Positions 1 through 44,123 of a DNA stretch of 44,123 nucleotides are shown in pieces (the first letter of the stretch is position 1; every line of letters starts with the position of its first letter). This DNA comes from Pseudomonadota bacterium (GTDB lineage: Bacteria; Pseudomonadota; Gammaproteobacteria; Burkholderiales; Thiobacillaceae). A program made the position numbers and the translations under genes. The notes under the pieces are model-generated. The model worked only from the letters and a program-made list of their open reading frames with translations, did not search any database and had not been told where the DNA came from. Location: the NCBI GenBank assembly GCA_021826065.1, contig JAKADY010000025.1, forward strand, positions 1-44,123. Direction: 5' to 3'.

Positions 1-648
1 TGAAGGTGAAGGTGCCGCTCGACTTGGTGCTGGGCGAGTTGAAGCTGACCGTACCCTTGGAGGTGGTGGTGCCGCTGGCGTTACCGCTGACCACACCGCT
101 CCAGCGGCCTGACACGCTGGCCCCGCTGACCAGCCCGCCACTGCTGTCGCGCACCGTCACCGTTGCCGTGGCACGCGTGCCGCTGGTCTTGACGTTGAGC
201 CGCATGTCGATGTTGTCGACATAGAGGACAAGCGGCGGCGCCGTCACACTCACGCTCAGGCGCGCCGTATCCTGGCTGCCGCTCGCGTCGGTCACGGTCA
301 GCACCGCGCTGTAGGCGCCCTGGGCGGTGTAGACGTGCACGGGGTTGGCCTCGGCCGAGCGCGCGCTGCCGTCGCCGAAGTCCCAGTCGAAACGCAGGGC
401 ACTGCCGTCCGGGTCATAGGAACCGGCGCTGGAGAACGCCACCGTCAGCGGCGCCGTGCCGCTCAGCGGGGTGGCGCTCGCCAAGGCGACCGGTGGCGCG
501 CCATAAGGGGCCGCGACGCTGCCGCTGATGACGTACTCGCCCAGGCTGCCGTAGTCCGTGTAGCCCGTCGACGCTTCGCCCTTGCCCGTGCCATCGACGC
601 TGAGGTAGTAAGTGCCCGCCGGCGGGCCACTAAGGCTGAAGCGGCCCC
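1..648 (-). pseudogene. C-terminal fragment of a secreted PKD-domain protein (peptidase-like), truncated by IS630
   Basis: Read on the minus strand, this stretch is open from the IS630 junction to the left edge of the window. It first encodes a bacterial pre-peptidase-type segment (AGTYYLSVDGTGKGEAS, then GYTDYGSLGEYVISG), which is characteristic of the region after the catalytic domain of secreted metallopeptidases. A PKD domain follows, with the core WDFGDGS and a closing YSAVLTVTD strand. After that comes a Ser/Thr/Gly-rich Ig-like stretch. No start codon or signal peptide is present, because the 5' part is missing at the IS boundary. Translating the DNA beyond the IS (1834-1975) gives no continuation, so the N-terminal half was lost and not merely displaced. 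The protein would have been exported. The peptidase assignment rests only on the tail, because no catalytic domain is visible. Confidence 0.75.
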
Positions 649-650
649 TA

Positions 651-1831
651 GCGCACTGTCTCTAAAATAGCCATACATTACTGACGTCTGAAAGCTTCGC
701 GAGCGCGCTGGATTTTGGCGAGGATTTCCTCGCCCTTGGCGCGCCATCGATAAGGTTCGGGCTCGAGATTGTGCTCAGCCAGATAGGTTTCGATGGCGCG
801 GGTCAGCTCGCGTACGCTACTGAAACTGCCCTCGCGGATGACCTCTTCGGTCAAGTCGCGGAAGAAGCGTTCGACTAGGTTCATCCAGGAGCTGGAGGTG
901 GGCACGAAATGCATGTGAAAGCGCGGATGCTTGGCAAGCCATGCTTTGACTGCGGGATGCTTGTGGGTGGCGTAGTGATCGACGATCAGGTGCAATTGCA
1001 GCTCGCGCGGGGTGTCCCGGTCGATTTGCCTGAGAAAGGCGAGCCATTCGACGTGGGTGTGGCGCGGCGCCATTTGGCTGATGATCTTGCCATCCAGATC
1101 GTTCAGGGCGGCAAACAGCGTGATCGTGCCATGCCGCACATCGTCATGGGTGCGTGTGCGCACATGGCCAATGCCCAGGGGCAGGCCGGGTTGCGTGCGC
1201 TGCAGTGCCTGGCATTGGCTTTTCTCGTCGCAGCACAGCACCAAGGCGCGATCCGGCGGATCGAGGTAAAGCCCAACGACGTCCCAGAACCTGGCCTCGA
1301 AGTGGGGGTCCTGGGAGAGCTTGAAAGTTCGCAGCCGATGCGGCTTGATGTCGTTCGCATGCCACAGCCGCTGCACGGTCGCGGGCGACACCTGTGCATG
1401 CTGCGCCATGCTCCGTACGCTCCAGCGGCTGCGCCCCGCCGGCGGCCGCATCGCCTCCGTCAGCACTCGCTCCACCGTCTGCGGCGCAAGGCGGCTCTTT
1501 CGGCCCCGTCCCTTGGCATCGGCCAGCCCCGCCAGCCCCGCTTGCCGAAACCGCCTCTCCCAGTGCGATACCACCGACCGATTCACCCCAACCTCTCGTG
1601 CCGTTTCTTCCTGACTCTTGCCCGCCGCCCGCAAAAGCACAATGCGCGCCCTGCGCACCGCCCGCTGGGGCGAGGTCGGCGAGCGAACCACATGCGTCAA
1701 TGCCTGCCTTTGCGCCTCGCTCAATTCCAACCTGGTTATCGGCCTGGCCATCAGTTCCCCCTTCTTTGCCTACACGATGGCAGGTTAGCCCATGGCTCGT
1801 ATTATGTACAGCTATTTATGAGACGTTACAC
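651..1831 (-). mobile_element. Complete IS630-family insertion sequence
   Basis: The 1181-bp element is bounded by TA dinucleotides at 649-650 and 1832-1833, as expected for IS630/Tc1 elements, which duplicate TA. The ends are imperfect inverted repeats: GCGCACTGTCTCTAAAATA reading in from 651, and GTGTAACGTCTCATAAATA reading in from 1831 on the other strand. The matching continues further inward (AGCCATACATTA against AGCTGTACATAATA). It carries one intact transposase gene. It lies at the break of the PKD gene fragment. Confidence 0.9.
678..1751 (-). CDS. IS630 family DDE transposase
   Basis: This 357-residue protein cuts and joins the IS ends. The N-terminal third is a helix-turn-helix region (SQEETAREVGVNRSVVSHWE) with a second winged-helix-like part (SVRSMAQHAQVSPATVQRLW). 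The C-terminal half is the RNase H-like catalytic domain. The DDE residues are visible as the Asp in LCCDEKSQ, the Asp in LIVDHYATHK and the Glu in SWMNLVERFF. Length and motif spacing are normal for the family and there is no frameshift, so the copy may be active. It fills almost the whole element, with its stop 27 bp inside the left terminal repeat. Confidence 0.93.
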   Translation of the reverse strand: MARPITRLELSEAQRQALTHVVRSPTSPQRAVRRARIVLLRAAGKSQEETAREVGVNRSVVSHWERRFRQAGLAGLADAKGRGRKSRLAPQTVERVLTEAMRPPAGRSRWSVRSMAQHAQVSPATVQRLWHANDIKPHRLRTFKLSQDPHFEARFWDVVGLYLDPPDRALVLCCDEKSQCQALQRTQPGLPLGIGHVRTRTHDDVRHGTITLFAALNDLDGKIISQMAPRHTHVEWLAFLRQIDRDTPRELQLHLIVDHYATHKHPAVKAWLAKHPRFHMHFVPTSSSWMNLVERFFRDLTEEVIREGSFSSVRELTRAIETYLAEHNLEPEPYRWRAKGEEILAKIQRAREAFRRQ

Positions 1832-1975
1832 TAGCATTGGCGGGCATGTGCCGGAATCGGTGGCAATGCAGCGTTACCCGGCAGCGCCCCGAGAAGCCGC
1901 GTGCAGACCCGAGTCTGGGGTCGACCCCTAGGGATTCGCCCGCCCCATTCAAGCGGCGGTGTCGGCGATCGAGGC

Positions 1976-2938
1976 TCAGGTCGGGCGCTGTCTCCTGTCG
2001 AGCCAGACGCCCAGCCCCTGAGCGTTGAGCTCTACGTCGTGCGCGAGCATCTGGCGCAGGTCGGCCTGCTCCAGCCTGCAGCCATGCCGGCGCAGCCGCT
2101 CGATGAGCAGGGATTGCAACCCGGCCGAGATCTCGGCATGGCGCTGTGTGCTGTCCTTTGGCGCGGCCTCGGCAATCGAGACGAATTCATCCAAAAACCC
2201 GTGCAAATCCGCCGCCAGGCGGGGCAGATCGTCGACCCGGCCGAAGTGGGTCAGATACGCCGCCCGCGGCTGCAGCGACAGGATGCGGTCGATGGAGGCA
2301 TGCGCCGCCTCGGGCTCGAACTGAACCGGCGTGGTGGTGGGGAAGATGAAGGGACGTCCATCGACGTCGAAGGCGCGATAGGAAAGGCCGAAGGCGTCGC
2401 CGGTGAACACCCCGGCGCTGGCGGCGTCGTGGATGCAGAGGTGGTGCCGGGCATGGCCCGGGGTGTCGAGGAAGACCAACTGGCGGCCCGCAAGGTCCAG
2501 CTCGAACCCGTCCGGCGCCTGCACCACCCGCTCTGCCGCGACCGGGACGATCTCGCCGTAGAGCTCGCGAAAGCGTGCCTCGCCATAGACGGCGATACTC
2601 CCCGCCACCAGCCGGGCGGGGTCGATCATGTGCGGCGCCCCGCGCGGATGCACCACGAGCCGGGCGTTGGGACAGAGTCCCATGAGCGTACCAGCCCCGC
2701 CGGCATGATCCAGGTGTACGTGGGTGAGCAGCACATAGTCCACCGCCTCCACACCCAGGCCCAGCTGCTGCAAGGCCCGCAGCAAGGCCGGCAGACTGTG
2801 CCGGGTGCCGGTATCGACCACCGCAACGCGGCCGTCCTCAACGATTAGGTGCACGGCGGCCAGGCCGGGACGCAGATAGCCGGCATCGATTGCATAGATG
2901 CCCTGACCGTAGTCGATCAGGTTGTCAGTCAGGTCCAT
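1976..2938 (-). CDS. Metallo-beta-lactamase-fold hydrolase
   Basis: This 320-residue cytoplasmic protein has no signal peptide. The dinuclear metal site of the MBL fold is complete: THVHLDHAG at about residues 72-80 gives the HxHxDH motif, DTPGHARHH gives the next His, FTGDAF the bridging Asp, and YLTHFGR the last His. The overall plan (a glyoxalase II-like fold followed by about 90 helical residues) fits the broad family of MBL-fold hydrolases that includes thioesterase and glyoxalase-like enzymes. The substrate cannot be read from the sequence. It is transcribed away from the DUF504 gene across a 35-bp gap. A drug-resistance role is not suggested, because nothing in it or near it points that way. 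Confidence 0.88.
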   Translation of the reverse strand: MDLTDNLIDYGQGIYAIDAGYLRPGLAAVHLIVEDGRVAVVDTGTRHSLPALLRALQQLGLGVEAVDYVLLTHVHLDHAGGAGTLMGLCPNARLVVHPRGAPHMIDPARLVAGSIAVYGEARFRELYGEIVPVAAERVVQAPDGFELDLAGRQLVFLDTPGHARHHLCIHDAASAGVFTGDAFGLSYRAFDVDGRPFIFPTTTPVQFEPEAAHASIDRILSLQPRAAYLTHFGRVDDLPRLAADLHGFLDEFVSIAEAAPKDSTQRHAEISAGLQSLLIERLRRHGCRLEQADLRQMLAHDVELNAQGLGVWLDRRQRPT

Positions 2939-2973
2939 ACGGCAATCACGGTTTGACAGGCTAAGCTGGAATC

Positions 2974-3264
2974 ATGACGACATCGCCCACCGCGCGCCAG
3001 CCCCCCATCCAGGAGGTGTTGCACCGCATCCGCTGGGATCCGGTCTTCGGGCAGGGCCGCTTCGAGCTGGGCTACTGGGACCGGGTGCAGCGTCAGATCG
3101 TGCGGGTGCCGCTCACGCAGGTGCGCACCGACCCGGCCGACCATTTCGCCCTGCGTGTCCTGGACGCGGAAGGGTGTATCGTCGAAATCCCCTATCACCG
3201 GGTCGTTGCTGTCTGGTGCAACGGCACGCTCATCTGGCAGCGGCGGGTCCCCAGCCGGCCATGA
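2974..3264 (+). CDS. DUF504 / MJ1316-type RNA end recognition domain protein
   Basis: This 96-residue single-domain protein starts IQEVLHRIRWDP and shows the family pattern: a WDP motif, a GYWDR strand, and the closing IPYHRVVAVWCNGTLIWQR, which matches the IPxHRI...G...IW signature of DUF504 (Pfam PF04457). That family is described as an RNA cyclic-group end recognition domain and is often linked to RNA repair or tRNA processing. The domain is complete and has no fused partner. The ATG used gives the normal family length. No RNA ligase or nuclease lies beside it, so a precise role cannot be given. Confidence 0.8.
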   Translation: MTTSPTARQPPIQEVLHRIRWDPVFGQGRFELGYWDRVQRQIVRVPLTQVRTDPADHFALRVLDAEGCIVEIPYHRVVAVWCNGTLIWQRRVPSRP

Positions 3265-3356
3265 GCGGGCAAGGGTGGACAACACACCCGAGCTGACGCA
3301 TCTTAACGCCCGAGGCCCCGCATCCCGACGGGGCCCATTCGAGAGGAGAGTGGAGC

Positions 3357-4154
3357 ATGCGCATCGCGATTGGGTTGTTGGCGGTCGGACTGCTGTTGTC
3401 AGTCGCCGCCCGGGCCGAGATCCGCGGCCAGGAGATCAGCTACAGCGACGGCCAGGTCACCATGAAGGGCTATCTCGCCTACGACGACGCCATTGCCGGC
3501 AAGCGCCCCGGTGTATTGGTGGTGCATGAGTGGTGGGGCCACAACGACTACGCCCGCAGCCGCGCCCGCCAGCTGGCGGCGATGGGCTACACCGCCCTGG
3601 CCGTGGACATGTACGGCGACGGTAAGACCGCCGCACACCCCTCTGAAGCCGGCGCCTTCGCCAGCGAGGTGCGCCGCAATTTACCCCTCGCCCAGGCCCG
3701 CTTCGAGGCAGCCTTGAACACGCTGCGCCGGCATCCCACCGTGGCGGCCGATGACATCGCCGCCCTGGGCTATTGCTTCGGCGGCTCGGTGGTCCTGGAG
3801 ATGGCGCGGCTGGGCCTGGACCTCGATGCCGTGGTCAGCTACCACGGCAGCCTGCAGCTCTCCACCCCAGCCGAACCCGGCCGCATCAAGGCCAGGGTGG
3901 CGGTGTTCACGGGCGAGGCCGACCCCATGATCCCACCCGCCCAGGTCGAGGCCTTCCGCAGCGACATGGAGAAGGCGGGCGCCCGGTTGACCATCGTCAG
4001 CTACCCCGGGGTGAAGCACAGCTTCACCAACCCGGAGGCCGACCAGCTCGCCGCCCGCTTCGGCCTGCCGCTCGCTTATGACCGCAAGGCGGACGAGGAC
4101 TCCTGGGCGCGCACCGCCAGCCTGCTGAAAGAGACCTTCAGCCGCGGCAAGTAA
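3357..4154 (+). CDS. Secreted dienelactone hydrolase family protein
   Basis: The 265-residue protein begins with a Sec signal peptide (MRIAIGLLAVGLLLSVAARA, cleavage after ARA). The mature part is a DLH alpha/beta hydrolase with the oxyanion/glutamate region VVHEWWGHNDYA, the nucleophile elbow GYCFGGS (Cys at about residue 140), the acid in GEADPMIP and the catalytic His in GVKHSFTNP. The Cys nucleophile is typical of dienelactone hydrolases, but periplasmic members generally have unknown substrates. The start is supported by a GAGAGTGGAG purine tract just upstream. It stands alone on the plus strand, facing the cytochrome operon across a hairpin-rich spacer. Confidence 0.88.
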   Translation: MRIAIGLLAVGLLLSVAARAEIRGQEISYSDGQVTMKGYLAYDDAIAGKRPGVLVVHEWWGHNDYARSRARQLAAMGYTALAVDMYGDGKTAAHPSEAGAFASEVRRNLPLAQARFEAALNTLRRHPTVAADDIAALGYCFGGSVVLEMARLGLDLDAVVSYHGSLQLSTPAEPGRIKARVAVFTGEADPMIPPAQVEAFRSDMEKAGARLTIVSYPGVKHSFTNPEADQLAARFGLPLAYDRKADEDSWARTASLLKETFSRGK

Positions 4155-4389
4155 GTTAGCGTTAAAGTCGCGCCAGCGACTTCTCGAAGCTCCCCTCGCC
4201 CGCTTGCGGGACCAGCCCGAAGGGCGCAGGACGCAACGAAGTTGCGGTCCCGAGCGTAGCGAGGGATGGGCCACAGGCCCACAGAGGGGCTGGGGGTGAG
4301 GGACCGTTCATGGCCGGCACAGCCGTTTTCATCGGCAGGAGTGGCCATCGGCCATGAACGCTTAGGCTGGCCGCGCCCCCTGCCAGGGA
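4155..4389. repeat. Hairpin-rich spacer between convergent genes
   Basis: The spacer contains a string of short perfect palindromes: GTCGC/GCGAC (4167-4171, 4176-4180), CCCGC/GCGGG (4199-4203, 4206-4210), GCAAC/GTTGC (4233-4237, 4241-4245) and TGGGCC/GGCCCA (4267-4272, 4276-4281). A 12-bp inverted repeat, CGTTCATGGCCG (4305-4316) and CGGCCATGAACG (4349-4360), follows. The flanks CTCCCCTCGCCCGC and GAGGGGCTGGGGGTGAGGG look like the two halves of a common proteobacterial intergenic palindrome with a stem-rich insert. The 12-bp stem could serve as a terminator for the convergent genes but lacks a T-run. Confidence 0.55.
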
Positions 4390-4908
4390 TCAATTCCGGG
4401 GGATGCGCACCTCGCGCTCGGGATAGCGGCCCTCGTTGGCGCGCGTGTGGCAGGCGCTGCAATTTGAGGGGCTGCCGATCCTCGAGCGCTTCCAGATGTG
4501 CGCCGGCACCTCGTCGTGCTGGTGTCTGAACAGCGGGGTCTCGGTGATGCGCTGCGGTGCCGCCCCGCGCGGGATGGAGGCGGCGATGCGGCGCATCAGC
4601 ATGTTGGCGTTGGGGCCGTCGGCGGCGTAATCGGTCAGCCAGCGCAGGATGGCCAGGCGCTCGGGCTCCTCCAGGCTGGCATCCTCGCCGAAGTGGTTGT
4701 CCAGCTCGTTCATCATCTTCTGCCAGGAGCGGGCCGGCAACAGCCCCGGCGCATAGGCGGTGTGGCAACTGCCGCACTCCTTGACGTAGAGCGGCCCCGG
4801 CGGCATGGGAAAGACCACCTCGCTGTCGGCCTGGCCCTGGCCGATCCAGGCACCCGCGAGCACCACCGCCCCGATCAGCACCGACAGATTCCTCCAGTTC
4901 ACGCCCAT
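4390..4908 (-). CDS. dhc: Diheme cytochrome c (DHC), SHP partner
   Basis: This 172-residue protein has an N-terminal hydrophobic signal or anchor (residues 8-23). Two haem-binding motifs follow, CGSCH at 45-49 and CSACH at 150-154, so it is a periplasmic diheme cytochrome. The size, spacing and gene order match the DHC protein encoded beside SHP in purple bacteria such as Rhodobacter sphaeroides, where DHC is the electron partner of the oxygen-binding SHP. It is the last gene of the minus-strand operon, 11 bp after shp. The assignment rests strongly on the neighbouring shp and cytochrome b genes. Confidence 0.85.
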   Translation of the reverse strand: MGVNWRNLSVLIGAVVLAGAWIGQGQADSEVVFPMPPGPLYVKECGSCHTAYAPGLLPARSWQKMMNELDNHFGEDASLEEPERLAILRWLTDYAADGPNANMLMRRIAASIPRGAAPQRITETPLFRHQHDEVPAHIWKRSRIGSPSNCSACHTRANEGRYPEREVRIPRN

Positions 4909-4919
4909 GGCCTACCCCC

Positions 4920-5324
4920 TCACTTCACGCTCAGCACATAGGCCGTGAAATCGGCCTTCTCCTGGGGCGTGCACACCCGCCCCAGGACCTCGCGGCAGTT
5001 GCGCCGGAACCACTTCTCCACGTGTGCCGGGTCGGTGAAACGCTGCTTGTTCACCGACGGGGCCAGGGGCTCGACCGCCTTGTGCGTCTTGATGTGCTTG
5101 CCTTCGTCCTTCGGGTTGTCGGTGTGGCAGCTCGCGCAGGAGTCGGCCTCCTTGCCGCCCGTATGCTTCGCCCGGTAGAACTGTTCACCGCGTGCGGCCG
5201 AGGCCGTGAAGCCCGGCTGCACCTGGCGCGCCTCCTGCACCAGGCTGTCGAGGATCTGCTGCGGTGAGTTTGCCCAGGTGGGGCTGCTCGCCAGCATGAG
5301 TAGGAGAAGATTTCGGGGCTTCAT
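4920..5324 (-). CDS. shp: SHP-type monoheme cytochrome c (DUF1924)
   Basis: This 134-residue periplasmic cytochrome has a signal peptide ending near TWA and one haem site, CASCH at 63-67. The C-terminal part contains FRRNCREVLGRVCTP. In Rhodobacter SHP an Asn near this position is the labile sixth haem ligand, released on reduction so that O2 or NO can bind, and two cysteines form a disulfide. Asn109, Cys110 and Cys118 fit those roles here. The start ATG overlaps the stop of the cytochrome b gene (ATGA), so the two are translationally coupled. The SHP family is firm; the ligand assignment is by analogy. Confidence 0.86.
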   Translation of the reverse strand: MKPRNLLLLMLASSPTWANSPQQILDSLVQEARQVQPGFTASAARGEQFYRAKHTGGKEADSCASCHTDNPKDEGKHIKTHKAVEPLAPSVNKQRFTDPAHVEKWFRRNCREVLGRVCTPQEKADFTAYVLSVK

Positions 5325-5935
5325 GGTTCTTCCTTTCGATATTGGTAACCGCTCACCATGGCCTGGGCGATGGGAATGTGGTGCAGCCGCTCGTGCAGGA
5401 TCAGGGCTGCCAGGTGCAGCAAGACGAAGGCGAGCAGGAGTTCCTCCAGCCAGTCGTGGGGCTGCCTGAACCAGGCCTTGGACTCGAAGGCGTAGCCCAG
5501 GGCGTTGAACAGCGGTCCCACCCCCTGGTCGATCGCCGCCAGGGCGAGGCCGGTGCCGGCCATGATCCAGGCCATGGCGTAGAAGGCCACGTAGGCGAGG
5601 CTGGCGAGCGGATGGTGACCCATGGCCTCAGGAGGACTGAAGAACTGGCGTTTGCGGATCGCCTGCAGCCAGACGCCCGGCCGCCAGAGTTCCGTGAAGC
5701 GGGCATGCGCCGGGCCCACCAGCCCCCAGACCAGGCGGGCGACCAGACCGATGAGCAGAAGGTAGCCACACCACAGATGCAGCCGCCACAGCGCGGCCAC
5801 CTCCCAGGAAAACTCCAGCCAGCTCGCCAGCTGGCTGGTGATCAGCAGCAGCACGACCAAGAGCGCATTCCAGGCGTGAATGAGCCTGAGCACAGGGTCA
5901 TAGACCCGCTCGCGTCTCAGGCGCTGCACCTGCAT
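5321..5935 (-). CDS. Cytochrome b561-like membrane protein of the SHP operon
   Basis: This 204-residue integral membrane protein of the di-haem cytochrome b561/Ni-Fe hydrogenase cytochrome b type has four hydrophobic helices. Candidate haem-ligand histidines sit in LRLIHAWNALL (helix 1), WRLHLWCGYLLL (helix 2) and LLHLAALILHE (helix 4). In this family such proteins pass electrons between the quinone pool and periplasmic cytochromes. Here the partners would be SHP and DHC, encoded directly downstream and coupled by a 4-bp overlap. It follows the monoheme cytochrome gene after 23 bp. Confidence 0.87.
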   Translation of the reverse strand: MQVQRLRRERVYDPVLRLIHAWNALLVVLLLITSQLASWLEFSWEVAALWRLHLWCGYLLLIGLVARLVWGLVGPAHARFTELWRPGVWLQAIRKRQFFSPPEAMGHHPLASLAYVAFYAMAWIMAGTGLALAAIDQGVGPLFNALGYAFESKAWFRQPHDWLEELLLAFVLLHLAALILHERLHHIPIAQAMVSGYQYRKEEP

Positions 5936-5958
5936 GGGTCAGCGCTTCCGGATTGCGC

Positions 5959-6351
5959 TCAATAGGCCTTGACCGCGTTGGCCGTCTGCTCGGCGGCAGC
6001 CACCTGGTCGTCGTCACCGACGATCTTGACGAAGGGCGGTGTGAAGGCGGGCTTGCCGAGCGACTGGTAGTAGGCGGAGATGTCGGCCACGTCTTTGTCG
6101 CTCAGTCCGACGGTGAACAGGTTCATGAGCGGGTGGAAGATCTTGCCAGTACGATATTTGTTGGTCTTGATGGTCAGCTTGTCGGCATTGCGTCCGGCGA
6201 GCTGATAGGTGTAGAAGATGCCGCCGAAATCCTTGTCACCATGGCAGGCGACACAAGCGTCGGCCTTCCGCCGGCCGGCCTCCACATCGCCGGCAACGGC
6301 CGGCAGGGCGATAAGACTGGCAAGGGCGATGGCGATGGCGGGCTTCTGCAT
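5959..6351 (-). CDS. Class I monoheme cytochrome c
   Basis: This 130-residue periplasmic cytochrome has a clear Sec signal (MQKPAIAIALASLIALPAVA) and a CVACH haem motif at 33-37. A possible axial Met lies in HPLMNLFTVGLSDKDVADISAYYQSL, the usual place for cytochrome c4/c5/c553-like folds. It is the first gene of the operon with cytochrome b, shp and dhc. A ribosome site CAGGAAG lies about 10 nt before the ATG. It probably carries electrons to or from the SHP/DHC branch. Confidence 0.87.
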   Translation of the reverse strand: MQKPAIAIALASLIALPAVAGDVEAGRRKADACVACHGDKDFGGIFYTYQLAGRNADKLTIKTNKYRTGKIFHPLMNLFTVGLSDKDVADISAYYQSLGKPAFTPPFVKIVGDDDQVAAAEQTANAVKAY

Positions 6352-6476
6352 GGTACGACTACTTCCTGTTGGTATTGATGAAAAATATGATATATTAATT
6401 TGCTAATTTACTAATCTTGTCAATCCGTCATGTCTACCAGTCCATCCCTTTTACACCCCCAGGACTGAGCTCCACG
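6352..6476. promoter_or_regulatory. AT-rich divergent promoter region of the cytochrome operon and haemoglobin gene
   Basis: This is the most AT-rich stretch of an otherwise very GC-rich window. It contains a palindrome AATAT-GAT-ATATT at 6384-6396 and TAATTTGCTAATTTACTAAT just after it. Its position between two divergent genes suggests shared control, perhaps by an oxygen- or NO-responsive repressor. No known operator consensus is matched well enough to name one. Confidence 0.5.
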
Positions 6477-6857
6477 ATGCAGACACACTACGAACGCATC
6501 GGCGGCGACGCGCAGGTCCGGGCCCTGGTCGACCGCTTCTACCAGCTCATGGACGAGCTGCCCGAGGCCTGGGAGATCCGCAAGCTGCACCCCGCCGATC
6601 TCTCCACCTCCAGGCAGAAGCTTTATGAGTTCCTGAGCGGCTGGATGGGCGGCCCGCCGCTCTACACCGAGAAACACGGCCACCCCATGCTGCGCCGGCG
6701 CCACCTGCCCTTCCCCATCGGCCAGCGCGAACGCGACCAGTGGCTCATGTGCATGCGTCAGGCGCTCGACGATGTGGTCGCCGATGCTCGCCTGCGCGAG
6801 GAGCTATACAGCGCCTTCGTACGGGTGGCCGACCACATGCGCAACCAACCCGGCTGA
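6477..6857 (+). CDS. Group II truncated haemoglobin
   Basis: This 126-residue protein has the 2-on-2 globin fold: the opening YERIGGDAQVRALVDRFYQLM, a B10 Tyr at position 22, the proximal His at 76 in RRRHLPFPIG, and the G8 Trp at 89 in RDQWLMCM. This is the pattern of group II trHbs, which bind O2 and NO and often have an oxygenase or NO-scavenging role in the cytosol. The ATG at 6477 is chosen because the globin homology starts right there; a longer open frame upstream begins with TTG and has no similarity. It is divergent from the SHP operon, whose product also binds O2/NO. Confidence 0.9.
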   Translation: MQTHYERIGGDAQVRALVDRFYQLMDELPEAWEIRKLHPADLSTSRQKLYEFLSGWMGGPPLYTEKHGHPMLRRRHLPFPIGQRERDQWLMCMRQALDDVVADARLREELYSAFVRVADHMRNQPG

Positions 6858-7107
6858 CCCCGCCACCCCGCGCGGCTAGTACGGCTGGGGCGGGCCCCTA
6901 GCGCTGTCATCAGAACTTGCTTTCATGCACCGGTACGCCTGCGGTATGCTTGTACCCTGGCGCCCGGCGGTGTCATGCAAGGCGGTTGACCTGCCGGTGG
7001 CAGGACACCCCTCACCCATGGGTGAGCTGAGCTGCGACCGCTCTACGCCGTGGCATTTCCACCAAGCAAGCCCTGCTCAACCAATCGAGTTCGTGGAGGC
7101 ATCGATC

Positions 7108-8721
7108 ATGGCCCGGAATACCCCGCTCGGTACGCGTCCCCTGCTGTTGTCCCTGCTCGTCCCGCTCGTGCTATCCGGATGTGCGACGCGGGAATACGTG
7201 CAGCAGGAGGTGGGCGGCGTCAACAAACGCATCGACGAGTTGTCGGCCCTGGTCGCCAGTGCCAGCCAACGGATCGACGACAACGCCGCACGCCTCGGCA
7301 AGGCCGAGAGCCGCATCACCAACACCGAGCAGGTCGCCGCCTTCCTGAGCCGCCGGGTGGAGCAGGCCCAGAGCGGACTGGCCGATGCCGGCAAACGCAT
7401 TGAGACGCTGAACGGACGCCTCGACGAGGCGGATCGCCGCATCGTGGAAAACCGCACCCAGATCGACCGGGCCCACCAGCGTCTCGATGCGGTCGAGACC
7501 CGGCTCGGCGCGGCCGATGCCCGCATCGAACGCAGTGAGACCCGTCTCGGTCAGGCCGAAAGCAGTCTGGACCAGCTGCAGACGGCGCTCAAGGAGCAGC
7601 CACGTCCCGCCGCAACCGAGCCAAGCGCACCGGTGCAAACCGCCGCGCCCGATCGCCCCATCGCACCCGCCCCGTCGGTCAAAGAGCCACGTGCTGCGGA
7701 GCCGGATCAAAGACTGGAGGCGATCTCCTCCTGGATCATGGCCGCCCATGAGCGCATCGAGACCCACACCCGCGCCATCGATGCCGCCGGCACGCGCCTG
7801 AGTAATCTCGAGCAGGGCCTTGCCGACACCAACCGCCGCCTGGGCGATACCGAGAAGGGGCTTGCCGGGGCGCACCAGCGCCTCGACGAGAGCGTCGGAC
7901 GCCTGTCGAGCGTGGAACGCCGGATCGAGCTCAACACCAACGCCATCGCCGAGACAGCGAACCGAATCGGCCGCGCCGAGTCACGTCTGGACCAGGCCGA
8001 GGGCCGGCTCGCCACCCAAGAGCAGGGGCTCACACAGACCCAGAGCCAGATCGCCACCCTCACCCAGAGCACCCAAACCCAGCTGGGCGCTGTCGAGCAG
8101 CGCCTCGGCGCCCAGGAGACAGCACTGAGCGAGGCATCTGGCCGTATCGAACGCACGGACAAACGCCTGGGCCGCGCAGAGGCGCGCCTTGACGAACTCT
8201 CCACCACGCACGAGCAGACCGCCTCCCGCCTGAGTGAGGTGCAGACCGCGCAGCAGCAACAGGCCGAGCGGCTCGGCAGAAATGCGACCGAGATCGCCCA
8301 GCTCTCGCAGACTGCGCGTGAGGCCCTCGAGCGCGCCATCGCCGCCCACAAGCTGGCCGAGGGCAAGCTGGTCTACGAGACGGCGATGAGCGAAACCTTC
8401 CTGGGCTTCCGCCTCAACCGTGCCAGCCTGTCGCCCGAGGCGCAGCAGGCCCTCAAGGCCCTGGCCGACAAACTGCTCGCCGAAAACCGCAGCATCTACA
8501 TCGAGATCCAAGGTCACACCGACAACACCGGCCCGGCCGAATTCAACGAGCGCTTGGGCCTGCAGCGCGCCACGGCCGTGCGCGACTTCCTGCACGCCAG
8601 CGGCATCCCCATGCACCGCATGTCGGTGATCTCCTACGGCCCCCGCCTGCCCGTGGCGAGCAATGCCACACGCGAGGGCCGCAGCCAGAACCGCCGGGTG
8701 GTGCTGGTGGTTTTGAAATGA
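7108..8721 (+). CDS. OmpA-family lipoprotein with a long coiled-coil stalk
   Basis: This 537-residue protein starts with a lipoprotein signal (LVPLVLSGC, lipidated Cys at 25). Residues from about 30 to 420 are a long, charged, Ala/Glu/Arg-rich coiled coil built from repeats such as RLDEADRRI, RLGAADARI, RLGQAESSL and RLDQAEGRL, broken by a Pro/Ala-rich hinge near 170-195. The C-terminal 110 residues form an OmpA/Pal peptidoglycan-binding domain with IEIQGHTDNTGPAEFNERLG and GRSQNRRV. It probably spans the periplasm as a rod from the lipid anchor to peptidoglycan. The ATG at 7108 is preferred over an upstream in-frame start because it begins the signal peptide and follows GTGGAGG. Upstream there is a hairpin (6990-7004) and a 16-bp palindrome (7011-7026). 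Confidence 0.88.
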   Translation: MARNTPLGTRPLLLSLLVPLVLSGCATREYVQQEVGGVNKRIDELSALVASASQRIDDNAARLGKAESRITNTEQVAAFLSRRVEQAQSGLADAGKRIETLNGRLDEADRRIVENRTQIDRAHQRLDAVETRLGAADARIERSETRLGQAESSLDQLQTALKEQPRPAATEPSAPVQTAAPDRPIAPAPSVKEPRAAEPDQRLEAISSWIMAAHERIETHTRAIDAAGTRLSNLEQGLADTNRRLGDTEKGLAGAHQRLDESVGRLSSVERRIELNTNAIAETANRIGRAESRLDQAEGRLATQEQGLTQTQSQIATLTQSTQTQLGAVEQRLGAQETALSEASGRIERTDKRLGRAEARLDELSTTHEQTASRLSEVQTAQQQQAERLGRNATEIAQLSQTAREALERAIAAHKLAEGKLVYETAMSETFLGFRLNRASLSPEAQQALKALADKLLAENRSIYIEIQGHTDNTGPAEFNERLGLQRATAVRDFLHASGIPMHRMSVISYGPRLPVASNATREGRSQNRRVVLVVLK

Positions 8722-8748
8722 GTCGATGCAGGCGATCTGGATGTTGTC

Positions 8749-8836
8749 TGGCGGAGGCGGTGAGATTCGAACTCACGAACGCTTGCGCGTTGCCGGTTTT
8801 CAAGACCGGTGCCTTAAACCACTCGGCCACGCCTCC
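8749..8836 (-). tRNA. tRNA-Ser (anticodon UGA)
   Basis: On the minus strand all arms fold: acceptor GGAGGCG/CGCCTCC, D-arm GCC...GGC, anticodon stem CCGGT/ACCGG with loop CTTGAAA, the long variable arm AACGC-GCAA-GCGTT typical of class II tRNA-Ser, and T-arm GTGAG/CTCAC. CCA is encoded at 8751-8749. The anticodon lies at complement 8800-8802. The 5' half of this gene is duplicated upstream in a 145-bp tandem repeat. Confidence 0.96.
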
Positions 8837-8944
8837 GTTCGGCACTGTGCGTTGCCGGTTTTAGTTCCGGCACGCCCGCTGACGCGGGCTTAACATTCGC
8901 AAGCGAATGTTAGCCTACACTGCCATGCCGCATGCGCGGCATGG

Positions 8945-8981
8945 TCAAGACCGGTGCCTTAAACCACTCGGCCACGCCTCC
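8945..8981 (-). pseudogene. Extra tRNA-Ser 5' half (copy 2)
   Basis: These 37 nt are identical to the 5' half of tRNA-Ser, from acceptor strand to anticodon. No 3' half follows, so no complete tRNA can form. It lies within the second 145-bp unit. Confidence 0.9.
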
Positions 8982-9089
8982 GTTCGGCACTGTGCGTTGC
9001 CGGTTTTAGTTCCGGCACGCCCGCTGACGCGGGCTTAACATTCGCAAGCGAATGTTAGCCTACACTGCCATGCCGCATGCGCGGCATGG

Positions 9090-9126
9090 TCAAGACCGGT
9101 GCCTTAAACCACTCGGCCACACTTCC
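9090..9126 (-). pseudogene. Extra tRNA-Ser 5' half (copy 3, promoter-proximal, diverged acceptor)
   Basis: The copy matches the tRNA-Ser 5' half except for two changes in the acceptor strand (GGAAGTG instead of GGAGGCG). Its upstream flank differs from that of the other copies and has a TAGAAT box on the minus strand (complement 9174-9179). It may therefore be the original 5' end, with the other copies arising by duplication. Confidence 0.8.
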
Positions 9127-9223
9127 ATATCACACGCCGTGCACTGCACGCAGGGCTGGCGACCGCAGCCTGCATTCTATTTTAAACGAGCCCGCGCGCT
9201 ATCCCCATCAACCCATTCCAGCG

Positions 9224-10591
9224 CTACTGCCGGCCCGGGTAGGTGGCAAGCATCTGGAAGACGGCTGCCGCCTTGTCCAGACACTCCTGGTACTCGGCCT
9301 CTGCCACCGAGTCGGCGACGATGCCGCCGCCGGCCCAGAAGGTGAGGCCCCCGTCCCGCCAGGTGAGGGTGCGGATGGCGATGTTGGTGTCCATACTGCC
9401 GTCGAAACCCAGGTAGCCGATGGCACCGCAATAGACGCCACGGCGGTGGGGCTCGAGTTCCTCGATGATCTGCATGGCGCGCAGCTTGGGGGCGCCTGTG
9501 ATCGAGCCGCCCGGGAAGGCCGCGCGCAGCAGCGAGGCGGCATCCTCGCCGGGGCGCAGACGTCCGGTCACCGTGCTGACGAGATGATGCACGGTGGCGA
9601 AGCTCTCCACTCGGAAGAGCTCCGGGACCTGGACGCTGCCGGGTATGCAGACCCTGCCCAGGTCGTTTCGCAACAGGTCCACGATCATCAGGTTTTCGGC
9701 ACGGTTCTTGACGCTCGACTGCAAGGCCTCACGCAGCGTGGCGTCTTCGTGCACATCCTGGGCGCGCCGGTGGGTGCCTTTGATCGGGCGTGTCTCGACC
9801 AGGCCTTCCTTGACCCGCAGGAATCGCTCTGGCGAGGCGGACAACACCGCCCCCCAAGGCAACGAGAGATAGGCCGAGAAGGGCGCCGGATTGATGCGCC
9901 GCAGGGCCTGGTAGGCCGCCCAGGGATCGCCCTCGACCGGACAGACGAAGCGTTGGGCGAGGTTGACCTGGTAGCAGTCCCCGGCGCGGATGTAGGCCTG
10001 CACCCGCTCGAAGGCGGCCCGGTACCCCTCGGCGCTGAAACTTCCCTCGACCGGGCCGCGCACGCCGAAGGCGGTACGACGAAAGGTTCCGGCCGGCCGA
10101 CGGAAGCGGGCGACCAGGTCACGCCAGGTCTCGGCTGGCATGGCCTGACGCCCGGCGTGGACGAGCCAGCTACGGCGCTCACGGTGGTCGACCAGTACCG
10201 CCCAGTCGTAGATGCCTAGCGCCATGTCCGGCCAGACCGCTGTGTCCCGTGCCAGACTGGGCAGGCGCATCCACTGGCGGGCGAGGTCATAGGCGAAATA
10301 GCCGATGGCACCACCGCAGAAGGGCCAAGGTTGGGGCTGCGTGCGCGCGTCCAGAACGGTGTGCAATACCTCGAGCGGGTCGCCGCGGAGGTGGTCCAGG
10401 TGGCTGCCCTGGCGGTACTCGGTGACGCCCGCGCTGCTGACCAGGGTGGCATAGGGCCGCGCCGCCAGGACGTCCCAGCGCCCATGGCCGCCGGCGCCGC
10501 CACTGTCGAGCCAAACCGACCAGGGCTCGGCAGCGAAGCCAGCGAACAGCGCGGCACTGTCTGGATGATAGGTGAGCTCTACGACACGCAT
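9224..10591 (-). CDS. pabB: Aminodeoxychorismate synthase component I
   Basis: PabB converts chorismate and ammonia to 4-amino-4-deoxychorismate for folate synthesis. The 455-residue protein has the N-terminal anthranilate synthase I-like domain and the C-terminal chorismate-binding domain. The signature ETRPIKGTHRR contains the Lys that forms the covalent adduct in PabB and separates it from TrpE. Further conserved blocks are NRAENLMIVDLLRNDLGR, PGGSITGAPK and AGGGIVADS. The start at complement 10591 (MRVVELTYHPDS) gives the family length; longer in-frame starts would overlap divergent moaA. There is no adjacent pabA or pabC. Confidence 0.92.
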   Translation of the reverse strand: MRVVELTYHPDSAALFAGFAAEPWSVWLDSGGAGGHGRWDVLAARPYATLVSSAGVTEYRQGSHLDHLRGDPLEVLHTVLDARTQPQPWPFCGGAIGYFAYDLARQWMRLPSLARDTAVWPDMALGIYDWAVLVDHRERRSWLVHAGRQAMPAETWRDLVARFRRPAGTFRRTAFGVRGPVEGSFSAEGYRAAFERVQAYIRAGDCYQVNLAQRFVCPVEGDPWAAYQALRRINPAPFSAYLSLPWGAVLSASPERFLRVKEGLVETRPIKGTHRRAQDVHEDATLREALQSSVKNRAENLMIVDLLRNDLGRVCIPGSVQVPELFRVESFATVHHLVSTVTGRLRPGEDAASLLRAAFPGGSITGAPKLRAMQIIEELEPHRRGVYCGAIGYLGFDGSMDTNIAIRTLTWRDGGLTFWAGGGIVADSVAEAEYQECLDKAAAVFQMLATYPGRQ

Positions 10592-10729
10592 GACCGGCCA
10601 CAACCACCTGCCAAGGCGCGCAGGCCGCCCAGGCTGCCAAGGATCACACGCATACCCATGAAGGGATACCCACACCGGGTAGCAAGGGCCGGTGTGGGCC
10701 TTAAAGGCTGGCGCGGGGAAAGGGGAATC

Positions 10730-10743
10730 TTGATCTTGCTCAA
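10730..10743 (+). promoter_or_regulatory. FNR/ANR-like box upstream of moaA
   Basis: TTGAT-CTTG-CTCAA differs from the FNR consensus TTGAT-N4-ATCAA at one position. It lies about 85-97 bp before the moaA start. FNR-type activation of molybdenum cofactor genes under low oxygen is known in E. coli. A hairpin CCCACACC/GGTGTGGG (10669-10676, 10691-10698) lies further upstream. Confidence 0.45.
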
Positions 10744-10826
10744 GAGGGTGCGCACGCGAGCGCGGCCGCTGCTCCAATTCGGCATAGAATAACCGACAAC
10801 CCAATCGACGAACCGGGTTCGGCACC

Positions 10827-11795
10827 ATGCTCATCGACCGTTTCGGTCGTGCCATCGAATACCTGCGGCTATCGGTCACCGACCGGTGTGATCTCCGCTG
10901 CGCCTATTGCATCCCGGAGGGTTTCAAGGGATTCGAGGAACCCGCCCATTGGTTGACCTTCGCGGAAATCGAGCGCCTGCTGAGCGTGTTCGCCCGCATG
11001 GGCTTGAAGCGGGTGCGTCTGACCGGCGGCGAGCCGCTGTTGCGCCGTCACGTGGACGAGCTTGCCCGGCGCATCGCCCAAATCCCCGGCATCGAGGACC
11101 TCTCGCTGTCGACCAATGCCACTCAGCTCGCGGGCATGGCCGAGAGGCTCAAGGCCGCGGGGGTGACCCGGCTGAACGTCAGTCTGGATTCACTCGATCC
11201 CGATACCGTCAAGCGTATCAACGGCCGCCCTGTCCTCGACGATATCCTGTCGGGCCTGGCCGCGGCCCGAGCCGCGGGTTTTGCGCCAATCAAACTCAAC
11301 ATGGTGGTCATGCGCGACAACGCGCACGAGGTCGATGCGATGGTGGAGTTCTGCCTCGCGCACGGCTATGTGTTGCGCCTGATCGAGCTGATGCCCATGG
11401 GAGACACCGCCCGGCGCATGGGTTACGTCGACCTACAACCGATCAAGCGGGCCTTGCAAACCCGTTTCGGCTTGGTGGACACGGTCATGCCTGGCGGGGG
11501 GCCGGCGCGCTATCTGGGCACGCCGGACGGGCGCTTCACGGTGGGCTTCATCACCCCCTTGTCGCAGCATTTCTGCGCCACCTGTAACCGCGTGCGACTC
11601 ACCGTGGACGGGCAGCTCCACCTCTGTCTGGGCCAGGATGCACGCGTCGACTTCCGCAGCCTGCTACGCGAGGGGGCCAGCGACCAGGCACTGGTCGAGG
11701 CCATGCATCAGGCCCTTGCGCTCAAGCCCGAACGCCACGAATTCGTCGAACGACCCGAGAAGCTGATCCGCTTCATGAACATGACGGGCGGCTGA
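10827..11795 (+). CDS. moaA: GTP 3',8-cyclase (molybdenum cofactor biosynthesis protein A)
   Basis: MoaA is a radical SAM enzyme that turns GTP into 3',8-cyclo-GTP, the first step of molybdopterin synthesis. In this 322-residue protein the radical SAM cluster motif is CDLRCAYC (Cys 21, 25, 28) and the GGEP motif is in RLTGGEPLLRR. The second C-terminal 4Fe-4S site is FCATCNRVRLT plus LHLC, and the protein ends with the conserved GG tail essential in the family. It stands alone, divergent from pabB, with no other moa genes nearby. It fits the molybdate-type transporter at the right end of the window. Confidence 0.95.
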   Translation: MLIDRFGRAIEYLRLSVTDRCDLRCAYCIPEGFKGFEEPAHWLTFAEIERLLSVFARMGLKRVRLTGGEPLLRRHVDELARRIAQIPGIEDLSLSTNATQLAGMAERLKAAGVTRLNVSLDSLDPDTVKRINGRPVLDDILSGLAAARAAGFAPIKLNMVVMRDNAHEVDAMVEFCLAHGYVLRLIELMPMGDTARRMGYVDLQPIKRALQTRFGLVDTVMPGGGPARYLGTPDGRFTVGFITPLSQHFCATCNRVRLTVDGQLHLCLGQDARVDFRSLLREGASDQALVEAMHQALALKPERHEFVERPEKLIRFMNMTGG

Positions 11796-11812
11796 GGCGC
11801 AGCCCCTGCGCC
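11796..11812. terminator. Hairpin between convergent moaA and EF-hand gene
   Basis: GGCGCAG-CCC-CTGCGCC forms a perfect 7-bp stem directly after the moaA stop. There is no T-run, so intrinsic termination is uncertain. Its place between convergent genes suggests an end signal for one or both. Confidence 0.4.
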
Positions 11813-11823
11813 GTCATGGCCCG

Positions 11824-12129
11824 TCATTCTCGAGAAGGTTCGCTGCGCCCGCCGCGATGGCGCCGCCCCAGACGGTTGATGATCTCGTCCTCGCTGATGC
11901 GGTCGTCGCCATCCGCATCCAGGCTCTCGAACCGGTAGAGGGCACGTCGGCAGCGCTCGCCGCGACGCTCAAGACAGTCCTGCTGCAAGCGCTGGTATTC
12001 CGCGCGGCTGAGGTAACCGTCACCATCCAGATCGTGCCGGGAGAAGACCTCGGGTGTACCCGCTGAACCGGCCTGTGCCGCGGCGAACATCCCGACCAAG
12101 ACGATTAGGGACAGACGGTGGATGCTCAT
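11824..12129 (-). CDS. Periplasmic EF-hand calcium-binding protein
   Basis: This 101-residue protein has a Sec signal peptide (cleavage near AAAQAGSAG) and two canonical EF-hand loops, DLDGDGYLSRAE (33-44) and DADGDDRISEDE (71-82). Both have acidic residues at positions 1, 3, 5 and 12. It should bind two Ca2+ outside the cytoplasm. Two cysteines (52 and 60) between the loops could form a disulfide. Its ATG overlaps the stop of the hydrogenase-cytochrome gene (ATGA), so the two proteins are translationally coupled and probably work together. The function is unknown. Confidence 0.85.
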   Translation of the reverse strand: MSIHRLSLIVLVGMFAAAQAGSAGTPEVFSRHDLDGDGYLSRAEYQRLQQDCLERRGERCRRALYRFESLDADGDDRISEDEIINRLGRRHRGGRSEPSRE

Positions 12130-13277
12130 TTCGCGTGCCTCAGATAGGCGACCAGCGCCTCCATGTCGTCATCTTCCAGCCTGAAACGGTGCGCACGGAT
12201 GCGATCCGAGCGCAGCAGCGCCGGGACTTCCGCCGGCAGTGTCTTGAGCCGGGCAGGATCGACGTCGTGACAGTAGATGCAATGGCGCTCATAGACCTGC
12301 GCACCCTGCTGCACGCGGTCGGATGGCGCCGGGGCGGGAGGCAGCTCGGCCGGGTCGAGCGGGTGATAGAAACGGCCGCGATCCCAAAAGCCCGCCTCGC
12401 TACAACCCAGACAGGGGTGTCCCGACTCGATGGGGTTGCTGACCCCATTCCAGCGCAGGGTGGCACAAGCGTTGTGGGTGAGCGGCCCCCGGCACCCCAG
12501 CTCCAGCAGGCACCAACCTGCACGCGCGCCCGCATCATCGAAGGCCTTGGCGAAACGGCCCGCCTCGTAATGACCGCGTCGAGAGCAACGATCGTGGATG
12601 GTCTCGCCATAAAAGGCCAAAGGCCGCCCTTGCGCGTCCTGGGGCGGGAAGGTGCCGAAGGCGACGCGATATGCCAAGACCGCGCCGATCACATCGGGCA
12701 CGGGTGGGCAACCGGGGAGGTTGAGCAAGGGCCGCACCGGGACCATCCCTCGCCGCATCAATTCGGCCAAGCCATAGGCGCCGGTCGGATTCGGCGCAGC
12801 CGCCGGCAAGCCGCCATCGCTGGCGCAACTGCCCACCGCCAGCACGGCCTGGGCGGCGGCGAGGCAACGACGCAGCAGGCTCAGATTGGCCTCGCCGGCG
12901 ATGGTGGAACACGCCCCGTCGAGCGCTGTGGGCACGGCCCCATCGACGATCAGCAGGAGCTCGCCGGCGGCGGCCGCGAGCACCTTATCCCGCGCCCGCT
13001 CAGCGGCGGCACCGGCAGCGGCCTGCAGGGTGTGATGGTAGTCCAGCGATATCGACTCGAAGAGCAGCCGCTCGAGGGATGGCGCCGCTGACCGGGTCAG
13101 CGACTCGGTGCAGCCGGTGCATTCCTGGAACGACAGCCAGATCACCGGGACGCGCCCGCGCCGGACAAGCCCCTCGGCCAGCAGACGCGCCGCCTCCGGC
13201 GGCAGGGCCAGCAGGGAGGCGCTCAGCGCGCAGAATTTCAAGAATGCGCGGCGGCTGGTCTGTGGGACAATGTTCAT
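12126..13277 (-). CDS. [NiFe]-hydrogenase small subunit fused to a C-terminal cytochrome c domain
   Basis: This 383-residue protein starts with a Tat signal (TSRRAFLKFC), so it is exported folded. All cluster ligands of a group 1-like small subunit are present: proximal Cys53, 56, 151 and 190 (ECTGC, GSCASDGG, NLPGCPP), distal His228, Cys231, 256 and 262, and medial Cys271, 289 and 292. Position 55 is Gly, not the extra Cys of oxygen-tolerant enzymes. The usual C-terminal membrane helix is replaced by a Pro-rich linker (about 312-320) and a c-type haem domain with CIYCH at 333-337. No obvious axial Met precedes the last helix; His363 is a possible ligand. The large subunit, maturation genes and cytochrome b are absent from the window. 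The EF-hand gene is coupled downstream. The ATG at 13277 is chosen; a GTG at 13295 is also possible. Confidence 0.85.
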   Translation of the reverse strand: MNIVPQTSRRAFLKFCALSASLLALPPEAARLLAEGLVRRGRVPVIWLSFQECTGCTESLTRSAAPSLERLLFESISLDYHHTLQAAAGAAAERARDKVLAAAAGELLLIVDGAVPTALDGACSTIAGEANLSLLRRCLAAAQAVLAVGSCASDGGLPAAAPNPTGAYGLAELMRRGMVPVRPLLNLPGCPPVPDVIGAVLAYRVAFGTFPPQDAQGRPLAFYGETIHDRCSRRGHYEAGRFAKAFDDAGARAGWCLLELGCRGPLTHNACATLRWNGVSNPIESGHPCLGCSEAGFWDRGRFYHPLDPAELPPAPAPSDRVQQGAQVYERHCIYCHDVDPARLKTLPAEVPALLRSDRIRAHRFRLEDDDMEALVAYLRHAK

Positions 13278-13424
13278 GCGTGGATCGAAAGGCACGCGTC
13301 AGCGACCTGCGGTGCTGGGCCTCGTTCATCTCAGCTTGGTCGCTAAAAGGCCCATCCGCAAGTCCTCGAACCCATAGGGCATGCTCTGACCCGTCCACCC
13401 GCCTGCGTATCGTGTAGAATCGCA

Positions 13425-13601
13425 ACGTCACTGGGGAGTAGCCGACCTTCCAGAGGAAGGGGCCCGTATCAACAGACTCGGCGTCGATTCATCGACTCAC
13501 GCCGTGGTGCGGGCAGCCCAGCGCCCGGCAAGACCTTTGACTGCGACGCCCTTTCCCGGCTGGAGGGGGTGGCGCAGTCAGGGTTTTGTACTCCGGCCGG
13601 G
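13425..13601 (+). promoter_or_regulatory. yybP-ykoY manganese riboswitch
   Basis: The leader carries the conserved pieces of the yybP-ykoY aptamer: CACTGGGGAGTAGCC (13429-13443), TCAACAGACTCGG, and GCAAGACCTTTGACTGC, in the right order, as in E. coli alx and mntP leaders. P1 pairs GTCA (13427-13430) with TGAC (13538-13541). The same 3' strand, TGACTGCG (13538-13545), can instead pair with CGCAGTCA (13573-13580), which is followed by GGGTTTT, a terminator-like alternative. This fits an ON switch in which Mn2+ holds P1 and prevents termination. A TAGAAT -10-like box lies at 13415-13420. Confidence 0.92.
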
Positions 13602-13611
13602 AAGCCCACGC

Positions 13612-14187
13612 ATGGAAGCCTTTCTCGTCTCCACCGGTATCGTCGCCCTGGCCGAATTCGGCGACAAGACCCAGCTGCTCTCCTTCGTCCTGGCCGCCAG
13701 GTTCCGCAAACCGCTGCCCATCATCCTCGGCATCCTCGTCGCCACCCTGGCCAACCATGCCGCGGCGGGTGGGCTGGGGGCATGGGTGGCGAGCCTGCTG
13801 TCGCCCATGACCCTGCGCTGGGTCCTGGGGCTTTCGTTCCTGGCCATGGCGGTCTGGGTGCTCGTTCCCGACCGACTCGAGGAGGATGCCAGCCGGCTGC
13901 CCGCCTTCGGGGTCTTTGCGACCACCACGCTCGCCTTCTTCATGGCGGAGATGGGCGACAAGACGCAGATAGCCACCGTCGCCCTGGCCGGCCACTACCC
14001 CACCCTCGCCGCCGTGGTCCTAGGCACGACCCTGGGTATGCTGGTGGCAAACGTGCCGGCCGTTTACTTTGGCGAGCGGGTGGTGCGCCTGCTACCGCTC
14101 CGCCTGGTTCGTTTCACAACGGCCCTGATCTTCGCTGGCCTGGGCGTGGCGACCCTGCTGGGGGCAGGCGCTGACATCGGATTGTGA
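13612..14187 (+). CDS. mneA: UPF0016/GDT1 (TMEM165-like) manganese exporter
   Basis: This 191-residue membrane protein has six predicted helices in two homologous halves, each with the family signature: EFGDKTQ (15-21) and EMGDKTQ (about 115-121). These acidic motifs form the cation path. Bacterial members such as Vibrio MneA export Mn2+. The yybP-ykoY riboswitch directly upstream strongly supports manganese export here. The ATG at 13612 begins at the first helix and gives the normal length; upstream in-frame codons lie inside the riboswitch. Confidence 0.93.
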   Translation: MEAFLVSTGIVALAEFGDKTQLLSFVLAARFRKPLPIILGILVATLANHAAAGGLGAWVASLLSPMTLRWVLGLSFLAMAVWVLVPDRLEEDASRLPAFGVFATTTLAFFMAEMGDKTQIATVALAGHYPTLAAVVLGTTLGMLVANVPAVYFGERVVRLLPLRLVRFTTALIFAGLGVATLLGAGADIGL

Positions 14188-14235
14188 ACGGTCCTAGGTC
14201 GGTTTGGGCTCTGGTCCCCAGGCATTACGTATCAT

Positions 14236-14471
14236 CCTAAAAACCGCAGTTGACCGCTCTTATAGCTTCATAATAGCTCGATGATGCAAGAGATTTTGCC
14301 TCCGGTCATCCACTCCCAGAGGGTGAACACGCTACGCGCCCGCCTTCGGTCTTGTACGCCCGTCTGGCTGCGTTGCTCCTCCTTGCAGGCAGCCCACCCT
14401 GCGGCGTCGTCGCGCCTTGCCAGCCGGTCGTACAAGCCCGCTTTCGGGCACGTTCAACTGCGGTTTTTAGG
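14236..14471 (-). mobile_element. MITE-like element, copy A
   Basis: This 236-bp element has perfect 18-bp terminal inverted repeats (CCTAAAAACCGCAGTTGA) and is flanked by the direct repeat ATCAT at 14231-14235 and 14472-14476. It encodes no transposase. The interior is closely similar to copy C (36811-37045) in the opposite orientation. It fills most of the gap between mneA and the PilZ gene; nothing else is recognised in 14188-14558. Confidence 0.88.
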
Positions 14472-14558
14472 ATCATCTTTGATCCACCCACGCTACCTCA
14501 CCGACCATCAAGCACCTCGGCGGAAGACGATGTGAACGCTGTCCAATGCGCCCTGGCT

Positions 14559-15047
14559 CTAGGAGTATTGCGGATCGAGGAGTTCCCGGTAATTGCCGGA
14601 GCTCAGGGCCTTGCGCAGGATGGATTGTGAATCGCCGCGGTAGAAGCGAAAGGACAGGCCCAGCCGGAAGCCCTGGGGTGTCAGGGTGCTGTGCATGACC
14701 ACCGCGAGTGCCTCGAAGACGGCGGGCTGGTTGCTGTTCTTCTGCGGGATCTCCAGGTAGAGGTTTAGTTCTTGACCCGGCCGCAGGTTGGCATCACAGA
14801 GGACGGCGGCGCCTGAGATGGAGACGTTTTCGGTTCTGCCGAGATGACGGAGCCGATCGTCGATGAGCGCGGCGCGCCAGCGAGCGACATAGCGGGGATG
14901 GGCGCGCCGGTTCGGTCTGGGAGGCTGGGGTTCAGAGGCTGCGGAGCCCCTCGCCGTCTGCAGCCCGGCAGTACTGGGCGGGCCGCCGTCATCTGCGATC
15001 GTGACCTCTGTATCTCCCTGACCCAATGATTCCGCAAGATCTGCCAT
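14559..15047 (-). CDS. PilZ domain protein
   Basis: This 162-residue cytoplasmic protein has a disordered Gly/Pro-rich N-terminus (1-45) and a PilZ domain. The cyclic-di-GMP binding residues are present as RRAHPR (47-52, the RxxxR motif) and NVSISGA (74-80, the [D/N]xSxxG motif). The rest follows the beta-barrel pattern (ELNLYLEIP, FRLGLSFRF). It should bind c-di-GMP; its target is unknown. A much longer open frame runs upstream antisense to rpsB, but homology begins only after the ATG at 15047. Confidence 0.85.
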   Translation of the reverse strand: MADLAESLGQGDTEVTIADDGGPPSTAGLQTARGSAASEPQPPRPNRRAHPRYVARWRAALIDDRLRHLGRTENVSISGAAVLCDANLRPGQELNLYLEIPQKNSNQPAVFEALAVVMHSTLTPQGFRLGLSFRFYRGDSQSILRKALSSGNYRELLDPQYS

Positions 15048-15291
15048 GGGTGTGTTCCGTTTACTGTGCGACCGATCCCGCAGGGGTACGGGCGCTCGAT
15101 TACAAGCTACAACAGTCTCGATTTCGGCACACGCCGGCGAATCCTTAGGGTCGACACCGGGCCTCAGGGATATGACCGCCGCGAATCTGGCGGGCCAGGC
15201 AGTTCGATGGCATCGCAATTGTGGCTCGTCCCGGCGACATGATATGATTTTGAATTCCGGACAGCCCGGATAAATCCACACACCCGTCCCA

Positions 15292-15360
15292 GTTAAGGTG
15301 TCCGCCGCTTGAAGGCGGATTCTCGGCGGGTGGCGGTTCAACCTTAACCTGATGGAGTCC
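15292..15360 (+). promoter_or_regulatory. Structured rpsB leader
   Basis: An outer stem, GTTAAGGT (15292-15299) with ACCTTAAC (15341-15348), encloses an inner hairpin TCCGCC/GGCGGA (15301-15306, 15314-15319) and a GGCGGGTGGCGG stretch. The stem ends just before the ribosome site GATGGAG and the rpsB ATG at 15366. In gammaproteobacteria ribosomal protein S2 represses its own mRNA through a leader structure. This looks like such an element, though its match to the known S2 motif was not computed. Confidence 0.5.
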
Positions 15361-15365
15361 CACCC

Positions 15366-16130
15366 ATGAGCATCACCATGCGCCAGATGCTGGAGGCCGG
15401 CGTGCATTTCGGCCACCAGACCCGTTACTGGAACCCGAAGATGGCCCCTTACATCTTCGGCCAGCGCAACAAGATCCATATCATCAATCTGGAAAAGACG
15501 CTGCCGCTGTTCGAGGAGGCCATGCGTTTCGCGCGGCAGCTGGCGGCCAACAAGGGGACCATCCTCTTCGTCGGGACCAAACGGCAGGCGCGCGACATCA
15601 TCGCCGAGGAGGCCACCCGCTGCGGCATGCCCTATGTGTCGCATCGCTGGCTGGGCGGCATGCTGACCAACTTCAAGACGGTCAAGCAGTCCGTCAAACG
15701 CATGAAGGATATGGAGGCCCAACTGGCCGAGGGGGCGCGCGAGAGCCTGTCCAAGAAAGAGGTCCTACGTCTGCAGCGCGAGTACGACAACCTGGTACGC
15801 AGCCTGGGCGGGATCAAGGACATGGCCAGCCTGCCCGACGCCTTGTTCGTGGTGGATGTCGGCTATCAGAAGATCGCCGTCACCGAGGCCAACAAGCTGG
15901 GCATACCCGTCATCGGTATCGTCGACACCAACAACGCGCCCGAGGGGGTCGATTACGTCATCCCCGGCAATGACGACTCCAGCCGTGCCATCCGTCTGTA
16001 TGCGCGCGGTCTGGCCGACGCCATCCTGGAGGGTAAGGCCCAGGTCATCGAGGAGATGCTCAGCGCCGCCCAAGAAGGCGATGAGTACGTGGAGGTGGAA
16101 GAAACCGCCACGGCGGGCGAAGGCGAATAA
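15366..16130 (+). CDS. rpsB: 30S ribosomal protein S2
   Basis: This 254-residue protein has the S2 start [20 protein letters not shown] and the conserved blocks [29 protein letters not shown] and [23 protein letters not shown]. It joins the 30S subunit late and recruits S1. It opens the rpsB-tsf-pyrH-frr run. A structured leader precedes it and an attenuator-like hairpin follows. Confidence 0.98.
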
Positions 16131-16169
16131 ACGGGATCGGGCGGATTGGTTCCGCCTCGTTTCAGTGAC

Positions 16170-16189
16170 GCCCCGATCTGGGGCTTTTT
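16170..16189 (+). terminator. Intrinsic terminator/attenuator between rpsB and tsf
   Basis: GCCCC-GATCT-GGGGC followed by TTTTT is a classic short hairpin with a U-tract, 39 bp after the rpsB stop. Since tsf follows in the same operon, it probably terminates only part of the transcripts and sets a higher S2 than EF-Ts mRNA level. Confidence 0.7.
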
Positions 16190-16253
16190 ACGAATTTTTC
16201 GGGTCCGAACCGTTGTGTACACGGCGGCGGCCGCATGAACCAGGAGAAGCAAG

Positions 16254-17129
16254 ATGGCTGAAATCACCGCGTCCATGGTCAAGGAGCTGCGCGAGCGCAC
16301 CGACGCGCCGATGATGGACTGCAAGAAGGCATTGAACGAGGCCGGCGGCGACATGCAGAAGGCGGAGGAGATCCTGCGCGTGAAGTTCGGCGCCAAGGCC
16401 GCCAAGAGCGCCGGCCGCATCGCCGCCGAGGGCATGGTCGGCGTGCATATCACCCCGGACGGCAAGACCGGCGCCATCATTGAGGTCAACTGCGAGACCG
16501 ACTTCGTCGCCAAGAACGACGACTTCCAGGCCCTGGTGAAGAACCTGGCGCAGATGGTGGTCGAGCACAACCCGGCCGACGTGGCCGCCCTGTCGGCAAT
16601 GAAGATCGGTGACAAGACCGTCGAGGCGGTGCGCACCGAGCTCGTTGGCAAGATCGGCGAGAACATGTCCATCCGCCGCTTCATCCGCGTCGAGGCCCAG
16701 GGCAAGCTCGCCAGCTATGTACACGGCGGCGCCAAGATCGGCGTGCTGGTCGACGTGACGGGTGACGAGGCGCTCGCCAAGGACATCGCCATGCACATCG
16801 CCGCGGCAAAACCCAGGGCGTTGGACGCCGCCGGCGTGCCGCAGGACCTCATCGAGGCGGAACGCCGGGTGGCGGCGCAGAAGGCGGCCGAGTCGGGCAA
16901 GCCGGCCAACATCATCGAGAAGATGGTGGAGGGCGCCGTGCAGAAATTCCTGAAAGAGGTCACCCTGCTCTCCCAGCCCTTCGTCAAGGATGACAAGGTC
17001 ACGGTGGGCGACCTGCTCAAGTCCAAGGGTGCGCAGGTGCACGGCTTCACCCTGTATGTGGTCGGCGAGGGTATCGAGAAGAAGACGAGCGACTTCGCCG
17101 CCGAGGTGGCGGCCGCCGCCAAGGTCTGA
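16254..17129 (+). CDS. tsf: Elongation factor Ts
   Basis: EF-Ts is the guanine nucleotide exchange factor that recharges EF-Tu. This 291-residue protein contains the N-terminal domain with [19 protein letters not shown] and the core [10 protein letters not shown] motif that contacts EF-Tu. The length is normal. The ribosome site AGGAGAAGC precedes the ATG. It lies between rpsB and pyrH, as in most proteobacteria. Confidence 0.98.
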
Positions 17130-17140
17130 GCGCCGCCGTC

Positions 17141-17857
17141 ATGTCCGCGCCGATCTACAACCGCATCCTGCTCAAGCTCTCCGGCGAGGCCCTGATGGGG
17201 CCCGACGCCTTCGGTTATCACGCCGAGACCCTGAATGGCATCGTACAGCAGATCGACGAGGTCGCCGGGTTGGGGGTGCAGATCGGCATCGTCGTGGGTG
17301 GGGGCAACCTCTTCCGCGGTGCCACCGGCGCCCTGGCCGGCATGGAACGCGCCACGGCTGATGCCATGGGCATGCTGGCCACGGTGATGAATGCCCTGGC
17401 GCTGAAGGATGCCCTGATGATGGCCGGCATCCCCGCGCACGTGCAGACCGCCGTGACAATCGCCCACGTCGGCGAGGCCTTCGAGCGGGATGCCGCCATC
17501 CGGCACCTGGAGGCCGGGCGCGTGGTGATCTTCGGCGGCGGCACGGGCAACCCGTTCTTCACCACCGACACGGCCGCGGCCCTGCGCGCCGCCGAGATCG
17601 GGGCGGAGTTGATGCTCAAGGCGACCAAGGTGGACGGTGTCTATACGGCCGACCCCAAGAAGGACCCCAGTGCCACGCGCTACACGGAGCTCAGCTTCGA
17701 CGAGGCCATCGCCCGCAACCTGGGCGTGCTCGACACCGCCGCCTTCGCCCTGTGCCGCGAGCGGAAGTTGCCGTTGCAGGTGTTTTCCATCTTCAAGCCG
17801 GGTGCGCTCAAGCGGGTCGTCACGGGCGAACCCGAGGGCACCCGCGTGGTTCCCTAG
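17141..17857 (+). CDS. pyrH: UMP kinase
   Basis: This 238-residue amino acid kinase family enzyme phosphorylates UMP to UDP. Visible motifs are [11 protein letters not shown] at the start, the phosphate loop [49 protein letters not shown], and [11 protein letters not shown] for nucleotide binding. It follows tsf after 11 bp and is followed by frr after a 167-bp gap. Confidence 0.98.
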
Positions 17858-18024
17858 ACGGTCGAAAGACGCATGACAGGCGACCGAGCAGGGCAGTCCC
17901 CAACCGGCATCGAGTGCCGGCGGGCAGCGGCTGCCGCCTGTCATCCACCCTCCGTCTGGGCCAGCGGGTCTGGGGGCGCACCGCGGTTCAAGCGTGCGAC
18001 AGTCCACGTCTATGGGGGTAGGCC

Positions 18025-18582
18025 ATGATCAACGACATCAAGCGTTCAGCCGAAGAGAAGATGAAGAAATCGATCGAGGCGCTGAAGGTGGAGTTTTCCA
18101 AGGTGCGCACGGGCCGGGCCCATGCCGGCATCCTCGATCACGTCAAGGTCGATTATTACGGCAGCCAGGTGCCGGTGAGCCAGGTGGCCAACGTCTCCGT
18201 GCTCGACCCCCACACCCTCGGGGTCACGCCCTGGGAGAAGAAGATGGCGCCCGTCATCGAGAAGGCCATCCGCGACTCCGACCTGGGGCTCAACCCGGCC
18301 ACGGTTGGCGAGCTGGTGCGCGTGCCCATCCCGGCCATGACCGAGGAGCGCCGCCGCGAGCTGGTCAAGGTGGTGCGCGGCGAGGCCGAGGGGGCCAAGG
18401 TCGCGGTGCGCAACATCCGCCGCGACGCCATCGCCCACCTGAAGGAATTGCTCAAGAATCACGAGATCGGTGAGGACGAGGAGCGTCGTGCCCAGGACGA
18501 GGTCCAGAAGATGACCGACCGGCACATCGCCGAGATCGACAAGCTGCTGGCGGAAAAGGAAAAGGACCTGATGTCGGTCTGA
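18025..18582 (+). CDS. frr: Ribosome recycling factor
   Basis: This 185-residue protein acts with EF-G to split post-termination ribosomes. It has the family landmarks [45 protein letters not shown] and the long three-helix bundle [20 protein letters not shown]. The length matches the usual 185 residues exactly. A TATGGGGGTAGGCC stretch gives a ribosome site before the ATG. Confidence 0.98.
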
Positions 18583-18600
18583 TTCCGCCGCGCCTCTCGC

Positions 18601-19359
18601 ATGACTCCCCAAGGGCTGCCCAGCAGCAGCACCCTCGATATCCCAGCGGTCTCCGACGTCCCACGGCACATCGCCGTGATCATGGACGGCAATGGCCGCT
18701 GGGCCAAACAGCGCAAGCTGCCCCGTGTGGCGGGGCACACCAAGGGGGTCGCCCGCGTGCGCGAGATCGTCGAGGCCTGTGTGCTGGCGGGCATCGAGCA
18801 CCTGACCCTGTTCGCCTTCAGCTCGGAGAACTGGCGGCGTCCGGCCGACGAGGTGAGCAAGCTAATGGAACTGTTCATGCAGGCCCTGGAGCGGGAGGTG
18901 GACCGTTTGCACCGAAACGGTATCCGGCTGCGCATCATCGGCGACAAGACCCGTTTCAACGCCCGGCTGCAACACCTGATCCGCGAGGCGGAAGCGCTGA
19001 CCGCCGGCAACAAGCGGCTCACGCTGACGGTGGCGGCCAACTACGGCGGCCGCTGGGACATCCTGCAGGCCTTCAACGCCTGGCTGCGCGACCACCCCGG
19101 CGGCCGCGAGATCACCGAGCTGGGCCTGACCCCCTACCTCTCCATGGCGGACGCCCCGGAACCCGACCTCTTCATCCGCACCGGGGGTGAGCAGCGCATC
19201 AGCAATTTCCTGCTCTGGCAGCTGGCGTATACGGAACTGTATTTCACCCCGACGCTGTGGCCGGATTTCGATGCCAAGGAGCTCGACCGCGCCATGGCCT
19301 GGTATCGGCAACGCGAGCGGCGCTTTGGACGCACCAGCGAGCAGGTCCACGTCGGCTGA
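18601..19359 (+). CDS. uppS: Undecaprenyl diphosphate synthase
   Basis: This cis-prenyltransferase makes the C55 lipid carrier for peptidoglycan and O-antigen. The 252-residue protein shows the catalytic Asp29 in [16 protein letters not shown], the GHTKGV block, [11 protein letters not shown], and the C-terminal [21 protein letters not shown] motif area. It is 18 bp downstream of frr. The stop is followed within 5 bp by the TTG start of cdsA. Confidence 0.97.
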
Positions 19360-19363
19360 GGGG

Positions 19364-20149
19364 TTGCGCCGGCGGCTGATCACCGGGGCGGCGCTCATCG
19401 CCGGCCTGCTCCTCGCGCTGTCCCTCGCCCCCGCCCACGTCTGGTCCCTGCTGATGCTGGCGATCGCCACGGCCGGGGCCTGGGAGTGGGCCGGGTTGAT
19501 GCCCCTCAAGCCCGCGTCGCGTCAGCTCTACACGGGGGTCACGGCCCTGCTGATCGCCCTGGCCGTCGCCTCCGGTTGGCAGGACAGCCCATGGGTCTAT
19601 CTGCCGGCCTTCTTGTTCTGGCTGCTCTTGGCGCCGCTCTGGTTGATGGGCCATTGGCACCTGCGTGCCCCCCTGGCGATGGCCGCCCTGGGGTGGCTGT
19701 TGCTCGTCCCGGCACCCCTGGCCATGATCCACCTGCGGGAGCTTGGACCTGCGGCCCTGCTGACGGTCGTCGGCGTCGTGGTCGTCGCCGACAGCGCCGC
19801 TTTTTTCGCCGGCCGACGCTTTGGCCGCCACAAGCTTGCACCGCGGATCAGTCCGGGCAAGACTTGGGAGGGATTCCTGGGCGCCTGGCTGGGGGTGGGC
19901 CTCTACGCCTTGTTGCTCGATCTCCTCCAGGCGGGGCCTGTCGGCGGTCTGTTCCAGACGCTGGTCGTCTTCTGGGGGCTTTTTGTCCTCTCGGTCGCCG
20001 GCGACCTGTTCGAGAGCTGGATGAAGCGCGAGGCCGGGGTCAAGGACAGCGGCCGGCTGCTGCCCGGTCATGGCGGCGTGCTCGACCGCATCGACAGCCT
20101 GCTGGCCGTGCTGCCTGCCGCAGTGCTCTACTGGATGTGGATCCAGTGA
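19364..20149 (+). CDS. cdsA: Phosphatidate cytidylyltransferase
   Basis: CdsA makes CDP-diacylglycerol for phospholipid synthesis. It is a polytopic membrane protein of about 261 residues with some eight hydrophobic helices. The C-terminal signature runs KREAGVKDSGRLLPGHGGVL followed by DRIDS, the CdsA family pattern. No ATG or GTG is available near the start. TTG at 19364 is chosen: it lies 5 bp after the uppS stop, follows CTGAGGGG as ribosome site, and gives MRRRLITGAALIAG, aligning with known N-termini. Confidence 0.92.
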   Translation: MRRRLITGAALIAGLLLALSLAPAHVWSLLMLAIATAGAWEWAGLMPLKPASRQLYTGVTALLIALAVASGWQDSPWVYLPAFLFWLLLAPLWLMGHWHLRAPLAMAALGWLLLVPAPLAMIHLRELGPAALLTVVGVVVVADSAAFFAGRRFGRHKLAPRISPGKTWEGFLGAWLGVGLYALLLDLLQAGPVGGLFQTLVVFWGLFVLSVAGDLFESWMKREAGVKDSGRLLPGHGGVLDRIDSLLAVLPAAVLYWMWIQ

Positions 20150-20241
20150 GGGGCGTGAAGACCGGTCTGCAATCGAAGCCGCGCTATGATGCCCCCCACA
20201 CCACCAGCGCCCCAGCCCCCTGACGACAACCGCTCCCCGTC

Positions 20242-21420
20242 ATGATCCGATGCAACCTGACCATCCTCGGCGCCACCGGCACCATCGGCATCAACACCCT
20301 CGACGTGGTGGCGATGCATCCCGAACGCTACACCGTCGTGGCGCTGACCGGACAGAATCAGGTCGAGCGCCTGGCCACCCAGTGTCGGCAGTTCAAACCG
20401 CGCTATGCCGTGGTCACAGATACGGCGCGGGCGCAGGAGCTACGCCACCTGCTCGCCGACACGGAGACCGAGGTCCTCTGCGGCGAGCGGGCCTTGGAAG
20501 AAGTGGCCAGCCTGCCCGAGGTGGACACGGTGATGGCGGCGATCGTGGGCGCCGCCGGGCTCAAGCCTGCCCTGGCCGCGGCGCGGGCCGGCAAGCGCAT
20601 CCTGCTGGCCAACAAGGAGACCCTGGTCATGGCCGGGCGCTTCTTCATGCAGGCCGTGCGCCGCGGGGGGGCAACCCTGCTGCCGATCGACAGCGAACAC
20701 AACGCCGTCTTTCAGTGCATGCCCGAACCCTATAGCGGTGACTTCGCCACGCATGGCGTGCGACGTATACTGCTCACCGCCTCAGGCGGCCCCTTCCGCA
20801 CCCGACCGATCGAGACCCTGGCAACGGTCACCCCCGACGAGGCGGTGGCACACCCCAACTGGGTGATGGGCCGCAAGATTTCGGTCGACTCGGCCACCAT
20901 GATGAACAAGGGGCTGGAGGTGATCGAGGCGCACTGGCTGTTCAATGCGCGGGCCGATCAGATCGAGGTGGTGATCCATCCGCAGAGCATCGTGCACTCC
21001 ATGGTCGAGTATATGGATGGCTCGGTCCTCGCCCAACTCTCCAACCCGGACATGCGCACCCCCATTGCGCACGCCCTGGCCTATCCCGACCGCATCGAGG
21101 CGGGTGTGCCCTGGCTCGATCTGCCGCGCCTGGGCCAGTTGAGCTTCGAGACCCCGGACACCCGCCGCTTCCCCTGTCTCGCCCTGGCCTATCGTGCGCT
21201 CGAGACCGGGGGTGCGGCGCCGACCGTGCTCAACGCCGCCAACGAGGTAGCGGTGCAGGCATTTCTCGACCGCCGCATCCCCTACCCGGCCATCGCCCAG
21301 ACCCTGGAGCGCTGCCTGGACCGCCTCGGCGATCGCCCGGCCGAGGAACTCGACGCACTCGTTGCCCTCGATCAGGAATCCCGTGCCTACACTGCAGCAC
21401 TGATCGCCCAGCACGCATGA
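20242..21420 (+). CDS. dxr: 1-deoxy-D-xylulose 5-phosphate reductoisomerase
   Basis: This 392-residue NADPH enzyme makes MEP, the committed step of non-mevalonate isoprenoid synthesis, and so feeds UppS upstream. It contains the NADPH-binding start [17 protein letters not shown] (the glycine loop has Ala and Thr where Ser is common), [11 protein letters not shown], the metal/substrate block [23 protein letters not shown] and [20 protein letters not shown]. The stop overlaps the rseP start (ATGA). Confidence 0.97.
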
Positions 21421-22769
21421 CCACCCTCCTCGCCTTCGTCTTCACCCTGGCCCTGCTCATCGTCGTGCACGAGTACGGCCACTACGCGGTGGCCCGCCTG
21501 TGCGGGGTGAAGGTCTTGCGCTTCTCCGTGGGTTTCGGCCGTGTGTTGGTGAGCCGGCGCGACGCCAGCGGCACCGAGTGGGCCCTGTCCGCCTTTCCCT
21601 TGGGCGGTTACGTCAAGATGCTCGACGAACGCGAGGGGCCGGTACCCCCAGAGGAACAGGCTTATGCCTTCAACCGGCAGGGCGTGTGGCGTCGCATCGC
21701 CATCGTCGCCGCCGGGCCGGCCGCCAACCTGCTATTGGCTGTACTGCTCTATTGGGGGCTTTATGCCACCGGCGTGCCGGCCTTGAAGCCCCTGCTGGGC
21801 GAGCCCCTGGCCGGCTCGCCGGCCGCGGTGGCCGGCATCCGTGCCGGCGAAGAGGTCGTCCGCATCAACGGCGAGCGCGTCGAGAGCTGGCAGGACTTCC
21901 ATCTCCTGCTACTGCGGCATGGCCTCGGCAGCGACCGGCTCGAGCTGGAAACCCGTGACGCCAATGGCTACATCGCCTTCCGCCGGTTGGATCTCGCTGC
22001 GATCGACCGTGCGGCCTTCGAGACCGACCCGCTGCGACAGGTGGGCTTGCAGCGCTATACGCCGCCAGTCATGCCAGTCATCGGCGAGCTGCAGCCGGGT
22101 GGTGTGGCCGAACGTGCGGGGCTACGCGCCGGCGACCGGATCGTCGCGGTCGATGACCGCCCGGTCACCCGCTGGGACGAGGTGGTGGAGGCGATCCGCG
22201 CGCGGCCGGGCGAGCCCGTCCGCTTGGAGATTGCGCGTGCCGCCGAGTCCCTGACCATCGTCCTGACCCCCGAGCGCGTGACCCAGGGCGGGCAGACCGT
22301 GGGCCGTATCGGCGCCGGCCCGAGGCTGGAGCCGGGGGTGTTGGAGTCGCTGCAGACCGAGGTGCGCTACGACCTCCTGCCCGCCCTCTGGCGCGGTGTG
22401 CAGAAGACCTGGGAGCTGGCGGTCTTCAGCCTGGAGATGCTGGGTCGCATGGTGATCGGCCAGGTGTCGCTGCAAAACCTCTCCGGCCCCATCACCATCG
22501 CCGATTACGCCGGGCAGACGGCCAGCGCAGGACTGGTGCCCTTCATCACCTTCCTGGCCCTGATCAGCATCAGCCTGGGCGTGCTCAATCTGCTGCCGGT
22601 GCCCATCCTTGATGGGGGGCATTTACTGTATTATTTCGCCGAGCTGGCCACCGGCCGGCCAGTTTCCGAGCGCATCCAGATGATCGGGCAACGCGTGGGC
22701 ATCGTCCTGATCGGCTTTCTGATGTTCTTCGCGCTCTACAACGACCTGTTCAGGCTCATCTCCCGTTGA
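21417..22769 (+). CDS. rseP: Site-2 zinc metalloprotease RseP
   Basis: This 450-residue inner-membrane protease cleaves the RseA anti-sigma factor within the membrane in the envelope stress pathway. The zinc site is HEYGH near residue 18, with the third ligand in [15 protein letters not shown] near the C-terminus. Two PDZ domains lie between ([20 protein letters not shown] and [20 protein letters not shown]). Four membrane helices are placed as usual. It is coupled to dxr by ATGA overlap and sits just before bamA. Confidence 0.97.
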
Positions 22770-22773
22770 TTCG

Positions 22774-25095
22774 ATGAAAACAAGAACGCTCCCGCTCATC
22801 GTTGCCCTGCTCAGCGCCCCCGCCCATGCCTTCCAACCCTTTCAGGTGAAGGACATCCGCGTCGAGGGCATCCAGCGCACCGAGGCAGGCACCGTCTTCA
22901 GCTACCTGCCCGTCAAGGTCGGCGACACACTCGATCCGGAGCGCGCGGCGGCGGCCATCCGCGCCCTCTACGCCACGGGGTTCTTCAAGGACGTGCGGCT
23001 GGAGGTGCAAAACGATGTGCTGATCGTCTTCCTCGAAGAGCGTCCCGCCATCGCCCAGATCAGCTTCACGGGCATGAAGGAGTTCAACAAGGACGACATC
23101 CTCAAAAGCCTCAAGGACCTGGGTCTGGCGGAGGGCCGCATCCTCGACCAGTCGCTGCTCGACCGCGCCGAACAGGAACTCAAGCGGCAGTATTTCAACC
23201 GCGGGATGTATGCCGCCCAGGTGAAGACGCGCCTGTCGCCCCTGGAGCGAAACCGCACCGCCATCACCTTCGAGGTGAGCGAAGGCGAGGTGGCGAAGAT
23301 CCGTGGCATCAACATCGTCGGCGCCAAGGCCTTCAGCGAGCGGGAACTGCTCAAGCTCTTCACCCTGACCACGCCCGGCTGGCTCACCTGGTTCACCAAG
23401 AACGACCAGTACTCGCGTCAGAAACTCGCGGCAGACCTGGAGACCCTGCGCTCGCACTATCTCAATAGGGGTTTTCTCGAATTCGCCATCGAGTCCACGC
23501 AGGTCTCCATCACCCCCGACAAGCGCGACATCTACATCACCATCAACATCAACGAGGGCGAGCGTTACAAGGTCTCGGAGGTCAAGTTCGCCGGCAACCT
23601 GGTGATCCCGGAACCCGAGCTCGCCAAGATGGTGAGCCTAAAGGCGAGCGACTTCTTCTCGCGCGAACAGCTCAACGAATCCATCAACCGCATCAGCGAC
23701 CGCCTGGGCAACGATGGCTATGCCTTTGCCAACGTCAACGCCGCGCCTGAGCTGGACAAGGACAAGCGGGAGGTGGGGCTCACCCTGCTGATGGACCCGG
23801 GCCGCAAGGTCTATGTCCGCCGCATCAACATCAGCGGCAACACCCGTACGCGCGATGAGGTGATCCGCCGCGAGATGCGCCAGCTCGAGGGCGGACTCTA
23901 TGCCGCCGACAAGATCAAACGCTCGCGCGAGCGGGTTGAGCGCCTGGGCTATTTCAGCGACATCAACCTGGAGACGCCGATCGTGCCCGAGGCGACCGAC
24001 CAGGTCGACCTCAATCTTTCAGTGACCGAGCGGCCCACCGGCAACCTCATGCTGGGGGCCGGTTTCTCCAGTTCCGAGGGGCTGGTGCTGTCGGCCTCCG
24101 TCTCGCAGAACAACCTGTTCGGCACGGGCAACCGGCTCGCCGCGCAGATCAACAGCGGCAGCGTCAACACCGTCTATTCCCTGTCCTTCACCAACCCGTA
24201 TTACACCCCCGACGGGGTGAGCCTGGGCTATGACCTCTACCGGCGCGACGTCGACACCGACCGTCTGGACGCGGTGTCGACCTTCAGCACCTCCACCCTG
24301 GGTGCCGGCCTGCGCCTGGGGCTGCCGCTCACCGAATACGACTCCCTGCAGCTGGGCGCGGCTATCGAGCGCTATGAGTTAACGCTCTATCCCAACAGCC
24401 CGCAGCAATACAAGGACTTCGCCATCAAGTTCGGTGGCAGCGCCGCCGGCGTGACCACCGATTCCCTGCGGCTCGACATCGGCTGGGCGCGCGACAGCCG
24501 CGACAGCATCCTCTACCCGACCAAGGGGACCCTGCAGCGCATCTATGGCGAGACCGGCACACCCGTCGGCGACCTCAAGTACTACAAGCTGTCCTACCAG
24601 CACCAGTGGTGGTGGCCGCTCACCAGCACCGTGAGCCTTGCCCTGAACGGCGAGATCGGCTGGGGCGGCGGCTACGGCGGCAAGCCCCTGCCCTTCTTCC
24701 GCAATTATTTCGCCGGCGGCATCGGCTCGGTGCGCGGTTTCGACTCGGGCACCCTGGGGCCCCAAGGCCTGGACAGCAGCAACCGGCCCTTCTCGCTCGG
24801 CGGCGACAAGCGCCTGGTCGGAAATGCCGAGCTCTATTTCCCGGTGCTCGGCGCCGGCAAGGACAAGAGCCTGCGCCTGAGCGCCTTCATCGACGCCGGC
24901 GGGGTCTGGGGCCCGGATGACTATCTCGGCCGCTACAAGAAGATTTCGCTCAGCGAATTGCGTTACTCTGGCGGTATCGCCGTGACCTGGTACTCGCCCT
25001 TCGGACCGATCAAGCTGTCGCTCGCCGCCCCCTTCAAGACCCAGCCGGACGACCGCAAACAGGCCTTCCAGTTCCAGTTGGGCAATGTCTTCTGA
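22774..25095 (+). CDS. bamA: Outer membrane protein assembly factor BamA
   Basis: This 773-residue protein has a signal peptide ([19 protein letters not shown]). Five POTRA domains span roughly residues 22-420, the first starting [20 protein letters not shown], followed by the 16-strand Omp85 barrel. The conserved barrel loop motif [18 protein letters not shown] (the VRGF motif) and the terminal aromatic residue (GNVF) are present. It inserts beta-barrel proteins into the outer membrane. It starts 4 bp after rseP and is followed by its chaperone gene skp. Confidence 0.98.
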
Positions 25096-25104
25096 GGATT
25101 GGTC

Positions 25105-25596
25105 ATGAAACGCCTTTGTCTGCTGCTCCTCTTCCCCCTGCTGCTCACCGGCCCCGTTTGGGCCAACGAGACGCGCATCGGTTTCGTCAACACCGACCGC
25201 ATCTTCCGCGAGTCGCAACTGGCCATCCGTGCGCAGAAGAAGCTCGAACGCGAGTTCTCCAACCGCGAACAGGAGATCCAGAAACAGATCAAGCAGGCCC
25301 GCGACCTGCAGGCATTCTTGGAGAAGGAGGGCCTGACCCTGGCCGAGGCCGAGCGCACCCGGCGAGAGCGCGAGCTGGCCAACCTCAACCGCGACATCCA
25401 GCGCGCGCAGCGCGAGTTTCGCGAGGACCTCAACCAGCGCAAGAACGAGGAGTTCGCCGCCGTGCACGAACGTGCGCGCAAGGCCATCATCGAGCTGGCC
25501 GAGCGGGAGAAGTTCGACCTGATCCTGGAAAACGTCGTCTACGCCAGCCCGCGGGTGGACATCACCGATCGCGTCATCCGTCTGCTGGACCGCTAG
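25105..25596 (+). CDS. skp: Periplasmic chaperone Skp/OmpH
   Basis: This 163-residue protein has a signal peptide ([17 protein letters not shown]), then the short beta core [13 protein letters not shown] and a long charged helical hairpin (about 50-130) that forms the tentacles of the trimer. The C-terminal strand [16 protein letters not shown] closes the core. It holds unfolded outer membrane proteins for BamA. The ATG at 25105 is chosen over a TTG at 25099, as it begins the signal peptide after TGAGGATTGG. Confidence 0.94.
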
Positions 25597-25604
25597 GCCC
25601 CGAT

Positions 25605-26654
25605 ATGACTGGCGCAGGCCTGACCCTGGCCGAGCTCAAGGCCCGTCTCGGCGGCGAGATCCGCGGTGACCCGGCGACTCGGGTGCAGAGTGCAGCGTCC
25701 TTAGCCAAGGCCGGACCCGACGATTTGAGCTTCGCCCTCGGCCGGAAGCAACTCGAGGCCGCGCGTGCCTCCCGCGCCGGGGCCTTGATCATCTCGCCCG
25801 AACTGGCTGAGGCCCTGGACGGCCGGCCCTGTCTGGTCAGCAGCAACGCACATGCCGCCTTCGCCCGAGCCGTCGGCCTCCTACACCCGGAACCCGCGCC
25901 CGAGCCCGGCGTGCATCCCACGGCCAGCGTGCACCCGAATGCCGAGCTCGGCCCCGGGGTGAGTGTGGCCGCCGGCTGTGTCATCGGCGCCGGGGTGCGC
26001 ATCGGCCCCGGCAGCCGCGTCGGTCCGCTCTGCGTGTTGGGCGATGGCGTCAGGCTCGGCCGGGACTGTGTCCTGCATGCCCGGGTCACCATCTGTCACG
26101 ACTGCGAGATCGGCGACCGCGTGATCCTGCACCCGGGTTGCGTGATCGGCGCCGACGGCTTTGGCAACGCGCGGGAGGACGGCCGCTGGATCAAGATCCC
26201 GCAGATCGGACGCGTGGTTATCGGCGACGACGTGGAGATCGGCGCCAACACCACGATCGACCGGGGGGCCCTGGACGACACCGTCATCGGCACCGGCGTG
26301 CGCATCGACAATCTGGTGCAGATCGCGCACAACTGCGTCATCGGCGAGCACACGGCCATCGCCGGCTGCGCCGGTATCGCCGGCTCCACCCGCATCGGCC
26401 GGCATTGCTTGATCGGCGGGGCGGCCATGATCCTCGGCCACATCGAGATCGGCGACCACGTGACCGTCTCCGGGGCCTCCTTCATCGGCAAGTCCCTGCC
26501 TGAGCCCGGCGTCTACACCTCGACCATGCCGCAGATGCCGCACGCCGAATGGCTGCGCAACGCCGCCCAGCTGAGACATCTGGCCGACATGCGCGAGCGC
26601 ATCCGGGCGCTCGAGCGCGAACTCGCCGCACGGAAACGCCCATCACCAGAGTAG
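25605..26654 (+). CDS. lpxD: UDP-3-O-acylglucosamine N-acyltransferase
   Basis: LpxD adds the second acyl chain in lipid A synthesis. The 349-residue protein has the N-terminal uridine-binding domain ([16 protein letters not shown]), then a left-handed beta-helix of hexapeptide repeats (about 100-310). The block [20 protein letters not shown] is typical of LpxD and the catalytic His lies in [16 protein letters not shown]-terminal helix (about 325-349) ends the protein. The ATG at 25605 lies 8 bp after the skp stop. Confidence 0.97.
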
Positions 26655-26740
26655 GGCCTTCGATCTGCAACAGAATCCAACGACAATAACGCGCAACCCG
26701 CTTCCTACGCCCAAACTTCATCGCAAGAACCGATCCCGCA

Positions 26741-27208
26741 ATGGAACTCGCCGAAATCATGCGGCACCTGCCGCACCGCTATCCCTTTCTGCTGGTCGAC
26801 CGCGTCCTGGAGCTCGTCCCGGGCGAGCATGTCGTCGCGCTGAAAAACGTCACCATCAACGAGCCCTTCTTCCCGGGACACTTCCCGCATCACCCGATCA
26901 TGCCGGGGGTGTTGATCATCGAGGCGCTGGCCCAGGCCGCCGGGCTGCTGGCCTTCAAGTCTTCGGGCCAGGAGGGCGGGGACGACTCGGTCATCTATTT
27001 CGTCGGGATCGACAACGCGCGCTTCAAGCGCCCGGTCCTGCCCGGCGACCAGCTGCGGCTCGAGGCGCGCATCCTGAGGCACACGCGGGGAATCTGGAAG
27101 TTCGAGGCCCGCGCCCTGGTCGATGGCCAGACCGCCTGCGAGGCGGAGCTGATGTGCACGCTCAGGGGTCTGAAGACAGAGGACAGAGGACAGAGGACGG
27201 AATGCTGA
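26741..27208 (+). CDS. fabZ: 3-hydroxyacyl-[acyl-carrier-protein] dehydratase FabZ
   Basis: This 155-residue hot-dog-fold enzyme dehydrates 3-hydroxyacyl-ACP, competing with LpxA/LpxD for the same substrate pool. The core has [16 protein letters not shown], the catalytic His in [15 protein letters not shown] and the Glu in [11 protein letters not shown]. The last 12 or so residues ([12 protein letters not shown]) are not family sequence: they are encoded by the first heptanucleotide repeat block, which has overrun the original stop. The tail is hydrophilic and probably tolerated. Confidence 0.96.
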
Positions 27209-27234
27209 TGACCGAAGACAGAGGACGGAAGACT
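27172..27234. repeat. Heptanucleotide repeat block 1 (GARGACA orientation)
   Basis: Nine consecutive 7-bp units run GAAGACA, GAGGACA, GAGGACA, GAGGACG, GAATGCT, GATGACC, GAAGACA, GAGGACG, GAAGACT. The block covers the fabZ 3' end and stop. It is the inverse of block 2, and the two can pair, for example GAAGACTGT (27228-27236) with ACAGTCTTC (27267-27275). Confidence 0.9.
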
Positions 27235-27267
27235 GTGCGGGTGGCCGACGTGACGCTGTCACTCGAA

Positions 27268-27330
27268 CAGTCTTCTGTCTTTAGTCCTCCGTCTTCAGCC
27301 TTCAGTCCTCAGTCTTTAGTCCCCCCTCCT
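27268..27330. repeat. Heptanucleotide repeat block 2, directly before lpxA
   Basis: Nine 7-bp units of the type CWGTCYT run CAGTCTT, CTGTCTT, TAGTCCT, CCGTCTT, CAGCCTT, CAGTCCT, CAGTCTT, TAGTCCC, CCCTCCT. Five bases (CTGAA) then lead to the lpxA ATG. The leader is almost pure pyrimidine and has no Shine-Dalgarno. Confidence 0.9.
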
Positions 27331-27335
27331 CTGAA

Positions 27336-28106
27336 ATGATCCACCCCACGGCCATCGTCCATCCGGCCGCCCGGCTCGGCGCCAATGTGCGCATCGGCGC
27401 CTACAGCCTGATCGGCGAACACGTGGAGATCGGGGACGATTGCGAGATCGGGGCGCATGTCGTGATCACCGGCCACACACGCCTGGGCCGGGGAAATCGC
27501 ATTTATCCCTTCGCCAGCCTGGGCGAGGCGCCGCAGGACAAGAAGTACGCCGGCGAACCGACACGGCTGATCATCGGCGACGGCAACACCATCCGTGAGT
27601 TCTGCACCCTCAACACCGGGACCGTACAGGACCGCGGCGAGACCCGCATCGGCAACGACAACTGGATCATGGCCTATGTGCACATCGCGCACGACTGCGT
27701 GGTGGGCAACCACACCATCTTCGCCAACAACGCCACCCTGGCCGGCCATGTCCTGATCGACGATTACGCCATCCTGGGGGGCTTCACCGGGGTGCATCAG
27801 TTCTGCCGCATCGGCGCGCACGTCATCACCGGCATCGCCAGCGTGGTGCGGCAGGACGTCCCGCCCTTCGTCACGGCCGCGGGAAATCCGGCGACACCCC
27901 ATGGCATCAACAGCGAGGGGTTGCGCCGGCGCGGCTTCAGTCCCGAGGCGATCAGCGCGATCAAACGCGCCTACAAGACCCTATACCGCTCCGGCCTGGG
28001 GCTCACCGAGGCCCGCCAGCGCATCGAGGCCGAGGCCGGCCAGCATCCCGTACTCAAACCGCTCGCCGATTTCCTGGCCGTTTCAGGCCGCGGCATCATC
28101 CGTTGA
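27336..28106 (+). CDS. lpxA: UDP-N-acetylglucosamine acyltransferase
   Basis: LpxA transfers 3-hydroxyacyl from ACP to UDP-GlcNAc, the first step of lipid A synthesis. The 256-residue protein starts [20 protein letters not shown] and is a left-handed beta-helix up to about residue 190, followed by a helical C-terminal domain ([20 protein letters not shown]). The catalytic His is in [15 protein letters not shown]. The start codon follows the pyrimidine heptamer block and has no visible ribosome site, which is unusual for this essential gene. Confidence 0.97.
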
Positions 28107-28118
28107 GGCCCGCTGTTG

Positions 28119-29312
28119 ATGCTTGCGATGCCGCGGTCAGCCGCGACGCCCACCCCTCAGCCCTCACTCCTCTCCTCTCACCCACAAATCGCCATCGTCG
28201 CCGGTGAGCCCTCCGGCGATCTGCTGGGCAGCCTGCTCATCCAGGCGGTGCAAGAGGCCGGCTTGCCAGCCGAGTTCTACGGCATCGCCGGACCGCGCAT
28301 GCAGGGCCGCGGCGCCCGCACACTCTACGACATGGAGACGCTGGCCGTGCGCGGCTATGTCGAGGCCCTGTCCAATCTGCGCCGCATCCTCGCCATCCGA
28401 CGCGGTCTCAAGCGCCAGCTGCTCGCCGCACCGCCGCGGCTGTTCATCGGGGTCGATGCACCCGACTTCAACCTCACACTGGAGACCGCCCTGCGCCGCG
28501 CCGGCATCCCCACCGTGCAGTTCGTCGGCCCCTCTGTCTGGGGTTGGCGCCGCAGCCGGCTCAAGCATGTGCGCCGGGCGGCGACGCACACTCTGCTCAT
28601 CTTCCCCTTCGAGGAGGAGACCTACCGCCGCGCCGGCATCCCCGCCACCTATGTCGGTCACCCCCTCGCCCATGCCCTGCCCTCTCCAGACCGTGCGAGC
28701 GCCCGCGCGCGCCTGGGCTTGCAACCGTCGGCCGAGTACGTGGCCCTGCTGCCCGGCAGCCGGCGCAGCGAGCTCGAGGCCCTCGGCCGTCTCTACGTCG
28801 AGACGGCCATGCGGATCTTGGATGAACGCCCAGGCGTGCGTTTCCTGGTCCCCCTGGCCAGCCGCGAGACACGCGACCTGTTCGAACAGGCTGTGCACCA
28901 GTGCAAGGCGCAAGCGCTGCCGCTGCGCATCCTCTACGGCCACGCCCATGACGCCCTGCAGGCCGCCGACGTCGCCCTCATCGCCTCCGGCACGGCCACA
29001 CTGGAGGCCCTCCTGCTCGACTGCCCGCACGTGATCACCTACCGGGTACCCTGGCTGACCTATCAGATCATGAAGCGTCAGGCCTATCTGCCCTACGTGG
29101 GCATGCCCAACATCCTCGCCGGCCGGTTCATCGTGCCCGAGCTCTTACAGGAGCAGGCCAGACCAGAGACGATGGCTGCGGCGCTGTTGTCCCTGCTGAC
29201 CGACAAGGGGGCCAGGCAGGCCATGAGCGCCGAGTTCGCGCAGTTGCGTGCGAGCCTCAGGCGCGACACCCCGCGGCTCATTGCACAGGTCCTGGCCCCC
29301 TATCTCACATGA
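28119..29312 (+). CDS. lpxB: Lipid-A-disaccharide synthase
   Basis: This 397-residue GT19 glycosyltransferase joins two acylated glucosamines to form the lipid A disaccharide. Family blocks are [17 protein letters not shown] at the start of the Rossmann domain, [47 protein letters not shown] and the donor-site region [11 protein letters not shown]. About 20 extra residues precede the homology; the ATG at 28119 is the first reasonable start, 12 bp after lpxA. The stop overlaps rnhB (ATGA). Confidence 0.96.
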
Positions 29313-29896
29313 ACCGCCACCAACACCCCCTGGTTTGCGGGGTGGACGAGGCCGGCCGCGGCCCTCTCGCCGGTCCGGTCTGTGCCGCCGCCGTCATCCT
29401 CGACCCACAGCGCCCCATTCCCGGCCTCAAGGACTCGAAAAAGCTCTCTGCGGCCAACCGCGTCCGCCTGGCCGATGAGATCCGGCGCCATGCCCTGGCC
29501 TGGTCGGTGGCCTGGGCCAGCGTGGCCGAGATCGATCAGCTCAACATCCTCAACGCCAGCCTGCTCGCCATGCAGCGCGCGGTGGAGGCGCTGTCCGTGC
29601 CGCCATCACTGGTGCTAGTCGATGGCAACCGCTGCCCGCCGCTCGCCATGCCCGCGCGCGCGATCGTGCGCGGCGATGACCTGGAACCCGCCATCTCCGC
29701 CGCCTCCATCCTGGCCAAGACGGAACGGGATAAAGAAATGCGCCGCCTGGCCGATATCTACCCGCAGTACGGCTTCGAACGGCATGCGGGCTATCCGACA
29801 CCGGATCACCTGGCAGCCCTGGCCAGACATGGACCCTGCCCTTGTCACCGTCTGACGTTCCAGCCCGTACAACAATACTGTGTGAAAAACGAATGA
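29309..29896 (+). CDS. rnhB: Ribonuclease HII
   Basis: This 195-residue nuclease removes ribonucleotides and RNA primers from DNA duplexes. It has the type II signature [14 protein letters not shown] with the first catalytic Asp-Glu, LKDSKKLS, the Asp in VLVDGN and the [13 protein letters not shown] block with the last acidic residue. It is coupled to lpxB by a 4-bp overlap and ends the lipid A cluster. Confidence 0.97.
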
Positions 29897-29918
29897 TCGG
29901 ATAAGGAGCGTTCTCACC

Positions 29919-30779
29919 ATGATGGTCATCGTCGGCTGGCTTGTGGCCCTCGGATGCATATTTGGCGCTTATGTGGCGATCGGTGGACCGGTCGCCGCGC
30001 TGATCCAGCCGACCAAGTTCATCATGATCTTCGGCGGCGCGCTCGGTGCCTTCATCGCCGCCAACAGTGCGCCCGCCCTGAAACACACCATCTCCGGACT
30101 GGTGAGCTGCTTCAAGGGCTCGAAATACACCCGCGCCTTCTACATGGAGCTGCTCGCCCTGCTGTTCGAGCTGCTGGCCAAGGTGCGCAAGGAGGGCCTG
30201 ATGTCGCTCGAGTCCGACGTGGAAGAGCCGGACAAGAGCGCGATCTTCACCAAATATCCCACCATCCTGGCCAACCATCACGTCGTCGAGTTCATCACTG
30301 ATTACCTGCGCCTGATGGTGGGTGGCAACCTCAACGCGCTGGAGATCGAGAACCTGATGGACAACGAGATCGAGACCCATCACCACGAGGAGATGCACCT
30401 GTCGCACGCCGTGGCGAAGATGTCGGATGCCCTGCCTGCCTTCGGTATCGTCGCCGCGGTGATGGGGGTGGTGATCACCATGGGTTCACTGCACCTGCCC
30501 CCGCCCGAGCTGGGGGCGCTCATCGCCAAGGCCCTGGTCGGCGCCTTCCTGGGGATCCTGCTGTCCTACGGCTTCATGGCCCCGCTGGCCAGTGTGCTGG
30601 AGACCAAGGCCAACGAATCGGCCAAAGTGCTGCAGACCATCAAGGTCGTCCTGCTCGCCTCGCTCAACGGCTTCTCGCCGCAGGTCGCGGTCGAGTTCGG
30701 CCGCAAAGTGCTCTACTCGAACGAGCGCCCCAGCTTCCGCGAGCTCGAGGACGACATCAAGTCGCGCAAGGGCAAGTGA
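29919..30779 (+). CDS. motA: Flagellar motor stator protein MotA
   Basis: This 286-residue inner-membrane protein has four transmembrane helices, with the large cytoplasmic loop carrying KEGLMSLESDVEEP and the motor-contact region. The pore-lining helices lie at about 170-220 (LPAFGIVAAVMGVVITMG, ALVGAFLGILLSYGFMAPL). With MotB it forms the ion-driven stator that turns the flagellum. The ribosome site AAGGAG precedes the ATG at 29919. No flagellar structural genes are in the window. Confidence 0.96.
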   Translation: MMVIVGWLVALGCIFGAYVAIGGPVAALIQPTKFIMIFGGALGAFIAANSAPALKHTISGLVSCFKGSKYTRAFYMELLALLFELLAKVRKEGLMSLESDVEEPDKSAIFTKYPTILANHHVVEFITDYLRLMVGGNLNALEIENLMDNEIETHHHEEMHLSHAVAKMSDALPAFGIVAAVMGVVITMGSLHLPPPELGALIAKALVGAFLGILLSYGFMAPLASVLETKANESAKVLQTIKVVLLASLNGFSPQVAVEFGRKVLYSNERPSFRELEDDIKSRKGK

Positions 30780-30846
30780 TGCCGCCGATCGTTCGATGGC
30801 CTTTCGCGGATCCAACTCGCTACCCGACCCGGCAGCGTGCCCCTGA

Positions 30847-30909
30847 CAGTCCTCTGTCCTCTGTCTTCAGTCTCCTGCCGTCTGTCCTCAGTCCTCTGTC
30901 CTCAGTCCT
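30847..30909. repeat. Heptanucleotide repeat block 3, directly before motB
   Basis: Nine 7-bp units of the CWGTCYT family run CAGTCCT, CTGTCCT, CTGTCTT, CAGTCTC, CTGCCGT, CTGTCCT, CAGTCCT, CTGTCCT, CAGTCCT. CTGACC and the motB ATG follow. The orientation matches block 2. Again no Shine-Dalgarno is visible. Confidence 0.9.
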
Positions 30910-30915
30910 CTGACC

Positions 30916-31821
30916 ATGTCCGACGACTCACAAAGACCCATCGTCATCAAACGCATCAAGAAGGGCGGCGGCGGCCACCACGGCGGCGCCTGGAAGATCG
31001 CCTACGCCGACTTCGTCACGGCGATGATGGCCTTCTTCCTGCTGATGTGGCTGCTCGGTTCCACCACCAAGGCCAACCGGCAGGGAATCTCGGACTACTT
31101 CAACACCCCGCTCAAGGTCGCCCTCTCGGGCGGTGAGGGCTCGGGCGATGCCACCAGCATCATCAAAGGCGGCGGCAACGACCTGACCCGGCGCACGGGT
31201 CAGGTCAAACACGGTGAGATCGACCCCGAACTGGCCAAAAAGACCTTGGACAAGATCGAGGCGCAGAAGCTCGCCGAGATGAAGCAGAAGCTCGAGCGGC
31301 TGATCGAGAACAACCCCAAGCTCAAACAGTTCAAGCGCCAGCTCAAGCTAGACATCACCAGCGAGGGGCTGCGTATCCAGATCGTCGACGAGCAGAACCG
31401 GCCCATGTTCGATTCGGGCAGCGCGGTGATGAAGGACTACACCCGCGACATCCTGCGTGAGATCGGCCGGACGCTGAACGAGCTGCCCAACAAGATCAGC
31501 CTCTCAGGTCACACCGATGCGGTGCAGTATGCCAGCGGCGAGCGTGGTTACAGCAACTGGGAGCTCTCCGCCGACCGTGCCAACGCCTCGCGGCGGGAAC
31601 TCGTGGCCGGCGGTCTCGAGGAGGGCAAGATCATGCGCGTGGTTGGCTTGGGCTCGGCCGTGCCGTTCGACAAGGACAATCCCAACTCGCCCGTCAACCG
31701 GCGCATCTCCATCATCGTCATGAACAAGAAGGCAGAGGAGGCCATCGCCAAGGAAGGCCGCGAGGTCGAGGCGACGACGGCGCAAGAGGTCAAGGAGCGG
31801 CTGGATAATGGCAAACGCTGA
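30916..31821 (+). CDS. motB: Flagellar motor stator protein MotB
   Basis: This 301-residue protein has one transmembrane helix near residues 28-48 (KIAYADFVTAMMAFFLLM), where Asp32 is the conserved ion-binding residue. A plug/linker region follows, then a C-terminal OmpA-like peptidoglycan-binding domain (about 150-275) with LSGHTDAVQYASGERGYSNW and SPVNRRISIIV. It is separated from motA by a 136-bp gap holding the heptamer repeat and overlaps the next gene by 14 bp. Confidence 0.96.
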   Translation: MSDDSQRPIVIKRIKKGGGGHHGGAWKIAYADFVTAMMAFFLLMWLLGSTTKANRQGISDYFNTPLKVALSGGEGSGDATSIIKGGGNDLTRRTGQVKHGEIDPELAKKTLDKIEAQKLAEMKQKLERLIENNPKLKQFKRQLKLDITSEGLRIQIVDEQNRPMFDSGSAVMKDYTRDILREIGRTLNELPNKISLSGHTDAVQYASGERGYSNWELSADRANASRRELVAGGLEEGKIMRVVGLGSAVPFDKDNPNSPVNRRISIIVMNKKAEEAIAKEGREVEATTAQEVKERLDNGKR

Positions 31822-32647
31822 ACCCCGCAGCGCTGCCCAAGTCGAAGCCTCGCACCCAGCGGCGTCGGGCATGGCGCGCGCCGCTTGGCTTGCAGGCAAT
31901 TTACGCCGACTGCCCCCGGCCATCCCCGCCCTGGGCCTACATCTGCCGATCTGGGCCTTCATCCTCGCTGTCTGCCACGGGGTAGGCAGTACCTGTGGCC
32001 TGAGTCTGACTGCGCTCACCTGGATAGAGGGTCTGACGGCCTGGGCCGTCACGCGTGGGCTAGGTCTGCCGCGCTGGTGGCAACCGATCAATCTGTTCTT
32101 TTTCCCGCTGCTGGGCCTCGCCCTCTCGAGCGAGATCGAGCCGCTCTGGGCGATGGTCGCCTTCATCGCCCTTGCCCTGACCTCGCTGGGTAGCCTGCGT
32201 ACGCGCGTGCCCCTGTTTCTCTCCAGTCGCCCGGCGGTCGCTGCCCTGGCGCGATGCATACCCGAGCGGCCGGGACTGCGCCTCATCGACCTGGGCTGCG
32301 GCCTGGGCGGTCCCCTAGCAGGCCTTGCCCGCCTGCGGCCCGACCTCGTCTTGCACGGCGTGGAGGCGGCCCCGCTCAATTGGCTGGTCAGCCGGTTGCG
32401 TCTGGACAGGCGCGCGCGCATCGCGCTGGGCAGTCTGTGGGATCAGGACCTCTCGCGCTTCGACGTCGTCTATGCCTATCTCTCGCCGGCACCGATGGCG
32501 CGTCTGTGGGACAAGGCATGCCGGGAGATGCGGCCGGGCAGCCTGCTCATCAGCAACAGTTTCGAGGTCCCTGGCGTTGCGCCGGATCGCGTCATCGCGC
32601 TGGACGATCTGAGTCGTTCGAGGTTGCTGCTGTGGCGCATACCCTGA
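31808..32647 (+). CDS. Membrane-anchored class I SAM methyltransferase-like protein
   Basis: This 279-residue protein has three hydrophobic segments (about 45-82, 93-109 and 112-130), followed by a cytoplasmic Rossmann domain. The SAM-binding motif I is LIDLGCGLGGPLAGLA (159-174), and further motifs are LVLHGVEAAP and DVVYAYLSPAPM. The substrate is unknown. The Asp-Val-Val-Tyr-Ala-Tyr-Leu region resembles small membrane-linked methyltransferases seen in other proteobacteria. The start overlaps motB by 14 bp and the end overlaps the HDOD gene by 16 bp, so it sits in a tight operon with the stator genes. Confidence 0.78.
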   Translation: MANAEPRSAAQVEASHPAASGMARAAWLAGNLRRLPPAIPALGLHLPIWAFILAVCHGVGSTCGLSLTALTWIEGLTAWAVTRGLGLPRWWQPINLFFFPLLGLALSSEIEPLWAMVAFIALALTSLGSLRTRVPLFLSSRPAVAALARCIPERPGLRLIDLGCGLGGPLAGLARLRPDLVLHGVEAAPLNWLVSRLRLDRRARIALGSLWDQDLSRFDVVYAYLSPAPMARLWDKACREMRPGSLLISNSFEVPGVAPDRVIALDDLSRSRLLLWRIP

Positions 32648-33132
32648 CCCTGGAGGACTGGCTCAGACGTCTACAACCGGGACAGACGCCGGTCTTCCGC
32701 CATACCAAGACCGCCCTGTGCGCCTTGAAGGACCGGCTGGACCAGCTCGGGGTCCGCGAGGTTACGGCGCTGGTGCTGGCCGATCCGCTCGCCAGCCTGC
32801 GCCTGATCTATTTGGCCAACAACCGGGTCAGCCGCCACTTCGGCAATGAGGTGGCCACAGTCGAGCACGCCATCATGATGCAGGGCCTCGGCATCTATCT
32901 CGACAAGGTCACCGACTTTCCCGTCATTGAGGAGACCCCGATCGGCCGACAGCCCGATTCGCTCGCCTCCCTCTACCGGCTCTTGCGGCTCGCCCAGCAC
33001 GCGGCCTGGCAGGCGCGCGACTTTGCCGTGCTACACACCGATGTGCGCGCCGAGGAGGTGGAGGTGGCCGCCCTGCTCTACTACGCGCCGGAATTCCTGT
33101 TCTGGCTGGACGCCCCCGATACCGCACGCTAG
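32632..33132 (+). CDS. HDOD-domain protein, N-terminal part (ends at an in-frame amber codon)
   Basis: A GTG at 32632 opens a 166-codon frame. It contains a start region (LTLEDWLRRLQPGQTPVFRH) and the first half of an HDOD domain: LASLRLIYLANNRVS, TVEHAIMMQGL, LLRLAQHAAWQARDFA and AALLYYAPEFLFWL. It stops at TAG 33130-33132 in the middle of the domain. The same frame continues open without shift through 34158. HDOD proteins are non-catalytic HD-like domains found in signalling. As it stands the fragment lacks half its fold. Confidence 0.8.
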   Translation: MAHTLTLEDWLRRLQPGQTPVFRHTKTALCALKDRLDQLGVREVTALVLADPLASLRLIYLANNRVSRHFGNEVATVEHAIMMQGLGIYLDKVTDFPVIEETPIGRQPDSLASLYRLLRLAQHAAWQARDFAVLHTDVRAEEVEVAALLYYAPEFLFWLDAPDTAR

Positions 33133-33153
33133 CTCGCGCGGCTGCGGCGCGTC

Positions 33154-34158
33154 ATGGAACCACAGGCGGCCGAGCGTCAGGCCCTTGGGTTCGAGCTGGA
33201 ACCGCTGCGACTCATGCTGCTCGAGGCCTGGCGCATCCCGGAGGTGATCCGCGACATGCTCGATGCGCGTTATGCAGAGCGTTCGCGCAACGTCATCCTG
33301 CGCGCCTGTCTGGACATCGCCCACCGCAGCCGGCACGGCTGGTGGGACGAGAAGCTCATGGCAGACTACGAGGCCCTGGCCGGCATCGAGGGCACACCCG
33401 TCGAGGTGGTGGTCAGCACCGTGCACCGCAATGCCGTGCGTGTCGCGCACCACGGCGCCTGGATACCGGCGCCGCCGGCGGCCGCCTGGTTGCCCATGCT
33501 GCCGGGGACTTGGCCGCACGAACCGGCGGCGGCCGAGACACAACCCGCCGCTGTGAAGGCTGCGCCCTCGGCACCGCCCCCTGCCCCGGCCGCGTCACCG
33601 CCTGCGAGCGAGCTGCAGACGGCCAGAGAGGACGCCTGCCCCACGCCGGACCCGGCCGCGCTCAAGGTCGCCGTGCAGGAGATCGAACGGCACCTGGACG
33701 GCAGCCTCAACCTCAACCAGATGCTGGCCCTGGTGCTCAAGGGGCTGCATCACGGGCTCGGCCTCTCGCGCGTGGTCTTCGCCATGGTCACGCCCGACGG
33801 TCAGCGGGTCAAGAGCCGTTTCACCCTGGGCGTGCCGACGCACGAGCCGCTGCGCCACCTGGAGTTCCCCCTGCAGTCGCCGGACCTCTTTGGGCGCCTC
33901 ATGGCCAAGATGCAGGGGGTCTGGCTCAACGCCGAGAACCAGGCGCGCTACTGGCCCATGGTCCGGCCGGAACTCAAGGCCATGATCGGCGAGGGCGAAT
34001 TCTTCGCCATGTCGCTGTTCGTGGGCGACAAGCCGTTCGGTCTGATCTACGCCGATAGCGGTCGCGCCGGCTGCCGGCTCGACGCCTCCACCTACGAGGG
34101 ATTCAAACGGCTGTGTCTGCTCGCCGGGCGAGGCCTGGGCTGCCTCAAGGCCGGCTGA
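33154..34158 (+). CDS. HDOD/GAF-like protein, C-terminal part (same frame after the amber codon)
   Basis: The frame continues directly after the TAG; the first ATG is at 33154. It holds the second half of the HDOD domain (LGFELEPLRLMLLEAWRIPE, then VILRACLDIAHRSRHGWWD), a Pro/Ala-rich linker (about residues 125-165), and a C-terminal GAF-like sensor domain (NLNQMLALVLKGLHHGLGLS, FFAMSLFVGDKPFGLIYAD). Reading through the TAG would give one protein of 508 residues. An internal start could yield a free C-terminal GAF-containing protein, but no strong ribosome site precedes 33154. Confidence 0.72.
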   Translation: MEPQAAERQALGFELEPLRLMLLEAWRIPEVIRDMLDARYAERSRNVILRACLDIAHRSRHGWWDEKLMADYEALAGIEGTPVEVVVSTVHRNAVRVAHHGAWIPAPPAAAWLPMLPGTWPHEPAAAETQPAAVKAAPSAPPPAPAASPPASELQTAREDACPTPDPAALKVAVQEIERHLDGSLNLNQMLALVLKGLHHGLGLSRVVFAMVTPDGQRVKSRFTLGVPTHEPLRHLEFPLQSPDLFGRLMAKMQGVWLNAENQARYWPMVRPELKAMIGEGEFFAMSLFVGDKPFGLIYADSGRAGCRLDASTYEGFKRLCLLAGRGLGCLKAG

Positions 34159-34176
34159 CGCGCTGCTCGCAGGGCG

Positions 34177-36546
34177 TCACGACCCGGCCTTGCCGGCCAG
34201 GCGCAGCCAGGTGCCCACCACCGTGTCCGGGTTGAGCGACAGGCTGTCGATGCCCTCACGCATGAGCCACTCGGCCAGATCGGGGTGGTCCGACGGCCCC
34301 TGACCACAGATGCCCACGTACTTGCCGGCCTGCCGACAGGCGGCGATGGCCTGGGCGAGTAGCCGCTTGACCGCCGGGTCGCGCTCGTCGAAACGTTCCG
34401 CCACCAGGCTGGAATCCCGGTCGAGCCCCAGGGTGAGCTGGGTGAGGTCGTTCGAGCCGATGGAAAAGCCGTCGAAGCGTTGCAGGAAGTCCTCGGCGAG
34501 CAGGACGTTGGACGGGATCTCACACATCATGATCAGCCTGAGGCCCTGTTCGCCGCGCTTGAGCCCATTCTCGGCCAGCACCTCCAGCGCGGCGTCGGCC
34601 TCGGCCAGGGTGCGCACGAAGGGCAGCATCACCTCGACATTGGCAAGCCCCATCGTCTCGCGCACCCGCTTGAGCGCCCGGCATTCGAGCTCGAAGGCGC
34701 GGCGAAATTTGGGGTGGATGTAGCGGCCTGTGCCGCGGAAACCCAGCATGGGGTTTTCCTCCTGCGGCTCGTATAGCCTACCGCCGATCAGATTGGCGTA
34801 TTCGTTCGACTTGAAGTCCGAGGTGCGAACGATCACCGGTTTGGGCCAGAAGGCGGCGGCGATGGTGGCGATGCCCTCGGCGAGCTTGTCGACATAGAAG
34901 CCGACGGGGTCGGCATGACCGCGCATGCGCGTGGTGATCGCCTGGCACACATCAGCCGGCAGGTTCGGGTAGTCGAGGGCGGCGCTTGGGTGGACGCCGA
35001 TGGCGGTGTTGATGATGAATTCCAGCCGCGCCAACCCCACCCCCGCGTTGGGCAGCAGGGCGAAGTGGAAGGCCTGCTCGGGGTTGCCGACGTTCATCAT
35101 GATCTTGACCGGGATCTGCGGCATGGCCTGCATGGACACCTCGCGCCGCTCAAAGCGCAGCAGGCCCTCGTAGATGCGGCCGTCTTCGCCTTCCGCGCAG
35201 GACACGGTCACTTCAGCCCCATCCGGTATGCTGCGCGTGCCCTCCCCGGTGCCAACCACCGCGGGCACGCCAAGCTCCCGCGCGACGATCGCGGCGTGGC
35301 AGGTGCGCCCGCCCCGGTCGGTGACGATGGCCGCCGCACGCTTCATGATGGGCTCCCAGTCGGGGTCGGTCATCTCGGTGACCAGGACCTCCCCCGGCTG
35401 CAGGATGTTCATCTGAGCCGCCGAGCGGATGACCCGCGCCCGGCCCTGGCCGATGCGGCTGCCGATGGCGCGGCCCACCGCCAGCACCCGTCCGTGTTCC
35501 AGCAACTGATACTGGGTCTGTACCTGACCGGCGCGTGACTCAACCGTCTCCGGCCGGGCCTGGAGGATGTAGAGCCGACCATCGAGGCCGTCGCGGCCCC
35601 ATTCGATGTCCATGGGCCGGCCATAGTGGCGCTCGATCGCCACGGCGTAACGGGCGAGTTCCAGGACCTCGTCATCGGTCAGGCAGTAGCGCTGCCGGTC
35701 GGCCTCCGGCACGTCCTCGACACGGGTCGAGCGCTCCGCCGCCGCCTCGTCGGTGAAGACCATACGGATCGCCTTGTCGCCCAGCTTGCGCCGCACTATA
35801 GGCCGGTATCCTTGCGCCAGGGTGGGCTTGTGCACATAGAACTCGTCCGGGTTGACCGCCCCCTGCACCACCGTCTCGCCCAGGCCCCAGGCCGCATTGA
35901 TGAAGACCACGTCGCGGAAACCGCTCTCGGTGTCGAGGGTGAACATGACCCCGGCCGCCCCCAGATCGGAGCGGACCATGCGCTGGATGCCGGCAGACAG
36001 GGCCACCGCCGCGTGATCGAAGCCGTGATGCACGCGATAGGCGATGGCGCGGTCGTTGTAGAGAGAGGCGAAGCAGCGCTTGACCGCGTCGATCAGGTTG
36101 TCAGCACCGCGGATGTTGAGGAAGGTCTCCTGCTGCCCGGCGAAGGAGGCATCGGGCAGGTCCTCCGCCGTGGCCGAGGAGCGCACCGCAAAGCTCAGGT
36201 CCCGCCCCGCCGCCTCGCACATGCGTGCATGCGCCGCACGGATGGCCGCCTCCAGCCCGGCCGGCAGGGGCGCCTGCATCACCCAGCCGCGGATCTCGGC
36301 CCCGGCGGCAGCCAAGGCATCGACGTCCTCGACATCGAGGGTGGCGAGCCGCGCGGCGATGCGCTCCCGCAAACCCGCCTGGGCGAGAAATTCTCGAAAG
36401 GCCGCGGCAGTGGTGGCGAAACCGTCCGGCACGCGCACCCCCTCAACCGCCAGGTTGCGGAGCATCTCACCCAGCGAGGCGTTCTTGCCCCCCACCCGAT
36501 CCACGTCCTGCATGGACAGGGCTTCGAACGGCAGGATATAGTCCAT
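34177..36546 (-). CDS. ppsA: Phosphoenolpyruvate synthase
   Basis: PEP synthase converts pyruvate, ATP and water to PEP, AMP and phosphate in gluconeogenesis. The 789-residue protein has the N-terminal ATP-binding domain ([32 protein letters not shown]). The central phosphohistidine domain has [18 protein letters not shown], where the His carries phosphate and the Thr is the target of PpsR. The C-terminal PEP-binding barrel has [14 protein letters not shown] and [11 protein letters not shown]. Its ATG is only 23 bp from a MITE (36570), so its native promoter is displaced or replaced. Confidence 0.97.
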
Positions 36547-36569
36547 TGCACCCTCTCTACAGCGTTTAA

Positions 36570-36804
36570 CCTAAAAACCTCAGTTGAACGCGGCCGAAAG
36601 GCGGCCTAAGCCAGTGGCTGGCGCGAAGCGACGACGCCGCAGGGTCGCCCCCTGCAAGGAGGAGCGACAAAGCCAGACGCTGGCTTGGGCCGGAAGGCGG
36701 CCGCGTAGCGGTCTCACCTTATGGGTGAGGGCAATCGAAGGCAGAATCGTGTGCAGCGTCAGACCCTTACAAGACCAAAGGAGCGTTCAACTGCGGTTTT
36801 TAGG
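36570..36804 (+). mobile_element. MITE-like element, copy B
   Basis: This 235-bp copy has ends CCTAAAAACCTCAGTTGA (one mismatch to the family) and TCAACTGCGGTTTTTAGG. It is flanked by TTTAA at 36565-36569 and 36805-36809. It is in the same orientation as copy C but more diverged inside. It starts 24 bp upstream of the ppsA start codon. No transposase is encoded. Confidence 0.86.
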
Positions 36805-36810
36805 TTTAAA

Positions 36811-37045
36811 CCTAAAAACCGCAGTTGAACGCGCCCGAAAGCGGGCTTGTACGCCCGGCTGGCAAGGCGCGACGACGCCGCAGGGTGGCCCCCTGCAAGG
36901 AGGAGCAACACAGCCAGACGGGCGTACAAGACCGAAGGCGGGCGCGGAGCGTGTTCACCCTCTGGGAGAGGATGACCGGAGGCAAAATCTCTTGCATCAT
37001 CGAGCTGTTACGAAGCCATAAGAGCAGTCAACTGCGGTTTTTAGG
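36811..37045 (+). mobile_element. MITE-like element, copy C
   Basis: This 235-bp copy has perfect 18-bp terminal inverted repeats and TTAAA on both sides (36806-36810 and 37046-37050). Internally it can form a long stem: CTTGTACGCCCG (36846-36857) pairs perfectly with CGGGCGTACAAG (36919-36930), with pairing continuing outward (GCGCCCG with CGGGCGC). It ends 25 bp before the ppsR start. Confidence 0.88.
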
Positions 37046-37070
37046 TTAAACCCACAGGGCGGGTTCCTGC

Positions 37071-37910
37071 ATGCCCCCTGCGCGACCGGTCTTCCTCGTC
37101 TCCGACCATACCGGGATCACCGCCGAGATCGTCGGCAAGAGCCTCTTGTCCCAGTTTCCGGACGTCGAATTCACCTACACGAGTTTACCCTTCGTCGACT
37201 CGCCGGAAAAAGCTGCGCAGGCCGCCGCCAGAGTCCGTGAGGTCTGGGCCGCCGGCGGGCTCAAGCCCTTGGTGTTTTCCACGCTCACCGATGCCCGGTC
37301 ACGCGATCTCCTGCAGTCGAGCGGTGCGCTGGTCCTGGACATCTACGGCCAGTTCGCCGGAGCGCTGGAGCGCGAGCTCGGTCGCGCCGCCACACCGCTG
37401 CGCGGCCGCCTGCACGGCATCGAAGACCACACCGGCTACCACGCGCGCATCGATGCACTCAATTACACCCTCGCCACCGACGACGGCCTCAACACCGACA
37501 AATATGCCCTGGCCGACCTCATTCTGCTCGGCGTGTCGCGCAGCGGCAAGACGCCGGCCGCGCTCTACCTCGCCCTGCAGTACGGTCTGCGCGTGGCGAA
37601 CTATCCCCTGACCGCGGAGACCTTCGCGCAGCCGGGCCTGCCCGCCTGTCTTCGACCCTACAAGGCGCGGCTGCGGGGGCTCACCCTGGCGCCCGAGCGA
37701 CTCGCCCAGATCCGTTCCGAGCGCCGCCCCAACTCGCACTACGCCAGTCTGGAGACCTGTCGCGAGGAGCTGGCTAAGGCCATGGCCCTGATGCGCGCCG
37801 AGGCCATCCCGGTCATCGACACCACGCGGCGCTCGGTCGAGGAGATCGCCGCCTTGTTGAACCTGAGTCGGGATACCGCTCGGGTCACCGGTCCCAACCA
37901 GACCGCTTGA
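37071..37910 (+). CDS. ppsR: PEP synthase regulatory protein (bifunctional kinase/pyrophosphorylase, DUF299)
   Basis: This 279-residue protein inactivates PEP synthase by ADP-dependent phosphorylation of the Thr next to the catalytic His and reactivates it by Pi-dependent dephosphorylation. Family motifs are VFLVSDHTGITAEIVGKSLL at the start, the IEDHTGYHARIDALNYTL block, and the P-loop LLGVSRSGKTP. It is divergent from ppsA, its target; the two MITEs fill the gap. The ATG at 37071 has only a weak ribosome site (GGGCGGG). Confidence 0.96.
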   Translation: MPPARPVFLVSDHTGITAEIVGKSLLSQFPDVEFTYTSLPFVDSPEKAAQAAARVREVWAAGGLKPLVFSTLTDARSRDLLQSSGALVLDIYGQFAGALERELGRAATPLRGRLHGIEDHTGYHARIDALNYTLATDDGLNTDKYALADLILLGVSRSGKTPAALYLALQYGLRVANYPLTAETFAQPGLPACLRPYKARLRGLTLAPERLAQIRSERRPNSHYASLETCREELAKAMALMRAEAIPVIDTTRRSVEEIAALLNLSRDTARVTGPNQTA

Positions 37911-38039
37911 TTCCGCGCGCGGCGCGCTCCAGTCCGCACGCCTCGCTGCCGATATACAGCACAGGGCCACCGCAGCGGTTTACGGCCGTGCGGCGAGCAT
38001 TTAACCTGTCAGGGCACGGGAGGGAACACACCCACGGCC

Positions 38040-38780
38040 ATGAACAACGATCTTAAAGCGGCCTTCGATCATTACTTCGAGATGGTCCACGCCGACACCG
38101 ACGCCCTGCGCGAGGAGGTGTTCCGGCTGCGCTATCAGGTCTATGTGTTGGAGACCGGATTCGAGCGTGCAGAGGACCACCCCGAGGGGCTGGAGCGCGA
38201 CGCCTTCGATCCGCGCGCAGACCACTACCTCTTGCGGCATCGCCGCACCGGCTTGTATGCGGCCACCGCGCGCATGATCCTGCCTGACGCGAGCAACCCC
38301 TCGAGTCGGCTGCCCATGGAGCTCCACTGTCCCATCCATCCGGGTGCAGGCATCGAGAACCCCAACGAGCGCATGCGACTGGGCGAGGTCTCCCGCTTTG
38401 CAGTCTCCAAATCATTCAAGCGGCGCTTGGGCGAGGCCGGGACTGCCGCGGGGATCTCCGAGCCCTGCGGGGTCGCGTTCGATGCCGACGAGCGCCGTAT
38501 CCTGCCCCACATCTCGCTCGGGCTGCTGGCAGTCGAACTGCGCAGCATGCACAAGCATGGGCTGATCTACTGCTACGCCGTCATGGAATCAGCCCTGCAC
38601 CGGCTGATCAGCCGTTTTGGCCTCACCTTCCACCCGATCGGCCCGCTCGTCGACTACCACGGTCAGCGTCTGCCGTGCCTGGGCCGCGTGCACGAGTTCC
38701 TGCCGAACATCAAACGCGTAGCCCCGCCCCTCTGGGATCTGATGACGGACGGCGGGCGCTACCACTGCGGCACGGAGTAG
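38040..38780 (+). CDS. PEP-CTERM/exosortase system-associated acyltransferase
   Basis: This 246-residue GNAT-like protein is related to N-acyl amino acid and autoinducer synthases. The sequence shows LREEVFRLRYQVYVLETGFE (the substrate-entry helix), DHYLLRHRRTGLYAATARMI, MRLGEVSRFAVSKSFKRR and the C-terminal LGRVHEFLPNIKRVAPPLW. This is the pattern of the acyltransferase subfamily (TIGR03694) found in genomes with PEP-CTERM protein sorting, where its exact substrate is unknown. No exosortase or PEP-CTERM protein is in the window, so the rest of that system should lie elsewhere. Confidence 0.82.
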   Translation: MNNDLKAAFDHYFEMVHADTDALREEVFRLRYQVYVLETGFERAEDHPEGLERDAFDPRADHYLLRHRRTGLYAATARMILPDASNPSSRLPMELHCPIHPGAGIENPNERMRLGEVSRFAVSKSFKRRLGEAGTAAGISEPCGVAFDADERRILPHISLGLLAVELRSMHKHGLIYCYAVMESALHRLISRFGLTFHPIGPLVDYHGQRLPCLGRVHEFLPNIKRVAPPLWDLMTDGGRYHCGTE

Positions 38781-38944
38781 CGCTGGCGGCCTGCATTCAC
38801 CCCGGGTCCGTGCCCTGCCCGGATTCACCGCCTGCCTGCGCGCACCGCGTCTTTCCTGGATAATATGCCATAGACGGCCTCACGCCGCCGCAGCGGCGGG
38901 TCACCCGGCCGTTTTGGTCACACCCTTGAGCATCGGAGCCGCGC

Positions 38945-40993
38945 ATGACTGTGAATTCCCCCGCGAACATCCGCACCCTGGCCCTTGTCGGCCACGGGGG
39001 TGTAGGCAAGACCACCCTGATCGATGCCCTGCTCGCCGCAGGTGGTGCCATCCCGGCGGCCGGTCAGGTGGAGAAGGGCAACACCGTCTGCGACTACGAC
39101 CCGCTCGAGAAAGAACACCAGCACACGATCAAACTTGCCGCGGCGCACATGACCCACGCCGACACGCGCATCCACCTGCTCGACACCCCCGGCTACCCTG
39201 ATTTCATGGGCCAGGCACTGTGCGCCCTGGACGCGGTCGAGACCGTGGGGGTGGTGATCGACGCCTCGCGCGGCATCGAGTTGACCGCCAGCCGCATGAT
39301 GCACTGGGCGCAAACGCGCAAGCTCTGCCGCATGGTCATCGTCAACAAGATCGATCTCGACAACCTCGATCTGCCCGGCCTGCTCGCTGAGCTGCAGAGC
39401 GCATTCGGCCGCGAGTGCCTGCCCATCAACCTGCCGGCTGAGGGCGGCCGCCGGGTGGTCGACTGCTTCTTCAACCCGGGCGGTGATGCCGACTTTCTAT
39501 CCGTGGCCGACGCCCACCGCGCCATCGTCGACCAGGTGGTGGAGGTGGACGAGGAACTGATGGGCCTATACCTGGAACAGGGCGAGATCGCCCCCGAACA
39601 ACTGCACGCCCCCTTCGAAAAGGCCTTGCGGGAGGGGCATCTGATCCCTGTCTGCTTCGTCTCGGCGCGTACCGGCGCGGGGCTGGCCGAGCTGCTGGAC
39701 ATCATCGTGCGGCTACTGCCCAACCCGACCGAGGGCAACCCACCCCTGTTCGTCAAGGGCGAAGGCGATGCGGCCCGCCCCCTCCTGGCCGAACCCGACC
39801 CGCAAAAGCACGTCCTGGCCCACGTCTTCAAGGTCGAGATGGACCCCTATCTCGGCAAGATGGCGGTCTTCCGCGTGCACCAGGGCACCGTCACCCCCGA
39901 CACCCAGCTCTATATCGGCGAGCTGAGAAAAAAGCCCTTCAAGGTGGGGCACCTCTACATGCTGCAGGGCAAACAGCTCGTCGAGACCAGGGCCTGCCTG
40001 CCTGGCGACATCTGCTGTGTCACCAAGGTGGAGGACATCGGCTTCGACTCGGTGCTGCACGATGCCCCCGAGGATGACCACATCCACATGAAGCCGCTGG
40101 ATTTCCCGCATGCCGTCTTCGGCCTGGCCATCCGCCCGAAGAAGCAGTCGGACATGGGCAAGCTGTCCGAGGTCCTGCACAAGCTCACGGCCGAGGACCC
40201 GGGGCTGCATGTCGAGCACGATGCCGCCACCCACGAGGCGGTCATCCGCGGGCTGGGCGAGATGCACCTCACCCGCGTGCTGGAGAAGATGCGCGGCCAG
40301 TTCAAGCTGGAGGTCGACACCCACCCGCCCACCATCCCCTACCGCGAGACCATCACACAGAGCGCCGAGGGCCATCACCGGCACAAGAAGCAGACCGGCG
40401 GCGCCGGCCAGTTCGGCGAGGTCTTCCTGCGCGTGGAGCCACTGCCCCGCGGCGCCGGCTTCGAGTTCGTCGACGCCGTCAAGGGCGGGGTCATCCCCAG
40501 CCAGTTCATCCCGGCGGTGGAAAAGGGCGTCCGGCAGGCCATGGCCGCCGGCGCCGTGGCCGGCTATCCGCTACAGGACATCCGCGTGACGGTCTACGAC
40601 GGCAAGACCCACCCCGTGGACGGCAAGGAGGTGGCCTTCATCACCGCCGGCAAGAAGGCCCTGCAGGCGGCGGTCGCCCAGGCCAGACCGATCGTGCTGG
40701 AGCCGATCGTCAAGATCGAGGTGACCATCCCCGAGGCCTGCTTCGGCGACGTCAGCGGCGACCTCTCCAGCCGGCGCGGCCAGGTCACGGGCAGCGAGTC
40801 CGGTCGCGGCGGCATGATGATCCTGCAAGGCCTGGTGCCCCTGGCCGAGCTGGACAACTACCAGTCACGCCTCAAGGCCATGACCGGCGGGCGCGGCTCC
40901 TACACCCTCGAGCTGGTCGACTACCAGCCCGTGCCGCCCAACGTCCAGCAGCAGCTCGCCGCCCAGTTCAGGCCGGCCGCCGAGGAGGAGTGA
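38945..40993 (+). CDS. Elongation factor G-like paralogue (EF-G2 type)
   Basis: This 682-residue translational GTPase has all five EF-G domains but with features of the second EF-G class. The P-loop is GHGGVGKT (16-23) instead of AHIDAGKT, the G2/G3 region reads KEHQHTIKL and DTPGYPDF, and G4 is NKID. Domain IV contains QTGGAGQFGEVFLRVEP, and domain V DVSGDLSSRRGQVTGSESG. It is monocistronic and far from rpsL/rpsG, where canonical fusA normally lies. Possible roles are ribosome recycling or a specialised translocation function. Confidence 0.92.
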   Translation: MTVNSPANIRTLALVGHGGVGKTTLIDALLAAGGAIPAAGQVEKGNTVCDYDPLEKEHQHTIKLAAAHMTHADTRIHLLDTPGYPDFMGQALCALDAVETVGVVIDASRGIELTASRMMHWAQTRKLCRMVIVNKIDLDNLDLPGLLAELQSAFGRECLPINLPAEGGRRVVDCFFNPGGDADFLSVADAHRAIVDQVVEVDEELMGLYLEQGEIAPEQLHAPFEKALREGHLIPVCFVSARTGAGLAELLDIIVRLLPNPTEGNPPLFVKGEGDAARPLLAEPDPQKHVLAHVFKVEMDPYLGKMAVFRVHQGTVTPDTQLYIGELRKKPFKVGHLYMLQGKQLVETRACLPGDICCVTKVEDIGFDSVLHDAPEDDHIHMKPLDFPHAVFGLAIRPKKQSDMGKLSEVLHKLTAEDPGLHVEHDAATHEAVIRGLGEMHLTRVLEKMRGQFKLEVDTHPPTIPYRETITQSAEGHHRHKKQTGGAGQFGEVFLRVEPLPRGAGFEFVDAVKGGVIPSQFIPAVEKGVRQAMAAGAVAGYPLQDIRVTVYDGKTHPVDGKEVAFITAGKKALQAAVAQARPIVLEPIVKIEVTIPEACFGDVSGDLSSRRGQVTGSESGRGGMMILQGLVPLAELDNYQSRLKAMTGGRGSYTLELVDYQPVPPNVQQQLAAQFRPAAEEE

Positions 40994-41030
40994 GGGCACT
41001 CGCCCGGCCGGTCGAGGGGGCACGATCTGA

Positions 41031-41795
41031 CTATCGCCACTCGATCGCGCCGGCCGGCCTGCCGGAGAGTAGATTGACGCGCTCGACGAATTTCTGGGCC
41101 GGCACCGGCAGCCGTAGTCCGACCCGAGTGCCACGGGCGATCTCACCCGCCGGCAGGGTCTGCCCGTACAGGGTCAGGTTGCCGGGTTCGTCGATGCGCA
41201 CGACGTATTCGTCGATGGACTGGCCGACCATCAGGCCTCGGCGCAGGGCGTAGGAGACGATCTCCGCCTCGCCATCCGGCGTTGGGGGCTGGCCCGACCC
41301 GAGCGGGAGGACATCCATACCCGACCTGGGTGTACCCGCGAGCAAACCCTCCAGGCTGCGCCGGGTCTTCAGGACGACGAGGACGTCGCTGACCTGCAGC
41401 CCGAATTGCGGGCCCAGGCTGTACCCCTGCAGCGTCAGCAGGATCGGCGGGCCCCAACCGCCATCCTCATTGCGATAGGTCAACACACCGCGCCCGTAGA
41501 TGTTCGCCAGGATGAAGCCGGCCTTGGTCAGGTTCGGAAACACGGCAAAGCCGTGGGCGTCCCGCAGCAGATCATGAAAGACCGCCCATGCGGCGGGGTG
41601 GTTGGCGAAGAGCCGATCGAGGACCTCGCTCGCCGATTCCACCTGCTGGCTGGCGTAGACGCTGATTCCTGGGTCAACGCCCTCAGTGGTCTCACCCGCG
41701 GCTACCGCGGTCGCCGATTCGGCCATGGCGCTGGATGCAGCCCAGACGAACACGATTACGATCGTGCGGTGCAGGCGGCTGAGGCAGGATTTCAT
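41031..41795 (-). CDS. Secreted SYLF (Ysc84-like) lipid-binding domain protein
   Basis: This 254-residue protein has a signal peptide (TIVIVFVWAASSAMA). The rest is the SYLF domain, recognisable from HGFAVFPNLTKAGFILANIYGRG, then GWGPPILLTLQGYSLGPQFG and VSDVLVVLKT, which in eukaryotes binds phosphoinositides and in bacteria has no settled role. The start at complement 41795 is chosen because it begins the signal peptide; a longer frame upstream has no similarity. It is convergent with the EF-G gene. Nothing is recognised in the 243 bp upstream. Confidence 0.83.
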   Translation of the reverse strand: MKSCLSRLHRTIVIVFVWAASSAMAESATAVAAGETTEGVDPGISVYASQQVESASEVLDRLFANHPAAWAVFHDLLRDAHGFAVFPNLTKAGFILANIYGRGVLTYRNEDGGWGPPILLTLQGYSLGPQFGLQVSDVLVVLKTRRSLEGLLAGTPRSGMDVLPLGSGQPPTPDGEAEIVSYALRRGLMVGQSIDEYVVRIDEPGNLTLYGQTLPAGEIARGTRVGLRLPVPAQKFVERVNLLSGRPAGAIEWR

Positions 41796-42038
41796 GTTAA
41801 GGGGACGCGTTCGGGGGTGGCATGGAGGCCTGTGTTTGCCCCACAGGTCTGGCAGTCGGGATAGTCTAAGGCTGAGCGATCGGATGGTGCCAGACCAGCG
41901 CGGGCTTTGCTGTGATCGGTCCAAGCTGGGCTTCGTGAACAGGACTGGCCTGGATCTCGCAGGCCATCCTGGCGGATCCGCCGATGGCCGCGACTGGCGA
42001 CACCGTTGGCGTCTGGGCTCTGCTCGGGGCTATCGTGC

Positions 42039-43118
42039 TCATTGTGTCCGCACCCAGAACATGCGCTCCTTCGGCAGGGCCATGCTGACACCGGCCTGGC
42101 CATCGTGCAGACCGAAGCGCTCCACGACGCGCCATGAGGCCACCGCTTCGACGACCGGCCCGCCCGTCTCGGGGTGCAGGTGGATGGACACCTCGCTGCC
42201 CAGATCGACGAGACGCACCGTGCCACGCAGCAGGCATTCGCCTGGGCGTGGCAGATGCGCGGCATCGCGCAGGGCCACTGACTCCGGCCGCAGGCCGATC
42301 ATGATCGCCTCGCCCACAGTCGCCGTGCCGACCAGCCCGACGTTCAGGCCCAGTTCCGGGCAGTGGGCCTCGATGCGACCCTCGGCTGTGCCCACGACCG
42401 TGGCCGGGAACAGGTTCTTGAGCCCCAGGAAACGCGCCACCGCGAGACTGGCCGGGCGGTTGAACACCTCGCGCTTGTCGCCGGTCTGCTCCTGGCGACC
42501 TTCGATCAGAACGGTGATGTGATCGGCCAGGACATAGGCCTCCGTGAGGTCGTGTGTGACCAGCATGACGGTCAGCCCTCGCTCGCGTTGCAAGTCTTTC
42601 ACCAGCCACCAAAGTTCCCGGCGCAGGCTCTCGTTGAGCGCCGTGAAGGGCTCGTCGAGCAGCACCAGGCGCGGGTTGGCCACCAGTGCCCTGACCAGGG
42701 CAACGCGCTGACGCTCGCCGCCGGAGAGCGTGGCGATCCGCCGTGACAGCAGGGCGCCGATGCCGGTGATCTCCACCAGCCGGTCGAGCAGCGGCTGGTA
42801 GTCAGCCGCCGGCACGCGGCGGGCGCGGGCACTGTAGATGAGGTTGTCGAGGACCATCAGATGCGGGAAAAGGCCCAGATGTTGCGGCACATAGCCAAGC
42901 CGCCGGCGCTCCACCGGCAGCCGCGTGAGGTCCTCGCCTGCGAGCCGAAGCGTTCCGGAGCTGACAGGTAGCGTGCCGAGCACGGCATTGAGCAAGGTGC
43001 TCTTGCCCGACCCCGAGGGCCCCAGCACGGCATGGCATTCGCCCTCCCCTATCTGCAGCGTGATGCCCTGCAGGCGAAAGCCACCGGCCTGGGCGGCGAG
43101 CCCCTCGATCTCAAGCAC
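42039..43118 (-). CDS. ABC transporter ATP-binding protein, molybdate/tungstate (ModC/WtpC) type
   Basis: In this 359-residue ATPase the Walker A is GPSGSGKST (about 34-42), the signature LSGGERQR, the Walker B LVLLDEPF and the switch His is in LVTHDLTEA. After the nucleotide domain comes a C-terminal TOBE-like region (about 230-359) typical of molybdate, tungstate and related oxyanion importers. It overlaps the permease gene by 8 bp. The substrate call rests on the permease and general similarity; sulfate or iron transport is less likely. Confidence 0.82.
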   Translation of the reverse strand: MLEIEGLAAQAGGFRLQGITLQIGEGECHAVLGPSGSGKSTLLNAVLGTLPVSSGTLRLAGEDLTRLPVERRRLGYVPQHLGLFPHLMVLDNLIYSARARRVPAADYQPLLDRLVEITGIGALLSRRIATLSGGERQRVALVRALVANPRLVLLDEPFTALNESLRRELWWLVKDLQRERGLTVMLVTHDLTEAYVLADHITVLIEGRQEQTGDKREVFNRPASLAVARFLGLKNLFPATVVGTAEGRIEAHCPELGLNVGLVGTATVGEAIMIGLRPESVALRDAAHLPRPGECLLRGTVRLVDLGSEVSIHLHPETGGPVVEAVASWRVVERFGLHDGQAGVSMALPKERMFWVRTQ

Positions 43119-43905
43119 GCCGCCCCCCGCCCAGGATGTGCCGCGCGGTGAACAGGGCGGTCAGACCGATGCTCACCAGGACAACGATCAAGGCCACCGT
43201 GCGTTCGATGTCTGCGTTGGACAGCCGCATGTAGATGGCGATGGGCAGGGTTTCGGTGCGCATGGCCATGGAGCCAGCCACCATGAGGGTGGCACCGAAC
43301 TCGCCCAGGGCCTTGGCCCAAGCCAGGATGAAGGCGGCGATCAGCCCGTTGCGGGCGAGTGGCAGGGTCACGGTGAAGAAGCTGTAACGCGGGCTCGCCC
43401 CCAGGGTGCGGGCGACGGTCTCCAGCTCCAGCGGCACTGCATCGAAGGCGGCCTTGAGCATGCGCACGGCGATGCCCAGTACGGTGACGAACTGGGCGAG
43501 CACGATGCCGGCGAAGCCGAAGACGAAGTAGATCACGTTCTCCTGGATCCACTCACCCAGCGGGTTGTTGAAGAAGATCAGGATGATCGCCCCCAGGGCT
43601 GCCGGCGAGACGATGATGGGGAATTCCAGCACGGTGTCGGCCGCCTCCTTGCCCCAGAAGCGGTAGCGCGACAGGGCATAGGCGGCCGGGATGGCGAGGA
43701 AGAGTGCCAGCAGCGTCGCCAGCGTGGCGGCCATGAGCGACAGCCGCACGGAGAACAGGGTACGCTCGGAGAACAGGGTCTCCCGCAGGATGCCGGTATC
43801 GAAAAACCAGAGGAGCGAGACGATCAAACCGGCATAGATGGCCAAAACGGCCAGCGCCGCGGCGACGCTGGCCCGCACCCCGCCCGCGTGCGGCAGGAGC
43901 TTCAC
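43111..43905 (-). CDS. ABC transporter permease, molybdate/tungstate (ModB/WtpB) type
   Basis: This membrane protein of about 264 residues has some six helices. The EAA-type cytoplasmic loop that docks the ATPase is LETVARTLGASPRYSFFTVT followed by LPLARNGL, and the conserved region AKALGEFGATLMVAG with TETLPIAIY is characteristic of ModB-like permeases. The start GTG at complement 43905 overlaps the stop of the binding-protein gene. Longer in-frame starts would run into that gene. Confidence 0.83.
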   Translation of the reverse strand: MKLLPHAGGVRASVAAALAVLAIYAGLIVSLLWFFDTGILRETLFSERTLFSVRLSLMAATLATLLALFLAIPAAYALSRYRFWGKEAADTVLEFPIIVSPAALGAIILIFFNNPLGEWIQENVIYFVFGFAGIVLAQFVTVLGIAVRMLKAAFDAVPLELETVARTLGASPRYSFFTVTLPLARNGLIAAFILAWAKALGEFGATLMVAGSMAMRTETLPIAIYMRLSNADIERTVALIVVLVSIGLTALFTARHILGGGRRA

Positions 43906-44123
43906 TGCTTGACGACCTTCTTGGGATCGACCGTGGCGCGCAGGTTCAGCCACTCTCTGGGCACGACGTATTCGCCGCCCACCGGCTTGACCGCCCCGAT
44001 CCATTTGAAGGCCGCCTCCGGCTCGGTGAAATAGTTGTACTTGGCATAGATCGCCTGACCCTCTGGGCTGTTTACGAAATCGATGAACTGCTGGGCGAGC
44101 TTCACTGCTTGACGACCTTCTTG
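43897..44123. repeat. 27-bp direct repeat, 200 bp apart, at the window edge
   Basis: The 27 bases at 43897-43923 (starting GAGCTTCACTGCTTGACG) are repeated exactly at 44097-44123, the last bases of the window. The repeat spans the stop of the binding-protein gene and the start of the permease gene. A 200-bp period is not a multiple of three, so the copies fall in different frames. Confidence 0.9.
43902..44123 (-). CDS. ABC transporter substrate-binding protein, C-terminal part (runs off the window)
   Basis: The visible 3' end encodes VKLAQQFIDFVNSPEGQAIY and YNYFTEPEAAFKW, then a tail ending DPKKVVKQ. The FxxFVxSPEGQAIxxKY pattern is the usual C-terminal helix of periplasmic oxyanion-binding proteins of the ModA/WtpA/TupA kind. 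The N-terminal part and signal peptide are beyond the right edge. The last 27 bases of the window repeat the end of this gene, so the upstream sequence shown may be unreliable. Confidence 0.65.
   Translation of the reverse strand, partial: QEGRQAVKLAQQFIDFVNSPEGQAIYAKYNYFTEPEAAFKWIGAVKPVGGEYVVPREWLNLRATVDPKKVVKQ

Follow-up and report, generated by a model that had tools for sequence, protein, structure and literature searches.

A HynS-cytochrome c fusion encoded apart from hynL: a candidate alternative small subunit of Isp-type [NiFe] hydrogenase

We describe a gene family in which a [NiFe] hydrogenase small subunit (HynS) is joined at its C-terminus to a short c-type haem domain, is kept by selection, and is encoded away from any large-subunit gene. 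The reading that we favour, with confidence that is about evenly balanced, is that the fusion serves an Isp-type (group 1e-like) [NiFe] hydrogenase as an alternative, soluble small subunit, which borrows the large subunit HynL and delivers electrons to periplasmic cytochromes. The window, that is, the whole stretch of DNA analysed, is the complete contig C7 (44,123 bases) of a genome, G000, of 74 contigs and 2.74 Mb that is given as 100% complete. The fusion gene runs on the minus strand from 13277 to 12126 and encodes one protein of 383 residues plus a stop. The plus-strand frames of this interval are interrupted by stops and were ruled out as coding; the initial annotation had the coordinates right, and the frame in question is that of the minus strand. 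The features of the locus are as follows.

12126..13277, minus strand: HynS-cytochrome c fusion, 383 aa plus stop (open reading frame translation, Pfam and TIGR models, alignment to 3myr)
13164..13277, minus strand: Tat signal region, residues 1-38, with SRRAFLK at 8-14 (RR motif, weak TIGR01409 match)
12357..13160, minus strand: small-subunit core, residues 40-307, with proximal, medial and distal Fe-S ligands (alignment to 3myr HydA over 42-307, ligand table)
12129..12317, minus strand: haem domain, residues 321-383 (CXXCH, PF00034, AF2 helices)
12267-12281, minus strand: CIYCH haem motif, residues 333-337 (sequence)
12189-12191, minus strand: invariant His363 (alignment of the fusions)
11824..12129, minus strand: EF-hand protein, 101 aa (Pfam EF-hand models; recurrent partner gene)

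The protein belongs to the group 1 small subunits, scoring 347.9 bits against TIGR00391 hydA (cut-off 179.5), and it matches PF14720 (102.4 bits) and PF01058 (85.3 bits) above their cut-offs. The fusion is not peculiar to one assembly. A family search of 117 Thiobacillaceae genomes gave nine further full-length fusions and one two-piece match, and a scan of GTDB species genomes, 568 of which encode a relative, turned up at least 23 fusion loci, a count that is limited to the 80 best matches. Since seven of the nine are records also present in the GTDB scan, these searches yield 26 distinct fusions (the window, L011, L016, L040-L061 and L102). A sample of the class added five more (L193, L194, L195, L198 and L199), so that the database search suggested in the initial annotation has returned 31 distinct fusions across many assemblies. 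Carriers in the scan are titled Thiobacillus, Hydrogenophilales, Burkholderiales, Thiohalomonas, Sedimenticola, Chromatiaceae, Beta- or Gammaproteobacteria, or at higher rank only, and they include Sedimenticola hydrogenitrophicus strain SB48 (L058) and the single-contig genome G258. Of the 125 plasmid records that match, 30 were listed, and among these none reaches the CXXCH at residue 333 (they end at 304-326), and a sample of the phylum (398 genomes including the window's own, E 1e-90) returned the window's fusion only. One candidate for a truncated fusion, G434/L200, was rejected as a canonical HynS.

Phylogeny of the small-subunit part, likewise suggested at the outset, was run on the core of 26 fusions, 85 canonical sequences and two outgroup rows, with L182, meant as a third outgroup, left out for lack of a usable sequence. 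All 26 fusions group together in a single clade (support 1.0). This clade joins the Isp-type HynS proteins at a poorly supported node (0.275), and the window protein is 53-63% identical to canonical HynS (matches above 350 bits). Nei-Gojobori dN/dS values for four fusion pairs are 0.17, 0.18, 0.14 and 0.15; a fifth pair is saturated at silent sites. The fusion gene is under purifying selection and is no relic. The initial annotation had named, as an outcome that would tell against its proposal, a large-subunit gene adjacent in relatives with the present copy degraded. What is found is no HynL in the DNA covered at any of 23 fusion loci and, in four pairs, dN/dS of 0.14-0.18.

All eleven Fe-S ligands are present in the window protein, and the same eleven are common to the 26 fusions save for C190 of L046, where the bases are unread; an apparent deletion in L046 proved to be this run of unread bases and not a real gap. 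Following family knowledge, we take C53, C56, C151 and C190 as proximal ligands, H228, C231, C256 and C262 as distal ligands, and C271, C289 and C292 as medial ligands. Beside the proximal cluster, E52 is found in 24 of 26 fusions and T54 in all 26, and the residue at E52 is Glu in each of the 85 canonical sequences compared. Both residues presumably have the proton-transfer roles known from Desulfovibrio work. In L041 and L043, which are close relatives, Ala replaces the Glu just before the first proximal Cys (E52 and C53 in the window). The Tat signal is also borne out: SRRAFLK lies at residues 8-14, and an RR motif is found in all 26 fusions, with TIGR01409 scoring 15.5 bits on the window protein, slightly under its cut-off of 16.7.

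Of 118 positions conserved in canonical HynS (the same in at least 95% of sequences), 92 persist in the fusions (kept in at least 90% of them). Retention is uneven. Residues 43-205 keep 51 of 60 such positions, and residues 227-240, around the distal ligands H228 and C231, keep four of 12, against 88 of 106 elsewhere (Fisher p 0.0006, to be read in the light of the segment having been picked after inspection of the data). An insertion of five residues, at about 176-180 ahead of C190, is present in 25 of 26 fusions and not in canonical HynS, L046 being unread there. The available excerpts of PMC4307346 take acidic residues beside the distal cluster, in the HynS of Alteromonas, to be the site that faces the electron partner. 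Taken with the losses in the distal segment, this suggests that the electron-exit side of the fusions is altered more than the part around the proximal cluster.

Past the core, the initial annotation had read the usual membrane helix as replaced by a haem domain, and this is what the alignment of relatives gives as well: the hydrophobic tail is absent and a single CXXCH is present, in the window and in its relatives. The best 19-residue Kyte-Doolittle mean past the medial cluster does not exceed 0.86 in any of the 26 fusions; of 88 canonical small subunits collected, 86 could be scored, and all of these reach 1.18 or more. There is exactly one CXXCH in each of the 26, and loss of the haem attachment motif, the other outcome named as adverse, is seen in none of them. 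PF00034 matches the window protein at 24.3 bits (cut-off 21.3), over residues 323-341 only, and PF13442 at 21.0 bits, under its cut-off of 27. R361 and H363 are invariant in a 25-row alignment from which L046 was left out, and an R[AS]H motif is present in all 26 fusions; L195, a later sequence, keeps the His (GVHRF) and not the Arg. The invariant His follows the haem His by 26 residues, a place from which it could serve as distal ligand. No Met after CXXCH is conserved among the 26 fusions, only 10 of which have any Met there; the Met that is the sixth ligand in class I cytochromes has no conserved counterpart. It is tempting to propose that the haem would be ligated by His/His. An AF2 model places helices at 321-332, 348-356 and 369-382 (block mean pLDDT 72-93); the model is weak overall (mean pLDDT 64.9, pTM 0.59, residues 224-308 mostly below 50) and was used solely for these helices.

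Relatives of this domain occur as separate proteins. In Thiohalophilus thiocyanatoxydans (L066 6755-7039, the same as L204), hynS is preceded by a 95-residue open reading frame that contains CXXCH and a QHRF motif, and the gap between hynS and hynL, about 280-300 bases, leaves no room for isp1 and isp2. When this small monohaem cytochrome was used as query against 274 genomes of the class, including the window's own, it returned itself and six fusion haem domains only (E 0.001). In one lineage, then, the haem domain exists as a protein of its own, encoded beside a hynSL pair that lacks Isp, and in another it has become part of a second HynS. The hynS-hynL gaps of L104 and L113 are also short (838 and 851 bases). 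Two Thiobacillaceae genomes, G104 and G057, have stand-alone cytochromes that share the haem-domain motif, and the 5 kb around these showed no gene for a hydrogenase; it follows that the domain is not exclusive to hydrogenases. The cytochrome of G057 lies near a LexA-like gene. The family and class searches also gave weak matches in G052 and G451.

Directly downstream of the fusion gene, and absent from the initial annotation, is a gene for an EF-hand protein, which overlaps the fusion gene by four bases (ATGA). Its product has a signal peptide-like start, two EF-hands and a basic tail. Recounted by eye and by pattern, the EF-hand gene comes next after the fusion in 22 of 26 cases; it was not found at L016, where the contig ends about 0.6 kb on, nor at L045, L046 and L054. 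It also follows fusions L193, L194, L195 and L198, and in L199 it is frameshifted. The ATGA overlap recurs in L041, L043, L047 and L102. A profile of 22 EF-hand proteins gave seven strong matches in the 117 Thiobacillaceae genomes, in a listing that scored no more than 38 candidates for any genome, and all seven adjoin fusions; the next-best matches, in two other genomes, stand at 3.4e-7 and 6.7e-7. Frames that overlap the fusion and EF-hand genes aside, no other gene family occurs in more than five of the 24 loci compared. Several neighbour clusters proved to be frames overlapping the fusion gene, and only the EF-hand gene is credible as a recurrent partner.

Past the EF-hand gene in the window is a convergent moaA-like gene, whose product has radical SAM and Mob_synth_C domains. 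On the opposite flank of the fusion gene, a manganese riboswitch (yybP-ykoY, RF00080, 69.1 bits) at 13421-13607 on the plus strand precedes a plus-strand open reading frame that starts near 13613 and diverges from the fusion gene. The stretch 13569-14174 has no Pfam match; we take the start of this frame to resemble the UPF0016 family. In L040, a second, partial small-subunit copy lies at 3258-3503, downstream of the fusion and EF-hand genes, and its counterpart in G017:C282, a match of 70% to residues 43-125, carries a stop.

As far as the DNA covered extends, separation from hynL is the rule among the fusions. With the HynL of G000 as query, none of the 23 scan loci has HynL near the fusion, and 16 of them cover at least 3.9 kb downstream; canonical loci of the same scan gave HynL in 44 of 57 cases, 298 to 2986 bases past HynS, and the 13 without it all cover 2.4 kb or less downstream. 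The gene order hynS-isp1-isp2-hynL, by which the accessible part of PMC7735108 describes the Isp type, was found at none of these fusion loci. In G258, a single contig of 3.25 Mb, the fusion lies at 0.26 Mb and hynSL at 2.13-2.14 Mb.

The genome of the window nevertheless encodes a plausible partner. The initial annotation had reported no large subunit within 12 kb to the left, a distance that is the end of the contig, or 30 kb to the right; there is none anywhere on C7. The search of the rest of the genome for large-subunit and hyp genes that it had called for found HynL and a HycI protease on C58 and HypD on C34. The relevant genes are these.

C58:10903-12483: HynL, full-length group 1 large subunit, 797 bits
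C58:15486-16382: canonical HynS with hydrophobic tail
C58:16906-17292: HycI-type protease, the sole one in the genome
C26:60751-61983: second NiFe-type large subunit, Hox-like by layout
C26:60069-60512: small-subunit gene beside the C26 large subunit

Between HynS and HynL on C58 there are an isp2-like frame with CCG and 4Fe-4S domains and, in the isp1 position, a frame of 220 aa with no Pfam match. A weaker large-subunit match on C34 is taken as NuoD-like. With HynL, HycI and HypD in hand, it is clear that maturation genes and a plausible partner exist and that in the assembly they lie away from the fusion. Downstream of hynL on the same strand, C58 (L179) also encodes V/A-type ATPase subunit domains (PF00137 and PF01992, at 784-1365 and 3413-4441).

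Other carriers repeat this pattern. An Isp-type HynL, about 70-87% identical to that of G000 with fragments included, is found in 22 of the 26 fusion genomes, and G011, where the contig breaks 24 residues into HynL (87.5% identity), is the 23rd. In G132 the contig with the canonical HynS stops 2.3 kb past that gene, too early for HynL to be judged. Neither HynL nor canonical HynS was found in G008 and G078, which are 84% and 75% complete. In the sample of the class, 41 of 368 genomes besides the window's own have an Isp-type HynS at a cut of 350 bits, which was our choice. These comprise all seven fusion genomes versus 34 of the 361 without a fusion (Fisher p 1.3e-7, a value that ignores kinship). 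The seven carriers span five families, and two of them (G341 and G287) were also met as L061 and L057. HynL is seen in six of the seven, the last being the genome with the contig end. Within Thiobacillaceae the co-occurrence is uninformative because 95 of the 117 genomes there match the query. The initial annotation had offered two options, a distant large subunit or a repurposed electron-transfer protein. The former gains support from the Isp-type HynL, whole or in part, in its own genome and in 23 of 26 carriers, and the latter is now the less likely of the two.

We propose the following for the fusion. It would be exported by the Tat pathway, probably in complex with HynL from the separate hynS-isp1-isp2-hynL operon. 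Electrons released from H2 at the NiFe site would then run along the Fe-S clusters in the order proximal, medial, distal, and from the distal cluster to a covalently bound c-type haem that would take the place of the membrane anchor and Isp1/Isp2; the haem would in turn reduce soluble periplasmic cytochromes. One catalytic subunit would thereby have two outlets, one in the membrane (HynS-Isp1-Isp2) and one in the periplasm (the fusion). In this scheme we infer HynL binding, haem attachment, the direction of electron flow, the acceptor and any role of the EF-hand protein. That one HynL alternates between two separately encoded small subunits, the membrane HynS with Isp1/Isp2 and the soluble fusion, is a plausible idea against which we would lean very slightly. 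If it is true, the cell could switch H2 electrons between membrane and periplasmic cytochromes. A calcium-dependent switch or docking, conferred by the linked EF-hand protein, is an improbable extension.

Several lines of evidence point to borrowing of HynL: an Isp-type hynS-hynL operon, the HycI protease and HypD in the same genome; HynL in 23 of 26 fusion genomes and Isp-type HynS in all seven carriers of the class sample; the retention of the ligands, of E52 and T54 beside the proximal cluster, and of 51 of the 60 conserved positions in 43-205; the stand-alone relative of the haem domain upstream of the isp-less hynSL of Thiohalophilus; and, in the available excerpts of PMC4307346, an active engineered ferredoxin fusion at the same HynS terminus. 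Against this, conserved sites in the N-terminal part bear only indirectly on HynL contact (no list of HynS-HynL interface residues was found), and the insertion before C190 could affect that contact. L041 and L043 have Ala next to C53. Two fusion genomes show no HynL, although both are incomplete, co-occurrence within Thiobacillaceae carries little weight, relatives of the haem domain are found at places without hydrogenase genes too, and separate genes would hamper balanced co-export with HynL.

The chief competitor, which we think rather unlikely yet worth taking seriously, is a protein that no longer binds a large subunit and serves as a periplasmic wire or shuttle with four cofactors, for instance taking electrons from HynSL or another donor to cytochromes; the EF-hand protein might then be its partner. 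The absence of an adjacent hynL from all 23 loci, the two-gene unit with the EF-hand protein in 22 of 26, the altered residues near the distal cluster and the insertion near the proximal loop would all suit it, and the association with HynSL also fits a shuttle fed by HynSL. However, it is not obvious why a protein that lacks a NiFe site should need the proximal ligands, E52 and T54 or the 51 of 60 positions that are kept, and we know of no unpaired hydrogenase small subunit that has been described. A wire or shuttle without HynL fits the same genome facts less well than a subunit that borrows HynL. The frequent EF-hand neighbour, whose strong Thiobacillaceae matches lie solely beside fusions, and the export of a protein with a full redox chain could instead speak for signalling or assembly, in which the fusion would bind HynL or sense the redox state of the H2 pathway and report through the EF-hand protein with no respiratory current. 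We consider this improbable, as the two-gene unit has no regulator, kinase or sensor domain and no other family exceeds five of 24 loci.

Pairing with another large subunit, for example the Hox-like one on C26, has the existence of that second gene in its favour. It is very improbable: the C26 gene has its own small-subunit gene beside it, the core of the fusion is closest to Isp-type HynS, further long group 1-like large subunits were read by us in only nine of the 26 fusion genomes, and it is implausible that a small subunit exported by Tat would pair with a large subunit of the cytoplasm. Finally, a degraded relic or an assembly chimera might be suspected from the metagenomic origin of most named carriers, from the frameshifted EF-hand gene of L199, and from the partial extra small-subunit piece of L040 with its stop-carrying counterpart in G017:C282. 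This has next to no likelihood, given 31 distinct fusions, strain SB48 and single-contig G258 included, a single fully supported clade of the 26 in the tree, dN/dS of 0.14-0.18 in four pairs, and a gap in L046 that is merely unread bases.

The small and large subunits of [NiFe] hydrogenases are usually treated as fixed pairs from one operon. In the parts of the open-licence literature that were accessible, no description was found of a HynS fused to a cytochrome c in nature, of a small subunit that is an orphan, or of a large subunit that is shared. A small subunit that is under selection, has its own haem domain and no large subunit found beside it, and occurs in many beta- and gammaproteobacterial genomes suggests two alternatives: either a single catalytic subunit can exchange one electron outlet for another, or the small subunit no longer takes part in catalysis. 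TIGR00391, a general family model, would label the fusion simply as a hydrogenase small subunit.

Among known systems, the closest is the Isp-type (group 1e) enzyme of Allochromatium vinosum, 3myr, which is the best structure match by sequence (346 bits, residues 42-307) and also the first by Foldseek (57% identity). The fusion is like Isp-type HynS/HydS in its eleven ligands and Tat signal. It differs in having no membrane helix, a C-terminal haem domain, no hynL beside it, an insertion of five residues before the proximal loop, and changed residues round the distal ligands. The small class I c-type cytochromes (PF00034, PF13442) are alike in CXXCH and in the three helices of the AF2 model; unlike them, the fusion's haem domain is very short and has an invariant His in place of a conserved Met. 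The 'two small subunits' of PMC6501319 were considered as a precedent and rejected on the available part of that source. In the hydrogenase cluster of a Methylovirgula plasmid (L221 13118-14200), a second 'large subunit' gene, of 360 aa, follows the hypC gene.

The Isp-less HynSL enzymes of Thiohalophilus and Alteromonas macleodii, like the fusion, have an outlet other than Isp1/Isp2; in contrast to the fusion, they have the small- and large-subunit genes side by side and a cytochrome that is not joined to HynS. Alteromonas is an exception among close relatives to the C-terminal membrane helix of HynS. As far as the accessible text of PMC3102683 goes, the A. macleodii hynSL cluster includes a gene named cyt, and according to excerpts of PMC4307346 the Alteromonas HynS tail probably does not anchor the protein in the membrane. 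The protein annotated as the cytochrome in a related operon, on a Glaciecola plasmid, has 264 aa and several CXXCH motifs. The same excerpts of PMC4307346 describe an engineered Alteromonas HynS-ferredoxin, in which a redox domain was placed on the truncated HynS C-terminus, near the distal cluster; the protein is active, and more so than before when dithionite alone supplies the electrons. It follows from these excerpts that the HynS C-terminus tolerates an added redox domain. The engineered protein is artificial, its carrier is a ferredoxin and its HynL comes from the same cluster. The fusion described here would be a natural version of such C-terminal redox fusions, by which engineers wire hydrogenases to other carriers.
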